From: Pannonibacter phragmitetus DSM 14782
GTDB taxonomy: Bacteria > Pseudomonadota > Alphaproteobacteria > Rhizobiales > Stappiaceae
Reading direction: 5' to 3'
DNA length: 64,000 nucleotides
Assembly (NCBI RefSeq): GCF_000382365.1
Contig: NZ_KB908228.1
Location: forward strand, 62,001 to 126,000
In this document: one piece after another, positions 1-64,000 of the stretch
How positions within the stretch are numbered: position 1 is the first letter of the stretch
Layout: the number at the start of each line of letters is the position of its first letter
Position numbers and translations under genes: made by a program
Notes under the pieces: generated by a model
Seen by the model: only the letters and a program-made list of their open reading frames with translations
Database searches by the model: none
Told to the model about the DNA's origin: nothing

Positions 1-1120
1 CCGTCAGCACCGTATGCACATCAAGGAAACCGAGCCCCTCAACCGTGCCCGCCCTGCCCTCTATCCCGTCCGGATCAGCAATGGTGCGCCCCAGCATCTG
101 ATAGCCGCCGCAAAGCCCGATGATGCGCCCGCCGCGCCGGTGATGGGCGGCAAGGTCGATGTCCCAGCCCTGCGCCCGCAAGAAAGCCAGATCCCCCATG
201 GTGGACTTGGTACCAGGCAGCAGCACCACATCCGCATCGCCCGGCAGCGGCTGGCCGGGCTGCACCAGCACCAGCGTCACCCCCGGCTCCTGCCGCAACG
301 GATCGAGATCATCGAAATTTGCGATGCGGGCCAGAACCGGCACGGCGATCTTCACCGGCCCGTTGCCTAGGCCATCCTCAAGTCCCAGCGCGTCTTCGGC
401 CGGCAGCAACCCGGCCCTTGCAAACCACGGCACCACACCGGCAGAGGCCCAGCCCGTGCGGCGGACGATCTCGCCAAGGCCATCATCGAACAGCGACGGA
501 TCCCCCCGGAAGCGGTTGATGAAAAAGGCGCGGATGCGGGCCCGCTCCTCCGGCTCCAGCACCGCATGGGTGCCCACCAGCGAGGCAATTACCCCGCCCC
601 GGTCGATATCCCCGCACAGAAGCACCGGCAGGTCAGCGGCTTGCGCAAAGCCCATGTTGGCAATGTCGCCCTGACGCAGATTGATCTCCGCCGGGCTGCC
701 CGCGCCCTCCACCAGCACAAGATCCGCCTCCTGCGACAGCAGGGCGAAACTCTCCAGCACCTTCGGCAGCAGTTCGGCCTTGCGCGAGCCATATTCGCGC
801 GCCCGCATGGTGCCGAAACGGCGGCCCTGCACAATCACCTGCGCGCCCGTATCCGTCTCCGGTTTCAGCAGCACCGGGTTCATGTGCACAGTGGCCGGCA
901 TGCGGCAGGCCATGGCCTGCAACGCCTGCGCCCGGCCAATCTCGCCGCCATCCGTGGTGACCGCAGCATTGTTCGACATGTTCTGCGGCTTGAAGGGGGC
1001 AACCTTCAGGCCCTGATTGGCAAAGTGGCGGCACAGGCCCGCGACGATCAGGCTCTTGCCCACATTCGATCCCGTGCCCTGCACCATCAGGGCGGGCTTG
1101 CGGATGCCCGCCTGCGCCAT
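1..1120 (-). CDS. cobQ: Cobyric acid synthase CobQ (partial, C-terminus beyond window)
   Basis: Adenosylcobyric acid synthase, which amidates the b, d, e and g side chains of adenosylcobyrinate diamide using glutamine and ATP in cytosolic cobalamin synthesis. I translated the frame from the ATG at 1120; it stays open to position 1 (about 373 codons; the family is usually near 490). A dethiobiotin-synthetase-like ATP motif [10 protein letters not shown] lies at residues 14-23. The amidotransferase nucleophile region [10 protein letters not shown] places the catalytic Cys near residue 337. The C-terminal part of the amidotransferase domain, including the His/Glu partners, is cut off. The start shares one base with the cobO stop (TGATG), so translation is probably coupled. 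It is the last visible gene of the riboswitch-led cob operon. Confidence 0.95.
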
Positions 1121-1761
1121 CAGTATTCCACCCCCGCCTGCGGCTTCACGCCGGAGCGGAAGGGGTGTTTCACCTGTTCCATCTCGGTGACGAGATCGGC
1201 CACCTCGATCAGCTCATCCTTGGCGTTGCGGCCGGTGATGACGACATGCACGTCTTCCGGCTTCTCATCCTTCAGAAACGCCACCACCTCGGCAATGTCG
1301 AGATAATCGTAGCGCAGCACGATGTTCAACTCGTCGCAGAGCACCATCCGGTAGTCACCGCTGGTGATCATCTCCTTGGCCGCATCCCAGGCTTCCTGTG
1401 CCGCAGCAATGTCGCGCTGGCGGTCCTGCGTTTCCCAGGTGAAGCCCTCGCCCATGCGCTTGACAGTGACGAGATCGGCGAAGCGCTCCAGCGCATGGGT
1501 TTCGCCCGTGTCGAGACGGCCCTTGACGAACTGCACCACGCCGACCCGGTGACCGTGACCGAGCGAGCGGAACACCATGCCGAAGCCTGCGGTGGATTTG
1601 CCCTTGCCCTTGCCGGTGTGGACGATGGTCAGGCCCTTCTCGATGGTCTTGGTGGCCATGATCTTGTCGCGCGCCGCCTTCTTCTTGCGCATCTTCTCGG
1701 CATGGCGGGCGTTCACGTCTTCTTCGGTCTGAATCCCGGTGTCGGTCTCGGTCTCGGTCAC
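1120..1761 (-). CDS. cobO: Corrinoid adenosyltransferase CobO/BtuR
   Basis: ATP:co(I)rrinoid adenosyltransferase of the CobO/BtuR (CobA) family, which transfers the 5'-deoxyadenosyl group of ATP to reduced cobalt. It is 213 residues, slightly longer than enteric BtuR because of a polar N-terminal extension. The P-loop GKGKGKST is at about residues 50-57, the conserved [11 protein letters not shown] segment near residue 140, and the family C-terminal end [15 protein letters not shown] is intact. The start codon is GTG; it lies 5 bases downstream of the cobN stop, and the stop overlaps the cobQ start. The order cobN-cobO-cobQ matches consecutive steps of the aerobic pathway: cobalt insertion, adenosylation, amidation. 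Confidence 0.97.
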
Positions 1762-1766
1762 GGCGG

Positions 1767-4700
1767 TCAGGCCCTCATGGCTTGGGATGTGAGCTGGCTG
1801 GAGAGGCCAGCATGGACGGAGTTGCGGCGCGGCGTCCAGAGCCCGCGCCGGATGGCTTCGTCAAAGCGCTGCAGAATATCCTCGTAGGCGGCGGGATTGG
1901 CATGGGCCAGAAACTCCCGCACGGCGGCATCCTCGATATAGGCGGTGTAAAGCTGATCGAAATGATGCTCGCGCACTGCCCTTGTCGTCGCAGCGAAGGC
2001 AAAGAGATAGTCCAGCGTCGCGGCAATCTCGAAGGCGCCCTTGTAGCCGTGGCGCATGACCCCGGCGATCCACTTCGGGTTCGCCGCCCGGCCGCGCACC
2101 ACGCGGGAAATCTCCTCCGACAGCGCCCGCACCACGGGCCGTTCGGGCCGCGAATGATCGGTGTGATAGCTGACGGGCGCCTCCCCCGTCAGCGCCTCGA
2201 CCGTTGCCGCGAGCCCACCCTCAAACTGGTAGTAATCGTCGCTGTCGAGCAGGTCATGCTCGCGGTTGTCCTGATTGTGCAGCACCAGATCGACGCCGCG
2301 CAGGCGCGTCTCGAAGCGCTCGCGCACAGCTTCGCCTTTCGCCCCGCCGCCATAGGCATAGGAGCCCCAGGCGAGGAAGGCATCGGCGAAATCCTCCCGC
2401 CCCTGCCAGATGCCCTCATCCATCAGCGCCTGAAGACCGGCACCATAGGCGCCCGGCATGGAGCCGAACACACGGATGGAAGCCTCGGCAAAGGCATCGT
2501 CCCGGGCAAGCCCCCTCGCCTGCAACTCCGCCCGCTCGGCCCGCACCCGCGCTGCCATCGGGTTGGCGCTTTCCGGCTCGTCAAGCGCGGCCACCGCCCG
2601 CACCGCACTCGTGAACAGGTCCATCTGATGGGGGAAGGCATCGCGGAAGAAGCCGGAGATGCGCAGCGTCACGTCAATGCGCGGACGGCGCAGCTCCGAC
2701 AGGGGCATGATCTCGAAGCCGGTAACACGCCCGGAGCCCGGTTCCCACACCGGCCTTGCGCCGATCAGCGCCAGCGCCTGCGCAATGTCATCGCCGCCGG
2801 TACGCATGTTGGCCGTGCCCCAGCAGGTCAGCACCAGTGCCTTCGGCCACTCGCCCTCATCTTGAAAATAGCGCAGCGCCACTTCCGCCGCCGAGGCCTG
2901 CCCCAGCCGCCAGGCAATCTCGGTCGGCACGGCGCGCACATCGACCGAATAGAAATTCCGTCCCGTCGGCAGCACATCCGGCCGGCCTCTGGTCGGCGCA
3001 CCGGAGGGACCCGGCGGCACGAAACGGCCATCCAGCGCCGCCAGCACCGCCGCCGTTTCCGCAGCTCCTGAGGCTGCGACGGCAGGCTGCAAAGTGGCTT
3101 CAATCTCCTGAAGAACAGACGTTGTTGCAGTCAGTTCAGGACATTTCATTTCCCCGGAGACAAGAAGAACAGCCAGCTTTTCAAGCCGCTCCACCGTGTC
3201 ACCACAAGAACGCCACAGGGCATCGGACATGCCCGCCAGAAGCTCCGGCTTCGGCCCGGCCCAGGGCGTTGAGAAATCGCAGGACAGCGGATCAAACTCC
3301 GGCGCCTCACCAAGAAGATCACGCACCAATGCCCGGATCAGGCTTTCATCCTGCGCCCGGCTTCCACGCGGCACGCGCACCAGCGCCACCAGCAGATCAT
3401 GCAACAGCCGCCCCTGCGGGCTCTCGCCCAGCACATGCAACCCGTCGCGGATCTGCAATTCCTTGAGGTCACACAGATGCGCATCCAGCCGCGCCAGACG
3501 GGTCGTCTCGCACATGTCCGGCGTCAGGCCGATATCCGCATCAAGACCGTGAACGGAAGCAAGCTCCAGAATGTCCCGCGTCAGCACCTTCTGCCGGCGC
3601 GGATCAACACCGCTGGCGAGATAGTACTCATCGAGCAGGTTTTCCATTTCATTGGCAACGCCATAATTTTCGGCCCGCGTCAGCGGCGGCGTCAGATGAT
3701 CGACGATAACGGCAGAGGCCCGCCGCTTGGCCTGCATGCCCTCGCCCGGATCATTGACAATGAAAGGATAGACGTTCGGCACAGGCCCCAGCACGGCTTC
3801 CGGGTAGCATTCTTCGGACAGCGCCAGCGCCTTGCCCGGCAGCCATTCCAGATTGCCATGCTTGCCGAGATGGACGACGGCATCGATACCGGCCACCTCG
3901 CGCAGCCAGATGTAGAAGGCAAAGTAGTTGTGCGGCGGCACCAGATCCGGATCGTGATAGGTCGCCTTGGGGTCGATGTTGTAGCCGCGCGTGGGCTGAA
4001 TGCCGGCATAGACGCTGCCAAAGCGGGTCAGCGGAAGTTCGAAAGCGCCATCGCGCACGGCAGGGTCACCCTCCGGCCCACCCCAGCGCGCCGTCACCTG
4101 TGTCTGCACCGCCTCCGGCAAGGACGCGAAGGCCCTGCGATAATCCGCAAGCGCGAAACGCACATCCACCCGGCGCCCGGCCCGTCCATGGATATCATTG
4201 GTCACGCCCGCCGTCAGATGGGCCATCAGCGTTTCGGAAGTGACCGGCGCATCAACTGGCACGTCATAGCCTGCGTCCCGCAGATCCGCGATCAGCGCCG
4301 CGCAGGAGGCAGGCGTATCCAGCCCCACACCATTGGCAATGCGCCCGTCGCTGTTGGGATAATTCGCCAGCACCAGCGCCACCTTGCGTGCGGCAGCGGG
4401 CTTGCCGCCCAGCTTCGCCCAGTTTGCCGCAAGAGCGGCCACATAGGCCATGCGGCTTTCTTCGGGCCTGAAAAGCACGGGGCGGAACTGGGTGGCGGGA
4501 TCAAGGATGCCTTCTTCCTTGAACGAGACCGCCCGCGTCATCAACCGCCCGTCCAACTCCGGCAGCACCACATGCATGGCCAGATCACGCACCGAGAGCC
4601 CCTGCGTGCTTTCGGCCCAGCCCGCCCGCGAGGAGGAGGAGAAGACCACCTGCAGCACCGGGCGGCCCGGCGCATCCAGCGGTGACGGCTGATGCACGCG

Positions 4701-5522
4701 TCCGCCACTGGAAACGGCAAAGGCCGTCGCATTCAACACCACTGCCGGAGGCAGCGCCTCGAACAGGGCCGACAGCACGGCAGCCGATTCCGCATCCTTC
4801 AGCGAGGCAACGAAGATGGGCAGCACGTTGAGCCCCTGCCCCTCCAGATGACGGCAGAGCGCCTCGGCAGGCGCTGTCTCGCCCGCCTGCACCAGCGCCC
4901 GGTAAAAGACCAGCGCCGCCACGGGCCTTGCCGGATCAGCAAACCCCGCCGTCAGATCATCAAGCCCCGGTGCGGTGTGGCCGGGCAAAAAAATGCCCGC
5001 ACGCGGCAAGGGCGCAGGCAGGGGCGGTTCCCGATCCTTGCCAATGAGATGAGCGCAAAACCTCAGCGCATTGCGGTAATTTTCTGCACCACCTTCAATG
5101 CAATAGCGCCACAGCCGCCGCACGGCGTCCACCGGTACGGTGGAGAGGGCCGCCAGATCCTCGTCCCACTTGTCGCAGCCTGCAAAGACAGCCAGCTGCA
5201 ACCCGCTGCGGTTGACTTCCTCCCGCAGCCGGTCGAGCCCGTAGGACCAGTAGCCCGCTCCACCCAGCAGCCGCAGCACAACAAGCTTTGAACCGGCCAG
5301 CGTCTTTTCCGCGTAAAGATCGACGGAATAGGGATGGGTCAGCGCCAGAATGCTGGCCAGCCGCAGTGACACCTCCCCGCCAAGGGAGGCATGCGCGGCG
5401 GCGAAAGCCGAGAGTTCTGTATCGGCCGCCGACAGGAACACGAGATCAGCCGGATCCTGCGCGAGGTCCACGGCATCACCGCCGTCATCAATTCGCCGGG
5501 TTTGACTTGCGAGGATATGCAT
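1767..5522 (-). CDS. cobN: Aerobic cobaltochelatase subunit CobN
   Basis: Large catalytic subunit of the ATP-dependent aerobic cobaltochelatase CobNST, which inserts Co2+ into hydrogenobyrinate a,c-diamide. With the ATG at 5522 the product is 1251 residues, normal for CobN. I prefer this start because the longer frame only adds 21 poorly conserved residues and an AAAGG-like site sits 8-10 bases upstream. Family landmarks are GKHGNLEWLPGK in the middle and the C-terminal HNQDNREHDLLDSDDYYQ block. CobS and CobT are not in the window. A 106-base gap separates it from cobW, so it could have some independent expression, but the operon orientation is continuous. Confidence 0.97.
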   Translation of the reverse strand: MHILASQTRRIDDGGDAVDLAQDPADLVFLSAADTELSAFAAAHASLGGEVSLRLASILALTHPYSVDLYAEKTLAGSKLVVLRLLGGAGYWSYGLDRLREEVNRSGLQLAVFAGCDKWDEDLAALSTVPVDAVRRLWRYCIEGGAENYRNALRFCAHLIGKDREPPLPAPLPRAGIFLPGHTAPGLDDLTAGFADPARPVAALVFYRALVQAGETAPAEALCRHLEGQGLNVLPIFVASLKDAESAAVLSALFEALPPAVVLNATAFAVSSGGRVHQPSPLDAPGRPVLQVVFSSSSRAGWAESTQGLSVRDLAMHVVLPELDGRLMTRAVSFKEEGILDPATQFRPVLFRPEESRMAYVAALAANWAKLGGKPAAARKVALVLANYPNSDGRIANGVGLDTPASCAALIADLRDAGYDVPVDAPVTSETLMAHLTAGVTNDIHGRAGRRVDVRFALADYRRAFASLPEAVQTQVTARWGGPEGDPAVRDGAFELPLTRFGSVYAGIQPTRGYNIDPKATYHDPDLVPPHNYFAFYIWLREVAGIDAVVHLGKHGNLEWLPGKALALSEECYPEAVLGPVPNVYPFIVNDPGEGMQAKRRASAVIVDHLTPPLTRAENYGVANEMENLLDEYYLASGVDPRRQKVLTRDILELASVHGLDADIGLTPDMCETTRLARLDAHLCDLKELQIRDGLHVLGESPQGRLLHDLLVALVRVPRGSRAQDESLIRALVRDLLGEAPEFDPLSCDFSTPWAGPKPELLAGMSDALWRSCGDTVERLEKLAVLLVSGEMKCPELTATTSVLQEIEATLQPAVAASGAAETAAVLAALDGRFVPPGPSGAPTRGRPDVLPTGRNFYSVDVRAVPTEIAWRLGQASAAEVALRYFQDEGEWPKALVLTCWGTANMRTGGDDIAQALALIGARPVWEPGSGRVTGFEIMPLSELRRPRIDVTLRISGFFRDAFPHQMDLFTSAVRAVAALDEPESANPMAARVRAERAELQARGLARDDAFAEASIRVFGSMPGAYGAGLQALMDEGIWQGREDFADAFLAWGSYAYGGGAKGEAVRERFETRLRGVDLVLHNQDNREHDLLDSDDYYQFEGGLAATVEALTGEAPVSYHTDHSRPERPVVRALSEEISRVVRGRAANPKWIAGVMRHGYKGAFEIAATLDYLFAFAATTRAVREHHFDQLYTAYIEDAAVREFLAHANPAAYEDILQRFDEAIRRGLWTPRRNSVHAGLSSQLTSQAMRA

Positions 5523-5628
5523 CTGGCACGCCTTTATTAGGCTCAGACTGGGTGTGCCTGTCCCCGCGTCCCGCCCCTTGCGCATGATGCGTCAGGAGCG
5601 GGGCGGCGGGGGTCCACACCACGAAGGG

Positions 5629-6774
5629 TCAGGCAGCGCGTCCAGCCGCAGCTGAGGCAAGCGCAGCAGAAACAGCCGCAAGATCCAGCCCCTTCAGACC
5701 GATCACCACCAGCTTGCCGGGTGCCTTGGCACCTGCCGCGAACCAGGCCTCGACACGCGGGCCAACCGCCTGCACCAGCGCAGGCGCGGCCTTGCCGGAG
5801 ACAGTCACCGCGCCCTTGATGCGCAGCACGCCCTTCAGCGCCATCGCCCGCTGCACCACAGCCTCGATGTCCTTCAGCGAGGCAAACTCCGGCGCCATGA
5901 CCACGTGGCTTTCGAAATCGTCATGGTGGTGATCATGATCATCATGGTCATGGTCATGGTCATGGTCATGGTCATGGTCATCATCGTGATCGTGATCGTG
6001 ATCGTGGTCATCATCGTCATGATGGTGGTGATGATGGTGCGCGCGGCGGGCGGCCAGATCATCCTCCGCAGCGGAGGACCGGCCCAGCAGCACATCGATG
6101 GGCAGCGAACCCTTTTCAGCTGCAATGATTTCGACACCGGCGCGCACGTCCTCGGCGATATGCTCGCGGATATGCTCCAGCGCGTGATCATCCACCAGAT
6201 CGGCCTTATTCAGCACCACCAGATCGGCGCAGGCGAGCTGATCGTGGAAGAGTTCCTCCACCGGATTGTCATGATCCAGCGTTTCGTCGGCAGCGCGCTG
6301 CGCGGCAAGGGCCTCCTCATCCAGCACGATCCGCCCTTCGGCAAGAGCTGCCGCATCCAGCACGGTGACGACACCATCCACCGTCACCCGCGTCTTGACG
6401 CTGGGCCAGGTGAAGGCGCGCACCAGCGGCTGGGGCAGCGCGAGGCCCGAGGTCTCGATGACGATGTGATCCGGCGGCGTCTCGCGGGCGAGCAGCATTT
6501 CCATCGCAGGCAGGAAATCATCGGCCACGGTGCAGCAGATGCAGCCGTTGGTCAGCTCCACCACATCATCGGCAGAGCAGGACGGATCGGCGCAGCCATC
6601 CAGCAGCGAGCCGTCAAAGCCCATATCGCCGAACTCATTGACGATCAGCGCAATGCGCCGCCCGCCTGCATTCGTCAGGAGATTGCGGATGAGGGTCGTC
6701 TTGCCCGCCCCCAGAAAGCCGGTAACGATGGTGGCCGGGATCTTGGCCACGGAAGGGGTCTGAAAATCGGTCAT
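5629..6774 (-). CDS. cobW: CobW-family G3E GTPase with His/Asp-rich linker
   Basis: G3E-family GTPase/metallochaperone CobW, thought to deliver cobalt to cobaltochelatase. It is 381 residues. Walker A GFLGAGKTT is at residues 19-27, and the metal-binding CxCC motif (C-I-C-C) at residues 78-81 lies within NGCICCTVADD. The CobW C-terminal domain ends the protein. Between the GTPase and C-terminal domains, at about residues 243-285, is a run made almost only of His and Asp, a likely flexible metal store or sensor. Its start overlaps the cobP stop (ATGA), indicating translational coupling. Position between cobP and cobN supports the CobW rather than the zinc-linked COG0523 subgroup, although sequence alone cannot fix the metal. 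Confidence 0.95.
   Translation of the reverse strand: MTDFQTPSVAKIPATIVTGFLGAGKTTLIRNLLTNAGGRRIALIVNEFGDMGFDGSLLDGCADPSCSADDVVELTNGCICCTVADDFLPAMEMLLARETPPDHIVIETSGLALPQPLVRAFTWPSVKTRVTVDGVVTVLDAAALAEGRIVLDEEALAAQRAADETLDHDNPVEELFHDQLACADLVVLNKADLVDDHALEHIREHIAEDVRAGVEIIAAEKGSLPIDVLLGRSSAAEDDLAARRAHHHHHHHDDDDHDHDHDHDDDHDHDHDHDHDHDDHDHHHDDFESHVVMAPEFASLKDIEAVVQRAMALKGVLRIKGAVTVSGKAAPALVQAVGPRVEAWFAAGAKAPGKLVVIGLKGLDLAAVSAALASAAAGRAA
5917..6045. repeat. Low-complexity CAT/GTC-type simple repeat encoding the CobW His/Asp run
   Basis: A stretch of short repeats (tandem GGTCAT units followed by GTGATC units on the plus strand) encodes the His/Asp linker of CobW in the minus frame. Repeat units are multiples of three bases, so copy-number change would alter linker length without breaking the frame. 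Confidence 0.85.
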
Positions 6775-7343
6775 AGGAAGATATCCGGTTGAGAGGACGG
6801 CTTGAGCAGAAGCGGCAGACCGGCAGCCACGAAGACCACCCGGCCGCAGACGGCAGCAAGCTCCTGATTGAGACGGCCCTGCGCATCGCGGAACTGACGC
6901 GCCATGGCGTTGTCAGGCACGATGCCAAGACCCACTTCATTCGAAACAAAGACAACAGGCGCAGGCAGATAGGGCACAAGCGCGCAAAGCGCCTGCGTGG
7001 CGGCGGCAAGGTCTGCTTCCGCCATCATCAGATTGGTCAGCCAGAGCGTCAGGCAATCAACCAGCACCGCCCGTCCGGGCAAGGCTTCACGCCGGAGCAC
7101 GCCGGTCAGATCCGCGCCGATGCCGGCCTTGTCCTCAATGGTGCGCCACTCTACCCCGCGCCGCGCACGGTGCAGACCGATGCGGGCCTCCATCTCCCCG
7201 TCCCACGCGGCGGAGGTCGCCACATAAACGGGCTCCAGCCTGCTTTCGAGGATCAGCTGCTCTGCATATCTGCTCTTGCCGGAGCGTGCGCCCCCCGTCA
7301 CCAGAACGGAAGACACGGCCCCCTGCCCTTCAGCCTGCGCCAT
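6771..7343 (-). CDS. cobP: Adenosylcobinamide kinase / adenosylcobinamide-phosphate guanylyltransferase
   Basis: Bifunctional CobP (CobU) that phosphorylates adenosylcobinamide and then transfers GMP to it, preparing the nucleotide loop. It is 190 residues. The P-loop GGARSGKS lies at about residues 17-24, and the conserved VSNEVGLGIVPDN segment, typical of the family, lies in the C-terminal third. The ATG at 7343 has no clear Shine-Dalgarno sequence; it sits 3 bases after the TGA of a 32-codon leader ORF in the same frame, which does have a strong ribosome site. Translation may therefore depend on termination-reinitiation. It is the first enzyme gene downstream of the cobalamin riboswitch and overlaps cobW by 4 bases. 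Confidence 0.95.
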   Translation of the reverse strand: MAQAEGQGAVSSVLVTGGARSGKSRYAEQLILESRLEPVYVATSAAWDGEMEARIGLHRARRGVEWRTIEDKAGIGADLTGVLRREALPGRAVLVDCLTLWLTNLMMAEADLAAATQALCALVPYLPAPVVFVSNEVGLGIVPDNAMARQFRDAQGRLNQELAAVCGRVVFVAAGLPLLLKPSSQPDIFL

Positions 7344-7346
7344 GGG

Positions 7347-7445
7347 TCAGCCGCTGGCTTGCGGCATGGCGGCGTCAGGCTCTCTTGCGGACGCGCGGGC
7401 GCGATCCGCCCTGCCATCCGCCCAATTTGGGGGAGTAGAAATCAT
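7347..7445 (-). CDS. Putative 32-codon leader ORF in frame with cobP
   Basis: An ATG at 7445 preceded by GGAGG with 7 bases spacing opens a 32-codon frame (begins MISTPPNWADGR) that ends in TGA at 7349-7347. One codon later, in the same frame, comes the cobP ATG. It lies between the riboswitch and cobP. I recognise no family. It could be a true leader peptide that couples riboswitch control of one ribosome site to cobP, or the remains of a longer cobP N-terminus closed by a stop codon. The ribosome site is the main support. Confidence 0.45.
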   Translation of the reverse strand: MISTPPNWADGRADRARASAREPDAAMPQASG

Positions 7446-7489
7446 GTCCGGTCCTCCGGTCCGCCCACCCGGCGGCCTTGGGGTTGCAA

Positions 7490-7690
7490 CGCATCAGGCC
7501 GGTCTCCTGGCTCGCGGGTCGTCACCTTGCCGCGCCTTCCCGCAAGGACTGGCCTTGCAGTGGCATGAGGCGGCAAGATTCTCCGCTGACAGTTGCGGGG
7601 GCAGCTGCGGCTTTGGAGCCCCGGATTGAGTCGCTCCGCACCGCATTCCCGTTTCATCCCCTTGGGCTTGGCCCGCCGGGGAACCTGATC
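7490..7690 (-). ncRNA. Adenosylcobalamin riboswitch
   Basis: On the minus strand the conserved elements appear in the right order: AGGTTCCC at about 7686-7679, the AACGGGAATGCGGTG block, CTGCCCCCGCAACTGT, TGCCACTG near 7564, GGGAAGGCG, and the B12 box AGCCAGGAGACCGGCC near 7511-7496. It lies directly upstream of the cob operon, so high adenosylcobalamin should lower operon expression. The GGAGG site of the leader ORF at about 7453 is the likely target of control; I did not fold the RNA. Confidence 0.95.
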
Positions 7691-7696
7691 TTCTCC

Positions 7697-7724
7697 TTGT
7701 AACGGCTTGGCGGCAGCGCAGCAA
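7697..7724 (-). promoter_or_regulatory. Candidate promoter of the cob riboswitch operon
   Basis: Minus-strand TTGCTG (7724-7719) and TTACAA (7702-7697) are 16 bases apart and would start the transcript just before the first conserved riboswitch element. The hexamers match a housekeeping promoter only partly, so this is a positional argument. Confidence 0.3.
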
Positions 7725-7885
7725 GGACGCCCTTTGGGCACCTCTGCGGCGCAATCGCCGCCCCCTTATCCCGGGCAATGGGTGCAAGGACCGGCACGGA
7801 TGGGTTATCCACTGGCCCAAGCCGTTGAAAGACCGCAGATTTCCGCCAAAGCCGCCCCTGTGGAAAACTTTCTTGAAGAAAGGGC

Positions 7886-7914
7886 TTGGCAAATGCTCAA
7901 GGCCTTTGTTATAC
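7886..7914 (+). promoter_or_regulatory. Candidate promoter of tRNA-Asn
   Basis: TTGGCA at 7886-7891 and TTATAC at 7909-7914 are separated by 17 bases and precede tRNA-Asn by about 60 bases on the same strand. Good match to a housekeeping sigma promoter. Confidence 0.55.
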
Positions 7915-7974
7915 GCCTCTCACCGACGGCGGCGCACACAGCCGCCACCGCAAAGGGCACTGCCCTTCTGGTGA

Positions 7975-8050
7975 TCCGCGATAGCTCAGTTGGTAGAGCG
8001 TTCGACTGTTAATCGAATGGTCGCAGGTTCGAGTCCTGCTCGCGGAGCCA
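7975..8050 (+). tRNA. tRNA-Asn (anticodon GTT)
   Basis: A 76-base cloverleaf with encoded CCA. Acceptor arms TCCGCGA and TCGCGGA pair perfectly. The D-loop has AGCTCAGTTGGTAGAGC, the anticodon loop reads CTGTTAA with anticodon GTT, and the T-loop has GGTTCGAGTCC. Its own promoter and a following hairpin with a T-run suggest a single-gene transcript. Confidence 0.97.
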
Positions 8051-8076
8051 ACCTTTTCTCCTCCCTGGAAAAATCC

Positions 8077-8105
8077 AAAGCTTGCCCGCAACGGCAGGGC
8101 TTTTT
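8077..8105 (+). terminator. Candidate intrinsic terminator after tRNA-Asn
   Basis: An imperfect hairpin, AAAGCTTGCC pairing with GGCAGGGCTTT with one bulge and some G-T pairs, ends in five T residues, 27 bases after the tRNA. Confidence 0.5.
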
Positions 8106-8128
8106 GCGTTTGTGCGGCAGACTGCGCC

Positions 8129-10087
8129 TCACCCAGGCTTGCGGTAGAGCAGCCAGAGGAAATACGGCCCGCCGATGAAGGAGGCGAGGATGCCGGCGGG
8201 GATCTCGTAGGGAAAATCGAGCGTGCGGCCCAGCCAGTCTGCGCTGACCATCAGCGCTGCGCCAATCGCCGCTGCACAAAGGATCCGCAGCAGCGCACGC
8301 CCCGGCGCCACAGAGGCTGCAATATGGGGCGCGATCAGGCCGATGAAGCTCAACGGACCGGTGATCAGCGTCGCGGCGGCCGTCAGCAGGGCCGAGAACG
8401 CCAGAAGCACGGTGCGCGAGCGGCGGGGCGAAAGGCCCAGCGCGCGGGCTGTTGTGTCGCCCAGCGGCAGAATTTCGAGCCAGCGCCCCATCAGCGGCAG
8501 CACCAGCAGCACAACGAGCAGGATGCCCAGCGCAGCAAGGGCCGTCAGTCCGGCGGCGCGGTAGGCCGGGCCCATGGACCAGGCCAGCACGAAGACCGCA
8601 CGCGGATCACCGCTGGCCAGAATGAAGGATATGAGCGCGGCGGCAAACGTGCCGATGGCAACACCGGCCAGCAGCACCGGCCCCGGTGCGTGGCCGGACT
8701 TGCGGGTGATGGCCAGCACGAAGAGGAAGGCGAGCACCGCCCCGCCCGCTCCGCCCCCCAGCAGCAGGAGCGGCGAGAAGGAGCCGGTCAAAAGCAGCGC
8801 CCCGGTGATGCCCAGCCCTGCCCCGGAACTGACGCCCAGCCCTTCGGGACTGGCGAGCGGATTGCCGGTCATCGCCTGAATGAGCCCGCCTGCCAGCGCC
8901 AGCATGGCCCCGGCGCTGGCTGCGGCCAGCACACGCGGCCAGCGCCCTGTCATCAGTTCTCCGGCGGAGAGGCCCCCCGGATGCAGCTGGCTGGTGAGGG
9001 ACAAGAGCACGAGCCCCGCAAGACAGGCCAGAGCCAGCAGCAGGACGAGGCGCTGACGACTTGCTTCCGGAATTGACAGCGGCGGCGTGTATGAACCGCT
9101 GATCCGGGTGCTCGCCGGCATCCGCCGCAGCAGCACCAGCAGCAGAACGGCTCCGGCCATGGCCGTGGCTGTTCCCGTGGGGACTTCGGCAATCACGCCC
9201 GACAGCGCCAGCACGATGCTGTCGGCAAGCAGCAGCAGCGCCGCACCTATGACCGGCGCCCAGACAAAACGCCCGGCAAAACTCCGGACACCGGCAAGTG
9301 CTGCCAGATGCGGCGCGGCAAGGCCAACGAAGGCAATCACGCCCACCCGCACCACCACCAGCGCGGAGAGACAGCAGGCGAGCGACAGGGCAACAAGCCG
9401 GATCGTGCGGATGGAGAGGCCGAGACTGCGGGCGCTGGCATCATCCAGCCCGGCAACCGTCAGCGGCCTGAGCAGCAGCGCCAGCAGCGGCACGCAGACC
9501 GCAAGCCTGACGCACAGGGCCGAGGCATCGGAAAAATCATTCTGCACCAGCGAGCCGCTGGCCCAGATGAAGACCGAGCGCAGATATTCATGCTGGAACA
9601 GGGCCAGCACAACGGAAGCCGATCCGGCAAAGAAGCTGACGATCATGCCGCACAAGAGCAGGGTCACCGGCGAAAAACCGTGCCGGGAGGCAAGCATTCC
9701 CACCAGCGCCAGCGCAGCAAAGCCGCCGGCCAGCCCCGCCGCCTCGCGCTGCCACATGGCGAGTGCGGGCACGAGCAGCGTTGCCGCCATGATGCCCAGC
9801 TGCGCACCGGAGAGAAGGCCGAGCGTCGCAGGTTCCGCCAGCGGGTTCTTCAGCACCTGCTGAAACACCACTCCTGCCAGCGCCAGAGCGGCCCCGGCAA
9901 GCGCTGCCACGGCAAGGCGCGGCACCAGCGCATAATGCAGATAGATTTCCCCGAAGACAGCCGGATCCGGTGTGAGCAGCGCCGCGCCCAGCGCAGACAG
10001 GGGTACATGGGCACTGTAGGCCACAAGGGTCAGGACGGCGGCAGGCACCAGCAGCGCCGCAAGAAGCAAGGGAAGACGAAGCGTCAT
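8129..10087 (-). CDS. fhuB: FhuB-type fused iron-siderophore ABC permease
   Basis: Inner-membrane permease of an iron-siderophore ABC importer. It contains two consecutive FecCD/BtuC-type domains of about 320 residues each, as in E. coli FhuB, giving 652 residues with the ATG at 10087. The long hydrophobic helices repeat twice; each half carries the FecCD pattern ending around LIGLAAPH or FIGLIAPH. The start overlaps the fhuD stop by 4 bases (ATGA). A longer frame extends upstream into fhuD but is unlikely. No ATPase gene (fhuC) follows: the next feature is tRNA-Asn. The subunit must come from elsewhere or be shared. The fhu name rests on domain fusion, not on a proven substrate. Confidence 0.9.
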   Translation of the reverse strand: MTLRLPLLLAALLVPAAVLTLVAYSAHVPLSALGAALLTPDPAVFGEIYLHYALVPRLAVAALAGAALALAGVVFQQVLKNPLAEPATLGLLSGAQLGIMAATLLVPALAMWQREAAGLAGGFAALALVGMLASRHGFSPVTLLLCGMIVSFFAGSASVVLALFQHEYLRSVFIWASGSLVQNDFSDASALCVRLAVCVPLLALLLRPLTVAGLDDASARSLGLSIRTIRLVALSLACCLSALVVVRVGVIAFVGLAAPHLAALAGVRSFAGRFVWAPVIGAALLLLADSIVLALSGVIAEVPTGTATAMAGAVLLLVLLRRMPASTRISGSYTPPLSIPEASRQRLVLLLALACLAGLVLLSLTSQLHPGGLSAGELMTGRWPRVLAAASAGAMLALAGGLIQAMTGNPLASPEGLGVSSGAGLGITGALLLTGSFSPLLLLGGGAGGAVLAFLFVLAITRKSGHAPGPVLLAGVAIGTFAAALISFILASGDPRAVFVLAWSMGPAYRAAGLTALAALGILLVVLLVLPLMGRWLEILPLGDTTARALGLSPRRSRTVLLAFSALLTAAATLITGPLSFIGLIAPHIAASVAPGRALLRILCAAAIGAALMVSADWLGRTLDFPYEIPAGILASFIGGPYFLWLLYRKPG

Positions 10088-10980
10088 GAGGTCTGCAGGG
10101 CCTTGGTGAGAATACCGGCAAAACGCAGGGCGGACGGCAAAGCTCCGAAGACCCAGACCGGCGGGATGCTGACAACGCGCCCTGCCCGCACCGCCGGGAT
10201 GGCCCGCCACAGCCCGCTGGCGGCGAGCGCCTCCGGCGGACCCGGCTCGATGATAATGATGCGTGCTTCCGGGTTGGCCGCAATCGCGTCGAGGCCAGCG
10301 GTCGAGAAGCCCCAATGACTGCCGCTATGCCGCCATGCTGACGGCAGACCCAGACGATCCAGCACATCGTGAAAGAGGCTGCCGGGGCCGTAGATATCGG
10401 CGAGCCGGTCACTGGCGAATTTCAGGATCAGCAGAGGGCGGCAGTCATAGGAACGAAGCTCGTTCCGCAAGGCTGTGAACTGGAGATCAGCCTGTTTCAG
10501 ATAGGCACGGCCCGATTCCTGACGCTGCAGGCGGGTGGCAATTGCCTCAAGTCCCTCCTCAGCCCGTTTCAGCGGCTGGCGCTCCGGTGTGTAGAGCGGC
10601 AGGGACAGCACGGGCGCCACAGGCTCCAGCATGGCCGCCGGAACGCCATAGCCGGTCTGGGTGACAATCAGATCCGGCCGGAAGGCCCTGAGCAGTTCCA
10701 TGTTGGGCCAGGAGCGCAGGCCCAGATCCACGGTGCCCTCCGCCAGCGCCGGGCTGACGACACGCGCGCCATAGAGCGGAGCTTCCGCCACCGCGGCAGG
10801 CGCCACGCCCAGCGCCAGCAGCGTTTCGGCCCAGGCCCAGTCCAGCACGGCGATGCGCAGCGGCCTCTCCCCTGCCCCGCCAGTTCGGGTCAGAAGCGGC
10901 AGGGATGCAAACCCAAGCAACGCGGCGGCAAATTGCCGCCGCGTCAGAGCATTTGGTCCGGAGATCATCCGATCCGGCAT
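10084..10980 (-). CDS. fhuD: FhuD-type periplasmic iron-siderophore binding protein
   Basis: Substrate-binding protein of the FhuD/BtuF helical-backbone class, 298 residues. A twin-arginine-like export signal (TRRQFAAALLGFASLPLL, residues 13-30) fits the Tat-dependent export known for some FhuD homologues. The mature protein shows RPLRIAVLDWAWAETLLALG and PNMELLRAFRPDLIVTQ, typical of class III binding proteins. The ATG at 10980 shares one base with the receptor stop (TAATG) and its stop overlaps fhuB, so receptor, binding protein and permease are tightly coupled. A later Met at residue 5 is an alternative start. The ligand is probably a hydroxamate siderophore, by homology only. Confidence 0.9.
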   Translation of the reverse strand: MPDRMISGPNALTRRQFAAALLGFASLPLLTRTGGAGERPLRIAVLDWAWAETLLALGVAPAAVAEAPLYGARVVSPALAEGTVDLGLRSWPNMELLRAFRPDLIVTQTGYGVPAAMLEPVAPVLSLPLYTPERQPLKRAEEGLEAIATRLQRQESGRAYLKQADLQFTALRNELRSYDCRPLLILKFASDRLADIYGPGSLFHDVLDRLGLPSAWRHSGSHWGFSTAGLDAIAANPEARIIIIEPGPPEALAASGLWRAIPAVRAGRVVSIPPVWVFGALPSALRFAGILTKALQTS

Positions 10981-13478
10981 TACCAGCTGTATTTCAGCGT
11001 GGCATAGACCGTGCGGCCCTCGCCCCAGTAGCAGCCTGTCGTGCTGAGACAGGTGGAGACATACTTCTTGTCGAAGATGTTGCTGACGTTGAGCGACGTC
11101 TTCAGCCCGGCGAGCTTCGGATCCACCTTGCCGAAGTCATAGCGCAGTGCCGCGTCAAACAGGGTGTAGTCCGGCACATCGAAGGCGTTGGCATTGTCGC
11201 CGAAGGTCTGCCCCATGTAGCGGGTACCGCCGCCGAAGCTGAGCCCGCCCCAGGCCTGATCGGACTGGACGGTATAATCCAGCCAGATCGATGCCTGATG
11301 CTCGGGCACGAAGGCCAGACGCTTGCCCTTGTTGCTGACACCGCTGGAGGTGGCATTGTCGCGGGTGATCTCGCTGTCCGTATAGGCGTAGGACCCCGTG
11401 AGCGACAGACCGGCAGCCAGCTCGGCCTTGCCTTCCAGCTCGATGCCGCGCATGCGCACCTCACCGGTCTGCACGCGGAAGCTCGTGTTGACCGGATCAG
11501 GCGTGAGCACATTCTGCTGCGTCAGCTGATAGGCCGACAGCGTGATGAAGCTGTTCATGCCATTGGGCTGGAACTTCACCCCGGCCTCGAACTGCTCGCC
11601 CGTTGTCGGATTGAACGGCGAACCGCCGCGATCCGTACCGCTTGCCGGGTTGAACGAGGTCGAATAGCTGGCATAGGGCGACAGGCCGTTGTCGAAATTG
11701 TAGACGAGACCCGCCCGCCAGGTGAACTTGCCGTCCTGCTGGTTCACAACGGTGTTGGCCGTGGCTGTGCGGTTGCGCGTGTCGGTGTCTGCCCAGTCGT
11801 ACCGCCCGCCAAGGGACAGAACGAAGTTGTTCCACTCGATCTGGTCCTGAGCATAGAGCCCGGCCTGCGAGCGCTGCTGATCGATCCAGAGCGCCGTCGC
11901 CGGACGATTGATGTTTGTCGCACCGAAGACCGGGTTATAGGCGTTGAAGGGCCGGGAGATCACGGACAGAGCCGATTCCTCGAACGAGCTGTCCTCGTAG
12001 GAGTAATCGAAGCCGAACAGCATCGTGTGCTTCGCATCGCCGGTGCTGAACCGCGCGATTGCGTTGTTGTCCACCGTGAAGAGGTTCGAGGTCTCCGGGA
12101 AGGCCCAGGCATAACGCATCAGCGAGGACGGGTTGCAGCTGGGCGCCGACAGGCAGAAAGCCTGAACGCGCTGCGTATCGGTATCCACAAAGCCGTAGCG
12201 CAGGTTCTGCCTGAACGACCAGGTGTCGTTGAACTCATGGCTGAACTCGTAGCCGATGAAGGCCTGCTCGTTCTCGAACTTGTCATAGCCCGGTTCGCCG
12301 ACGAAGGCGCTGCGCGGCAGGGCCGAATAGGTGCCGGTGTACAGCGTGCCATTGGCGGGCAGCGCCGGAGCACCGCCGCCGCCGGGGGAGTCGATCTTCT
12401 GGTACTCGCCCAGAACCGTCAGCGTCGTGGCATCGAACAGCTTGAAGGTGAACGACGGGGCGATGTAACCCTTCTTCTCTTCCACATGGTCATACTGGGT
12501 GTCGCTGAGGCGCCCCACGCCGACGATGCGGTAGAGCATGGCACCGTCCTGATCCAGCTTGCCGCCAAAATCGAAAGCGGTCTGGAACCGGTTGTGGCTG
12601 CCATATTGCAGCTCGACTTCGCGGATCTCCTCATTGCGCGGCCGCTTGCTGACCATGTTCAGCATGCCGCCGGGCTGGCCCTGACCATAGAGAACCGACG
12701 CTGGCCCCTTCAGCACTTCGGCGCGCTCCAGCCCGAAGGGCTCAATCCTCGGCTGGGAATAGCCGCGCGCACCGAAAGGCAGGCGCAGGCCGTCCTTGTA
12801 GCGCCCCGGCGTGAAGCCGCGCACCGTCAACCAGTCGTGGCGCACATCCGTATCGGCATATTGTGCAACGACGCCGGGCGTGTAGCGCATCGCCTGCGTG
12901 ATGGTCGCAGCGCCCTTCTCTGCCATCTCGTCGCGGGTGACGACATTGACGGCTTGCGGCGTGTTCCGGAGCGAAGTGCCGGTCTTGGTTCCCGTCGCGC
13001 TCTGGGTGGCGACGATGCCATTCACCGGGCCCCAGGCGTTTTCGCCCTCGATGGTCACCGTCTGCAACTGGGTCGCGCCATCCACCGTGGCGCCCGTGGC
13101 AGCGGCTGCGGCCGGATCAACAATGGTCACCGTGTTGGCGGCGGTAAAGCGGTAGGACAGGCCGGTTCCAGCCAGAATCCGGTTGAGCGCTTCGGAGGGC
13201 GTCAGCGTGCCGGAAACGCCCGGCGACGTCTTGCCCTGCACCAGAACTGCCGGATAGAGCACCTGCAGATTGGACCGGTCGCCAAAACGGGAGATCGCCG
13301 TGCCCAGCGGGCCTGCCGGAACGGAGTAACTGACAGTGGCCGCCTGCTGCGCCGCTGCCGGGCCGGTGTAGATCACACTTGCGGTGAAAACCGCCGTTGA
13401 CGCCAGCAGCGCCAGACCGAAACCGCCCATCCGCGCTGCCCGCGCCCTGGATGCCCTTTGCCCAAACTGCTTTGCCAT
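10980..13478 (-). CDS. TonB-dependent siderophore receptor with STN signalling domain
   Basis: Outer-membrane ferric-siderophore transporter of the FhuA/FpvA class, 832 residues from the ATG at 13478. I prefer this over the upstream start because a normal signal peptide follows at once (cleavage around PAAAQQA, near residue 44). Order: signal peptide; secretin/TonB N-terminal (STN) domain at about 46-125, including the GVSGTLTPSEALNRILAGTG block; plug with NTPQAVNVVTRDEM and the FGLERAEVLKGPASVLYGQG stretch; a 22-strand barrel; a terminal Trp, as expected for BAM-dependent insertion. The STN domain plus the upstream fecI-fecR pair marks it as a transducing receptor that signals ligand binding to the anti-sigma factor. 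Confidence 0.95.
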   Translation of the reverse strand: MAKQFGQRASRARAARMGGFGLALLASTAVFTASVIYTGPAAAQQAATVSYSVPAGPLGTAISRFGDRSNLQVLYPAVLVQGKTSPGVSGTLTPSEALNRILAGTGLSYRFTAANTVTIVDPAAAAATGATVDGATQLQTVTIEGENAWGPVNGIVATQSATGTKTGTSLRNTPQAVNVVTRDEMAEKGAATITQAMRYTPGVVAQYADTDVRHDWLTVRGFTPGRYKDGLRLPFGARGYSQPRIEPFGLERAEVLKGPASVLYGQGQPGGMLNMVSKRPRNEEIREVELQYGSHNRFQTAFDFGGKLDQDGAMLYRIVGVGRLSDTQYDHVEEKKGYIAPSFTFKLFDATTLTVLGEYQKIDSPGGGGAPALPANGTLYTGTYSALPRSAFVGEPGYDKFENEQAFIGYEFSHEFNDTWSFRQNLRYGFVDTDTQRVQAFCLSAPSCNPSSLMRYAWAFPETSNLFTVDNNAIARFSTGDAKHTMLFGFDYSYEDSSFEESALSVISRPFNAYNPVFGATNINRPATALWIDQQRSQAGLYAQDQIEWNNFVLSLGGRYDWADTDTRNRTATANTVVNQQDGKFTWRAGLVYNFDNGLSPYASYSTSFNPASGTDRGGSPFNPTTGEQFEAGVKFQPNGMNSFITLSAYQLTQQNVLTPDPVNTSFRVQTGEVRMRGIELEGKAELAAGLSLTGSYAYTDSEITRDNATSSGVSNKGKRLAFVPEHQASIWLDYTVQSDQAWGGLSFGGGTRYMGQTFGDNANAFDVPDYTLFDAALRYDFGKVDPKLAGLKTSLNVSNIFDKKYVSTCLSTTGCYWGEGRTVYATLKYSW

Positions 13479-13579
13479 GACCCCTGTCCAACTCTTGCAT
13501 TTACATTTTTGTCCGGGCACGAACGCACCCGTCTGATGCAAGGACGGTTTCAACGGCCGGACACCTCACCCCCAAAGTG

Positions 13580-13592
13580 GAAAATAATTTTC
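13580..13592. promoter_or_regulatory. Perfect AT-rich palindrome upstream of the receptor gene
   Basis: GAAAATAATTTTC is an inverted repeat with 6-base arms, in an otherwise GC-rich gap between fecR and the receptor. It is a candidate operator for an iron regulator (Fur, Irr or RirA type); it does not match any one consensus closely enough to name. Confidence 0.4.
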
Positions 13593-13642
13593 AGGTTTGT
13601 TTTCGGGGCGCGTCTCTCCGGCCATGGCCAGGGCAGACGGCA

Positions 13643-14617
13643 TCAGACCGGATGGAGAACGACCAGCCAGGGCGAGATCTGGAAGCTTCTCACCGGCAGC
13701 GTCTGGCGGATCGCCTCCAGAACGCCGTCCGGATTGCGGATGTCGAAGATGCCGCTGACGCGCATGTTCAGCAGGCGGCTGTCCGTCACCCGGATCGTGC
13801 CGGAGCGGTAGCGGTTCACATCTGCCAGCACCTGCCGCAGCGGCCTGTCTTCAAAGATCAGCTTGCCGCGCCGCCAGGCGATTTCCGCTTCCATGTCCAC
13901 AGGCCGGATCTGGCCCAGATGCACAGAGTCATAGGTGACAAGCTCGCCTGCCTTCACCACAGTGTCCGACTTGTCCGGCCCGACCACCGAAACGGCGCTT
14001 TCCTCCACCGAAACCGTTACAGCCCCGCCCCATTCATGAACAACGAATCGGGTACCCAGCGCGGTTGTGGAACCGGCGGCCGCCAGCACGGTAAAGGGGC
14101 GGACGGGATCTTTGGCCACATCGAAGAAGGCGCGCCCGCGCAGCAGGCGGATGCTGCGAAGGGTATCGCTGAAATCCAGCGCAATGGCGGTGTCTGCATC
14201 AAGGTCCACCCGGCTGCCATCCTCAAGCGTCAGGCTGCGCTGTTCGCCGGTGCCGGTGAAGTGATCGCTCGTCAGGAAGTCCGGCGGGCCGGCAACCGCC
14301 ACCACACCGGCGGCAGCCAGCGCTGCAGCACCAGCGGACAGGAACGCGCGGCGCGAGGCGAAGCCCTTCCGGGCAGAGGGCGGAACCATGGCCCCGGACA
14401 GGTCCAAGGCCTCGCGCGGATCCGCAATCCGGCCGAGATCCTCCCAGATGCCGGCGAGGCGCGCATATTCAGCCCGGTGCAGCGGATCGGCAGCCATCCA
14501 GCGGTCATGACCGGCGCGGTCGCCCTCAACTGCGTTACCGGAGTTGAGACGGACGAACCAGGTCAGGGCCTCATCGCGGGCCTTTTGCTGTCTGTCTGTA
14601 TTCGTTGAACCCATCAT
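13643..14617 (-). CDS. FecR-family anti-sigma factor / transmembrane sensor
   Basis: Sigma-factor regulator of the FecR family, 324 residues from the ATG at 14617 (a second ATG at 14614 is equivalent). The cytoplasmic N-terminal domain (about 10-75, ALTWFVRLNSG and W..DP.H..EY.RL pattern) is followed by a membrane segment around residues 88-108 (RAFLSAGAAALAAAGVVAVAG). Then come the periplasmic FecR domain and a C-terminal STN-interacting region ending GVLEAIRQTLPVRSFQISP. It should hold the ECF sigma factor until the receptor's STN domain reports ligand. It lies 117 bases downstream of the sigma gene and about 165 bases upstream of the receptor start. Confidence 0.93.
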   Translation of the reverse strand: MMGSTNTDRQQKARDEALTWFVRLNSGNAVEGDRAGHDRWMAADPLHRAEYARLAGIWEDLGRIADPREALDLSGAMVPPSARKGFASRRAFLSAGAAALAAAGVVAVAGPPDFLTSDHFTGTGEQRSLTLEDGSRVDLDADTAIALDFSDTLRSIRLLRGRAFFDVAKDPVRPFTVLAAAGSTTALGTRFVVHEWGGAVTVSVEESAVSVVGPDKSDTVVKAGELVTYDSVHLGQIRPVDMEAEIAWRRGKLIFEDRPLRQVLADVNRYRSGTIRVTDSRLLNMRVSGIFDIRNPDGVLEAIRQTLPVRSFQISPWLVVLHPV

Positions 14618-14734
14618 GGCCACCGGCTGTTTCCCCGTGCGCGGCCGCACGGCACGCCCTTGCGCGCATATCCATCCCATAGACGGATCAGGCAGCGCCT
14701 CACCTCACCCATATCGCGCATCTTTTTGCCGGAT

Positions 14735-15247
14735 TCAGTCAATGAGTGTACCCATCCGGTCGCGCAGATGCGCAAGCGCCTTCATGATCAGCTTCTCGAC
14801 AGCACTTTTCGTGATGCCCAGTTCAGCGGCAATCTGCGTGTGCGTCAGACCATCGAACTTGTGCATCAGGAGCACCTGCTTCTGGCGCGGCGGCAGCTCG
14901 GCGATGGCTTCCTGCAGGCGCACGAGGCGCTGGCGGTAATCGGCGATCTGCTCCGGCGAGGCGCTGTCATCCACGGCAGCGGCCAGTTCCTCGCTGGGCG
15001 CGTAGCCCACCACAGAGCGCTGCCCCCGGAGCCGGTCCGTTGCAACATTGGTCGCCATGCGGAAGAGATAGGACCGCGGATTGCGGATGTCGCTCTCGGC
15101 GGGAATGGCTTCAAGCCGCAGATAGGTATCCTGCATCACATCCTGCGGATCGAGATCACGGCCGAAGCGGCGCGAGAGATGGCGCGACAGCTCCGTGTAA
15201 CTGGACACGAAGCAGTCAAGCATACTCTTCTTCTTGTCTACGGCCAT
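14735..15247 (-). CDS. FecI-type ECF RNA polymerase sigma factor
   Basis: ECF sigma-70 factor of the FecI group, 170 residues from the ATG at 15247; upstream codons in the open frame look non-coding. Region 2 (SRRFGRDLDPQDVMQDTYLRL, then NPRSYLFRMATNVATDRLR) and region 4 (LPPRQKQVLLMHKFDGLTHTQIAAELGITKSAVEKLI, helix-turn-helix) are both complete. First gene of a five-gene iron unit; it probably directs transcription of the receptor gene when the siderophore is bound outside. The A/T-rich stretch at 15360-15405 just upstream is the likely site of its own promoter and iron control. Confidence 0.95.
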   Translation of the reverse strand: MAVDKKKSMLDCFVSSYTELSRHLSRRFGRDLDPQDVMQDTYLRLEAIPAESDIRNPRSYLFRMATNVATDRLRGQRSVVGYAPSEELAAAVDDSASPEQIADYRQRLVRLQEAIAELPPRQKQVLLMHKFDGLTHTQIAAELGITKSAVEKLIMKALAHLRDRMGTLID

Positions 15248-15466
15248 GCAGAAACCAATCGGGGCGGGAACCAGCCGGGAGCTTCGCCGCTCACGCACAG
15301 GCCCGAACGGACAGAAATCTCTCAAGGCAGCGTATGGGGTTATTCCCGCTGCCGTGTTCCGTCTTTAGCAAAAGTCTACTTTAAAAATCCAGTTTTATAA
15401 GCAACTGCATGGGGACTGTTGAACAGGCCTGCCGGGAAAGCCCGCAAGGGCGGTTTTTCAGCCCCT

Positions 15467-16402
15467 TCAGCCATCCTTCCGCTGCAGTTCTGCCCCCCGC
15501 CCTGCGGCCTGCAGGATCCGCGCGCGCAGCCAGCGCAGGGCCGGGTCCCTGTCGCGGCTCTTGTGCCAGATCTGAACGTAGGGCACGGGCGGCAGCGGAA
15601 TGGGCGCCGGCAAGATGATCAGATGATCGCCCAGAACAAGGTCCCGCAGGCTGCCTCTGGCGACCGTGAGAATAAGGTCCGTGTCAGCGATCAGCTCCGG
15701 CGCGACGCCCCAGTGCGGCAGCACCAGCGCCAGCCGGCGGGTGTGGCCGGAACGGGCAAGCGTTTCGTCCACCTCGTTGATGGTGTCATCACGCATGGCG
15801 ACCATGGCATGAGGCCGCGAGAAATATGCCGCAGCATCCAACGGCTTTCCCTCCAGCGTACGCCGGTCCAGCAGGCAGGCATAGTCATCGTTGATGATCA
15901 GCTCCGATTTGACCTGCGGCGGCAGAACGGGAAACACCCCGAGCCCGAGATCCAGATCACCATCGCAGACACCGGCGGCCATGGCTTCGCGGCTGAACTG
16001 GCTGATCGCAAGGTCTATGCCCGGCGCATGCTGCCGCAGATCGCGCACCAGATTCGGCAGCAGCATGGCCCCGCCATAATCCGACATGGACAGGCGGAAC
16101 CGGTGACGGGTGCCTTGCGGGTCGAAACCCTGCGGCCCCAGCACGCTGCGCACACCGGCCAGCGCATCGGCCAGCGGCTGGGCGATTTCCAGCGCCCGGA
16201 TGGTCGGAACAAGCCCGCCGCCCTGGCGCACCAGCAGAGGATCCCCCAGCAGCTCCCGCAGCCGCGCAAGAGCGTGGCTGACGGCGGGCTGGCTCATGTT
16301 CAGCCGTGCGGCGGCGCGCGAAACATGGCGCTCCGTCAGAAGCGCGTCCAGCACCACCAGAAGATTGAGGTCAACGGACCTCAGACTATGCGCCTGATGC
16401 AT
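15467..16402 (-). CDS. LysR-family transcriptional regulator
   Basis: LysR-type regulator, 311 residues from the ATG at 16402. The open frame runs 63 codons further upstream, but the family N-terminus begins at MHQAHSLRSVDLNLLVVLDALL. The winged helix-turn-helix occupies residues 8-66 (HVSRAAARLNMSQPAVSHALARLRELLGDPLLVR); the ligand-binding domain follows. It is divergent from a YdcZ-type membrane protein with an 81-base intergenic region. By the usual LysR arrangement it probably controls that gene and itself; the effector is unknown. Confidence 0.93.
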   Translation of the reverse strand: MHQAHSLRSVDLNLLVVLDALLTERHVSRAAARLNMSQPAVSHALARLRELLGDPLLVRQGGGLVPTIRALEIAQPLADALAGVRSVLGPQGFDPQGTRHRFRLSMSDYGGAMLLPNLVRDLRQHAPGIDLAISQFSREAMAAGVCDGDLDLGLGVFPVLPPQVKSELIINDDYACLLDRRTLEGKPLDAAAYFSRPHAMVAMRDDTINEVDETLARSGHTRRLALVLPHWGVAPELIADTDLILTVARGSLRDLVLGDHLIILPAPIPLPPVPYVQIWHKSRDRDPALRWLRARILQAAGRGAELQRKDG

Positions 16403-16483
16403 GTTTTCCTGCCAGATACGAATTTCACATTCGCAAGTACTATATCTAAACCGGGGCCAGAGTTCATCAGAAAGGACAATCCG

Positions 16484-16978
16484 ATGCAGTTTCAAGCCCC
16501 CTTCACCCTTCTTGGCGCAGCCCTTCTTGCGGGCGCTGTCGTCCCCTTCCAGGCCGGAGCCAATGCCGCGATGGGCCGTGCCCTCGGCCATCCGCTCTGG
16601 GCCACCGCGGTATCGCTTGGTGTGAGCATGCTCTGCGTCATTCCGGTGATGCTGGCCATGAAGGTTCCGTTCCCCAGCCTTGGCAACCTTGCCGGACAGC
16701 CCAGATGGATCTGGACCGGTGGCCTTGCCGGGGTCATCTACATTACGGCCGCAATTCTGGTTGCGCCGAAGCTTGGTGCCGCCGGTTTCATGACCGCCGT
16801 GATTGCCGGGCAGCTTGCCGCCTCGCTTCTGGTCGATGCCTACGGTCTCATGGGTTTCAGCGCCCGCGATATTTCGCCCTCACGCCTCATCGGCATCCTG
16901 CTCGTGGTGGCAGGCGTCCTTCTGATCCAGGCAGGCCCCTTCCTGCGGGCCTCGTCAGTATCAGGTAGCGGAAACTGA
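16484..16978 (+). CDS. DMT-type transporter, YdcZ (DUF606) family
   Basis: Small integral membrane protein of 164 residues with five hydrophobic helices, matching the YdcZ/DUF606 branch of the drug/metabolite transporter superfamily. Typical elements are VVPFQAGANAAMGRALGHPLWATAVSLGVS at residues 20-50 (the QAG.N..LG pattern), GGLAGVIYITAAILVAPKLGAA and VIAGQLAASLLVDAYG. The ATG at 16484 has an AAAGGA ribosome site 8 bases upstream; the longer frame to its left lies opposite lysR and is not coding. It acts as a half-size transporter, probably a dimer. The substrate is unknown and probably tied to the adjacent LysR regulator. Confidence 0.88.
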   Translation: MQFQAPFTLLGAALLAGAVVPFQAGANAAMGRALGHPLWATAVSLGVSMLCVIPVMLAMKVPFPSLGNLAGQPRWIWTGGLAGVIYITAAILVAPKLGAAGFMTAVIAGQLAASLLVDAYGLMGFSARDISPSRLIGILLVVAGVLLIQAGPFLRASSVSGSGN

Positions 16979-17023
16979 TCCAGCACCGGCGCCCCTTGCC
17001 TGAACACTAACCCCGAGCTTAGT

Positions 17024-17036
17024 GTAAACGCGTTCA
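17024..17036. promoter_or_regulatory. Second copy of the TetR operator-like core
   Basis: GTAAACGCGTTCA repeats the AAACGCGTT core of the perfect palindrome at 17087, 63 bases further from tetR. A third half-like copy, TGAACGCG, occurs near 17114. Confidence 0.4.
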
Positions 17037-17064
17037 GAAAATATCGATCAACGGTGTTTTTCTA

Positions 17065-17091
17065 TTGACCGGATTCAAGGCCAGATATAAA
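17065..17091 (+). promoter_or_regulatory. Candidate tetR promoter
   Basis: TTGACC at 17065-17070 and TATAAA at 17086-17091 are 15 bases apart. The second hexamer runs into the palindrome at 17087-17100, so a bound repressor would block the promoter. Confidence 0.5.
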
Positions 17092-17100
17092 CGCGTTTAT
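17087..17100. promoter_or_regulatory. Palindromic operator candidate for the TetR regulator
   Basis: ATAAACGCGTTTAT is a perfect 14-base palindrome overlapping the candidate -10 element and lying 35 bases before the tetR start, as expected of an autoregulated TetR gene. Confidence 0.6.
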
Positions 17101-17134
17101 TAAACCTATTCACTGAACGCGATCAGGTAACATC

Positions 17135-17776
17135 ATGCCAAGACCCGCAATGACAGATGAAGAGCTTGCAGCCGTTCAGGCCCGCATTCTGGCTGAAACC
17201 GCACGCATCGTTGCTGCCGAGGGCTATGCCGCGCTGTCCATGCGCAAGCTGGCCGAAGGCCTCAACCTGACGGCAGGAGCGCTCTACCGCTATTTCCCGA
17301 CGAAGCAGCATCTGATGATCGCCTATTGCTCCGGCGCCATTGACAGGCTGAACGCAACCGCCCAGACCATCAACGCGAAGCCCCTGCCCTCGGTCGACAT
17401 CCTGCGCGAGCTGCTTCTCTCCTATGGCGAATTCGCACTGGAGGATCAGGACCGCTTCCGGCTGATTTTTCTCGATATCGAGATCAGCCGTCAGGTTGAA
17501 CTGTGCCGGACGACCGAAAATCTCAAGGGATATGAACTGGTCAAGGCCCGCATGGCGTCAGCCATGGAGGAAGGCTCGATCCGCCGCATGGACCCGGCCC
17601 TGGCAACCCACCTGCTGTGGGGCGCCATCCATGGCGCAGTCGTGCTGCTGCTCAGCATTACGGAAATAGACCTCGGCGATCCGCATACGCTGATCCGGCA
17701 ATCCATCGACATGGCCCTGCGCGGCCTTGCCCCGGAAAGTGCACGTGCAGAGAGCCTTCAGACGCAGGCGGCATGA
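17135..17776 (+). CDS. TetR/AcrR-family transcriptional regulator
   Basis: TetR-family repressor of 213 residues. The N-terminal helix-turn-helix spans about residues 12-60 (ILAETARIVAAEGYAALSMRKLAEGLNLTAGALYRYFPTK, with the diagnostic LYRYFPTKQHL at the recognition end). The remaining helical ligand-binding domain has no family-specific feature I recognise. It stands alone: the upstream gene runs the same way but is 156 bases away, and the next gene is convergent. The palindromes in front of it suggest autoregulation; other targets may be elsewhere. Confidence 0.93.
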   Translation: MPRPAMTDEELAAVQARILAETARIVAAEGYAALSMRKLAEGLNLTAGALYRYFPTKQHLMIAYCSGAIDRLNATAQTINAKPLPSVDILRELLLSYGEFALEDQDRFRLIFLDIEISRQVELCRTTENLKGYELVKARMASAMEEGSIRRMDPALATHLLWGAIHGAVVLLLSITEIDLGDPHTLIRQSIDMALRGLAPESARAESLQTQAA

Positions 17777-17855
17777 CCGGGCGCGGGTCTGATACCAAGG
17801 CTCTGAGATGCTGACGCATCACGCCTTGAAAATGCTCAAGCGCCGCACGGGCTTA

Positions 17856-17892
17856 ACCGGCACTGGATGAGTCAATCTCATCGAGTGCCGGT
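17856..17892. terminator. Strong hairpin between convergent genes
   Basis: Arms ACCGGCACT and AGTGCCGGT (9 bp), then after a single G-G mismatch GATGAG with CTCATC (6 bp), around a TCAAT loop. It lies between convergent tetR and the epimerase gene. No T-run follows on either strand, so it is a bidirectional 3'-end hairpin rather than a classic terminator. Confidence 0.55.
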
Positions 17893-17910
17893 ATGACTGC
17901 GCCGCTTCGG

Positions 17911-18924
17911 TCAGACATTGTAGTACTCACGGTACCATTTGACGAACTTTGCCACGCCTTCGCGCACACCTGTGCGAGGGCGGTAGCCGGTGAGCGTCTG
18001 CAACAGGCTGGCATCGGCCCAGGTGGCCGGCACATCACCCGCCTGCATCGGCATCAGCTTGCGTTCCGCCGTGCGGCCCGTCGCCTCTTCGATGGCAGCG
18101 ATGAACTCCGTCAGTTCCACGCTCTGCGAGTTGCCGATGTTCACGACACGCCAGGGCGCGACCGGAGAAAGGCTGTCCCCCTCCGGCACTGCCGCTCCCT
18201 CTTCAGGCTGTTGCGGGACTGCATCGATCAGAAGCCGGATGCCTTCCACCAGGTCTTCCACATAGGTGAAGTCCCGGCTCATCTCGCCATAATTATAGAC
18301 CTCGATCGGATTGCCTTCGAGGATCGACTTGGTGAACTTGAACAGCGCCATGTCCGGGCGCCCCCAGGGGCCATAGACCGTGAAGAAACGGAACATGGTG
18401 ATGGGCGTGCCATAGAGATGGGCATAGGAATGGGCCATCACCTCGCAGGCCTTTTTCGTAGCCGCATAGAATGACATCTGATGGTCAGCCTTGACAGTCT
18501 CCTGAAACGGCATGTCCGTGTTGGCGCCATAGGCCGAAGAGGTGGAGGCGATCAGCAGGTGCTGCGGCGGAAAGGCTCTCGCGGCTTCCAGCATCTCGAA
18601 TGTGCCGGCAATGTTGCTGTCGAGATAGGAGCGCGGTGCCTCGATGGAGTAACGCACACCCGCCTGGGCGGCCAGATGCACGACCACGTCAGGGCGGTTG
18701 GCCTCGAACAGCGAGCGCACCAGTTCACCATCCTCGACGCGGCCTGTGACGGCAGTGAAATGCTCGTTCTGCAGCAGCATCTGGTGACGCCGCTCCTTGA
18801 GCCGCACGTCGTAGTAATCCGTCATGGCATCGAGGCCGATAACGCGGAACCCCTCTTCCAGCAGCCGGGTGCAAAGAAAATATCCGATGAAGCCGGCCGA
18901 CCCGGTCACGAAGGCGGTGCGCAT
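17911..18924 (-). CDS. NAD-dependent epimerase, UDP-glucuronate 4-epimerase-like
   Basis: Extended short-chain dehydrogenase, 337 residues from the ATG at 18924. The NAD-binding GSAGFIG motif lies at about residues 8-14. The active-site pattern is S/T in STSSAYG and YxxxK in YAATKKACE. The segments DAMTDYYDVRLKERR, RYSIEAPRSYLDSN and FFTVYGPWGRPDMALFKFT are those of UDP-glucuronate 4-epimerases, which convert UDP-GlcA to UDP-GalA for capsule, lipopolysaccharide or exopolysaccharide. It stands apart from any polysaccharide cluster here. Exact substrate is by homology. Confidence 0.88.
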   Translation of the reverse strand: MRTAFVTGSAGFIGYFLCTRLLEEGFRVIGLDAMTDYYDVRLKERRHQMLLQNEHFTAVTGRVEDGELVRSLFEANRPDVVVHLAAQAGVRYSIEAPRSYLDSNIAGTFEMLEAARAFPPQHLLIASTSSAYGANTDMPFQETVKADHQMSFYAATKKACEVMAHSYAHLYGTPITMFRFFTVYGPWGRPDMALFKFTKSILEGNPIEVYNYGEMSRDFTYVEDLVEGIRLLIDAVPQQPEEGAAVPEGDSLSPVAPWRVVNIGNSQSVELTEFIAAIEEATGRTAERKLMPMQAGDVPATWADASLLQTLTGYRPRTGVREGVAKFVKWYREYYNV

Positions 18925-19041
18925 ATGTTTAACCCGTACGGAGAACCCGAAAGCGGCAACCAATTTGTGACAGCCCTCATAGCACCCGGGCTCTGACACG
19001 CCAAGGATTCGGACTGTGAAGGCGGCCCTTGAAAAGACAGA

Positions 19042-19067
19042 AAGCGCCAGCCTTGCAGCCAGCGCTT
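19042..19067 (-). terminator. Candidate hemA terminator
   Basis: Arms AAGCGC and GCGCTT enclose a GC-rich loop 28 bases past the hemA stop. On the minus strand the sequence continues with a pyrimidine-rich TTCTGTCTTTTC. Confidence 0.5.
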
Positions 19068-19094
19068 CCCGTAGAGTTCAATTCCCTTGCCCGG

Positions 19095-20312
19095 TCAGGC
19101 GACGGCGCGGGCCAGCGCGCAACGCGACCACAAGGCATTCAGCGCGCCGACCAGATGGTCGATATCGGCGTCCGAATGAAACGGCGTCGGCGTGATGCGC
19201 AGGCGCTCGGTGCCCTTCGGCACGGTCGGGTAATTGATCGGCTGGACATAGATGCCGTAGTTGTCGAGCAGGATGTCCGAGATCCACTTGCACTTGGATG
19301 CATTGCCCACCATCACCGGAACGATGTGGCTGGGATTGTCCATATGCGGGATGCCACGGCGGTCCAGCAGGCTGCGCAGACGGGCCACGCGGTCCTGATG
19401 CGCCTCACGCTCGGCCGTGCTCTGCTTCAGATGACGGATCGAAGCCGTGGCGCCAGCGGCCAGTGACGGCGGCAGCGCCGTTGTGAAGATGAAGCCCGAA
19501 GCGAAGGAGCGCACGAAGTCGCAGAGCTGGCGCGAGCCGGTGATGTAGCCGCCCATCACGCCAAAAGCCTTGCCAAGCGTGCCTTCGATCACCGTCAGAC
19601 GGTCCATCAGGCCTTCGCGCTCGGCAATGCCGCCGCCGCGCGGGCCGTAAAGGCCAACCGCGTGCACTTCATCCAGATAGGTCATCGCGCCATAGCGTTC
19701 GGCCACGTCGCAGATTTCCTTGATGGGGGCGATGTCGCCGTCCATCGAATAGACGCTCTCGAAGGCAACCAGCTTGGGAGCAGCCGGATCATCAGCGGCG
19801 AGCTTGCGCTCCAGATCTTCCGGGCTGTTGTGCTTCCACACGCGCTTTTCGGCGCGGCTGTGGCGGATGCCCTCGATCATCGAGGCATGGTTCAGCGCAT
19901 CGGAATAAACGATGCAGCCGGGGATCTTCGAGGCCAGCGTGCCGAGGGCAGCCCAGTTGGACACATAGCCCGAGGTGAAGATGAGCGCCGATTCCTTGCC
20001 ATGCAGATCTGCGAGCTCGTGCTCAAGCTGGACATGGTAGTGGTTGGTGCCCGAGATGTTGCGTGTGCCGCCAGCGCCCGCGCCGCAGCTGTCGACCGCA
20101 TCCTTCATGGCGGTAACCACATCCGGATGCTGGCCCATGCCAAGATAATCGTTGGAGCACCACACGGTCACTTCGTGGGTGGAGCCATCTTCGCGGAAAC
20201 GGGTCGCCTTGGGAAATTCGCCTGAATGACGCTTCAGATCAGCGAATACGCGATAGTTGCCATCCTCCCGCAAGCCGTCCAGCGCCTGCGCAAAGAAGCT
20301 TTCGAAGTCCAT
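19095..20312 (-). CDS. hemA: 5-aminolevulinate synthase
   Basis: Pyridoxal-phosphate enzyme condensing glycine with succinyl-CoA to 5-aminolevulinate, the C4 (Shemin) entry to tetrapyrroles used by alphaproteobacteria. It is 405 residues from the ATG at 20312, which has an AGAGGG ribosome site; the open frame upstream does not look coding. Conserved features are [26 protein letters not shown]-like glycine-rich [31 protein letters not shown] with the cofactor-binding Asp, and the PLP-binding Lys in [16 protein letters not shown]. It feeds both heme and the cobalamin genes in this window. The long gap upstream is where oxygen or iron control would act. Confidence 0.97.
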
Positions 20313-21017
20313 GGCGTATTCCCTCTTCTTCTCAAGCAGACGCAATCCGCGCCCGCCATTGGCGTCCTGCAAGCCCTTGTGTCCAGAGCCGGTCATCATA
20401 TGGCCAGCCCTCCCAGGCGGATCTGATAAGGGGAAGTTGCCCCGCCCCACTCACGCGTCCTGTGATACGAAGCCTGACAGCCTCGTGACCCCGCACCATG
20501 TAGCGCAAGGTAGCGCTCCAACACATAGTTTAAAATGCCGCAGGCTGTCATTATTCTAATTCCGGGTTACAGAATTCTTTTCAGGAGAAGAGCCCGGCCG
20601 GTCAACTCTGAGACACTTGCCCCGCCGCCCTCTCTTCCGGCGATCATTCTGGAACCTTAGCCTCCTGTCCGCGTTAACACTTTGATCTGGGACAAGCCGG
20701 GCATCACGCCGAGTTGATGCTGACGTCTTTTTCCAGCCAGAGATAACAGGACCGCTGAAAACAGGAGCGAAATCAAAGAACTGAGCCAGACCGGAGGCAT
20801 CGAGTCCCGGCCGCCGCCGGCCTGAGAAGATCAGAAACCACGTCATTTTGTGATTCGGATAACATCTATCTTAAGGGAAATGGCGTAATAATGGCTGCAT
20901 CACAGCAACCGGCCTAGCAAGTCACCTGTCAAAAAGACGAGGTGTACTTAAGGTCTAAAAAAAATCCGGTGCCGTGAACTGTGCTCAGACGTGACTGTCA
21001 TGCCGAGGGAGGCAAAA
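20313..21017. other. Gene-poor region between divergent hemA and an exported-protein gene
   Basis: I find no convincing gene in these 705 bases. The open minus-strand frame at 20556-20846 is Arg-rich with no domain or ribosome site. Visible details: AGCGC-N6-GCGCT at 20502-20517 and a TTGATctggGACAA stretch at 20682-20695, close to but not a full FNR site. A weak GCATCA/TGATGC hairpin lies at 20701-20720. The left end should hold the hemA promoter, the right end that of the gene at 21018. Confidence 0.6.
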
Positions 21018-21611
21018 ATGACGCATCGTCTCATGAAGAAAGCCATCATTCCGGCAGTTGCCATCATGCTTTCTGCCGCCCCGCTCGCGCTCGCCGCCCC
21101 CAAGTCGGAGCGGCATGTGCTGCCTGAGGACAATCTCTCCGTCACGCTCGCCAGCCTTGGTGCCGGGCCTGCGGCCGGTGAGGACACCTCCATCTGGGTC
21201 GGACCGGTCGACATTCAGGGCCGCAAGGTCATCTGGGTCGAACTGATCGACGCCGAGGGCGAAGTCATCTACGCGTCAGAAGTCGCGCAGAACGAAACCC
21301 ATCTGCTGCCCGATGGCCGCGCCATCGTGGTGAGCCCGCTCAACGCCCCGGAAGGTACACTTGCCGCTGCGAAGGACGAATCGCGCGTTCCTGCTGAAGC
21401 AGGCCAGATGATCACCCGCCGCGTGGTGGATGATCAGGAAGGCCAGACTGCCGTCGAGCTGGTCCAGACCCCGCCGCAGGAGCCTTCGATCCTGCTGCAG
21501 CTGGCCAAAGCGGGCGAAACCGTCTGGCACGGTCTCATCGCCCTCTTCCAGGGCGCTGCCGATTCGGTGCGCGTTGCCTGGAACTGGATCGTGGATACGG
21601 TTGCCGTCTGA
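21018..21611 (+). CDS. Exported hypothetical protein
   Basis: A 197-residue protein I do not recognise. The ATG at 21018 has a strong GGGAGG ribosome site 6-7 bases upstream, so I prefer it to the earlier in-frame start. A signal peptide is clear (MKKAIIPAVAIMLSAAPLALAA, cleavage near residue 27). The mature part is short, acidic and beta-rich, with WVELIDAEGEVIYASEVAQNE in the middle. Its C-terminal 45 residues could form one or two amphipathic helices (GETVWHGLIALFQGAADSVRVAWNWIVD). Stand-alone gene, convergent with the DUF2155 gene; probably periplasmic or envelope-associated. Confidence 0.75.
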   Translation: MTHRLMKKAIIPAVAIMLSAAPLALAAPKSERHVLPEDNLSVTLASLGAGPAAGEDTSIWVGPVDIQGRKVIWVELIDAEGEVIYASEVAQNETHLLPDGRAIVVSPLNAPEGTLAAAKDESRVPAEAGQMITRRVVDDQEGQTAVELVQTPPQEPSILLQLAKAGETVWHGLIALFQGAADSVRVAWNWIVDTVAV

Positions 21612-21736
21612 TACCGGCGTTCAATGCACTTGTGTCACTCGAGGCTGATCGCTCCGCCCCTGCGTGCGGGAGCAAGCCATGGCGTCATGCGCGGAGATCA
21701 TCAGACTTCGCCTGAGGGCTGGGATCAGCCACTGGC

Positions 21737-21759
21737 CCTGCCGGATCGTCCCCGGCAGG
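21737..21759. terminator. Hairpin between convergent genes
   Basis: CCTGCCGG and CCGGCAGG (8 bp) around a 7-base loop, between the 3' ends of the exported protein gene and the DUF2155 gene. No T-run. Confidence 0.45.
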
Positions 21760-21767
21760 CAGCATGA

Positions 21768-22328
21768 TCAGAACAGCGGCGGCTTGGGACGCGGTGCGGG
21801 CACGGTGCCCATTGCGCCCTCAGCTTGTTCGCCAGTGCCTGCCGCGCCGCCGCCGAGTGTGTCTGCGCCCTCTTCCACCACAGTTACCGGGGGACCGGAA
21901 TAGCCGGCCGGGGGCGGCACGGTGGAGGTCTGGCGGCAATCGGTCAGCCACACGTCATAGACGGCGTGCTCGACGCCATGCAGGCCGGGGCTCGCGGCGA
22001 ACATCCAGCCGGAAAAGATCCGCTGGATCTGGTTGTTGAGCGTTACCTCATCCACCTGCACGAAGGCCGTCGTCAGCGGATTTTCGGTCTGCGGCCGGGT
22101 GTGGCAGACGCGCGGCGTCACCTGCAGCGCGCCGAACTGGACCGTCTCGCCAATATAGACATCAAAGGAGGTGATACGGCCGGTGATCTTGTCGAGACCG
22201 GAGAAGACGGCCACCGGGTTCTCGATGATATCAGCGCGCGCAGGCACGGCGGCAAGGGCGCAGAAAAGGGCGCCAGCAAAGGCTGTGCCGAAGACCGGCG
22301 TGCTCTTCATCCTGTTGATTTGCCGCAT
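21768..22328 (-). CDS. DUF2155 domain-containing exported protein
   Basis: Alphaproteobacterial DUF2155 protein of 186 residues from the ATG at 22328, which has an AGGGA ribosome site. Signal peptide at residues 1-32 (FAGALFCALAAVPARA). The DUF2155 core spans about 35-135: VFSGLDKITGRITSFDVYIGETVQFGALQVTPRVCHTRP, then VQVDEV.L, IFSGWMFAASPGLHGVEHAVYDVWLTDC. The two Cys residues in the core could form a disulphide. The C-terminal 50 residues are Pro/Gly-rich and of low complexity. Function is unknown. It is 109 bases downstream of valS on the same strand. Confidence 0.85.
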   Translation of the reverse strand: MRQINRMKSTPVFGTAFAGALFCALAAVPARADIIENPVAVFSGLDKITGRITSFDVYIGETVQFGALQVTPRVCHTRPQTENPLTTAFVQVDEVTLNNQIQRIFSGWMFAASPGLHGVEHAVYDVWLTDCRQTSTVPPPAGYSGPPVTVVEEGADTLGGGAAGTGEQAEGAMGTVPAPRPKPPLF

Positions 22329-22396
22329 GATTGTCCCTGGCAAGTCTCTTGTTCTGGCGGGCGTAACACCCGATTGCGGCTGCCGGAAGGCAAGCC

Positions 22397-22429
22397 CTTG
22401 CGCGGCAACGGTTTCCGCCGCCGCGCAAG
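22397..22429 (-). terminator. Candidate valS terminator hairpin
   Basis: CTTGCGCGGC and GCCGCGCAAG form a perfect 10-bp stem with a 13-base loop, 8 bases past the valS stop. No T-run follows, so readthrough to the DUF2155 gene is possible. Confidence 0.5.
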
Positions 22430-22437
22430 TCTGTTTA

Positions 22438-25269
22438 TCAGCCCAGCGAAGCCAGACGGCTCACCGCCGTCTGCACCTGTGTCTTGCGGGCAGAAAGCTC
22501 TGCCAGCTTCTCGCGCTCACCCTCGACAACTTCTTCCTTTGCCTTTTCGACAAAGGCCGGATTGGAGAGCTTCTTCTCGATGCGGCCGATCTCGTCTTCC
22601 AGCTTGGCGAGGTCCTTGGCGAGACGCGCTTTTTCCGCCCCCAGATCAATGACGCCGGCAAGCGGCAGACAGACGGTGGCATCGCCAACAATGATCTGCG
22701 CTGCGCCCTTCGGCAGTTCACCAGCCAGCGTCAGGCTTTCAGCGCGGGCAAGGCGCAGGATGGCTGCCTCGTGGGTCTTCACCCTCGCAACCGTTACGTC
22801 ACCGGCACCGACCATCACCACCGGGATCTGCGCACCGGCCGGTACGTTCATTTCCGAGCGCACGGAGCGGATTTCGGAAATGAGGCCAACCAGCCAGTTG
22901 ATCTCTTCGGCGGCCGCCGCATCTGCCAGCGCAGGGGCAGGCCAGCGGGTGAGCATGAGAATCTGATCCGGTGCACCGGTTTCCTCGCCGAGGCGGGCCC
23001 ACAGCTCTTCCGTCAGGAAGGGCATGAAGGGGTGGAGGATCTTCAGGATCTCGTCCAGCGTCCAGGCTGCGGTCGCGCGGATTTCCGCCTTGGCGGCTTC
23101 ATCCGTGCCGTTGAACACGGGCTTGGCCAGTTCCAGGAACCAGTCGCAATAGGTGTTCCAGACGAAACGGTAGACGCCATTGGCCGCATCGTTGAAGCGG
23201 TAGGCCTCCAGCGCCTCGCGCACTTCCTCGGCGCAACGGCCGACTTCCGTGGCGATCCAGCGGTTGAGCGTATGGGTGGCGCGGGCCGGATCAAAACCGG
23301 CGACGCGCTTGCAGCCGTTCATCTCGGCAAAGCGGGCCGCGTTCCACAGCTTGGTGGCAAAGTTGCGGTAGCCGCCGACGCGGCTGGTGGCCAGCTTGAT
23401 GTCACGGCCCTGCGCTGCCATCGCCGCCAGCGTGAAGCGCAGCGCATCGGCACCGAACTCGTCAATCAGCTGCAGCGGGTCGATGACATTGCCCTTCGAC
23501 TTCGACATCTTCTGCCCTTTCTCGTCACGGACGAGGGCATGGATGTAGACGGTCTCGAAAGGCTCGGTCTTCATGAAATGCAGCGACATCATCATCATGC
23601 GGGCGACCCAGAAGAAGATGATGTCGAAGCCGGTGATCAGCACCGAAGTCGGGAAATAGCGCGCCAGTTCCGGTGTCTTGTCCGGCCAGCCGAGCGTCGA
23701 GAACGGCCAGAGCGCAGAGGAGAACCAGGTGTCGAGCACGTCCTCATCGCGGTAGAGGAGAACGCTCTCCCCGGCCCCGGCTTCCCAGGCAGCCAGCGCT
23801 TGTTCCATGGCCGCCATTTCAACCGGCTTGCCATAATGGGCAGCGGCCGCCTTCAGGGCTTCGGCTTCCGTCTTCTCGACGAAGATCTTGCCATCGGGAC
23901 CATACCACGCCGGGATCTGATGGCCCCACCACAGCTGGCGCGAGATGCACCAGGGCTGGATGTTCTCCATCCACTCGTAATAGGTCTTGTCCCAGTTGGA
24001 CGGAACGAACTTGGTGCGCCCCTCGCGGACGGAGGCAATCGCAGGCTTGGCCAGCGTCGCGGCATCCACATACCACTGGTCGGTCAGCATCGGCTCGATC
24101 GGCACGCCGCCACGGTCGCCATGCGGCACCATGTGGGTGTGATCCTCGATGCGGTCCAAGAGCCCCTGCTCTTCCATCTGCACAACAAGCGCCTTGCGCA
24201 CGGCAAAGCGGTCCAGCCCGTGGAAGGCGGCGATGGTGGCATCCAGCATCTCAGACGCCGGCACACCGGCGAGGAATTCGGCATTCTCGGCCAGAATGAC
24301 CCGTGCCTCACGGTCGAGGATGGAGATCATCGGCAGATCGTTGCGCTTGCCTACTTCGAAATCGTTGAAGTCATGCGCCGGGGTGATCTTCACTGCGCCG
24401 GAACCGGCGGTGGGATCGGCATAGTCATCGCCCACGATCGGCACGCGGCGGCCGACCAGCGGCAGGATGATGTGCTTGCCGATCAGGTCCTTGTAGCGCG
24501 GATCTTCCGGATTCACGGCAACGGCGGTGTCGCCCAGCATGGTTTCCGGACGTGTGGTGGCCACGACGATGTAATCGCGGGTCTCATACTCCGTCGCATT
24601 GCCTTCGTCATCGAAGGCAACCGGATGCTGATAGGTGGCACCGCCTTCCAGTGGATAGCGGAAGTGCCAGAGGTTGCCCTTGATCTCCTGCTGCACGACT
24701 TCCAGGTCGGAAATCGCGGTCAGCAGTTTCGGGTCCCAGTTGACGAGACGCTTGTCCTTGTAGATCAGGCCGTCGCGGAAGAGCGACACGAAGACTTCCA
24801 GAACGGCAGCCGACAGGCCCTCATCCATGGTGAAGCGCTCGCGGTCCCAGTCGCAGGACGCGCCAAGGCGCTTCAGCTGGTTGAAGATCATGCCGCCGGA
24901 TTCGCCCTTCCAGTTCCAGACGCGCTCGATGAAGGCGTCACGGCCCATGTCGCGGCGCGACGGCTCCTTGCGCTCGGCAAGCTGGCGCTCCACCACCATC
25001 TGCGTGGCAATGCCTGCGTGATCCATGCCCGGCTGCCACAGCACGTCCTTGCCGCGCATGCGCTCGAAGCGGATCAGGATGTCCTGCAGCGTGTTGTTGA
25101 GCGCATGGCCCATGTGCAGGGAGCCCGTCACGTTCGGCGGCGGGATCACGATCGTATAGGACGGGGCACCATCGGCAGCACCGGCACCGGCGCGCGATGC
25201 TCCGGCCTTTTCCCACATTTCAGTGATCCGCGGCTCGACGGCCGCTGCGTCATAGGTCTTGTCAAGCAT
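22438..25269 (-). CDS. valS: Valyl-tRNA synthetase
   Basis: Class I aminoacyl-tRNA synthetase that charges tRNA-Val and edits mischarged threonine. It is 943 residues, full length. Signature 1, PPPNVTGSLHMGHALN, carries the HIGH-equivalent HMGH at residues 52-55. Signature 2, KMSKSKGN, is near residue 587. The WWGHQIPAW segment and editing domain between them are intact. The C-terminal helical arm (EKARLAKDLAKLEDEIGRIEKKL) is the typical ValS coiled coil. It follows popZ on the same strand, an order conserved in many alphaproteobacteria. A hairpin separates it from popZ, so it probably has its own promoter. Confidence 0.98.
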   Translation of the reverse strand: MLDKTYDAAAVEPRITEMWEKAGASRAGAGAADGAPSYTIVIPPPNVTGSLHMGHALNNTLQDILIRFERMRGKDVLWQPGMDHAGIATQMVVERQLAERKEPSRRDMGRDAFIERVWNWKGESGGMIFNQLKRLGASCDWDRERFTMDEGLSAAVLEVFVSLFRDGLIYKDKRLVNWDPKLLTAISDLEVVQQEIKGNLWHFRYPLEGGATYQHPVAFDDEGNATEYETRDYIVVATTRPETMLGDTAVAVNPEDPRYKDLIGKHIILPLVGRRVPIVGDDYADPTAGSGAVKITPAHDFNDFEVGKRNDLPMISILDREARVILAENAEFLAGVPASEMLDATIAAFHGLDRFAVRKALVVQMEEQGLLDRIEDHTHMVPHGDRGGVPIEPMLTDQWYVDAATLAKPAIASVREGRTKFVPSNWDKTYYEWMENIQPWCISRQLWWGHQIPAWYGPDGKIFVEKTEAEALKAAAAHYGKPVEMAAMEQALAAWEAGAGESVLLYRDEDVLDTWFSSALWPFSTLGWPDKTPELARYFPTSVLITGFDIIFFWVARMMMMSLHFMKTEPFETVYIHALVRDEKGQKMSKSKGNVIDPLQLIDEFGADALRFTLAAMAAQGRDIKLATSRVGGYRNFATKLWNAARFAEMNGCKRVAGFDPARATHTLNRWIATEVGRCAEEVREALEAYRFNDAANGVYRFVWNTYCDWFLELAKPVFNGTDEAAKAEIRATAAWTLDEILKILHPFMPFLTEELWARLGEETGAPDQILMLTRWPAPALADAAAAEEINWLVGLISEIRSVRSEMNVPAGAQIPVVMVGAGDVTVARVKTHEAAILRLARAESLTLAGELPKGAAQIIVGDATVCLPLAGVIDLGAEKARLAKDLAKLEDEIGRIEKKLSNPAFVEKAKEEVVEGEREKLAELSARKTQVQTAVSRLASLG

Positions 25270-25374
25270 GAGGGCTTCCCGGGACTTTCCGTTATCTGGG
25301 CCTGTGTAAATCGGATGGCGGGCAGCGAGTCAACATCCTGAGCAGAATGGGGACTGAACTGAAGCAGAAATGGC

Positions 25375-25396
25375 AACGCCGCCCGCAGGCGGCGTT
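25375..25396 (-). terminator. Candidate popZ terminator hairpin
   Basis: AACGCCGCC and GGCGGCGTT form a perfect 9-bp stem around CGCA (plus-strand reading), 35 bases past the popZ stop. The downstream minus-strand sequence is only weakly T-rich. Confidence 0.55.
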
Positions 25397-25431
25397 CAGG
25401 TCATGCATGGCACATGCCAAGCCGCTGCAGA

Positions 25432-26181
25432 TCAGCGCTTGCGTACCACGCGTTCGATTTCCTGGCGGACGAGACGCTCCACCATGACCGGCAGGTTCTG
25501 ATCGAGCCAGCTTTTCAGCATCGGGCGCAGCATGTCCTTCACCAGATCCTCCAGCGTGCGGGCATTGGCCGACAGGATGGTGCTGGACAGATTCTCGAAG
25601 GCAGCACTGACGGCAGCACCGGCCATGTCCGAGACAAGGGGCGTTTCCTCGTCCAGCGGGTCAAGATTGTCCATCGATACAGGCGCAAGACCTTCGGCAA
25701 CGGAAGAGCGCGCCGGCTGCGGCGCAGCTTTCGGGGCCGGAGCCGGAGCAGGCTCGTCGTCTTCTTCCATGAAGCCGATGTCGCCAGCATCATCGTCCAT
25801 CGTATCTGGCATGCCCTCAACCATGGCGAAGGGATCTTCTTCCTCTTCCTCCTCGACAGCCAGTTCTTCCGTCAGTTCAAGAACGTCGTCATCGGCAACG
25901 TCTTCGTCGGCCTCAAAGGCAGCAATATCTTCGTCGATGGCAGCATCGCCGTCATCATCATCATCGCCTGCCATATCGAACAGCTTGTCCAGGTCATCCT
26001 GCGACATGCCGGCTTCTTCTTCCTCAGGCATTTCATTGACTTGCGGCATAGGGGCTACGGGCTCCGGGGCTGCTGGTGCCGTCTTGCTGGCGGCAGGAGT
26101 TTCCTCGTCGGAAATGATCCGGCGAATGGAGGCGAGAATTTCCTCCATTGAGGGTTCCTGCGCCTGACTGGCCTTCGACAT
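25432..26181 (-). CDS. popZ: PopZ-like polar organizing protein (DUF2497)
   Basis: Homologue of PopZ, the self-assembling pole-organizing protein that anchors ParB-parS and recruits cell-cycle regulators. It is 249 residues. The N-terminal binding helix EPSMEEILASIRRIISDEE is at residues 9-27. The middle, about 30-150, is a Pro- and Asp/Glu-rich disordered region, very acidic (AGDDDDDGDAAIDEDIAAF). The C-terminal oligomerisation helices are at about 205-249 (LEDLVKDMLRPMLKSWLDQN, then LVRQEIERVVRKR). It is longer than Caulobacter PopZ (177 residues), mainly because of the acidic linker, as in Rhizobiales. The popZ-valS synteny supports the call. Confidence 0.92.
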   Translation of the reverse strand: MSKASQAQEPSMEEILASIRRIISDEETPAASKTAPAAPEPVAPMPQVNEMPEEEEAGMSQDDLDKLFDMAGDDDDDGDAAIDEDIAAFEADEDVADDDVLELTEELAVEEEEEEDPFAMVEGMPDTMDDDAGDIGFMEEDDEPAPAPAPKAAPQPARSSVAEGLAPVSMDNLDPLDEETPLVSDMAGAAVSAAFENLSSTILSANARTLEDLVKDMLRPMLKSWLDQNLPVMVERLVRQEIERVVRKR

Positions 26182-26355
26182 GAGTTCCCCCAGAACTGAT
26201 TACATACGCACCGGCACCGAACTCGAAAGTTACGATTCGGTTAAGGGAATTATGCTGAGTCGCCTGTCAACATCATAGGCGGACAGGGCGGCACAGACAC
26301 CTTATCCCCTTCTAATAGGAAAAACTTGCCGGGTAGACCGGTATTGCCAATGGAA

Positions 26356-26378
26356 AACGCGCCCCGGAAGGGCGCGTT
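26356..26378 (-). terminator. tolC intrinsic terminator
   Basis: Perfect 9-bp stem (AACGCGCCC with GGGCGCGTT) and 5-base loop; on the minus strand it is followed by a T-rich stretch that begins TTTTCC. Located 40 bases past the tolC stop. Confidence 0.8.
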
Positions 26379-26418
26379 CTCTGAACTCATGGCAATTTCG
26401 CAGATCAGCGCCGAATCA

Positions 26419-27783
26419 TCAGCGGCCGTCCGGCGTACGCATGCCAAACCACTTGTCGCGCACCTTGCTGTAATGCTCGGTCGGCTCATAGCGTGCCACC
26501 TGCAGGCCGAGATACTCAGCGTCCAGACGGCCAACGGCCGACAGCAGCTGGTAGGCACTGACGATGCGGTTGCGCTGTGCCGTGACGAGATTTGAACGCT
26601 GCGTAATCAGTTCGCGCTGAGCGTTCAGGACGTCAAGCGTCGTACGCTGACCGACACGCTGCTCCTCGATGACACCCTGCAGAGCGAGCTGCTGGGCTTC
26701 CACGGCGGCCTGAGCAGCCGTGATCGAGGCCTCGGCGGCCTGATAGTCACCCCAGGCGGAGATCACATTGGCCCGGATCTGGTTGCGCAGCACATCAAGC
26801 TGGATCTCAGCCTGGCCGAGTTCTTCCTTCGCCTGACGAACGCGGGAGGAAAGTGCCCCGCCCTGATAAAGCGGCACGGAAACGCGCCCCACCACGGAGG
26901 CGGAATTGACGGCGTTGATGGACTGAGACGGCTTCCAGTCACGGCCGACGCTGCCTTCCAGCGTCACGGTCGGAAGCTGCTCGCCCTCAATGGTTTTCAC
27001 ATTGTAGGCGGCCGCATCAACTTGATGCTGGGCCTGACGCAGCAGCGGCTGGTACTCTTCGCCCAGACGGATCGCTTCTTCGACCGAACGCGGGATCAGT
27101 TTGCCGACCGGCGTGGAGGCCGAAAGGTTGCGCGCTTCAATACCAACGATCTGCTCGTAAACGGCGCGGCTGGCATTGAGATTGGCGATGGCCGAGTTGA
27201 GGCTGGCCTGGGCTTCTGCGTAGCGTGCTTCCGCCTGGGACACGTCCGTACGGGTGCCCTCACCCACCTCGAACTGGTCCTTCGATGCCCGTACCTGCTC
27301 ACGCAGGAAGTCAATCGAGCTTCTCTGAAGGGCAACAAGAGCGGTGTCGCGGATCACGTTCACATAAGACTGGGCCGCAGAGAGCAGCACGTCCTGCTCG
27401 GTTGCGCTCAGGCTTTCCCGCTGGGCCCGCACAAGCGCTTCGGCCTGTTTGGTCGAGTTCACCGTCCGGAAACCGCGGAACAGCGCCTGCTGAATGGAGA
27501 GGGACATCGACGCATTGTTGCGGATGTTGTCGGGGCCGACGCTGGCGGAGGTCCGGATAGATCCAGCCGAAGCGTTGGCCGTGATGGTCGGCCGCCAGCC
27601 CGAAAGGGCCTGCGGGACACGCTCGTCGGTGGCGCGCAATGCAGCGCGAGCCGCATTCAGGGTCGGGTTATTGGCATATGCGAGCGCCAGAGCTTCGGAA
27701 ATGCTTTCAGCCTGAGCGGTCGAAGAAAGCGCGAAAGCACTGATGCCAAGCAAAGCAGCAGAAAGGGATACTCTAAAACGCAC
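26419..27783 (-). CDS. tolC: TolC-family outer-membrane efflux/type I secretion protein
   Basis: Outer-membrane channel of tripartite efflux pumps and type I secretion systems, 454 residues. Signal peptide at residues 1-25 (cleavage after STAQA). Two outer membrane efflux protein repeats follow, the first starting ISEALALAYANNPTLNAARAALRATDERVPQALSGWRP, the second near residue 240 with EAIRLGEEYQPLLRQAQHQVDAA. The helical segments QAEARYAEAQASLNSAIANLNASRAVYEQIVG and VGQRTTLDVLNAQRELITQRSNLVTAQRN are typical coiled-coil barrel elements. The gene has hairpins on both sides, so it is probably a single transcription unit, placed between the pcm-like gene and popZ. Confidence 0.95.
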   Translation of the reverse strand: MRFRVSLSAALLGISAFALSSTAQAESISEALALAYANNPTLNAARAALRATDERVPQALSGWRPTITANASAGSIRTSASVGPDNIRNNASMSLSIQQALFRGFRTVNSTKQAEALVRAQRESLSATEQDVLLSAAQSYVNVIRDTALVALQRSSIDFLREQVRASKDQFEVGEGTRTDVSQAEARYAEAQASLNSAIANLNASRAVYEQIVGIEARNLSASTPVGKLIPRSVEEAIRLGEEYQPLLRQAQHQVDAAAYNVKTIEGEQLPTVTLEGSVGRDWKPSQSINAVNSASVVGRVSVPLYQGGALSSRVRQAKEELGQAEIQLDVLRNQIRANVISAWGDYQAAEASITAAQAAVEAQQLALQGVIEEQRVGQRTTLDVLNAQRELITQRSNLVTAQRNRIVSAYQLLSAVGRLDAEYLGLQVARYEPTEHYSKVRDKWFGMRTPDGR

Positions 27784-27936
27784 TGAAAACGCCCCTCGAT
27801 GTACGGGCCCCCACCCGTGCTGTCATTTGGCGGGGAGTATAACCAGCTGCGGCGCCGTGCCTACCCCTCACCGAAAATTAAGAATCCGTTTCTTCCTCCC
27901 TGCGGCAGCGCTGCAACAGGTAACGCCATACGTAAA

Positions 27937-27975
27937 GCGCCCGAAAACTGCAGCTTTTCAGCAGTTTCCGGGCGC
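27937..27975 (-). terminator. Terminator hairpin of the pcm-like gene
   Basis: 15-bp stem with one A-C mismatch (GCGCCCG/CGGGCGC outer, AAACTGC/GCAGTTT inner) and a 9-base loop, 32 bases past the stop. The minus-strand continuation starts TTTACG. It separates this gene from tolC. Confidence 0.75.
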
Positions 27976-28007
27976 GAGACTTGAACGATGTTCAGATATG
28001 TGTGTTT

Positions 28008-28670
28008 TCAGAAGACGAATTCGGCCGCCTTCCCGAAGCCAGGCAGCGTATGCGCGCTGGCGTTGAAGCCAAAGCGGGCGCCAATCGCTGCACCGGAATT
28101 CTGATAGATACGGGCAACACCTGCCCCGCCACGCCCTTCGATGGCCACAAGCCGGCCGCCGTCCTTCAGCTGGCCGGCCAGCTGCTCGGGAATGAAATCA
28201 ACGGCGCCATCCAGAAGGATCACGTCGTAGGGGCCTTCCGAAGCACAGCCTTCGGTGAGCTTGCCCTCGACAACGGCGGCATTCTCGATGCCAAGGCTGA
28301 CAAGTGTCTGGCTGGCGCGGGCTGCAAGCCCGGCATCCTCTTCCACCTGCACAACCGTCCCGGCGATCCCGGCAAGCACGGCAGTGCTGTAGCCGGACGC
28401 TCCGCCAACAACGAGCACGACGTCATCCGCTTTCACTTCGGCAAGCTGGATCAGTTTGCCAAGCACATGCGGCTTGAGGAGATAGCGCGGTGCGCCGGTG
28501 TCGGACACGAGCGTGTCTTCATCGATATAGGCAACCGGCTTCTTCGAACCTGCCACGAACAGCTCGCGCGGGACAGATTCCATCGCGTCGAGTATCCGCA
28601 GATCGGTTACATCATTGGTTCTGAGCTGGTTATCCACCATTCGCGTGCGGGATTGCGCGTAGTCACCCAT
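28008..28670 (-). CDS. pcm: Protein-L-isoaspartate O-methyltransferase family protein
   Basis: SAM-dependent methyltransferase of the Pcm family, 220 residues from the ATG at 28670 with an AGAGG site; the upstream open frame crosses intergenic DNA. N-terminal SRTRMVDNQLRTNDVTDLRIL matches the family start. The SAM motif I is VLVVGGASGYSTAVLAG, slightly divergent from the usual GxGxGY. The motif with YDVILLDGAVDFIPEQL is conserved. Classical role is repair of isoaspartyl residues, but this alphaproteobacterial subgroup beside tolC has not been shown here to do that. It is transcribed with tolC's orientation but ends in a strong hairpin. Confidence 0.88.
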   Translation of the reverse strand: MGDYAQSRTRMVDNQLRTNDVTDLRILDAMESVPRELFVAGSKKPVAYIDEDTLVSDTGAPRYLLKPHVLGKLIQLAEVKADDVVLVVGGASGYSTAVLAGIAGTVVQVEEDAGLAARASQTLVSLGIENAAVVEGKLTEGCASEGPYDVILLDGAVDFIPEQLAGQLKDGGRLVAIEGRGGAGVARIYQNSGAAIGARFGFNASAHTLPGFGKAAEFVF

Positions 28671-28955
28671 CGCGTGCCTCTTTCGATTTCTGGCGAAAGC
28701 CTCTCCAACTTTCTTGCCTGATCCCTTACCGGGCGCAGACAGGCGTGACAAGGGGCAGATCGGCGCAGCCCATGCCTTCTCCAGACTTTCGGAGCCAGTC
28801 CTTCTGAAAGGCTGCGGAACCCTGAAGCGCCTCACCTCGCGTTCTCCGGCGATTGCCGCCTCTGCCAGACACCATCGGCCCCTGCTGATGAAGAAAGGGA
28901 AAACGCAAAGAGGCCGCTTGACAGACAAGGGGCGGTAGTCGAAAAGACGCGCCAA

Positions 28956-29029
28956 GGCCTCGTGGCGGAGTGGTTACGCAGCGGATTGCAAATCCGTCCA
29001 CCCCGGTTCGATTCCGGGCGAGGCCTCCA
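28956..29029 (+). tRNA. tRNA-Cys (anticodon GCA)
   Basis: A 74-base cloverleaf with encoded CCA. Acceptor arms GGCCTCG and CGAGGCC pair fully, the anticodon loop reads TTGCAAA with anticodon GCA, and the T-arm has GGTTCGATTCC. A TTGACA hexamer at 28918-28923 is the likely -35; the -10 region is weak. It converges with the sensor gene at 29070. Confidence 0.97.
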
Positions 29030-29069
29030 TCTCCCATACATTTCATCAAGTACAGTTTGATTGCAGCTC

Positions 29070-31463
29070 TCAGGCTTGCGCTTCGAGCAGAGAAGTCGCG
29101 TCTTCAGCTGTCATGGGCAGGCCCAGAAAATAGCCTTGCGCCTCCGGGCAGCCAATTTCGCGCAGTGCATCCACCTGTTCTGCGCGCTCGACTCCCTCGG
29201 CGATGACCCGAAGCTTCAGCTTCTGCCCGAGTGTCACCACAGCCTCCGCAATCCCTCTGTCGCTCTCGTCCCGGTCAATGTGGCGCACCAGGCCTTCATC
29301 GATCTTCAGCCGGGATACGGGGAACCTCCTGAGCGAGGCAAGGCTTGAATGGCCCTTGCCGAAATCATCGATGGCCAGTCCAACGCCCAGCGCATGCAAC
29401 TCGGCCATGACGGCCACCGCCCGCTCCACATTCTGCATGAGCACGCCTTCGGTGATTTCGAGCTCCAGCAGCCCCGGCCCGAGGCCTGCCCGCCGGAGAG
29501 CATCCATGACTGTCCGGGTCCAGTCCGGATCACTGAACTGTTGCGGCGCGATATTGATGCTGACCTTGAAACCGGAAAACCCTTTCTCCTGCCAGAGACG
29601 CGCCTGCTCCACCGCCTGCCCGAGCACCACGTGACCAAGCTCGCAGATCAGCCCTGTCTCTTCCATCAGCGGCACGAAATAGCGCGGCATGATGAGGCCT
29701 TCGAACGGGTTTTCCCAGCGCACCAGACCTTCAAAGCCCGTGATCCGGTTGTCAGAAAGGTCAATCTGCGGCTGATAATGCAGGATGAATTCCCGGTTCC
29801 GCAGCGCGCGGCGAATCCCTTCCAGCATTTGGAGCTTGCAGGAGGACGTCTGTCCTTCTGCCGGTGAATAGAGATGAAACGTATTGCGGCCAGCGCGTTT
29901 GGCCATATACATCGCCGTATCGGCGCACTGGACCAGTGCAGCTGCATCCGTTGCGTCATCGGGATAGCAGGCGGCGCCCATGCTGCAGGTGACATGAAAG
30001 GATTGCCCTGCCAATTGCACCGGCGACGAGAGCTTTTCCTTCAGCTCGCGCAAGAATGCAGGCATTGCACTGGCGGATGCGGCCGCCCCCTCAAGGATCA
30101 GGACGAATTCGTCGCCCCCCAGCCGCAGAACCTTGCCGCGCCCCCGAACCTCCTCGCTCAGCCTTGAAGCCATGGCGAGCAGAAGCCGGTCACCGGCGGC
30201 ATGCCCGAGGCTGTCGTTGACGGTCTTGAAATTGTCGAGATCAACGAAGACCACGGCCACACGCTCTTCCGGCCCGCGCACTCGTCCCAAGGCCGCGTCA
30301 ATGGAGTTTTCAAGCTGACTGCGGTTCGGCAGGCTGGTGAGCGGATCATGGTGGGCCAGAAAGCGGATCTGCTCTTCGGCGCGCTTGCGCTCAATGGCAA
30401 TGGCCGCGATCCGGGCCGTGTCAGCGATCAGCCTGTCTTCCACCGGCCCGGGCAGCCCTGGCGTTTTCTTGTAGATCGCGAAGGTGCCCAGCACCCGGTC
30501 GTCCAGCGACATGATGGGGGTAGACCAGCAGCAGCGCAGCCCGAATTTCGAGGCGAGCGGATGAAAGTCCGCCCAAAGAGGGTCGGTCTGGATATTGCCA
30601 ACCGTCACGGGTTTCCGCGTGAAGGCTGCTGTGCCGCAGGACCCGACGCTGGGGCCGATCTCAATCCCATCGATTGCATCGCAATAGGCCTTCGGAAGAC
30701 TGGGTGCTGCTCCGTGGCGCAAATTCCGCCCCTCCTCATCCAGAAGCAGAACGGAGCAGACCGCACCATCCAGCTGCCCTTCGATAAGGCGGACCATGCA
30801 TTCCAGCACGTCGGACAGCGGGGCGCTGGAGGCAATCATCTCCAGCACCTGGGCCTGCGCATCACGCAGGCCATCGGCTTTCCGGCGCTCGGTGATATCG
30901 CGGCAGACGCCAAACAGGCCGACGATGTTTCCGTCATCGTCCCGCAGAGGATATTTCGAGGACGCAAACCAGCGGCGGGCACCATTGGGTTGAATGATGC
31001 ATTCCTCTTTGTCGATCAAGGGAATGCCGGTGCGCAGAACCTGCCTTTCATCCCTGAAAAAGCCCATGGCAACAGGAAAGGGATGCAGCTCGAGATCCGT
31101 CTTGCCGGTCAGGCTGTCCGCTGACTCAAGGCCAAGATCGGCAGCAACGGCGCGGTTTGCGAGCACAAACCTGCAGCGGGTATCCTTGATGAAGAGGTAA
31201 TCAGCCACCTGATCAAACATGGTGCGCAACCAGACACGTTCCTGCAGGAACTGCTGCGGCACACACGGCCCGCTTTCGCGCAACACACGCCCGCAGTCCG
31301 GAAGGTCGTCAACCAGCACGCCCATTTTTCTGCCCGGCTCACCCGGAAGATCACTGGCAGGATCGCGGTGCAGTTCGCCAGCTGGTGCACCGTCTGGCTC
31401 GCCAGAGTCCAAACTGTTAATTTCACCATAAGTAGAAATTACAGGCTTCCATTTGGAGTTCAT
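29070..31463 (-). CDS. PAS-GAF-GGDEF-EAL cyclic-di-GMP signalling protein
   Basis: Soluble 797-residue hybrid for cyclic-di-GMP turnover, with no transmembrane segment. Order: PAS at about 75-195, GAF at about 205-355, GGDEF at 368-535, EAL at 545-795. The cyclase motif RLGGDEF is intact at 447-453. The inhibitory I-site is absent: the RxxD position reads R440-G-R-G443. The EAL signature is EGL at 578-580, keeping the catalytic Glu. NIAPQQF, DDFGKGHSSL and AEGVE are retained, so phosphodiesterase activity is plausible; DDFGTG is changed to DDFGKG. The Cys-rich LRCCW in GAF could be redox- or ligand-relevant. Strong GGGGGAG ribosome site. Stand-alone. Confidence 0.93.
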   Translation of the reverse strand: MNSKWKPVISTYGEINSLDSGEPDGAPAGELHRDPASDLPGEPGRKMGVLVDDLPDCGRVLRESGPCVPQQFLQERVWLRTMFDQVADYLFIKDTRCRFVLANRAVAADLGLESADSLTGKTDLELHPFPVAMGFFRDERQVLRTGIPLIDKEECIIQPNGARRWFASSKYPLRDDDGNIVGLFGVCRDITERRKADGLRDAQAQVLEMIASSAPLSDVLECMVRLIEGQLDGAVCSVLLLDEEGRNLRHGAAPSLPKAYCDAIDGIEIGPSVGSCGTAAFTRKPVTVGNIQTDPLWADFHPLASKFGLRCCWSTPIMSLDDRVLGTFAIYKKTPGLPGPVEDRLIADTARIAAIAIERKRAEEQIRFLAHHDPLTSLPNRSQLENSIDAALGRVRGPEERVAVVFVDLDNFKTVNDSLGHAAGDRLLLAMASRLSEEVRGRGKVLRLGGDEFVLILEGAAASASAMPAFLRELKEKLSSPVQLAGQSFHVTCSMGAACYPDDATDAAALVQCADTAMYMAKRAGRNTFHLYSPAEGQTSSCKLQMLEGIRRALRNREFILHYQPQIDLSDNRITGFEGLVRWENPFEGLIMPRYFVPLMEETGLICELGHVVLGQAVEQARLWQEKGFSGFKVSINIAPQQFSDPDWTRTVMDALRRAGLGPGLLELEITEGVLMQNVERAVAVMAELHALGVGLAIDDFGKGHSSLASLRRFPVSRLKIDEGLVRHIDRDESDRGIAEAVVTLGQKLKLRVIAEGVERAEQVDALREIGCPEAQGYFLGLPMTAEDATSLLEAQA

Positions 31464-31733
31464 ATTTCTCCCCCTGAGGCAACCCGCTGCGCATTCCCAA
31501 ACATCTTTTCACTTAGACTCATAAGCTTGAATAAACCGCAAAAGATCAACTTGCCGATATCAACTTTGCTAAAATTGAACTGAAGCCGGGCTGCTGAACT
31601 GGTGCAGCACAACAAGCCCGCAGCATCGCAGCCGGCCGGCGGCAAAAAAACCTTTTGCCCTATGCCCATATCAGGTTACCTCCAGCCTGTGCCGTCCCGG
31701 CTGGCGGCGGCAAGTGCAAGCATAGAGAGTGCG

Positions 31734-32753
31734 ATGAAACACGGCGGCGATCTGTTTCAGGCCACGTCCACTTACGGCGGGGCGGAGGAAGACTGGCTGG
31801 ACCTGTCGACCGGCATCAATCCGCATGCCTATCCGGTACCTGCCAGCCTGCCTGCCTCCGCATGGTCTCGCCTGCCCGCGCATGCCGCGCAGGAAAGCCT
31901 TCTGAAAGCAGCCCGTGCCGCCTATCAGGTGCCCGCGCATCTCGGCCTTGCCGCAGCGCCGGGCACGCAGGTCATCCTGCCGCATCTGCCGGCCCTGCTG
32001 CCGGAAGGCGGCGTCACCATCGCAGGACCCACCTATTCCAGCCACGGCGATGCCTGGCGCGCAGCCGGGCGGCAGGTGAGCGAAACTTCAGACATTTTCC
32101 GTGCGGGGCCGGAAGACCGGATCGCCCTCATCGTCAGCCCCAACAATCCCGATGGCCGCTGGCACGAACCGCAGGCGCTTCTGAAGCTTGCCGGAGACAT
32201 GCAGCAGCGCGGCGGCTTTCTGGTGGTGGACGAGGCCTTTGCCGACGTGGATCCGTCCCGCAGCCTTTTGCCCCATCTCATGGATGAGCCGGTGCTGGTG
32301 CTGCGCTCCTTCGGCAAGTTCTTCGGTCTTGCCGGATTGCGCCTCGGCTTTCTGGCGGGGCCTCGGAACGTGACGGATGCCCTTGCCCGGCGCCTGGAAA
32401 GCTGGTCCGTCAGCGGCCCGGCGCTGAAAGTCGGTACGCAGGCCCTGCGGGATCTGGACTGGCAGGCCGCAATGCGCAAGAAGCTGGCGCAGGAAATGGC
32501 CTCGCTTGAGGACGTGCTGCGTGCCGCAGGCCTTGCGATCCGCGGCGGCACTTCGCTTTACGTACTGGCGGAGCATCCGGGTGCCGCCCGCCTGCATCAG
32601 GCGCTGGCGCAGCGCCGCATCTGGGTGCGTGCCTTCGACTACGCCCCCAGCTGGCTGCGCTTTGGCCTGCCCGGCTCGCCGGAAGGCCTTGCCCGTCTGC
32701 GGCAGGCGCTCACCGAAGCCATGGCATCACACGACGAGGCAACACCGTGCTGA
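31734..32753 (+). CDS. cobC: Threonine-phosphate decarboxylase (cobalamin aminopropanol arm)
   Basis: PLP-dependent decarboxylase making (R)-1-aminopropan-2-ol O-phosphate for the lower-ligand arm; called CobC in the aerobic naming, CobD in Salmonella. It is 339 residues from the ATG at 31734 (AGAGAG upstream), preferred over an earlier frame start because the family N-terminus MKHGGDLFQATSTYGG begins here. Features: DLSTGINPHAYPVP, NNPDGR, VVDEAFADVDPSRSLLP, and the PLP Lys in LRSFGKFFGLAGLRLGF. The stop overlaps the cbiB start by 7 bases. No cobalamin riboswitch is visible in the 270 bases upstream, unlike the cobP operon. Confidence 0.95.
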   Translation: MKHGGDLFQATSTYGGAEEDWLDLSTGINPHAYPVPASLPASAWSRLPAHAAQESLLKAARAAYQVPAHLGLAAAPGTQVILPHLPALLPEGGVTIAGPTYSSHGDAWRAAGRQVSETSDIFRAGPEDRIALIVSPNNPDGRWHEPQALLKLAGDMQQRGGFLVVDEAFADVDPSRSLLPHLMDEPVLVLRSFGKFFGLAGLRLGFLAGPRNVTDALARRLESWSVSGPALKVGTQALRDLDWQAAMRKKLAQEMASLEDVLRAAGLAIRGGTSLYVLAEHPGAARLHQALAQRRIWVRAFDYAPSWLRFGLPGSPEGLARLRQALTEAMASHDEATPC

Positions 32754-33721
32754 GCGACCCGCTGGCGCTCTGGCTGCTGCTGGGGGCCATAGCCCTTGAT
32801 GCTGTCATTGGCGATCCGGACTGGCTGTGGCGGCGCCTGCCGCATCCCGTGGTCTGGATCGGCAAGCTGATCAGCCTGCTGGACCGCAGCCTCAACCGCA
32901 AAAGGTGGTCTGCCGCCTTGCGCCGTATGACAGGCATACTGACGCTTGTCCTGCTGGTGGCAGGGGGGGCGGGCACCGGTTTTCTGCTGCAGGCAGGCCT
33001 TTCCGCCCTGCCCTATGGCGAGGCTGGAATCATTGTCATTGCCGCCGTGTTCCTCGCCCAGAACAGCCTCTATGTGCATGTGAAGGCCGTCGCCGATGGC
33101 CTGCGGGACGGTGGGCTGGCGGGAGGCCGAAGGGCGGTGTCGATGATCGTCGGGCGCGATCCGGAGCAGCTGGATGAGAGCGGCGTCTCCCGTGCCGCCA
33201 TCGAATCCTGTGCCGAGAACTTTTCCGACGGCGTTGTTGCCCCGGTCTTCTGGTTCGCGGTACTCGGGCTGCCGGGGCTCATTGCCTACAAGGCCGTCAA
33301 CACGGCCGATTCCATGATCGGCCACAAGACGGCCCGGCATCAGCACTTCGGCTGGGCTTCGGCCCGCTTTGATGACCTGATCAACCTGCCTGCGTCACGG
33401 CTTTCGGCGCTTTTCATCGCATTGGCCGCCCCTCTGGTCACCGGCTCGCCCTTGCGGTCCCTTGCTACAGTGCGCCGGGATGCCGGGCTGCACCGCTCCC
33501 CCAATGCGGGCTGGCCGGAGGCGGCGATGGCCGGGGCCCTTGGCGTCGCACTGGCGGGCCCGCGCGCCTATGCCACTTACCGGGTGGAAGACCCTTTCAT
33601 GAACCCTGAGGGACGCAAGGATGCAGGCGAAGCCGACATCCGCCGGGCCCTGCATGTGCTTGCAGGGGCTTGCGCAATCGAGGCTTTGCTGCTTCTCATC
33701 ATGGCTCTGGCATTATCCTGA
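32747..33721 (+). CDS. cobD: Adenosylcobinamide-phosphate synthase (CbiB/CobD)
   Basis: Integral membrane enzyme that joins adenosylcobyric acid to the aminopropanol phosphate made by the adjacent CobC. It is 324 residues with a GTG start inside the end of cobC. Family motifs: DAVIGDPDWLWRRLPHPVVWIGKLI at residues 18-42, RRAVSMIVGRD.EQL, ESCAENFSDGVVAPVFWFA, AYKAVNTADSMIGHK and FGWASARFDDLIN. Several membrane helices frame these conserved polar loops. It completes the cobalamin steps lying between cobQ and cobP products, in a transcription unit separate from the main operon. Confidence 0.95.
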   Translation: MLSDPLALWLLLGAIALDAVIGDPDWLWRRLPHPVVWIGKLISLLDRSLNRKRWSAALRRMTGILTLVLLVAGGAGTGFLLQAGLSALPYGEAGIIVIAAVFLAQNSLYVHVKAVADGLRDGGLAGGRRAVSMIVGRDPEQLDESGVSRAAIESCAENFSDGVVAPVFWFAVLGLPGLIAYKAVNTADSMIGHKTARHQHFGWASARFDDLINLPASRLSALFIALAAPLVTGSPLRSLATVRRDAGLHRSPNAGWPEAAMAGALGVALAGPRAYATYRVEDPFMNPEGRKDAGEADIRRALHVLAGACAIEALLLLIMALALS

Positions 33722-33757
33722 TGCCATGATCCATGAAAACACTGGCCGGACCGTGAG

Positions 33758-34366
33758 ATGATCCCGTTTTCCGCAGCTGCCGAGAATAACAAGACCCCCA
33801 TCCTCGAAATCCTGAAAGACGCCTTTGCCGGGTCAAGCCGTGTGCTGGAAATTGCCAGCGGCACGGGCCAGCATGCAGTGCATTTCGCCAAGAATCTGCC
33901 GCATCTCGTCTGGCAGCCCAGCGATCTGCCCGAGCATCTGGCGGGCCTTGAACAGCGGATCGTTGAAACTGACCTCGACAACATCGGGGAACCGCTGGAA
34001 CTCGACGTGCTCGACCTGCCCTGGCCGACGCCGGACCGGGAGGCAGACGATGCCTTCGACGCCATCTACACCTCGAACAGCCTGCACATCGTCAGCTGGG
34101 AGGGCGTCGAAGCGTTCTTTGAAGGGGTCGGCGAAACGCTGGCAGTGGGCGGCACGCTCGCCATCTATGGCGCCTTCAAATATGGTGGTGCCTTCACCAC
34201 GCCCAGCAACGAGGCCTTTGACCAGAGCCTGCGCAAGAAGGACCCGAAGAGCGGGTTGCGTGACTTTGAAAAAGTCGACGCCCTCGCCCGCGCCATCGGC
34301 CTGACGCTCCTCTCCGACCATGCGATGCCGGCCAACAACCAGCTGCTGATCTACCGGCGGGGCTGA
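33758..34366 (+). CDS. DUF938 family SAM-dependent methyltransferase
   Basis: A 202-residue protein of the DUF938 family. It carries a class I methyltransferase fold: motif I VLEIASGTGQHAVHFA near residues 29-44, and post-motif AIYTSNSLHIVSWEGVEAFF. The SAENNKTPILEIL N-terminus and MPANNQLLIYRR C-terminus are those of the family. The substrate is unknown. It follows cbiB by 36 bases on the same strand and may share its transcript, but the link to cobalamin is only positional; SAM methyltransferases of the corrin pathway are a different family. Confidence 0.9.
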   Translation: MIPFSAAAENNKTPILEILKDAFAGSSRVLEIASGTGQHAVHFAKNLPHLVWQPSDLPEHLAGLEQRIVETDLDNIGEPLELDVLDLPWPTPDREADDAFDAIYTSNSLHIVSWEGVEAFFEGVGETLAVGGTLAIYGAFKYGGAFTTPSNEAFDQSLRKKDPKSGLRDFEKVDALARAIGLTLLSDHAMPANNQLLIYRRG

Positions 34367-34380
34367 GCCTTGCTTTCCTG

Positions 34381-34409
34381 ACAGGTCCCGGCACAAGGCC
34401 GGGACGGCG
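34381..34409 (+). repeat. Small hairpin repeat, copy 1
   Basis: Arms GTCCCGGC and GCCGGGAC around ACAAG, flanked by ACAG and GGCG. Same element as at 40271 (inverted) and 40358. Intergenic, 15 bases after the DUF938 stop. Confidence 0.7.
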
Positions 34410-34443
34410 TGGCGACTGGGTCAGCCGCGGGAAGCAGTAAAAA

Positions 34444-34470
34444 GGCGCGAGCCCCATTGAGGCTCGCGCC
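34444..34470 (-). terminator. pccB intrinsic terminator
   Basis: Perfect 10-bp stem (GGCGCGAGCC with GGCTCGCGCC), 7-base loop; on the minus strand it is followed by TTTTT. Located 7 bases past the pccB stop. Confidence 0.85.
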
Positions 34471-34476
34471 TGTCCC

Positions 34477-36012
34477 TCAAAGCGGAATGTTGTCGTGCTT
34501 CTTCCAGGGCAGCTCTTCCTGCTTGGACCGCAGGAGGGCAAGGGCGCGGGAGACACGCTTGCGGGTGGAATGCGGCATGATCACTTCATCGATGTAGCCG
34601 CGCTCGGCCGCGACGAAGGGATTGGCGAAGCGGTCCTCATAGTCCTTGGTGCGCTTGGCGATCTTGTCCTTGTCGGAAAGCTCGGAGCGGTAGAGGATTT
34701 CGACCGCGCCCTTGGCCCCCATCACCGCGATTTCGGCGCTCGGCCAGGCGTAGTTGATGTCGCCGCCAATGTGCTTGGAACTCATCACGTCATAGGCCCC
34801 GCCATAGGCCTTGCGGGTGATGACAGTGATTTTCGGCACCGTCGCTTCCGCATAGGCGAACAGCAGCTTGGCGCCATGCTTGATCAGCCCGCCATATTCC
34901 TGCGCCGTGCCCGGCAGGAAGCCCGGCACATCGACGAAGGTGACGACCGGAATGTTGAAGCAGTCGCAGAAGCGCACGAAACGGGCGGCCTTGCGGCTGG
35001 CGTCGCTGTCCAGCACCCCGGCCAGCACCATCGGCTGGTTGGCAATGATGCCCACGGTGCGCCCTTCGAGGCGGCCGAAGCCGGTGATGATATTCTTGGC
35101 AAAGCCCGCCTGGATCTCGAAGAAATCCCCCTCGTCCAGCGTCTTCATCACAAGCTCCTTCATGTCGTAGGGCTTGTTCGGATTGTCCGGCACCAGCGTG
35201 TCGAGGCTCATGTCGATGCGGGAGGGATCGTCGTGGCAATCCACCTCCGGCACATCGGCCAGATTGTTCATCGGCAGGAAGTCGATGAGGCGGCGCATTT
35301 CCAGAAGCGCCTCCACATCATTCTCGAAGGCGCCATCCGCGATGGAGGACTTGGTGGTGTGGATGCTGGCACCGCCCAGTTCCTCGGAGGTCACCGTCTC
35401 GTTGGTCACGGTCTTCACCACATCCGGGCCGGTGACGAACATGTAGGACGTGTCGCGCACCATGAAGATGAAGTCGGTCATGGCCGGGGAATAGACATCA
35501 CCGCCCGCGCAAGGGCCCATGATCAGCGAGATCTGCGGAATGACGCCGGAGGCGGTGACATTGCGCTGGAACACCTCGCCGTAACCGGCAAGCGCTGCCA
35601 CGCCTTCCTGAATGCGCGCGCCGCCGGCATCGAACAGGCCGATGATGGGCGCGCGGTTCTTCAGGGCCATGTCCTGGATCTTGATGATTTTTTGGGCATG
35701 TGTCTCGGACAGCGAGCCGCCGAAGACCGTGAAGTCCTTGGAAAAAACATAGACGACACGGCCATTTACGGTGCCCCAGCCGGTGACGACGCCATCACCG
35801 GGGATATGCGCCTCGTCCATGCCGAAGTCCGTGCAGCGGTGCTGCTTGAACATGTCGAATTCCTCGAAGGACCCTTCGTCCAGCAGGATGTCGATCCGCT
35901 CGCGCGCCGTCAGCTTGCCGCGCCCGTGCTGGGCGCCGATGCGGCGCTGCCCGCCCCCCAGCCGCGCTGTCTCGCGCCGGTGCTCCAGTTCGGCCAGGAT
36001 ATCCTTCATCAT
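34477..36012 (-). CDS. pccB: Propionyl-CoA carboxylase beta subunit
   Basis: Carboxyltransferase subunit of acyl-CoA carboxylase, 511 residues, closest in features to PccB, which makes methylmalonyl-CoA from propionyl-CoA. Landmarks: [24 protein letters not shown] near the N-terminus, [38 protein letters not shown] (first oxyanion hole), [14 protein letters not shown], then in the C-terminal half [26 protein letters not shown] and [18 protein letters not shown]. The partner alpha subunit is not adjacent. Methylmalonyl-CoA is then isomerised by an adenosylcobalamin enzyme, a functional but not positional link to the cob genes. It is divergent from the ATP-grasp gene across 204 bases. Confidence 0.93.
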
Positions 36013-36216
36013 CCGCCTCTTCAGAAAAAAACATCTGCCGCAGGGTCTACCACGTCAGGGCCAAAGGCGAGAAGTCAGCACAAAGAAGGACCTTTGCCGT
36101 CAACGCCAGGGACATTGCACAACTTCTAGGCACATGAGCGTGAAGATTGTTCTTTTGCAGCCTGCGCGGATTTGCCATGCTTGCCTAAATGAACAGCAAT
36201 AACGGCGGGGTACGGA

Positions 36217-37641
36217 ATGGCGCCAGAGCGGGAGGTCTTCAATGAGATGCTGGGGGCAGACGGGCGGCCGAGGCCGGCCTACGCAAGACTGGCCGAATGG
36301 CTCGACAGCCAGCCGAAAAACTTCCTGACGCGCAAAAGCCGGGAAGCAGAAACAATCTTCAGGCGCCTTGGCATCACCTTTGCCGTCTATGGCGCCCAGG
36401 AGGCGACGGAACGCCTCATCCCCTTCGACCCCATCCCGCGCATCATCTCCGCCGCCGAGTGGCGCCGCCTGTCGGCCGGCATAGAGCAGCGCGTGCGTGC
36501 CCTCAACGCCTTTCTGCATGACATCTACCACAGGCAGGAGATCATCCGCGCCGGGCGGCTGCCGGCCGAACTGATCCTGCAGAACGATGCCTTCCTGCCG
36601 GAAATGGTGGGCTTCACTCCGGCGCGGCGCGTCTATTCGCACATCATCGGCACCGATCTGGTGCGCGTTGGCGAGAATGACTTCTACGTGCTGGAAGACA
36701 ACACGCGCACGCCCTCCGGCGTCTCCTACATGCTGGAGAACCGGGAAACCATGATGCGCATGTTCCCGGATCTGTTCCAGATGCACCGGGTGGCGGCGAT
36801 CGAGCAATATCCGGATCTTCTGCGCCAGACGCTGGAAAGCGTGGCGCCCGACACGACGCGCAAGGAGCCGACGATCTGCATCCTGACGCCGGGCATCTAC
36901 AACTCGGCCTATTTCGAGCACGCCTTCCTTGCCGACCAGATGGGCGTGGAGCTGGTGGAAGGGCGCGATCTCTTCGTCGACAATGGCAAGGTCTGGATGC
37001 GCACCACGCGCCAGCCCAAGCAGGTGGACGTGATCTACCGGCGCATTGACGATGCCTTCCTCGATCCTCTCACCTTCCGCCCGGATTCCATGCTGGGCGT
37101 GCCGGGGCTCTTCGATGCCTACCGGGCAGGCACGGTCACGATCTGCAATGCGCCGGGCACCGGCATTGCCGATGACAAGGCCATCTATGCCTATGTGCCG
37201 GACATCATCGAGTTCTACACCGGCCAGAAGCCGATCCTGAACAACGTGCCGACCTGGAACTGCTCGCGGCCGGACGACTTTGCCTATGTGCTCGACAACC
37301 TCGCCGATATCGTCGTCAAGGAAGTGCATGGCTCGGGCGGCTACGGCATGCTGATCGGCCCGACCGCGTCCAAGCGCGAAATTGCCGCCTTCCGGGAGAT
37401 CCTGAAGGCCAATCCGAAGAACTATATCGCCCAGCCGACCCTGTCGCTGTCTGCCTGCCCCACCCATGTGGCCTCCGGGGTTGCCCCCCGCCACGTGGAC
37501 CTGCGCCCCTATGTCCTGATCGGTGATCAGGTGCGGATCACCCCCGGCGGGCTGACCCGCGTGGCGCTGAAGAAGGGCTCCCTGGTCGTGAATTCGAGCC
37601 AGGGCGGCGGCACCAAGGATACCTGGGTTCTGGAGGACTGA
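36217..37641 (+). CDS. Circularly permuted ATP-grasp protein (DUF404/DUF407)
   Basis: A 474-residue protein of the circularly permuted type 2 ATP-grasp family, predicted to catalyse ATP-dependent amide or peptide ligation. Recognisable blocks: GITFAVYGAQEATERLIPFDPIPRII near residue 50, the stretch FYVLEDNTRTPSGVSYMLENR near residue 160, and ILTPGIYNSAYFEHAFLA. Further on are DVIYRRIDDAFLDPLTF, NVPTWNCSRPDDFAYVL and VVKEVHGSGGYGMLIGP, with the C-terminal FVD-type HVDLRPYVLIG. No signal peptide. First gene of a four-gene unit with alpha-E, transglutaminase and Anbu-type peptidase; the next gene begins 5 bases after its stop. Substrate unknown. Confidence 0.93.
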   Translation: MAPEREVFNEMLGADGRPRPAYARLAEWLDSQPKNFLTRKSREAETIFRRLGITFAVYGAQEATERLIPFDPIPRIISAAEWRRLSAGIEQRVRALNAFLHDIYHRQEIIRAGRLPAELILQNDAFLPEMVGFTPARRVYSHIIGTDLVRVGENDFYVLEDNTRTPSGVSYMLENRETMMRMFPDLFQMHRVAAIEQYPDLLRQTLESVAPDTTRKEPTICILTPGIYNSAYFEHAFLADQMGVELVEGRDLFVDNGKVWMRTTRQPKQVDVIYRRIDDAFLDPLTFRPDSMLGVPGLFDAYRAGTVTICNAPGTGIADDKAIYAYVPDIIEFYTGQKPILNNVPTWNCSRPDDFAYVLDNLADIVVKEVHGSGGYGMLIGPTASKREIAAFREILKANPKNYIAQPTLSLSACPTHVASGVAPRHVDLRPYVLIGDQVRITPGGLTRVALKKGSLVVNSSQGGGTKDTWVLED

Positions 37642-37646
37642 TCATC

Positions 37647-38591
37647 ATGCTCGGCCGCACAGCCGCCTCCCTTTTCTGGATGTCGCGCTACAAGGAGCGC
37701 TCCCACAACACCGCACGCCTGCTGGAAGCGGCATGGCGCACCGCCATGATTCCGCAACAGGGCATGAACGAGGCTGAGGACTGGCGCTCGGCGCTGGCTG
37801 GCTCCGGCTGCGAATCTGCCTTCATGGAGAAATCCGGCGAGGTGACCTCGCGCGCGGTGACGAATTTCATGCTGTTCGACAAGGAGAGCCCCTCCTCCGT
37901 CCGCAACAGTCTGGAGATGGCCCGCAACAACGCCCGCGCCGTGCGCACCGGCATCACGTCCGAACTCTGGGAGGCGATCAACACCACCTGGATCGAATTC
38001 AGCGACGTGAAGCCGCAGACGCTGACGCAGGACAAGCTGCCGGAGTTTCTTGCCTGGATCGGCCAGCGCGCCATGCTGTTCCGCGGTGCGCTGCTGGGCA
38101 CGCTGCTGCGCGATGACGGTTATTCCTTCTCGCAACTCGGCCATTTTGTCGAACGTGCCGACCACACGGCGCGGGTGCTGGATGCCAAATACTGGATCCT
38201 GCTGCCGGTCACCGACATGGCCGGCAAGGGGCACCATCACCAGTGGTCCTCGATCCTGCGCGTCATGTCCGGCCTCAGAAGCTACCGCTTCGCCTTCCCC
38301 AATGCAGAGCTGAAGGCGGCGAATATCGCTGAATTCCTGATCCTGCGCCGGGAGATGCCGCGCTCGCTTGCTCACAGCTACGACTGGCTCAACAGCACGA
38401 TGAACGATCTCACGGCCTTCTATGGCGAGCAGATGCCAAGCGCTCCCCTGGCCGGCGCGATGCAGGAACAGCTCAGGGCCGGACAGATGCGGGATATCTA
38501 CAGCAAGGGCCTGCACGAGTTCCTGGTGGACTTCACCCTCCGGAACAATGCTTTCGCCGACCGGGTCGCCCGTGATTACAATTTTGCCTGA
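37647..38591 (+). CDS. Alpha-E domain protein (DUF403)
   Basis: A 314-residue all-alpha protein of the DUF403/alpha-E family. It starts MLGRTAASLFWMSRYKERSHNTARLLEA, the family's conserved opening. Other conserved parts are LTSELWEAIN-like GITSELWEAINTTW, GTLLRDDGYSFSQLGHFVERADHTARVLDAKY near residue 155 and LILRREMPRSLAHSYDW. Ends in a helix DFTLRNNAFADRVARDY. No catalytic function is known; the family almost always accompanies circularly permuted ATP-grasp proteins and is thought to act with them. Tightly spaced behind the ATP-grasp gene (5 bases) and 32 bases before the transglutaminase gene. Confidence 0.93.
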   Translation: MLGRTAASLFWMSRYKERSHNTARLLEAAWRTAMIPQQGMNEAEDWRSALAGSGCESAFMEKSGEVTSRAVTNFMLFDKESPSSVRNSLEMARNNARAVRTGITSELWEAINTTWIEFSDVKPQTLTQDKLPEFLAWIGQRAMLFRGALLGTLLRDDGYSFSQLGHFVERADHTARVLDAKYWILLPVTDMAGKGHHHQWSSILRVMSGLRSYRFAFPNAELKAANIAEFLILRREMPRSLAHSYDWLNSTMNDLTAFYGEQMPSAPLAGAMQEQLRAGQMRDIYSKGLHEFLVDFTLRNNAFADRVARDYNFA

Positions 38592-38623
38592 TAGAAAAGG
38601 CCGAAGGCAGGAGCCAGCATCCG

Positions 38624-39439
38624 ATGCGCCTGACAGTCCGCCACACAACGCACTACCGTTATGACACGCCGCTCGCCAATGCCATGCAGCAGCTGCGGCT
38701 GACGCCGCCTGCCTGCGCGGGCCAGAACATCATTGACTGGCGCATCGAGGCTCCGGGCATGGACCGCGCAACAACCTACCACGATGCTTTCGGCAATCTG
38801 GTGCACATGATCTCAAGCCGCGAACAGTTGGAGGCCGTTACCATCACCGCCTCCGGCACGGTGGAAACCACCGACCTCAACGGCGTTCTGGGCGAGGAGC
38901 CCGTGGAGACGCCGGTGCGGATCTACACCCGCGTAACACCGCTGACGGAGGCCAACAACGCCATCCGCAGGCTGTCCAGCCTTGTGACGGACGACGACCA
39001 GATCGGCGGCTGCCACGCCCTGATGCACGCGATCCGCGACAAAGTGGGCTACAAGGTGGGCGTCACCGAAACCCATGCCACGGCCATTCAGGTGCTCGCC
39101 GCCGGTGAAGGCGTGTGCCAGGACCACGCCCATATCTTCATCGCTGCTGCCCGTGCCGCCGGAGTGCCTGCCCGCTATGTCTCCGGCTATCTGCTGCTGG
39201 ACGAGGCGCAGGAATCGGAGGCTCATCACGCCTGGGCCGAGGCCTATGTCGAGGGGCTGGGCTGGGTCGGCTTTGATATTTCCAACGGCATTTGCCCGAC
39301 AGAGCGGTATATCCGCTTGACGGCTGGGCTGGACTCGCGTTCCGCTGCTCCGATACGCGGCATCCGGTTCGGCGGCATGGAAGAAAACCTTGATGTTGAG
39401 GTTGATGTGGCCCGCACCGGAAGCCAGCAGCAACAATAA
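38624..39439 (+). CDS. Transglutaminase-like cysteine protease
   Basis: A 271-residue cytosolic protein with an N-terminal bacterial transglutaminase-like region (MRLTVRHTTHYRYDTPLANAMQQLRL, then TTYHDAFGNLVHMI) and a C-terminal transglutaminase core. The papain-like triad is visible: Cys165 in GEGVCQDHAHIF, His202 in HHAWAEAYV, Asp218 in GWVGFDISNG. Such proteins usually hydrolyse rather than form isopeptide or peptide bonds. It sits between the alpha-E and peptidase genes, so it may trim the product of the ATP-grasp ligase or its target. No signal peptide. Confidence 0.93.
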   Translation: MRLTVRHTTHYRYDTPLANAMQQLRLTPPACAGQNIIDWRIEAPGMDRATTYHDAFGNLVHMISSREQLEAVTITASGTVETTDLNGVLGEEPVETPVRIYTRVTPLTEANNAIRRLSSLVTDDDQIGGCHALMHAIRDKVGYKVGVTETHATAIQVLAAGEGVCQDHAHIFIAAARAAGVPARYVSGYLLLDEAQESEAHHAWAEAYVEGLGWVGFDISNGICPTERYIRLTAGLDSRSAAPIRGIRFGGMEENLDVEVDVARTGSQQQQ

Positions 39440-39479
39440 CAGGCCGAAGCGGCCGGATGATGAAGCGGACCCCTTTGCC

Positions 39480-40211
39480 GTGACCTATTGTGTTGGCCTG
39501 AAACTTGACCGTGGTCTCGTCTTTGCTGCCGACACCCGCACCAATGCGGGTGTCGACAATATCGCCACCTTCAAGAAGCTGCATGTCTGGGAAGAGCAGG
39601 GAGAGCGTGTCTTCACCCTGCTGACCGCCGGCAATCTCGCCATCACCCAGTCAGTCGTGTCGATCCTGTCCGAACAGATCGCCTCGCCCACCCTCAACAA
39701 GATCAACCTGATGAGCGTGGACACCATGTTCCAGGCGGCCCGCCTTGTCGGGCAGGCCGTGCGGGATGTGCGGGCACTGGATGGCGATGCACTGGCAGCA
39801 AGCGCGGAGAGCTTCTTCGTCACCTTCATCTTCGGCGGCCAGATTAAGGGCGAGGCGCCGCGCCTGTTCCAGATCTATTCGGCTGGCAATTTCATCGAGG
39901 CCACCGACGACACCATGTTCTTCCAGATCGGCGAGCACAAATATGGCAAGCCGATCCTCGACCGGGTGACCCGCCGCGACATGCGCCTTGGCGCTGCGGC
40001 CAAGATGGCGCTGCTGTCCTTCGATTCCACCCTGCGCTCGAACCTCTCGGTCGGCATGCCCATCGACCTGATGCTCTACAACACGGACAGCTTCACCGCC
40101 CACCGCCAGAAGCGCATCGACCGGGAAGATCCGTACTTCCAGACGCTTTCCTCGGAATGGTCCAACGCCCTGCGCAAAGCGTTCACGGAAATCCCGGAAT
40201 TCGAGATCTGA
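39480..40211 (+). CDS. Anbu-type proteasome-related peptidase
   Basis: Proteasome-like N-terminal nucleophile hydrolase of the Anbu (HslV-related) group, 243 residues. I set the start at the GTG at 39480, so that the protein begins Met-Thr-Tyr-Cys-Val-Gly-Leu. Removal of the initiator Met exposes Thr as the nucleophile, as expected for the family. An upstream frame start at 39390 would add a 30-residue tail from within the transglutaminase gene. Following blocks GLVFAADTRTNAGVDNIATFKKLHVW, FTLLTAGNLAITQSVVSIL and FVTFIFGGQIKGEAPRLFQIYSAGNFIEA are typical. Lys of the active site is probably in FKKLHV. Gap after the preceding gene is 40 bases. No HslU/Clp-type ATPase neighbour. Confidence 0.92.
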   Translation: MTYCVGLKLDRGLVFAADTRTNAGVDNIATFKKLHVWEEQGERVFTLLTAGNLAITQSVVSILSEQIASPTLNKINLMSVDTMFQAARLVGQAVRDVRALDGDALAASAESFFVTFIFGGQIKGEAPRLFQIYSAGNFIEATDDTMFFQIGEHKYGKPILDRVTRRDMRLGAAAKMALLSFDSTLRSNLSVGMPIDLMLYNTDSFTAHRQKRIDREDPYFQTLSSEWSNALRKAFTEIPEFEI

Positions 40212-40270
40212 AGCTTCAGAAAGCCGCACCGTCCCGGCGGTGCTTCCGGTATCCGTCAGCCCCCTCCCCG

Positions 40271-40300
40271 CGCCGTCCCGGCCTCCGTGCCGGGACCTGT
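40271..40300 (-). repeat. Small hairpin repeat, copy 2 (inverted)
   Basis: Minus-strand copy of the element at 34381: arms GTCCCGGC and GCCGGGAC, loop ACGGAG in place of ACAAG, with the same ACAG and GGCG flanks. Confidence 0.7.
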
Positions 40301-40357
40301 AAGGGACGAGTGGCATCAGATTGAAAATAGAAGAACTTGACCGGAAGTGCGCCCATC

Positions 40358-40386
40358 ACAGGCCCCGGCACAAGGCCGGGGCGGCG
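40358..40386 (+). repeat. Small hairpin repeat, copy 3
   Basis: Arms GCCCCGGC and GCCGGGGC around ACAAG with the ACAG and GGCG flanks. Relative to copy 1, both stem partners of one base pair have changed (T-A to C-G), so the hairpin is preserved. With copy 2 it forms an inverted pair 57 bases apart. Confidence 0.7.
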
Positions 40387-40423
40387 CGGAGTGTGGGGAG
40401 CGATGTCGCGCCACTCACACACA

Positions 40424-40514
40424 GATTCAAGCGGTTGAGAAACTGATTCAACTCCGCGGCAATCAGATTCAACAGGCTCGAAAACTGATTCAACGCGCTG
40501 TGAATTTGATTCCA
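40424..40514. repeat. Phased 21-bp array of GATTCA motifs
   Basis: GATTCAA or GATTCC begins at 40424, 40445, 40466, 40487 and 40508: five occurrences exactly 21 bases apart, with degenerate sequence between (often AAACT or AATCA before the motif). The array lies in the gap between two convergent genes, so a promoter role is not expected. Read in one plus frame it encodes five imperfect heptads (QIQAVEK, LIQLRGN, QIQQARK, LIQRAVN, LIPVKPS), so it may be a remnant of a coiled-coil coding sequence. Nothing else is visible in the gap but the two hairpin repeats. Confidence 0.75.
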
Positions 40515-40551
40515 GTTAAGCCTTCAACCAACTGAAATAAAAAACTTTTTC

Positions 40552-41328
40552 CTATTCATGCCCAAGGATCAGCGCGGCAGCGTCAAACTCGGTCTTCTTG
40601 TAGGTGCGGATGCGGCGGGCTTCGGTGTCCTCGCCCCAGAGTTCGGCGTTCCAGTCCTCGTCCACATGGGCAGCGGCCCAGAGGTCTTCGGAGCCGTGGT
40701 TGCGGCGGGCGAGAAGCAGAGAAATGACGGCCGAGCCGGTGACACTCGTCACCGTGTGCAGGGCGGCGAGTTCCAGCGCGGAGAACCCGTCCAGCGCCTT
40801 GCGGAAAGCCGCCACCAGCGCCTCGTCCTGCGGCACATGCATGATACCGCCGGACAGGCGGAAACGGCCGCCGAGTTCGGCTTCAGCTGCCCCCAGCAGC
40901 GGATCCCAGATCTGGCGCTGGCGTTCGGTCAGCCGCTCCGGCTCGCTGGCGCGGTAGCACAGGGCATCATTGCCGGCGTAACGGGCGATCTCATCGGCGA
41001 CCTCCGCAAAGCGGTCCCCAACCGCATCGATGGCCGCATTGGCAATCCGGGTCAGCGGCATGATGCCGGGGTTGATCACCTTTTCCTGCGCGTGCCATTC
41101 GGCAGCAACTGCGGCAGCAAGTCGGGCATCAGGCAGAAGCAGCGGCTTGCGGCCCGGTGTCTTCACCGCGCGGCCATCCAGCAGCACTGCGTGCCCCCCC
41201 TCAGCCGGGGCGGACGAAGCAACATCATAGAAGCGCTTCGGCAATTCCCGGCGCGAGAGTTCCTTAGCCCGCTCGACCGGATCATATTTGGCAAGGTCCG
41301 CGTGGATCTCTTCAAAGATATCGCGCAT
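40552..41328 (-). CDS. ATP12-family F1-ATPase assembly chaperone
   Basis: Homologue of mitochondrial Atp12, which protects the F1 alpha subunit during ATP synthase assembly; common in alphaproteobacteria. It is 258 residues. Family blocks: KRFYDVASSAPAEGGHAVLLDGRAVKTPGRKPLLLP at residues 31-66, AVAAEWHAQEKVINPGIMPLTRIANAAID, YAGNDALCYRASEPERLTERQ and VTSVTGSAVISLLLA near residue 195. C-terminal part WNAELWGEDTEARRI is conserved. Start overlaps the HAD gene stop by one base (TGATG), so the two are coupled. Confidence 0.93.
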   Translation of the reverse strand: MRDIFEEIHADLAKYDPVERAKELSRRELPKRFYDVASSAPAEGGHAVLLDGRAVKTPGRKPLLLPDARLAAAVAAEWHAQEKVINPGIMPLTRIANAAIDAVGDRFAEVADEIARYAGNDALCYRASEPERLTERQRQIWDPLLGAAEAELGGRFRLSGGIMHVPQDEALVAAFRKALDGFSALELAALHTVTSVTGSAVISLLLARRNHGSEDLWAAAHVDEDWNAELWGEDTEARRIRTYKKTEFDAAALILGHE

Positions 41329-42008
41329 CAGAGCGTCTCCAGTGTCCAGCCGAGGCAGCGGGCAATCGCGCCGTCGATCGCGTCAAATTGGTCAATCACT
41401 ACATGGGCCCCTGCCCCATGCAGCAGGTCAGCCGTGTGATAGCCCCAGGACACGCCAACGGCGAGAGCGCCGGCGGCACGGGCCATTTCCATGTCGAAGC
41501 TGGTGTCGCCGACCATCACCGTGCGCAGGGGCTCGGCGCCCGTCTCGCCCATGGCGCGCAGTACCATATCGGGATGCGGCTTGGAGGGGCTGGTGTCGGC
41601 GGTCTGGATGGTGATGAAGCGGCCTTCCAGATCATGCAGCTTCAGCATGTGGTCCACACCGCGCCGGGCCTTGCCGGTGGCGATGCCAAGCAGCACGTCC
41701 TCGCGCGCGCCAAGGCGCAGAATGGCCTCGCGGGCGCCCGGATAGAGCGGGTCATGATCAAGCCCCGCCGCGCGGCGGCTGCGCTTGGAGGCGCGGTAGG
41801 CCTCGGACATCATCCCCACCTTGCCGCGGTGATCGGGACCCACCAGACGCGCAAAGGCCTGTTCCAGCGACAGGCCGACTATGGACAGCGCTTCCTTGCG
41901 GCCCGGCATCGGCAGGCCGGCGGCGGCAAAGCCGACCTCAAGCCCGTGCAGGATGGTCTCCTGGCTGTCGATCAGCGTGCCGTCGCAGTCAAAGATCACA
42001 AGATACAT
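41328..42008 (-). CDS. HAD-IA family phosphatase, phosphoglycolate-phosphatase-like
   Basis: Haloacid-dehalogenase superfamily hydrolase, 226 residues. Motif I is FDCDGTLIDS with the nucleophile Asp7 and Asp9. The cap domain covers about 18-90. Motif II is GIATGK, motif III the Lys in SKPHPDMVL, and motif IV VMVGDTSFDMEMARAAG. Closest pattern is phosphoglycolate phosphatase or related HAD-IA enzymes, but substrate cannot be read from sequence. It lies 15 bases downstream of the pseudouridine synthase gene and overlaps atp12, an order often seen in alphaproteobacteria. Confidence 0.9.
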   Translation of the reverse strand: MYLVIFDCDGTLIDSQETILHGLEVGFAAAGLPMPGRKEALSIVGLSLEQAFARLVGPDHRGKVGMMSEAYRASKRSRRAAGLDHDPLYPGAREAILRLGAREDVLLGIATGKARRGVDHMLKLHDLEGRFITIQTADTSPSKPHPDMVLRAMGETGAEPLRTVMVGDTSFDMEMARAAGALAVGVSWGYHTADLLHGAGAHVVIDQFDAIDGAIARCLGWTLETL

Positions 42009-42023
42009 GGGCAGGCAGGGTCC

Positions 42024-43025
42024 TCAGTCTTCCTCGTCCAGCTCCGGAACATAATCGGCCACATCGAAGCCGAGCAGGTTCCAGGTCTGCTGCATGTGCG
42101 GAGGCAGCGGCGCGGAGACGTCGATCTTCCCGTGACCCGAGGGGTGCGGAATGATGATGCGCCGGGCCAGCAGGTGCAGGCGGTTCTGGATGCCGCCGGG
42201 CAGCTCCCAGTTCTCCACGTTGAAATACTTGTCGTCCCCGATGATCGGGTGATGAATGTGGGCCGCATGGGCACGCAGCTGATGGGTGCGGCCGGTCACC
42301 GGCTTCATGGTCACCCAGGACAGTTTCTGCGCCGACTGCTCCACCACATTGTAGAGCGACACGGCGTGCTGGGCCTCGTCCTCGCCATGACGTGCAATGC
42401 GCATGCGCTCCTCGCTCTCGTCACGGGCGAGATAGGTGGAGATGCGGCCCTGCTTGGGCTTCGGCACGCCGGCCAGCATCGCCCAGTAGATCTTGCGGGT
42501 GTTGCGGTGGCGGAAGGACTTGGTCAGCTCCTGCGCGGCAAGACGGGTCTTGGCAACGAGGATGATGCCGGAGGTCTCGCGGTCCAGCCGGTGCACGAGG
42601 CGCGGCTTGTTGCCCTTGCTGTCGGTGAAGGCATCCAGCATGCCGTCGAGATGGCGGCGCAGGCCCGAACCGCCCTGCACGGCAAGACCAGCGGGCTTGT
42701 TCAGCACCATCACCATGCTGTCCTCGAACAGCATCATGTCCTCGATGGCCTTGCGGTCATCATCGATGAGCTTTGTGGACTTCGGCCGGGCGTTCTTGCG
42801 GTCGTCCGCCTCGATCTCGATGCCGAGCGGCGGGATGCGCACGCTCTGCCCGGCGGCAAGGCGGGTGGCGCTTTCGGCGCGCTTGCCGTCGACGCGCACC
42901 TGACCGGTGCGCAGCAGCTTCTGCAGGTGGCCGAAGCCAAGGCCCGGGAAATGGACCTTGAACCAACGGTCGAGGCGCATGCCAGCCTCATCGGCGGACA
43001 CGGTCTTGAGTTCAATAGCGGACAT
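42024..43025 (-). CDS. rluC: RluA-family 23S rRNA pseudouridine synthase
   Basis: Pseudouridine synthase of the RluA/RluC family, 333 residues from the ATG at 43025; the longer frame would need a TTG start. N-terminal S4 RNA-binding domain (GMRLDRWFKVHFPGLGFGHLQKLLRTGQVRVDGKR) at about residues 14-50, then the catalytic domain with the Asp in RLVHRLDRETSGIILVAKT. Further motifs: RKIYWAMLAGVP, VTMKPVTGRTHQLRAH and HPIIGDDKYF. The target is probably 23S rRNA positions of RluC, by family. A 177-base gap after crcB suggests its own promoter. It leads the rluC-HAD-atp12 group. Confidence 0.9.
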   Translation of the reverse strand: MSAIELKTVSADEAGMRLDRWFKVHFPGLGFGHLQKLLRTGQVRVDGKRAESATRLAAGQSVRIPPLGIEIEADDRKNARPKSTKLIDDDRKAIEDMMLFEDSMVMVLNKPAGLAVQGGSGLRRHLDGMLDAFTDSKGNKPRLVHRLDRETSGIILVAKTRLAAQELTKSFRHRNTRKIYWAMLAGVPKPKQGRISTYLARDESEERMRIARHGEDEAQHAVSLYNVVEQSAQKLSWVTMKPVTGRTHQLRAHAAHIHHPIIGDDKYFNVENWELPGGIQNRLHLLARRIIIPHPSGHGKIDVSAPLPPHMQQTWNLLGFDVADYVPELDEED

Positions 43026-43202
43026 ATGGGTCTCGTTCTGGCGCTTGCCCGGCTTGGAGCGGGTATCCGGGACGGCCAACGCGGCACGTCAAACCGGCCC
43101 GGCAGGGCGCAGCTGTTGTTGTGCTCCTCTTAAGCGTCCTTGGCCCGCAAGGGAAGAGATTTCGCACCTCGGGCGCGTCACAACACCCGAAAGGCCGGAG
43201 TT

Positions 43203-43586
43203 TCAGGCTCCCACACTGCGTGCAATGGCGAGACCGGCAAAGACCGCGAGGATGGACAGGAGAACCGACAGGATCACATAGAGCAGCGCCAACTGCACGG
43301 CCCCCTTCTCCCACAGCAGCGCCATGTCCAGCGAGAAGGCGGAAAAGGTGGTAAAGCCGCCCAGAATTCCGGTCGCCACGAAAAGCCGCAGCCCGGCTGA
43401 CGTGCCGGGATTGTAGCGCAGCAGCCAGCCGATGAAGAGGCCCATGATCAGCGAACCGGCCACATTCACCGTCAGCGTGCCATAGGGAAAATTCGGTCCG
43501 AACCAGCGCAGGGTCAGGAGGTTCACCCCGTGCCGGAGCGCGGCACCAATACCGCCGCCGAGTGCGACGATCAGAAAACTGCTCAT
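43203..43586 (-). CDS. crcB: CrcB/Fluc fluoride channel
   Basis: Small four-helix membrane protein that exports fluoride as an antiparallel homodimer, 127 residues from the ATG at 43586 (AGGAAGG upstream). Conserved motifs: GGGIGAALRHGVN at residues 8-20, YGTLTVNVAGSLIMG near residue 35, and GILGGFTTFSAFSLDMALL near residue 75, which includes the fluoride-binding Phe residues and the central Na+ site. Starts 4 bases after the patatin-like gene stop, so they share a transcript. No fluoride riboswitch is visible. Confidence 0.93.
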   Translation of the reverse strand: MSSFLIVALGGGIGAALRHGVNLLTLRWFGPNFPYGTLTVNVAGSLIMGLFIGWLLRYNPGTSAGLRLFVATGILGGFTTFSAFSLDMALLWEKGAVQLALLYVILSVLLSILAVFAGLAIARSVGA

Positions 43587-43590
43587 TCTT

Positions 43591-45984
43591 TCAACCTTCC
43601 TGCGGAAGCGGCTCCTCCGCGTGCCTAACGCCGGCCTCACTGATCCGTTCCTCGATAAGGCGCCTCACCACTGGAATCAATGCAGGGTCCGCTTTCAGAT
43701 GCGCGGCCTCTTCATCGACGATGGCCAGGAACAGGTTGCGCCTCAGCCTCTGCTCCTCTTCCGCCTCCAGCACACGGCTGCCGATGGAAGACTGGACGAT
43801 GCGCATCAGCCGGTCCGCCGCCGTCAGCCGGCCCCAGAGATAGTCATGCTCGCGCCAGGAGCGGTTGAAGAAGGCGCCGAAGGTGTTGAGCGCCGATCCC
43901 TTCAGCACGAAGCCCTCATCCAGCAGGGAACTGGCGTCCCGCGGGCTGATCCGGTCGATCAGCGTTTCATTCACTTCCGAAAAATCTGTGCGCTGGAAAA
44001 CGGGCAGCGTCACCAGATCATAGAAGGCAAAGCCCACATAGGCGCGCGTCAGATCCTGCCGCAGGCCCGGCACGAGGTAGGTGAAGGTCATCACCGCGAA
44101 AATATCATCCTGCAGCCGGTCGAGATCCCCCAGCCGCATGTGGGCGCGGATCGCAGCAAGCGCTGCCTCTACCGCCTTCGGACTGTCCTCCGTGGCAAGT
44201 CCGGCTGCCAGTTCGCAAATGTCTTGCGGATAGGCCGCCGCGTTCCAGCAGCGCAGCAGCATGTCGATCTGTTCGTAAAGTTCGCGCTTCAGCGCATCCA
44301 GATCATCCGGCTTCTGCACCGCCACGTCATGGCTGCGGGACTGGTAGAAACTGTTGAGGCGGCGCACCACGAAGCGCAGGCGGCGGATGCGGTAGTCTGC
44401 GTCCAGCCCCTTCAGCAGGCTGATCATGGCCTGCGAGGAACCGAAGTTGCCCGCCTCCATGGCCTCCGGCAGACCTGCCTTCAGGCGGGAAAGCACATCG
44501 TCCAGATCAAGCTCTGCGCCTGCCCTTGCAGCCAGCTCGCAGATCAGTCCCGCCAGCCGCTCGGCCAGTGCCTCCACCTTCAGGGTCTGATAGCTGAGAT
44601 AGGCATAGCCCGCCTGCACATGGGCGGCCTCGTTCGCCTTGACCCGGCAACGGGTCAGTTCTTCGATGGTCAGCGGCTGAGTGGAGACGGCCGGCAGAAT
44701 GCGCCCGACCTCCGCCTCCACCAGCGGATCGGTGGCGGCAATCACCTCGGCAAGGCGCCGTGCCCGCCGGTTGCGCGCCTCGATGGCCTTGAGGTCATCG
44801 CCCACGGGCTCGTTGCGTGGGATATGCGCGAGCGAAGACAGGATCACTCGGAAGAAGCCCGGCACAGTGTCACCATTGCCGTTCGGCCCCACGCCCTTGC
44901 CGTTGAAGGGCACAGGGTCCACATAGACCAGCCGCCGGGCGACCTCCCGGGTGGCGGGCCGCTCGTCTATCGCCTCGATCACCGGGCCGAAAGGCTTGTT
45001 CATCACAACGCTGCCATCGACAAAGCAGCGCCGCTCCACATCATCCACCGGCCCGCCAAGCGTACCGGACAGGAAGCTCTCGCGTGTCTCCCAGGCCTCG
45101 CCCCTCTCTGCCAGCAGTCTGTCCATCTCCCCCACCGTTGCGGGCGGAAAGGCGCCGGGGAAAGAGGACGTCGCACGGGCGGCAAAGACGAGGCCGGGAA
45201 TGTGGCGCGGGGTGAAGCTGCTGTCCAGAACGCCCGGCATGCGGTGCTCGCAGGAAAAGCGCAGGATGCGCCGGTGTTCCCGCTCCTCGATGAAAGCCGG
45301 TTCATCAATGCGGATGCGCTGGCGGCGGCCGTAGTAATCGGTCAGGGTGACGAACAGCTCCAGCTTCTGTCCGCGCGGCACCAGCGTTGCGCCCTCGCGC
45401 CAGCTGGCATCCATGGCGTGGCAGGCATCCAGCATCCAGCCGCTGTAACGCGAACCGGAAAACGGCGGAGTAAACCAGCGAGACTGGGTGAGAAGGCGCA
45501 GTTTGTCGCGGGTCTCCGGACTGTCGATCTGCGCCTTCAGGCCGGAGGTGATCAGCCGGTCGATCACCGGCGACATGCCGCTCTTCAGATAGCGGGTGAT
45601 GCCATCCTGCGGCTTTGCCAGCCGCGTCACATCGGCGTTTTCAAGCCACAGGTCCCGGTGCGCATCAAGCGGCAGATCATGGGCGATGGCGCGGGCCAGC
45701 ATCACCCCGTTGACGCCGCCCGCCGACGCCCCGGCAATGGCATCCACCACCACGCGGACATTCACATCCGGCTCATAGGCGCGCAGCACATCCAGATAGG
45801 CGCGTGTCGAGGGAGAGAGGGTTCCGGCCGCCGCATCCTCCGCCGCCTCCAGCGGATCACGCGATGCGTTGAGACTGGAGGCCTTGACGAGGTTGAGGAT
45901 TTCCCGGCTGACGCCGTGCATGTAGATGGCAAGGGACACACCGCCATAGAACACAAGCGCGAGGCGGATCTCGATCTGCTTCAT
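43591..45984 (-). CDS. Patatin-like phospholipase with DUF3376
   Basis: Large patatin-like protein, 797 residues. The N-terminal catalytic patatin domain has the glycine-rich FYGGVSLAIYMHG oxyanion loop at residues 12-24. The nucleophile elbow is GASAG with Ser87, and the dyad Asp323 is in FVDGSVVMNKPF. After about residue 400 comes the helical DUF3376-type region with KANEAAHVQAGYAYLSYQTLK and VPGLRQDLTRAYVGFAFYD. No signal peptide or transmembrane segment, so a cytosolic or membrane-peripheral acyl hydrolase is likely. Substrate unknown. It lies downstream of rarA (95-base gap) and 4 bases upstream of crcB. Confidence 0.9.
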   Translation of the reverse strand: MKQIEIRLALVFYGGVSLAIYMHGVSREILNLVKASSLNASRDPLEAAEDAAAGTLSPSTRAYLDVLRAYEPDVNVRVVVDAIAGASAGGVNGVMLARAIAHDLPLDAHRDLWLENADVTRLAKPQDGITRYLKSGMSPVIDRLITSGLKAQIDSPETRDKLRLLTQSRWFTPPFSGSRYSGWMLDACHAMDASWREGATLVPRGQKLELFVTLTDYYGRRQRIRIDEPAFIEEREHRRILRFSCEHRMPGVLDSSFTPRHIPGLVFAARATSSFPGAFPPATVGEMDRLLAERGEAWETRESFLSGTLGGPVDDVERRCFVDGSVVMNKPFGPVIEAIDERPATREVARRLVYVDPVPFNGKGVGPNGNGDTVPGFFRVILSSLAHIPRNEPVGDDLKAIEARNRRARRLAEVIAATDPLVEAEVGRILPAVSTQPLTIEELTRCRVKANEAAHVQAGYAYLSYQTLKVEALAERLAGLICELAARAGAELDLDDVLSRLKAGLPEAMEAGNFGSSQAMISLLKGLDADYRIRRLRFVVRRLNSFYQSRSHDVAVQKPDDLDALKRELYEQIDMLLRCWNAAAYPQDICELAAGLATEDSPKAVEAALAAIRAHMRLGDLDRLQDDIFAVMTFTYLVPGLRQDLTRAYVGFAFYDLVTLPVFQRTDFSEVNETLIDRISPRDASSLLDEGFVLKGSALNTFGAFFNRSWREHDYLWGRLTAADRLMRIVQSSIGSRVLEAEEEQRLRRNLFLAIVDEEAAHLKADPALIPVVRRLIEERISEAGVRHAEEPLPQEG

Positions 45985-46079
45985 GGGCGAATCCCCGGAC
46001 TTTCAGGCCGCCAGCATCGCGCAGCCGCCCACTGACGGCAAGGCGAAGTTCGGAGGATGGTCAGCCATATCTTAGCGCC

Positions 46080-47405
46080 TTACGAGCCTCCGCTGCGCTC
46101 GCGCCGGAGCCTTGCCCAGTATTCAAGGCGTTTGCGCAACTCGCGCTCAAAGCCGCGCTCCACCGGGTCATAGAACACCTGGCGGCCCATGCTTTCGGGG
46201 AAATAGTCCTGACCGGAGAAGGCATCCGGCTGGTCATGGTCATAGGCGTAGCCATCGCCATAGCCTTCGGACTTCATCAGCTTGGTCGGGGCGTTGAGGA
46301 TATGCTTGGGCGGCAGCAGCGAGCCGTGGCTCTTGGCAGCCCGCACCGCCGCCTTGTAGGCCGTATAGACCGCGTTCGACTTGGGCGCGGTCGCCAGATA
46401 GACGACGCATTGCGCCAGCGCCAGTTCGCCTTCCGGGGAGCCGAGCATCTGATAGGCATCGCGCGCGGCATTGGCCTGCGTCAGCGCCTGAGGATCAGCC
46501 AAGCCGATATCCTCCACCGCCATGCGGATCAGGCGGCGGGCGAGATAAAGCGGGTCCTCGCCGCCATCGAGCATGCGGGCGAACCAATAGAGCGCCGCAT
46601 CGGGGTCCGAACCGCGCACCGACTTGTGCAGGGCGGAAATCAGGTTGTAATGGCCGTCCTGGCTCTTGTCATAGATCGGCGCCCGGCGCTGGACGATCTC
46701 CTGCAGGCGTGCTGCGGTGAAAACTTCCCCCTCCCCGGCTGCACGCCAGACATCTTCCGCGAGCGTCAGGGCAGAACGGCCGTCGCCATCGGCCATGCGC
46801 ATCAGCACGCCGCGCGCTTCTTCGTCAAGCGGCAGAGGCTTGCCCTCCTCCTGCTCGGCCCGTGCCAGCAGACGCTCCACCGCCTCCCGGTCGAGTGAGC
46901 GGAAGGTCATCACGTGCGAGCGCGACAGGAGCGCGGCATTGAGCTCGAAGGACGGGTTCTCGGTCGTCGCCCCCACCAGCGTGATGGTGCCGTCTTCCAT
47001 CACCGGCAGGAAGCTGTCCTGCTGGGCGCGGTTGAAGCGATGGATCTCGTCCACGAACAGCAGCGTTCCCCGCCCGCCCATGCGACGGGCACGGGCGGCC
47101 TCAAACATTTTCTTCAGGTCGGCAACGCCGGAAAAGATCGCCGAGATCTGTTCAAAGCCCAGATCCGTCTCCGCCGCCAGCAGCCGGGCGACGGTCGTCT
47201 TGCCGGTGCCCGGAGGACCCCAGAAGATCAGCGAGCCAAGACTGCGGTTGCGCAGCATGCGCGACAGGGTGCCGTCCGGCCCGAGCAGATGGTCCTGCCC
47301 CGCCACATCCTCCAGCCGCTTCGGGCGCAGCCTGTCCGCCAGCGGCCGCGGGCCGGCGGGTTGGGAGGCAAGCATGTGCCCGGAAGCGGAAAAGAGGTCA
47401 CTCAT
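46080..47405 (-). CDS. rarA: Replication-associated recombination protein RarA (MgsA)
   Basis: AAA+ ATPase of the RarA/Mgs1/WRNIP1 family that acts at stalled replication forks, 441 residues. Walker A GPPGTGKTTVA is at about residues 64-74, Walker B with LLFVDEIHRFN at about 117, sensor 1 in GATTENPSFELN, and the arginine region in SRSHVMTFRSL. The C-terminal tetramerisation part has SALHKSVRGSDPDAALYWFARML and LASAPKSN-like LATAPKSNAVYTAY. It starts 18 bases after the Do-type protease stop on the same strand; this pairing is widespread in alphaproteobacteria. Confidence 0.95.
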   Translation of the reverse strand: MSDLFSASGHMLASQPAGPRPLADRLRPKRLEDVAGQDHLLGPDGTLSRMLRNRSLGSLIFWGPPGTGKTTVARLLAAETDLGFEQISAIFSGVADLKKMFEAARARRMGGRGTLLFVDEIHRFNRAQQDSFLPVMEDGTITLVGATTENPSFELNAALLSRSHVMTFRSLDREAVERLLARAEQEEGKPLPLDEEARGVLMRMADGDGRSALTLAEDVWRAAGEGEVFTAARLQEIVQRRAPIYDKSQDGHYNLISALHKSVRGSDPDAALYWFARMLDGGEDPLYLARRLIRMAVEDIGLADPQALTQANAARDAYQMLGSPEGELALAQCVVYLATAPKSNAVYTAYKAAVRAAKSHGSLLPPKHILNAPTKLMKSEGYGDGYAYDHDQPDAFSGQDYFPESMGRQVFYDPVERGFERELRKRLEYWARLRRERSGGS

Positions 47406-47423
47406 GACGGATCAACTGCATGG

Positions 47424-48899
<1,476 letters not shown>

Positions 48900-48919
48900 C
48901 AAAGCTCCCTCAAAATGCA

Positions 48920-48943
48920 GAATCCGGCCCGAAGGCCGGATTC
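48920..48943 (-). promoter_or_regulatory. UUCG-capped hairpin in the degP leader
   Basis: Minus strand: a 10-bp perfect stem (GAATCCGGCC/GGCCGGATTC) closed by TTCG, ending 20 bases before the degP ATG. It has no T-run and would sit at the very 5' end of a transcript from TTGGCA-N17-TATCTG (48981-48953). Stabilising leader or attenuator are both possible. Confidence 0.5.
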
Positions 48944-48969
48944 GATACATGCCAGATAGGAAGCCTGTG

Positions 48970-49003
48970 CCGCAATGCCAAGCCTTGCAGCCCGGCATTG
49001 CGG
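48970..49003 (-). terminator. Hairpin after the chemoreceptor gene
   Basis: Perfect 10-bp stem (CCGCAATGCC with GGCATTGCGG), 14-base loop, 10 bases past the chemoreceptor stop. No T-run. Its 3' arm overlaps the candidate degP -35 TTGGCA. Confidence 0.5.
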
Positions 49004-49013
49004 TCTGTCTGGC

Positions 49014-51191
49014 TCAGGCAGAGCGAACCTGCGACAGGAAGGAGCGGACCTCCTCGTCGAGGTGGCGGGCCTGCGTGGTCAGTTCGCTGGCCGAGGCCAC
49101 GAAGCCATCGGCAGCGGTGCCGGTGCGCTCGGTCACGTTGTTCACGCGGCGGATGTTGCTCGTCACCTCTTCGGTGCCGCGCGCTGCACGCTGCGTGTTG
49201 TCGGCGATGCCCTGGGTTGCGGCGCTCTGCTCCTCGACGGCAGAGGACACCTCGGTCACCGACATGGTGATCTCACCGATCGTCTCCTGGATCTCGGCGA
49301 TTGCGGCAACGGCATCATCCGTGGCGCTGCGGATCGCGTCGATCTGCTGCTGGATTTCGCCGGTTGCCTTGCCGGTCTGCGAGGCCAGTTCCTTCACTTC
49401 CGATGCCACGACCGCAAAGCCGCGGCCAGCCTCGCCTGCACGCGCCGCCTCGATGGTGGCGTTGAGGGCAAGCAGGTTGGTCTGGTCGGCGATGTCGGAG
49501 ATCAGCGTCACCACCTCACCGATGCGGTTGGCAGCTTCCGCCAGAGAACGCACGGTGGTGTTGGTGGCCTGGGCGCGGATCGTAGCCGTCTGGGCCACGC
49601 TGGACGAGCGGGCAATCAGTTCGGAGATCTGGCGGATCGAGCTCGACAGCTGGTCCGAAGCCGAAGCGATCGACTGCACTTCTTCCATGGCCTGGTTGGA
49701 CATGTCGGCAGCACGAGACGCGCTGTCGCCAGCCGTCTGCGTCATTTCCTGCACTTCACGGGCAGCGGACTGCAGGCTCTGTGCCGACCGGGAGACGGTC
49801 TCCACAACGCGGCCAACGGATGCCTCGAACTCGGCGGCCAGACCGGACAGCATCTCCTTGCGCTGCTCGGCCTGCGAGCGGGCTGCAATCGCCTCTTCCT
49901 GCGCGCGGCGCTCCTGATCCGCAGCTGCATTCTCACGGATCTGCAGAACCGCGCGGCCAATCTCACCGATTTCATCGCCGCGGCGGGCTGCCGCGATGTC
50001 TTGCGACAGGTTGCCATTGGCGATGGACGTGAGCGCCTGCACCAGAACCTGAAGCGGCTTGGTGATGGTGCGCGAGAACAGCAGCGCCACCACGGCAACC
50101 ACACCCAGGGTGATCAGCGTCAGCATGATCATCCGGTCACGCATGGCCGTGACGGCACTCAGGGTCTCTTCCATGGTCTTGTCTGCAACAACCGCATAGG
50201 TCTGGCCCATGAAGTTGATCGGCTCAGCCAGAACCATGCGGTCAAGCCCGTCCTTACCGGTCACTTCACCGGCCGAGCCCACGCCACGCAAAGCGTCCTC
50301 AATCGGCTTGCCCTCCATCTGGAACTTCAGCGCAGTCGGGAAGTTCAGCGCCGGCATCGTCGTCAGCACCATGCCGCCCTGAGCGACCAGATAGGTCTGC
50401 CCCGTTTCGCCAAGGCCCTCCCGATCGGCCAGAACCTTGTCCAGCATCGGAGAGGTCACGCGCATGGCGATGACACCCAGATACTTGCTCTCGCCGAACT
50501 CGTTCACATAGACGGGCTGAGCCAGGAACATGGACGGAACGCCGTCCACACCATATTCGCTGAAGCCGGTTGCCACCTGCGTGCCTGCCGGCTGACCTGC
50601 GGCCAGCTTGAACGCCTCGCCGAGGCCAGTCGCAGCCAGAGAACCTTCCGTGACGGACTGAAGGAAGTCGTCACCCTTGGTCACCGAGTAAAGCACAAGG
50701 CCGTCATTGGTGATGCCATAGATATCGCCATAGCCGCCAGCCTTCCAGGCGGAAAGGAACGAGCCATGCAGCTCGCCGTGGCGCCAGGAGTACATGGTCT
50801 TGTTGGTCTTGCCGTTCAGTTCGGCACGATCAGCGGCGGCGCTGCCAGCAGCCTGATAGTAGCTGCGGATCGAATCCATATCCGTGCCGAGATTTGCACG
50901 GGTGCTCGCCAGATCCTTCATCACCAGCGTTGCTGCAGCACCGGAGGCAAGGTTGGACAGATCCGACTGAATGCCATCGAGCTTGGCGGAAAGCAAAGCA
51001 TGGCGCGACTGCACCATCAGGCTAAGCTCGGAAACGCCAGCCTTTTCAAGGCCGTCACGGCCGGTTGTATAGCCGATGACCCCAACCACTGCACAGGAAA
51101 CCAATGCAAGGCCAACAGTGACGGCAGGTATAATTGTAGAAAGACGTAAAAAGCCCCGGCTCTTCACGCCGGCATTCTGACTTCCGCTCAT
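49014..51191 (-). CDS. Methyl-accepting chemotaxis protein
   Basis: Transmembrane chemoreceptor of 725 residues. First membrane helix at about 17-42, periplasmic Cache-type sensor domain at about 43-345, second helix near 348-370 (MIMLTLITLGVVAVVALLF), then HAMP (ITKPLQVLVQALTSIANGNL) and the cytoplasmic coiled coil. The hairpin tip that binds CheA/CheW is conserved (QTNLLALNATIEAARAGEAG, then GRGFAVVASEVKELA, near residues 565-600). No C-terminal CheR-tether pentapeptide is present; it ends EEVRSFLSQVRSA. Single gene; TTGTCA-N15-TAAGAT upstream at 51269-51243 is a possible promoter. The ligand is unknown. Confidence 0.95.
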   Translation of the reverse strand: MSGSQNAGVKSRGFLRLSTIIPAVTVGLALVSCAVVGVIGYTTGRDGLEKAGVSELSLMVQSRHALLSAKLDGIQSDLSNLASGAAATLVMKDLASTRANLGTDMDSIRSYYQAAGSAAADRAELNGKTNKTMYSWRHGELHGSFLSAWKAGGYGDIYGITNDGLVLYSVTKGDDFLQSVTEGSLAATGLGEAFKLAAGQPAGTQVATGFSEYGVDGVPSMFLAQPVYVNEFGESKYLGVIAMRVTSPMLDKVLADREGLGETGQTYLVAQGGMVLTTMPALNFPTALKFQMEGKPIEDALRGVGSAGEVTGKDGLDRMVLAEPINFMGQTYAVVADKTMEETLSAVTAMRDRMIMLTLITLGVVAVVALLFSRTITKPLQVLVQALTSIANGNLSQDIAAARRGDEIGEIGRAVLQIRENAAADQERRAQEEAIAARSQAEQRKEMLSGLAAEFEASVGRVVETVSRSAQSLQSAAREVQEMTQTAGDSASRAADMSNQAMEEVQSIASASDQLSSSIRQISELIARSSSVAQTATIRAQATNTTVRSLAEAANRIGEVVTLISDIADQTNLLALNATIEAARAGEAGRGFAVVASEVKELASQTGKATGEIQQQIDAIRSATDDAVAAIAEIQETIGEITMSVTEVSSAVEEQSAATQGIADNTQRAARGTEEVTSNIRRVNNVTERTGTAADGFVASASELTTQARHLDEEVRSFLSQVRSA

Positions 51192-51317
51192 AGCGCACCC
51201 AGCTCCATGGAAAGGAAAAGTGGGGGCAGCATCTCCTTAATGATCTTAAGAACAAGATAATTTTGACAAGTGATCTGAACAGACACACAAATTCAGCAGA
51301 AAATATCGACAAAAAGC

Positions 51318-51343
51318 AAAAGGCGGGCACTGGGCCCGCCTTT
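51318..51343 (-). terminator. Intrinsic terminator of the ribosomal super-operon
   Basis: AAAGGCGGGC and GCCCGCCTTT (10 bp) with a 5-base loop; the minus strand continues TTTTGCTTTTTG. Located 26 bases past the rplQ stop, ending the operon. Confidence 0.9.
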
Positions 51344-51368
51344 CACGTTTTCCTGCACTTCCGAAACC

Positions 51369-51794
51369 TTACGCTGCGTTTTCAGCAGCCTGTTCCGCTT
51401 CGTGACGGGCACGGTCGGCAGCGCCGCGTGCAGACATGTCACGGTCAACCAGCTCAATCACAGCCATCGGTGCGCTGTCGCCGTAGCGGAAGCCAGCCTT
51501 GACCACGCGGGTGTAGCCACCGTTGCGCTCCTTGTAACGGCTGGCGAGCACGTCAAACAGCTTGCGGACCATGGCAACGTCACGAACCTGCGAGATCGCC
51601 TGACGGCGGGCATGCAGGTCGCCGCGCTTGCCGAGGGTGACAAGCTTGTCCATGATCGGCTTCATTTCCTTGGCCTTCGGCAGCGTCGTGACGATGGCTT
51701 CGTGTTCAATCAGCGAGGCTGCCATGTTGGCGAACATCGCAGTACGGTGGCTCGTGGTGCGGCCGAGCTTGCGGCCGGATTTACCGTGGCGCAT
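51369..51794 (-). CDS. rplQ: 50S ribosomal protein L17
   Basis: Large-subunit protein at the exit-tunnel side, 141 residues. Opens with [20 protein letters not shown], the universal L17 start, and keeps the [20 protein letters not shown] block; the C-terminal acidic/Ala tail is an alphaproteobacterial extension. Last gene of the operon, 79 bases after rpoA. Confidence 0.98.
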
Positions 51795-51873
51795 GGCCTT
51801 CTCCTTTAGACGTTAAGCGGGCATCCTCTGCGGGACTGCCGCCCTGTTGTTCTGCCAGGGGCGAAACCGCCCC

Positions 51874-52896
51874 TTAGTACTGATGGTCCTCGTAGCGCTT
51901 GGCGAGGTCCTCGATGTTCTCCGGCGGCCAGTTGGCCACGTCCATGCCCAGATGGAGACCCATCTGTGCGAGAACTTCCTTGATCTCGTTAAGCGACTTG
52001 CGGCCGAAGTTCGGCGTGCGGAGCATTTCCGCCTCGGTCTTCTGGATGAGATCGCCGATATAAACGATGTTGTCGTTCTTCAGGCAGTTTGCCGAACGAA
52101 CGGACAGCTCGAGCTCGTCGACCTTCTTGAGAAGGGCCGGGTTGAATGCCAGTTCCGGAACGCTGTCTTCTGCAATCTCGCGCTTCGGCTCTTCGAAGTT
52201 GACGAAGATCGAAAGCTGGTCCTGCAGAATGCGTGCCGCGTAAGCCACCGCATCTTCCGGCTTCACCGAACCATCGGTTTCGACCGTCAGCGTCAGCTTG
52301 TCATAGTCAAGAACCTGGCCTTCACGGGTGTTTTCCACCTTGTAGGACACTTTCTTGACCGGGGAGTACAGGCTGTCGACCGGGATCAGACCAATCGGAG
52401 CGTCCTCAGGACGGTTCCGCTCGGCTGCCACGTAGCCCTTGCCGGTGTTGACCGTAAACTCCATGCGGATTTCCGCGCCCTCATCGAGGGTGCAGAGCAC
52501 GAGTTCCGGGTTCAGCACTTCAACGTCGCCAACCGTCTGGATGTCACCAGCCGTCACGACGCCAGGCCCCTGCTTGCGCACAACCATGCGCTTGGGGCCC
52601 TCGCCTTCCATGCGGATCGCGATTTCCTTGATGTTCAGGATGATGTCCGTCACATCTTCGCGCACGCCCGGAATGGACGAGAATTCGTGCAGAACGCCGT
52701 CGATCTGCACAGCCGTTACAGCAGCACCCTGCAGCGAGGACAGCAGGATGCGGCGCAGGGCGTTGCCGAGCGTGAGGCCATAGCCGCGCTCAAGCGGCTC
52801 GGCGACCACGGTGCCGGTCGTGCGCGGGTTCTCACCCGGCTTCACTTCCAGCTTGTTCGGCTTGATCAGCTCTTGCCAGTTCTTCTGAATCGTCAC
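51874..52896 (-). CDS. rpoA: RNA polymerase alpha subunit
   Basis: Alpha subunit of RNA polymerase, 340 residues from the GTG at 52896, which follows a GAGGT site; the family starts [17 protein letters not shown] in this group, and the longer open frame crosses the rpsK-rpoA gap. The alpha N-terminal dimerisation domain ([23 protein letters not shown] near residue 45) is followed after about residue 235 by the C-terminal domain. The 265-determinant-like helix reads [42 protein letters not shown]. Its linker and both domains are complete. Confidence 0.98.
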
Positions 52897-52981
52897 GTTC
52901 TTACCTCGTCGGCTGTCCCGCCGGAGCTCGCCGGCCATTCTTCGCCATTGGAGGAAACCAGGTATCTGAAAGTCAAAAGAC

Positions 52982-53372
<391 letters not shown>

Positions 53373-53439
53373 TCTTGATTCCTTGGTTTGATCTCTGCAC
53401 CGCCGTAATACCGGCGGCTACACCAGCCGATGAGGCAGA

Positions 53440-53808
53440 TTACTTCTTCTTGCCAGCGATCGGCTTCGCCGGGCCCTTGCGGGTCCGCGCATTCGTATGG
53501 GTGCGCTGGCCACGGACCGGCAGGCCGCGGCGGTGACGCAGGCCGCGGTAGCAGCCAAGGTCCATCAGGCGCTTGATGTTCATCGCGGTCTCGCGGCGCA
53601 GGTCACCTTCCACGAGGTAGTCGCGGTCGATGGTCTCGCGGATCGCCAGCACTTCGGCGTCAGACAGCTGATTCACGCGGCGCTCCGGCGCAATGTTCAC
53701 CTTTTCGATGATTTCCTGCGCGAACTTGGCACCAATGCCGTGAATGTACTGAAGCGCGATGACAACGCGCTTGTTCGTCGGGATGTTAACGCCAGCAATA
53801 CGTGCCAC
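53440..53808 (-). CDS. rpsM: 30S ribosomal protein S13
   Basis: Small-subunit head protein contacting tRNA and forming the B1 bridges, 122 residues. The start is taken at the GTG at 53808, giving the universal [11 protein letters not shown]-terminus, with GGAG 8 bases upstream. The longer frame from 53946 would fuse intergenic codons. [26 protein letters not shown] near the end is intact. rpmJ (L36), often found before rpsM in other bacteria, is absent here; adk takes that place. Confidence 0.97.
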
Positions 53809-53973
53809 GTGCGTCTCCATATCTTGCGGCTTATACGCCGCGGTTGCATTTCCCCGCGTCCGGTGGAGCCCGGCCCTTGCGGGAGTTTGTTGGCTGGCTT
53901 TGACCAGCACAGAATGTGCCGGCCCCGGTGTTTCCGGGATCGGCACATAATCTTGAGGATTAGAGCGCGGTGT

Positions 53974-54575
53974 TTACCGGCTCTCAACCCGTTCGTCAAG
54001 CTTCGAAAGAACGGCAGCAACGGCAGCCGTCACATCATCAATCGGCTGCATGCCATCAATGACCGTGAGAAGACCGTTCTTCTCGTAGTAGGGAATGACC
54101 ACGGCCGTATCGCGGTTATAGGCTTCAAGACGCTGCTTGAAGACTTCCGGATCATCATCCTTGCGGACCGGCTGGCCGGCGGCCTTCGCTTCTTCCGCAC
54201 GGTTGATGATTCGCGACACGAGCCTGGACTGGTCCACCCGCAGCTCGATCACCGCATCGAGACCGATGCGGTTTTCTGCGAGCATCTGATCCAGAGCCTC
54301 GGCCTGGGCCAGCGTGCGCGGAAAGCCATCGAGGATGAACCCCTTCTGTGCGTCCGCTTCACCGATCCTGTCACGGATGATGCCGACAACGATCTCGTCG
54401 GAGACGAGCCCGCCAGCGTCCATCACCGCCTTGGCTTTGAGGCCAACCTCGGTTCCGGCTGCGACGGCGGCACGAAGCATGTCGCCGGTCGACAGTTGCG
54501 GAATGCCATGTTTGGCAACAAGCCGGGCCGCCTGAGTACCCTTCCCTGCACCGGGAGGTCCGACCAGAATCAACC

Positions 54576-54579
<4 letters not shown>
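53974..54579 (-). CDS. adk: Adenylate kinase (short form)
   Basis: Interconverts AMP + ATP and 2 ADP, 201 residues. P-loop GPPGAGKGT at residues 7-15, AMP site [15 protein letters not shown], and [15 protein letters not shown]. The LID is short ([27 protein letters not shown]), without the zinc-binding Cys residues of long forms, typical of many alphaproteobacteria. Overlaps the secY stop by 4 bases (ATGA) and lies 165 bases before the rpsM start. Confidence 0.97.
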
Positions 54580-55907
<1,328 letters not shown>

Positions 55908-55954
55908 GCCGTTCTCCGGAGGTTGCTGTCCGAGAAAAAGGGCGAAGCCCAGGC

Positions 55955-56425
55955 CTATTCGGCCTGAGCTCCGAGGATCACGACCTTGCCGCCAGCCTTC
56001 TCGACAGCCTCGACAGCCGTCTTGGAAGCGCCAGCAACTTCAAAGGTCACTGCGGCCTTCAGCTCGCCATCGGCCAGGAGGCGGACGCCGTCCTTGATGC
56101 GCTTGACGATGCCGGCAGCCTTGAGAGCCTCAACGGTGACCGCAGCCTTTGCATCCAGCTTGCCCTCGTCGAGAGCAACCTGCACGCGGCCGAGAGACAC
56201 GATGTTGAAGTCCTTGGCAAAGATGTTGGTGAAACCGCGCTTCGGCAGGCGGCGATGCAGCGGCATCTGACCACCTTCAAAGCCCTTGATCGCCACGCCG
56301 GAACGGGACTTCTGACCCTTCACGCCGCGGCCACCAGTCTTGCCCTTGCCGGAGCCGATACCGCGGCCAACGCGGGTACGGTCCTTAACGGAACCAGGAT
56401 TGTCCCGCAGGTCATTGAGCTTCAT
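55955..56425 (-). CDS. rplO: 50S ribosomal protein L15
   Basis: Large-subunit assembly protein, 156 residues from the ATG at 56425 (AGGAGAG upstream), beginning [20 protein letters not shown]. The Gly/Lys-rich [22 protein letters not shown] tail into rRNA is present. A 7-codon longer start in frame is less likely. 17 bases after rpmD. Confidence 0.97.
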
Positions 56426-56442
56426 AGTCTTCTCTCCTGCCC

Positions 56443-56637
56443 TCACGCTTCGTCAACGATGCGGACGAGGTGCGGAAGCTTGCGGATCATGCCGCGCACT
56501 TCCGGAGTGTCCTTGAGCGTCGAGCGGCGGTGCATCTTGTTCAGGCCGAGGCCGATCAAGGTTGCCTGCTGCTCCTTGGGACGGCGCAGCGGGCTGCCGA
56601 TCTGCTCGACCGTTACGGTCTTTTCGGTGTTCGCCAT
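56443..56637 (-). CDS. rpmD: 50S ribosomal protein L30
   Basis: Small large-subunit protein, 64 residues, with [31 protein letters not shown] at residues 7-37, the bacterial L30 core. Between rpsE and rplO. Confidence 0.97.
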
Positions 56638-56678
56638 GGAACTACCCCTCGTTCAACTGGTTACCGGGGTGCCGGGCA

Positions 56679-57248
56679 TCAAGCCTCGGCACCTGCCGGA
56701 ACCGTTTCGTCGTTGTCGCGGCGGCGGCCCTGAAGCACCGAGACCTTGAGGCCGCGACGGGCCGCGACAGCACGCGGGCTGTCTTCCTTGGTCAGGGCGG
56801 CAAAGGTTGCGCGCACCATGTTGTACGGGTTCGAGGAGCCAAGCGACTTGGCAACCACGTCCTGGACGCCGAGCGTCTCGAACACGGCGCGCATCGGGCC
56901 ACCCGCGATGATACCGGTACCAGCCGGAGCTGCACGCAGAATCACCTTGCCGGCGCCATGACGGCCCTCGACATCGTGATGCAGCGTACGGCCCTCGCGC
57001 AGCGGCACGCGGACCATAGCACGCTTGGCAGCTTCCGTTGCCTTGCGGATCGCTTCCGGCACTTCGCGAGCCTTGCCGTGGCCGAAGCCGACGCGGCCCT
57101 TCTGGTCACCCACGACGACGAGCGCGGCAAAGCCGAAACGACGGCCACCCTTGACCACCTTCGCGACGCGGTTGATGTGTACGAGCTTGTCGACGAACTC
57201 GCTGTCGCGCTCTTCGCGATCGCGCTCCCGTGTGTCCTGTCTCGCCAT
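56679..57248 (-). CDS. rpsE: 30S ribosomal protein S5
   Basis: Small-subunit fidelity protein, 189 residues. The dsRNA-binding-like domain has [27 protein letters not shown] at residues 25-51. The C-terminal domain carries the [22 protein letters not shown] segment. The N-terminal tail [15 protein letters not shown] and the C-terminal extension after residue 170 are longer than in E. coli (167 residues), as usual in this group. Confidence 0.98.
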
Positions 57249-57286
57249 ATTATTCGTCTTCCGTTCTTCAGAGCGCCAAGCGCTGG

Positions 57287-57649
57287 TCAGAATTCAAGTC
57301 CGCCCTCGCGGGCTGCATCTGCAAGCGCCTTGATGCGCCCGTGATACATGTACCCGCCACGGTCGAACACGACCTGCTTGACGCCAGCGGCCACAGCGCG
57401 CTCGGCGACAAGCTTGCCGACAGCTGCAGCCGCAGCCACATCGGCGCCCGTCTTCAATGCGCCCCGCACGTCCTTTTCAAGCGTGGAGGCAGAGGCAATG
57501 GTATGCCCCTTGGCGTCGTCGATGATCTGGGCATAGATCTGCTTCGACGAGCGGAATACGGAAAGGCGCGGACGACCGTTCGCCACCTTCTTGATCGAAC
57601 GGCGCACGCGGTCGCGACGACGCTCGAAAGCAGTTTTGCTGTTCGCCAT
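57287..57649 (-). CDS. rplR: 50S ribosomal protein L18
   Basis: 5S rRNA-binding protein of the central protuberance, 120 residues. [35 protein letters not shown] at residues 11-45 and the conserved C-terminal [28 protein letters not shown] are intact. 38 bases upstream of rpsE. Confidence 0.98.
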
Positions 57650-57661
57650 GATCCGGGTCCG

Positions 57662-58195
57662 TTACTTCTTCTTGCCTTCTTTGCGAACGATGAACTCGCC
57701 CGCATAGCGAATGCCCTTGCCCTTGTACGGCTCGGGGCCACGGTATTCGCGGATGTTAGCCGCGACCTGACCGACGACCTGCTTGTCGATGCCGGAGATA
57801 AGAATCTCGGTCGGCTTCGGGCACTTGACTTCAATTCCCTCCGGGACCTCGTAAACGACGTCGTGGGAGAAGCCAAGGGCGAGCTGGACATTGCGGCCCT
57901 GCATCTGAGCACGGTAACCCACACCGGTGATCTCGAGCTTGCGTTCGAAGCCCTGGCTCACACCGGTGATCAGGTTCTGGATCATGGTCCGGGTCATGCC
58001 CCACATGGAGCGTGCCGGCTTGCTGTCATTACGGGGATCAACCTGGATCCCGGCATCCGTCATTTCGGCGAGCACCAGATCGTTGAGCACGAAGGACAGC
58101 TGGCCCTTCGGTCCCTTGACCTCGATGGTGCGGCCGTTGATCGTTGCCGTTACCCCGCTCGGCACGGGGACTGGCTTTTTGCCAATACGAGACAT
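57662..58195 (-). CDS. rplF: 50S ribosomal protein L6
   Basis: Large-subunit protein near the sarcin-ricin loop and factor site, 177 residues of two L6 repeats. Starts [15 protein letters not shown] and ends in the signature [24 protein letters not shown]. 12 bases before rplR. Confidence 0.98.
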
Positions 58196-58236
58196 CTGAT
58201 CAACCTTGTCACATAAATAGGAAGGTCACTGCCGCG

Positions 58237-58635
58237 TCAGAAGACGCGGCAGAGCACTTCACCACCAACATTCTCATCCCGCGCCTGATGGTCGCTCATG
58301 ACACCACGGGGGGTCGACAGGATCGACACACCAAGGCCATTCGCGACATGCGGAATGTTCTTTACCGACGAGTACACGCGGCGGCCCGGCTTGGAGATAC
58401 GCTCGATCTCACGAATCACCGGTACACCATCGAAATACTTCAGTTCGATCTCAAGCTCGGACTTGCCGTCCTCGAATTCGACTGTCGTGTAGCCACGGAT
58501 GTAACCTTCCTTGGCCAAAACATCAAGCACATGCGCACGCAGCTTCGAATGAGGTGAGGACACCTTGTTCTTGCGGCGCAGCTGCGCGTTCCGGATGCGG
58601 GTGAGCATATCACCCAACGGATCGGAAATTGCCAT
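58237..58635 (-). CDS. rpsH: 30S ribosomal protein S8
   Basis: Small-subunit assembly protein and probable translational regulator of the spc region, 132 residues. Starts [18 protein letters not shown]. The conserved C-terminal [27 protein letters not shown] contains the rRNA-binding STPRGVM motif. Between rpsN and rplF. Confidence 0.98.
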
Positions 58636-58647
58636 CGCAGCCTCTCC

Positions 58648-58953
58648 TTACCAGCTCGACTTGACCAGGCCCGGGATCTTACCCAGGGAGCCCAGCTCAC
58701 GCAGCGCAACGCGCGACATCTTCAGCTTGCGGTAGAAGCCGCGCGGACGGCCGGTGACTTCACACCGGTTGCGCACGCGGTTCGGTGCCGAATTGCGCGG
58801 CAGGGCCGCGAGCTTCAGACGGGCGGCGAAACGCTCTTCCAGAGACAGCGTTTCATCCTTGGCTGCGGCCTTGAGAGCAGCACGCTTTGCAGCGTACTTC
58901 AGCACAAGGCGCTCGCGCCGCTTGTTCTTCTCGATCGCGCTCTTCTTCGCCAT
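58648..58953 (-). CDS. rpsN: 30S ribosomal protein S14
   Basis: Small-subunit head protein, 101 residues, of the long zinc-free (C-minus) type: no CxxC pairs are present. N-terminal [25 protein letters not shown] and C-terminal [25 protein letters not shown] are typical. Confidence 0.98.
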
Positions 58954-58986
58954 CGTTTTTCCTCGTTCCTTTCCCGTATATCCGCG

Positions 58987-59541
58987 TTACTTGCGGAACG
59001 GGAAGTTGAACGCGCGCAGCAGTTCGCGCGCCTCTTCATCGGTGTTGGCCGTGGTGCACACGACCACGTCCATACCCCAAATCTGGTCGACCTTGTCGTA
59101 CTCGATTTCGGGGAAAACGATGTGTTCCTTAATGCCCATGGCATAGTTGCCACGGCCATCGAAGCTCTTCGGGTTCAGACCGCGGAAGTCACGAACGCGC
59201 GGAAGCGCGATGGTGATCAGACGGTCGAGAAACTCGAACATCTGTTCGCGGCGCAGCGTCACCTTGGCGCCGAGGGGCATGCCCTCACGCACCTTGAAGG
59301 TGGCGATGGAGTTCGCAGCCTTGGTGATCACCGGCTTCTGACCGGCGATGAGCGCCAAGTCGTCCGCAGCGATGCGCACCTTCTTGCTGTCTGCAACTGC
59401 CTCACCGACGCCCATGTTGAGAACAACCTTCTCAAGTTTGGGGATCTGCATCGGGTTGGTGTAGTTGAACTTTTCCTGCAGCTGCTTACGCACCACTTCA
59501 TCGTAGTGCGTCTTGAGCCGCGGCACGTAGGTCTCAGCCAT
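58987..59541 (-). CDS. rplE: 50S ribosomal protein L5
   Basis: 5S rRNA-binding protein contacting P-site tRNA, 184 residues. [42 protein letters not shown] at residues 7-48 and the C-terminal [24 protein letters not shown] are conserved. Its start overlaps the rplX stop by 8 bases. Confidence 0.98.
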
Positions 59542-59851
59542 CGATCAGGTCTCCCGAACGCTTGGCCACACGGACCTTGCGGCCGTCTTCCTGCACCTTG
59601 AACCCGACGCGAGTCGGCTTGCCATCCTTCGGATCGGCTACAGCCAGGTTGGAAACGTGAATCGGGGCTTCCTTTGCCACGATTCCTGCTTCCTGGGTCT
59701 GCGTCTGGCGCTGGTGGCGGCGAACGACGTTGATGCCGCGCACGAGAGCCTTGTTGTCCGTCGGCAGCATCTGCAGCACTTCGCCGGTCTTGCCCTTGTC
59801 ACGACCGGCGAGCACGACAACCGTGTCGCCTTTTTTAATTTTCGCAGCCAT
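59534..59851 (-). CDS. rplX: 50S ribosomal protein L24
   Basis: Assembly initiator of the large subunit, 105 residues from the ATG at 59851, beginning [21 protein letters not shown] with the KOW motif. The longer open frame reads back through rplN and is not used. Start shares one base with the rplN stop (TGATG). Confidence 0.97.
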
Positions 59852-60219
59852 CAGAGCACCTCCGGCGCGAGCGAAATGATCTTCATGTGGTTCTTTGCAC
59901 GGAGCTCGCGCGGCACCGGCCCAAAGATACGGGTGCCGATCGGCTCCTTGTTGTTGTTGACCAGGACCGCCGCATTGCGGTCGAACCGGATCACGCTGCC
60001 GTCGGGACGGCGAATGTCCTTCGCCGTACGCACGACGACCGCCTTCATCACGTCGCCCTTCTTGACGCGGCCGCGCGGGATAGCTTCCTTGATGCTGACG
60101 ACGATGATGTCGCCAACGCGGGCATACTTCCGCTTCGAGCCGCCGAGCACCTTGATGCACATGACACGACGGGCGCCGGAATTATCCGCCACGTCGAGGT
60201 TTGTTTGCATCTGAATCAT
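59851..60219 (-). CDS. rplN: 50S ribosomal protein L14
   Basis: Subunit-interface protein, 122 residues, beginning [21 protein letters not shown] with the signature [24 protein letters not shown]. The C-terminal [25 protein letters not shown] is intact. Confidence 0.98.
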
Positions 60220-60288
60220 GACTTGGCCGCCTTGTTCTCTCTACGGCGCACCTGCCACGGGCGCCGGATGCTCAACAGAGCCGTGGTC

Positions 60289-60516
60289 TCAGGAGACCAC
60301 GGTCCAACGTTTGGTCTTGGAGATCGGCGCGCACTCTTCGATCTGAACCGTGTCGCCGACCTGGTACTTGTTCGCTTCGTCATGCGCCCGGTACTTCTTG
60401 GACCGGCGCACCGTCTTCTTGAGCAGCGGGTGAGTGAAGCGACGCTCCACCTTCACCGTCACCGTCTTGTCATTCGCGTTGCTGACCACGGTGCCCTGCA
60501 AAATGCGTTTCGGCAT
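60289..60516 (-). CDS. rpsQ: 30S ribosomal protein S17
   Basis: Small-subunit OB-fold protein, 75 residues: [42 protein letters not shown], full length. 69 bases upstream of rplN, 10 bases after rpmC. Confidence 0.97.
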
Positions 60517-60526
60517 TGAGGCCTCC

Positions 60527-60727
60527 TTACGCGGTTGCGGTCATGCGCTTATCGCGCATGATCGTCTGGATCCGGGCGATATCCCGGCGGATCTGCCGGA
60601 AACGACCAGTGTTTTCGAGCTGACCGGTGGCCTTCTGAAAGCGCAGGTTGAACTGCTCCTTCTTCAGTGCCTCGAGTTCCGTACGGAGCTCGTCGAGGGT
60701 CTTTGCCCTTACATCATTTGCCTTCAT
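60527..60727 (-). CDS. rpmC: 50S ribosomal protein L29
   Basis: Two-helix tunnel-exit protein, 66 residues, with [45 protein letters not shown] at about 12-56, the L29 core that neighbours the trigger factor site. Confidence 0.97.
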
Positions 60728-60749
60728 GGCTCAACTCTCCTCGACTGCC

Positions 60750-61163
60750 TTACTCGGCGATCCGCTGTACGAACCGGCACTTGATCGGCAGCTTGGCAGC
60801 AGCCAGGCGCATTGCTTCGCGGGCAACGTCTTCCGGCACGCCGTCAATCTCGAACATGATACGGCCCGGCTTGACACGGCAGGCCCAGTAGTCAGGGGCA
60901 CCTTTACCCTTACCCATGCGGACTTCCGCAGGCTTGGAAGACACCGGCACATCCGGGAAAATCCGGATCCAAACACGGCCCGCACGCTTCATGTGACGGG
61001 TCATTGCACGACGGGCTGCCTCGATCTGGCGGGCGGTGACACGCTCCGGCTCCACGGCCTTCAGACCGAATTCGCCGAAGTTCAGGTCAGTACCGCCCTT
61101 CGCCATGCCGTGGATGCGGCCCTTGTGCTGCTTGCGGAACTTAGTTCGCTTCGGTTGCAGCAT
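60750..61163 (-). CDS. rplP: 50S ribosomal protein L16
   Basis: A-site large-subunit protein, 137 residues: [19 protein letters not shown] start, [29 protein letters not shown], and the [28 protein letters not shown] signature. Full length. Confidence 0.98.
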
Positions 61164-61203
61164 CGTTCTTCTCTCGTTCTTGCGTTACACGGGCGCTGCC
61201 TTT

Positions 61204-61932
61204 TCAGGCAGCGCGCTCGCGACCACGATCACGGCGCTGGCCGCGATCACCCTGATTCGCATCCGAGCTTTCGGTCGCGCGGCGTTCAGACGCCATCGGA
61301 TCGTGCTCGAGGATCTCGCCCTTGAAGATCCAGACCTTGACGCCGCAGGCGCCATAGGCGGTGTGAGCGGTCGCTGTGCCATAATCGATGTCGGCGCGCA
61401 AGGTGTGCAGCGGCACACGGCCTTCACGATACCACTCGACGCGTGCGATTTCCGCACCACCCAGACGGCCGCCGCAGTTGATGCGGATGCCAAGGGCGCC
61501 CAGACGCATGGCCGACTGAACGGCACGCTTCATGGCGCGGCGGAATGCAACACGGCGTTCCAGCTGCTGGGCGATCGAAGCGGCAACCAGGGTCGCGTCG
61601 ATTTCCGGCTTGCGCACTTCAACGATGTTGATGTGCACTTCGGCGTCGGTGATCGCGGCAAGCTTCTTGCGCAGCTTGTCGATGTCCGCACCCTTCTTGC
61701 CGATGACCACACCCGGACGGCCGGAGTGGATGGTCACGCGGCACTTCTTGTGCGGGCGTTCAATCACGATCTTGGAAACCGCGGCCTGCTTCAGCTCGTT
61801 CATCAGATATTCGCGGATGCGGAAATCTTCATGAAGCAGCTTGCCGTATTCGCCCTTGTTGGCGAACCAGCGGGAGTCCCAGGTGCGGTTGATCCCGAGG
61901 CGCATGCCGATCGGGTTAACTTTGTGTCCCAT
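61204..61932 (-). CDS. rpsC: 30S ribosomal protein S3
   Basis: mRNA-entry protein, 242 residues: KH domain with [22 protein letters not shown] near residues 72-92, then the S3 C-terminal domain with [14 protein letters not shown]-like [34 protein letters not shown]. The last 20 residues are an Arg/Asp-rich tail. Start overlaps the rplV stop by one base. Confidence 0.98.
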
Positions 61933-62312
61933 CAGGCAGTCTCCTCGACTTGACGAACAACGATGGTCAGGTTCGAGAACGGCTTCTCGATCCGGCCAGC
62001 GCGGCCACGTGCACGGGCATGGAACCGCTTGATGACAAAAGCCTTGCCCACATGGGCTTCGGCAACCACCAGGCTGTCCACGTCCAGGTCGTGGTTGTTC
62101 TCGGCATTCGCAATCGCGGACATCAGGGTCTTCTTGACGTCACCAGCGATGCGCTTGCGGGAGAACGTCAGATCCGCCAGAGCGGAACTTACCTTCTTGC
62201 CGCGGATTGCAGCCGCCACGAGGTTCAGCTTCTGCGGGGAAACGCGCAGCATGCGCGTGACCGCCTTGGCCTCGTTGTCGGCGAGCGTCCGCTCACGCTT
62301 CGGCTTGCCCAT
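61932..62312 (-). CDS. rplV: 50S ribosomal protein L22
   Basis: Tunnel-constriction protein, 126 residues: [27 protein letters not shown] at residues 15-41, and the C-terminal [26 protein letters not shown] block with the hairpin that lines the tunnel. Confidence 0.98.
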
Positions 62313-62314
62313 CG

Positions 62315-62593
62315 TTACTTCCTCTTCGCCTTCTTGTCGGCGCCGTGCCCATAGTAGGTCCGGGTCGGCGAGAACTCGCCGAGCTTGTGACCAATCATTT
62401 CTTCAGACACCAGCACCGGAACGTGCTTCTGTCCGTTGTAGACGCCGAAGGTCAGGCCAACGAACTGCGGCAGGATCGTCGAGCGGCGGCTCCAGGTCTT
62501 GATGACCTCGTTCCGGCCGGTTTCGCGAACCTTGTCCGCCTTCTTCAGCAGATACCCGTCGACAAACGGACCTTTCCAGATCGAACGTGTCAC
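62315..62593 (-). CDS. rpsS: 30S ribosomal protein S19
   Basis: Head protein of the small subunit, 92 residues: [18 protein letters not shown] start and the signature [19 protein letters not shown]-like [26 protein letters not shown]. 2 bases before rplV. Confidence 0.98.
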
Positions 62594-62605
62594 GATCCGT
62601 ACCTC

Positions 62606-63439
62606 TTACTTCTTGCGAGCATGACGGCTGCGAACAATGAACTTGTCCGTTGCCTTGTTGCTGCGCGTGCGCTTGCCCTTCGTCGGCTTGCCCCAAGGGG
62701 TCACCGGATGACGGCCACCCGAGGTGCGGCCTTCACCACCGCCGTGCGGATGGTCGATCGGGTTCATGGCCACACCGCGGGTGTGCGGGCGGATGCCGAG
62801 CCAGCGCGAACGTCCGGCCTTGCCCAGGTTGATGTTGCCATGGTCCGGGTTGGACACGGCGCCAATGGACGCCATGCAGGTGCCCAGAACGCGGCGCTGT
62901 TCACCGGACATGAGACGCAGGATCGTGTAACCCTGGTCACGGCCGACGATCTGAACGAAAGCACCGGCGGAACGGGCGATCTGACCGCCCTTGCCCGGCT
63001 TCAGCTCAACGTTGTGGACAATGGTGCCGACCGGAATGGAAGCCAGCGGCATTGCGTTGCCCGGCTTCACGTCGACGGACTCACCAGCCACAACCATGTC
63101 GCCGGCAGCAAGACGCTGCGGGGCCAGGATGTAGGCCAGCTCGCCATCCTCGTAACGGATCAGCGCGATGAAAGCGGTGCGGTTCGGATCGTATTCCAGG
63201 CGCTCAACAGTCGCCGGAACGTCGAACTTGCGACGCTTGAAGTCCACCAGACGGTAGGAGCGCTTGTGGCCACCACCGCGGTTCGGTGCCGTCAGACGGC
63301 CGCGGTTGTTGCGGCCGCCGGTCTTGCTCAGGCCTTCGGTCAAGGTCTTGACCGGCTTGCCCTTCCAGAGATCGGCACGGTCCACCTGAACCAGCTGGCG
63401 CCGGCCGGGGGACGTGGGGTTGAAGGTCTTGAGTGCCAT
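62606..63439 (-). CDS. rplB: 50S ribosomal protein L2
   Basis: Peptidyl-transferase-centre protein, 277 residues. [30 protein letters not shown] at residues 38-67 and the signature [31 protein letters not shown], including the His needed for activity, are intact. Confidence 0.98.
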
Positions 63440-63455
63440 AATTGTCGTCCCAGCC

Positions 63456-63749
63456 TTAGAGTCCGGTCGTCACGTCGATCGAGTGACCCTCGGCGAGCGT
63501 CACAATGGCCTTCTTGTAGTCGGACTGCTGTCCGATGCGGCCGCGGAAACGCTTCACCTTGCCCTTGCGGACCAGAGTGTTCACCGCAGTGACCTTGACG
63601 CCGAACAGGGCTTCAATCGCAGCCTTGATTTCCGGCTTGGTTGCCGAGTTGGCAACCTTGAAGACCACCTTGTTCTCTTCCGAGGCCATGGTCGCCTTCT
63701 CGGTGATCACCGGGCTGACGATCTTGTCGTAGTGAGCGATCTTGCTCAT
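63456..63749 (-). CDS. rplW: 50S ribosomal protein L23
   Basis: Tunnel-exit protein and docking site for trigger factor and SRP, 97 residues, with [44 protein letters not shown]. Its start overlaps the rplD stop by 4 bases (ATGA). Confidence 0.98.
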
Positions 63750-64000
63750 TTGAACCGCTCCTCGATAGCCGACACAGCAGCCTTGGTCAGAACCAGGGTG
63801 TTGCGGCGCAGGATGTCGTAGACGTTGATGCCCTGAACCGGGAGCACGTCAACAGCCGGAATGTTGCGGGCGGCGAGTGCGAAGTTCGCATCCACCTCTG
63901 CACCATCGATGACCAGCACGTTGGCGAGGCCCAGCTTGCTGAACTTTTCCTTCAGCAGCTTGGTCTTGGCTTCAGCGGCCTTGGCGTCCTCGACAACGAT
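63746..64000 (-). CDS. rplD: 50S ribosomal protein L4 (partial, N-terminus beyond window)
   Basis: The C-terminal 84 codons are visible up to the TGA at 63748-63746. I read the L4 ending [21 protein letters not shown] and, further up, NVYDILRR and the [17 protein letters not shown] region. Order rplD-rplW-rplB confirms it. In other bacteria L4 can repress the S10 operon; its leader would lie outside this window. Confidence 0.95.

What the first reader, a model, noticed from the sequence alone, without database searches (positions are those of the whole stretch)
36217..40211. Four-gene Anbu-type cassette: ATP-grasp, alpha-E, transglutaminase and proteasome-like peptidase
The genes are co-directional, with gaps of 5, 32 and 40 bases, and have no other genes mixed in. 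The set joins a predicted peptide/amide ligase (circularly permuted ATP-grasp), its usual alpha-E partner, a transglutaminase-like cysteine hydrolase with full triad (Cys165, His202, Asp218) and a Thr-nucleophile Anbu peptidase. Comparative genomics has linked these families before, but their substrate, and whether the ligase makes a tag or a metabolite for the protease, is not established. No partner ATPase lies nearby, so the peptidase may work without an unfoldase. It is the best candidate in the window for a little-described system.
Basis: partly seen in the sequence, partly recalled or inferred. Interest (0 to 1): 0.75.

Follow-up and report, generated by a model that had tools for sequence, protein, structure and literature searches.

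The report
Known Anbu protease operon, new copy
This is one more copy of a four-gene bacterial operon already in print, which pairs a predicted bond-making enzyme and its helper with a transglutaminase-like enzyme and a proteasome-like protein, and whose job is still unknown.

Summary
Catalytic residues tested are intact. The system is not new: the same operon in the same order, two Anbu crystal-structure papers and an ATP-grasp assay are in print (PMC5666114, PMC6376114). This is a new member, in a Pannonibacter-like alphaproteobacterium. Further results: (1) in 190 Alphaproteobacteria, 53 of 54 genomes with Anbu also encode Alpha-E. (2) Sigma-54-type promoters precede 8 of 35 other alphaproteobacterial cassettes and 4 of 15 from other Pseudomonadota, far above chance, but not the window's. 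(3) A distant Anbu type sits beside clpS in 14 of 22 genomes, and in 19 of 22 Alpha-E directly precedes a Bpt-like gene, both N-degron genes; controls point to single old insertions kept by descent, so this is only a lead. (4) A review lists an antinematode metagenomic clone credited to an ATP-grasp/alpha-E/transglutaminase/protease gene set. Best guess: a nitrogen-linked amide-ligase/hydrolase module that makes and trims a peptide-like product (confidence 0.4).

The parts
36217..37641 (+). Circularly permuted ATP-grasp (CP_ATPgrasp_2), predicted amide/peptide ligase, 474 aa
   Evidence: Pfam 1.7e-170; full-length match to solved chain 3n6x_A, 'putative glutathionylspermidine synthase', E 6.2e-202; many positions conserved at 97% or more in 85 sequences, incl. 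E160, D161, N162, D319, D320, K321, K368, G374, G375 and the C-terminal SSQGGG.KDTW
37647..38591 (+). Alpha-E protein, 314 aa, all-helical in the model; conserved ER motif (E17 R18) and further conserved Arg/Glu
   Evidence: Pfam 2e-81; no PDB sequence match up to E 1; model mean pLDDT 87.9, best Foldseek PDB match E 0.46
38624..39439 (+). Transglutaminase-like cysteine enzyme, 271 aa, triad C165-H202-D218
   Evidence: Pfam; 3isr_A E 5e-12 over the C-terminal half; conservation
39480..40211 (+). Anbu (Anbu-1 type), proteasome beta-like Thr-nucleophile protein, 243 aa, GTG start
   Evidence: PDB Anbu chain 5nyj_A E 8.4e-103, also 5nyf, 5loy, 5nyw, 5lox; T1, D17, R19, K32; S1-pocket positions T20 F30 T48 L52 T55

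Best explanation
An Anbu-1 operon that makes and processes an amide-linked, peptide-like small product. ATP-grasp, with Alpha-E as its constant partner, activates a carboxylate with ATP and joins it to an amine (phosphate release from ATP shown for a homologue in print; ligation inferred). The transglutaminase-like enzyme and the Anbu ring then transfer, trim or recycle that product (inferred). In many relatives the operon is probably switched on under nitrogen limitation through sigma-54/NtrC (expression in print for related clusters; promoter signature shown here); the window copy lacks the signature, so its control is unknown. Shown here: the four genes, their intact active sites, conserved linkage, and that in the Alphaproteobacteria sampled Anbu goes with Alpha-E in the same genome. 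Inferred: substrate, product and the role of Anbu.
For: Family assignments and conserved active sites. ATP-grasp and Alpha-E adjacent at 34 of 45 Anbu-1 loci, strict four-gene order at 23 of 45. Alpha-E in 53 of 54 genomes with Anbu, while 17 further genomes of the 190 have Alpha-E without Anbu, so the ligase pair looks like the core and Anbu the dependent part. Sigma-54 sites before 8 of 35 other alphaproteobacterial cassettes and 4 of 15 of other Pseudomonadota (5 of 29 families, P 4.5e-5). NtrC-dependent expression of an ATP-grasp/DUF403/transglutaminase cluster in B. cenocepacia (PMC5491218, passages). Homologous ATP-grasp releases phosphate from ATP (PMC6376114). Review table row: antinematode heterologous clone, responsible genes 'ATP-grasp protein/alpha-E protein/transglutaminase protein/protease' (PMC7764037, passages), which fits a product-making operon.
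Against: No product or substrate is known. PMC5666114 argues that a ring of many identical sites and inhibitor binding favour protein degradation and make peptide synthesis less likely, and says that expression of the operon proteins does not change under various conditions other than nitrogen limitation. The window has no sigma-54 site (best 7 of 13), nor do its closest relatives beyond chance (1 of 34). The antinematode row cites a thesis I could not read and names a 'protease', not Anbu. The NtrC-controlled B. cenocepacia cluster shows a second, large transglutaminase protein, not Anbu, in the passages seen. Lone Anbu genes exist, one in this very genome.
Confidence: 0.4

Rival explanations
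1. Tag-and-degrade system: ATP-grasp/Alpha-E attach an amino acid or short tag to proteins and Anbu degrades or detags them, in place of ubiquitin/Pup.
For: Idea in print (PMC6376114). Thr1 of P. aeruginosa Anbu binds epoxomicin and MG132 (PMC5666114). A distant Anbu type lies near clpS in 14 of 22 genomes, and Alpha-E directly before a Bpt-like gene in 19 of 22.
Against: No ClpS/ClpA or Bpt match in the Anbu-1 loci searched; no peptidase activity and no complex with operon partners in print; the clpS and Bpt neighbourhoods look like single insertions in old gene blocks.
Confidence: 0.25
2. Nitrogen-starvation turnover: Anbu hydrolyses proteins or peptides non-specifically and the transglutaminase-like enzyme releases ammonia; the ligase stores or re-uses the amino acids.
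For: Sigma-54 promoter signature in many relatives; nitrogen-limitation expression in print.
Against: Window copy and its closest relatives lack the signature (1 of 34, at chance); no peptidase activity of Anbu on the substrates tested in print.
Confidence: 0.25
3. Neighbours by chance: the four genes share a promoter but not a pathway.
For: Seven of 45 Anbu-1 loci have ATP-grasp, Alpha-E and Anbu without a transglutaminase between them, and six Anbu genes stand alone; no stable complex in print.
Against: Same order in Alphaproteobacteria and other Pseudomonadota; Anbu goes with Alpha-E in the genome also when unlinked (11 of 11 genomes with the distant type).
Confidence: 0.08

Closest known systems
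Anbu operon as described for Yersinia bercovieri and Pseudomonas aeruginosa (PMC6376114; PMC5666114)
   Same: Same four genes in the same order, Anbu-1 type with T1, D17, K32; best PDB matches are solved Anbu chains
   Different: Another species; the window genome has a second, lone Anbu (49% identical) and its cassette has no sigma-54 site
Amidoligase systems with circularly permuted ATP-grasp and Alpha-E (Iyer et al. 2009, not held; seen only as cited in papers read)
   Same: ATP-grasp plus Alpha-E, transglutaminase
   Different: Anbu present; none of the ten flanking ORFs scanned carries DUF2126
HslUV and bacterial 20S proteasome with AAA+ partner
   Same: Beta-type Thr-nucleophile subunit
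   Different: No AAA+ gene among the ten flanking ORFs scanned; HslU of this genome lies on another contig

Membership tests
Anbu-1 operon | Order ATP-grasp, Alpha-E, transglutaminase, Anbu, one strand | tested here: met
Anbu (Anbu-1) | Thr directly after start Met, catalytic D17 and K32, no propeptide | tested here: met
Anbu (Anbu-1) | S1 pocket T20, F30, T48, L52, S55 as in Pa-Anbu (PMC5666114) | tested here: met
   Four of five identical; position 55 is Thr, a conservative change (by position without an alignment to Pa-Anbu)
Anbu (Anbu-1) | Open dodecameric split ring | not testable with these tools
   Needs purified protein
CP ATP-grasp | Full-length permuted ATP-grasp profile | tested here: met
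CP ATP-grasp | ATP-binding residues intact | tested here: inconclusive
   Candidate residues are conserved in 85 sequences, but which of them bind ATP is recalled and was not mapped on a structure
CP ATP-grasp | Forms an amide bond | not testable with these tools
   Only phosphate release is in print for a homologue
Transglutaminase-like superfamily | Cys-His-Asp triad | tested here: met
AAA+ self-compartmentalising protease (HslUV type) | Unfoldase gene beside the peptidase | tested here: not met
   (ten flanking ORFs)
Sigma-54-controlled operon | -24/-12 element upstream of the first gene | tested here: not met
   Window best 7 of 13; closest relatives with the window 1 of 34
N-degron pathway component | Linkage to Bpt or ClpS | tested here: not met
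   In this genome Bpt is on contig C1 and ClpS about 85 kb away on the window's contig; linkage seen only in genomes with the distant Anbu type, plus one convergent case without Anbu (L201)

The most novel reading that the evidence does not exclude
In one alphaproteobacterial lineage the ATP-grasp/Alpha-E pair and a distant, Anbu-2-like protein are wired into the N-degron pathway. Alpha-E is followed by a Bpt-like aminoacyl-tRNA-protein transferase gene (19 of 22 genomes), and the Anbu gene stands near clpS and clpA (14 of 22). The ligase would then modify protein termini before or instead of Bpt, with Anbu trimming what ClpS/ClpA present, or cutting proteins to expose N-degrons.
Probability: 0.1. 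Interest if true: 0.75.

Novelty: new member of a known kind. Interest (0 to 1): 0.35.

Why it matters
The Anbu operon is an unsolved piece of proteasome evolution with structures but no function. The counts here suggest an order among its parts: ATP-grasp/Alpha-E as the core, Anbu going with them, the transglutaminase missing from 7 of the 34 loci that have the other three together (copies elsewhere in those genomes were not sought). They point to nitrogen limitation as the condition to assay in, name loci where the promoter signature is strong, and bring up two leads: an antinematode clone credited to genes of these names, and the Bpt/ClpS neighbourhood of the distant Anbu type. Each makes a stalled question testable with gene removals in laboratory strains.

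Tried and rejected
Sigma-70 promoter and terminator scan of the region: at or below chance, no use. NCBIfam gave no family for three of the four proteins and, for Anbu, one match far below its cut-off. Fold comparison of the Alpha-E model gave no match better than E 0.46, with low TM-scores, so no fold relation is claimed. The conserved ATP-grasp C-terminal tail was considered as a docking tail for Anbu; it is also conserved at Alpha-E loci of genomes without Anbu (L146-L151), so this was dropped. A plasmid search with a distant-type Anbu gave 25 records at 29.5-37.2% identity, in my reading none of that type; nothing followed. The distant-type/clpS link was first thought to be functional evidence. 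The window genome has the same DacA/phasin-clpS-clpA block without Anbu (L154), and in four of six control Bpt loci MotB lies directly next to Bpt without ATP-grasp/Alpha-E (L186, L197, L199, L200 yes; L155, L198 no MotB found). So it was demoted to a lead. No survey of other phyla was made, so independent recurrence could not be tested.
Full report
What is there. Four co-directional genes occupy 36217-40211. Pfam gives CP_ATPgrasp_2, Alpha-E, Bact_transglu_N plus Transglut_core, and Proteasome. The last is Anbu: the five PDB sequences matched are Anbu or 'peptidase' chains (5nyj, 5nyf, 5loy, 5nyw, 5lox). The ATP-grasp matches 3n6x over nearly its whole length, the transglutaminase-like protein matches 3isr over residues 135-259, and Alpha-E has no PDB sequence match up to E 1. 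The stated gaps and the Cys165/His202/Asp218 triad are right. The gene before (carboxyltransferase) and the genes after (ATP12 chaperone, HAD hydrolase, pseudouridine synthase, CrcB, patatin-like) are on the minus strand.

Where it is. The window is part of contig C14 of a 4.78 Mb genome. The nearest named record found is Pannonibacter indicus DSM 23407, Anbu 98% identical. The genome holds one CP ATP-grasp and one Alpha-E match but a second Anbu, 49% identical, without the other genes and between rpsD- and ttcA-like genes as I read the ORFs. HslU is on contig C2, Bpt on C1, and ClpS on C14 about 85 kb from the cassette.

It is known. [quoted passage not shown] PMC5666114 (passages and sections 13 and 14) describes the split-ring structure, epoxomicin and MG132 binding to Thr1, two Anbu subtypes, and absence of an AAA+ partner. 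PMC8665760 (passages) says that no function is known for Anbu. Iyer 2009, Valas and Bourne 2008 and Hervas 2008 were not held.

Census. In 190 Alphaproteobacteria drawn evenly, 54 genomes have Anbu (one of them, G075, by a fragment) and 70 have Alpha-E. The overlap is 53. The exception, G147, probably has its cassette cut: its transglutaminase gene starts at base 45 of the contig (L078). Fisher P 8e-31, ignoring relatedness; within the 115 genomes that carry Bpt the table is 52/1/14/48. I fetched all 57 Anbu places outside the window genome: 45 of the window's type (Anbu-1, L075-L119), 11 of a distant type (L120-L130), one fragment (L131). Of the 45, by my reading: 23 strict four-gene order on one strand; 3 the same with more than 1 kb before Anbu (L076, L092, L109); 1 with Anbu on the other strand (L091); 7 ATP-grasp/Alpha-E/Anbu with no transglutaminase between (L080, L086, L087, L088, L098, L107, L112); 2 with Anbu near a transglutaminase-like gene only (L108, L113); 3 cut by a contig end (L078, L114, L115); 6 alone (L079, L094, L104, L117, L118, L119, the last three being second copies). 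The 37 nearest loci are, by selection, nearly all full (36 of 37; L025 is cut). Of 18 loci outside the class that I picked from the 398-genome phylum sample (144 of 398 have Anbu), 12 are full, 1 lacks the transglutaminase, 1 is rearranged and 4 are alone.

Active sites. Across 83 transglutaminase, 85 ATP-grasp, 85 Alpha-E and 114 Anbu sequences the catalytic positions are conserved; many rows are close relatives. Alpha-E keeps R14, E17, R18, R93, R100, E169, R170, R176 and PRS 238-240 in 97% or more, which looks like a ligand site (inference). Its model is confident (mean pLDDT 87.9) but matches no solved fold at a useful level.

Promoters. I scanned for the recalled sigma-54 -24/-12 element in the 300 bases before the ATP-grasp gene, scored 0-13 with 11 as cut-off, against random 300-mers of the same loci. 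Other alphaproteobacterial cassettes: 8 of 35 (null 0.7%, P 1e-10). Other Pseudomonadota: 4 of 15 (null 1.7%, P 1e-4). The window with its closest relatives: 1 of 34 (null 0.6%, P 0.18). ATP-grasp loci of genomes with the distant Anbu: 0 of 22. Ten other ATP-grasp loci (L143-L151, L201; three are second copies in distant-type genomes): 0 of 10. Counting families once, 5 of 29 have a site, P 4.5e-5 at twice the null rate (34 loci labelled, L039 and L041 left out). The window's best is 7 of 13. This fits print: a cluster of ATP-grasp, DUF403 and transglutaminase genes is strongly down in an ntrC mutant of B. cenocepacia (PMC5491218, passages), a table lists an RpoN-type site before a CP_ATPgrasp_1 gene in Bradyrhizobium (PMC13207237, passage), and Anbu is up in nitrogen-limited P. 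putida (as cited).

Distant Anbu type. These proteins (31-36% identical to the window's) carry a basic stretch, SGLRSxRDK, where PMC5666114 describes a basic S1 pocket for Anbu-2. I call them Anbu-2-like without a clustering test. In the 385-genome class sample 22 genomes have one. A phasin gene is close by in 20 of 22, a DacA-like gene within 7 kb in 15, and clpS (with clpA) within 2 kb in 14. In the same genomes ATP-grasp and Alpha-E lie elsewhere, directly followed on the same strand by a Bpt/ATE gene in 19 of 22, aligned ends 41-253 bases apart. Misses: G035 and G735; G112 cannot be judged because both genes sit at contig ends. No ClpS, ClpA or Bpt match was found in the Anbu-1 loci searched (L006-L043, L075-L119, L156-L173, about 7-8 kb either side where the contig allows). 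Controls weaken the link: the window genome keeps the DacA/phasin-clpS-clpA block without Anbu (L154); MotB lies directly next to Bpt in four of six control loci (L186, L197, L199, L200; not L155, L198); and MotB is also kept upstream of ATP-grasp in 14 of the 19. So each neighbourhood is best read as one old insertion kept by descent. What remains odd is that both halves of one system came to lie beside N-degron genes. One genome without Anbu (G012) has ATP-grasp/Alpha-E/transglutaminase convergent with Bpt (L201). A search for Anbu with ClpS and proteasome found no paper, and none of the ten papers listed (of 18) for N-degron terms holds the word Anbu.

Antinematode lead. Table 2 of PMC7764037 (passages) lists a heterologous clone, jj117, of an Ulva australis metagenomic library among antinematode activities, responsible genes 'ATP-grasp protein/alpha-E protein/transglutaminase protein/protease', compound unknown, citing a 2019 thesis. 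If the protease is Anbu, this would be the only activity of the whole operon that I met in my searches, and it favours a product-making role.

Judgement. A new copy of a known, unsolved operon. The product-making reading leads by a small margin; tagging and turnover readings remain open. The statistics ignore relatedness except where families were counted once.

Noticed in passing
G000 contig C5:195747-196457 (L006:7733-8458): A second, lone Anbu gene in the window's genome, 49% identical, with no ATP-grasp or Alpha-E beside it; L085 and L104 share some of its neighbours, and L085 has a full cassette there, so it may be the remnant of one.
   Followed up: partly
L121-L123, L125, L127-L129, L174, L177-L179, L181-L183: Anbu-2-like gene within 2 kb of clpS-clpA in these 14 of 22 genomes that carry this type.
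   Followed up: yes
L132, L133, L135-L138, L140-L142 and L187-L196: ATP-grasp/Alpha-E pair directly before a Bpt/ATE gene, same strand, in these 19 of 22 genomes with the distant Anbu type.
   Followed up: yes
L108, L112, L113, L134, L143, L145: Transglutaminase match in a large open frame (923-1187 aa; DUF2126 confirmed for L134 only) near ATP-grasp/Alpha-E or Anbu genes; in L134, L143, L144 and L145 ATP-grasp and Alpha-E matches share one open frame of 810-928 aa.
   Followed up: partly
window 43591-45984: Minus-strand 797-aa protein with patatin-like and DUF3376 domains.
   Followed up: no
PMC7764037, Table 2: Antinematode metagenomic clone jj117 credited to an ATP-grasp/alpha-E/transglutaminase/protease gene set; this review did not come up in my searches for Anbu with proteasome.
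   Followed up: partly
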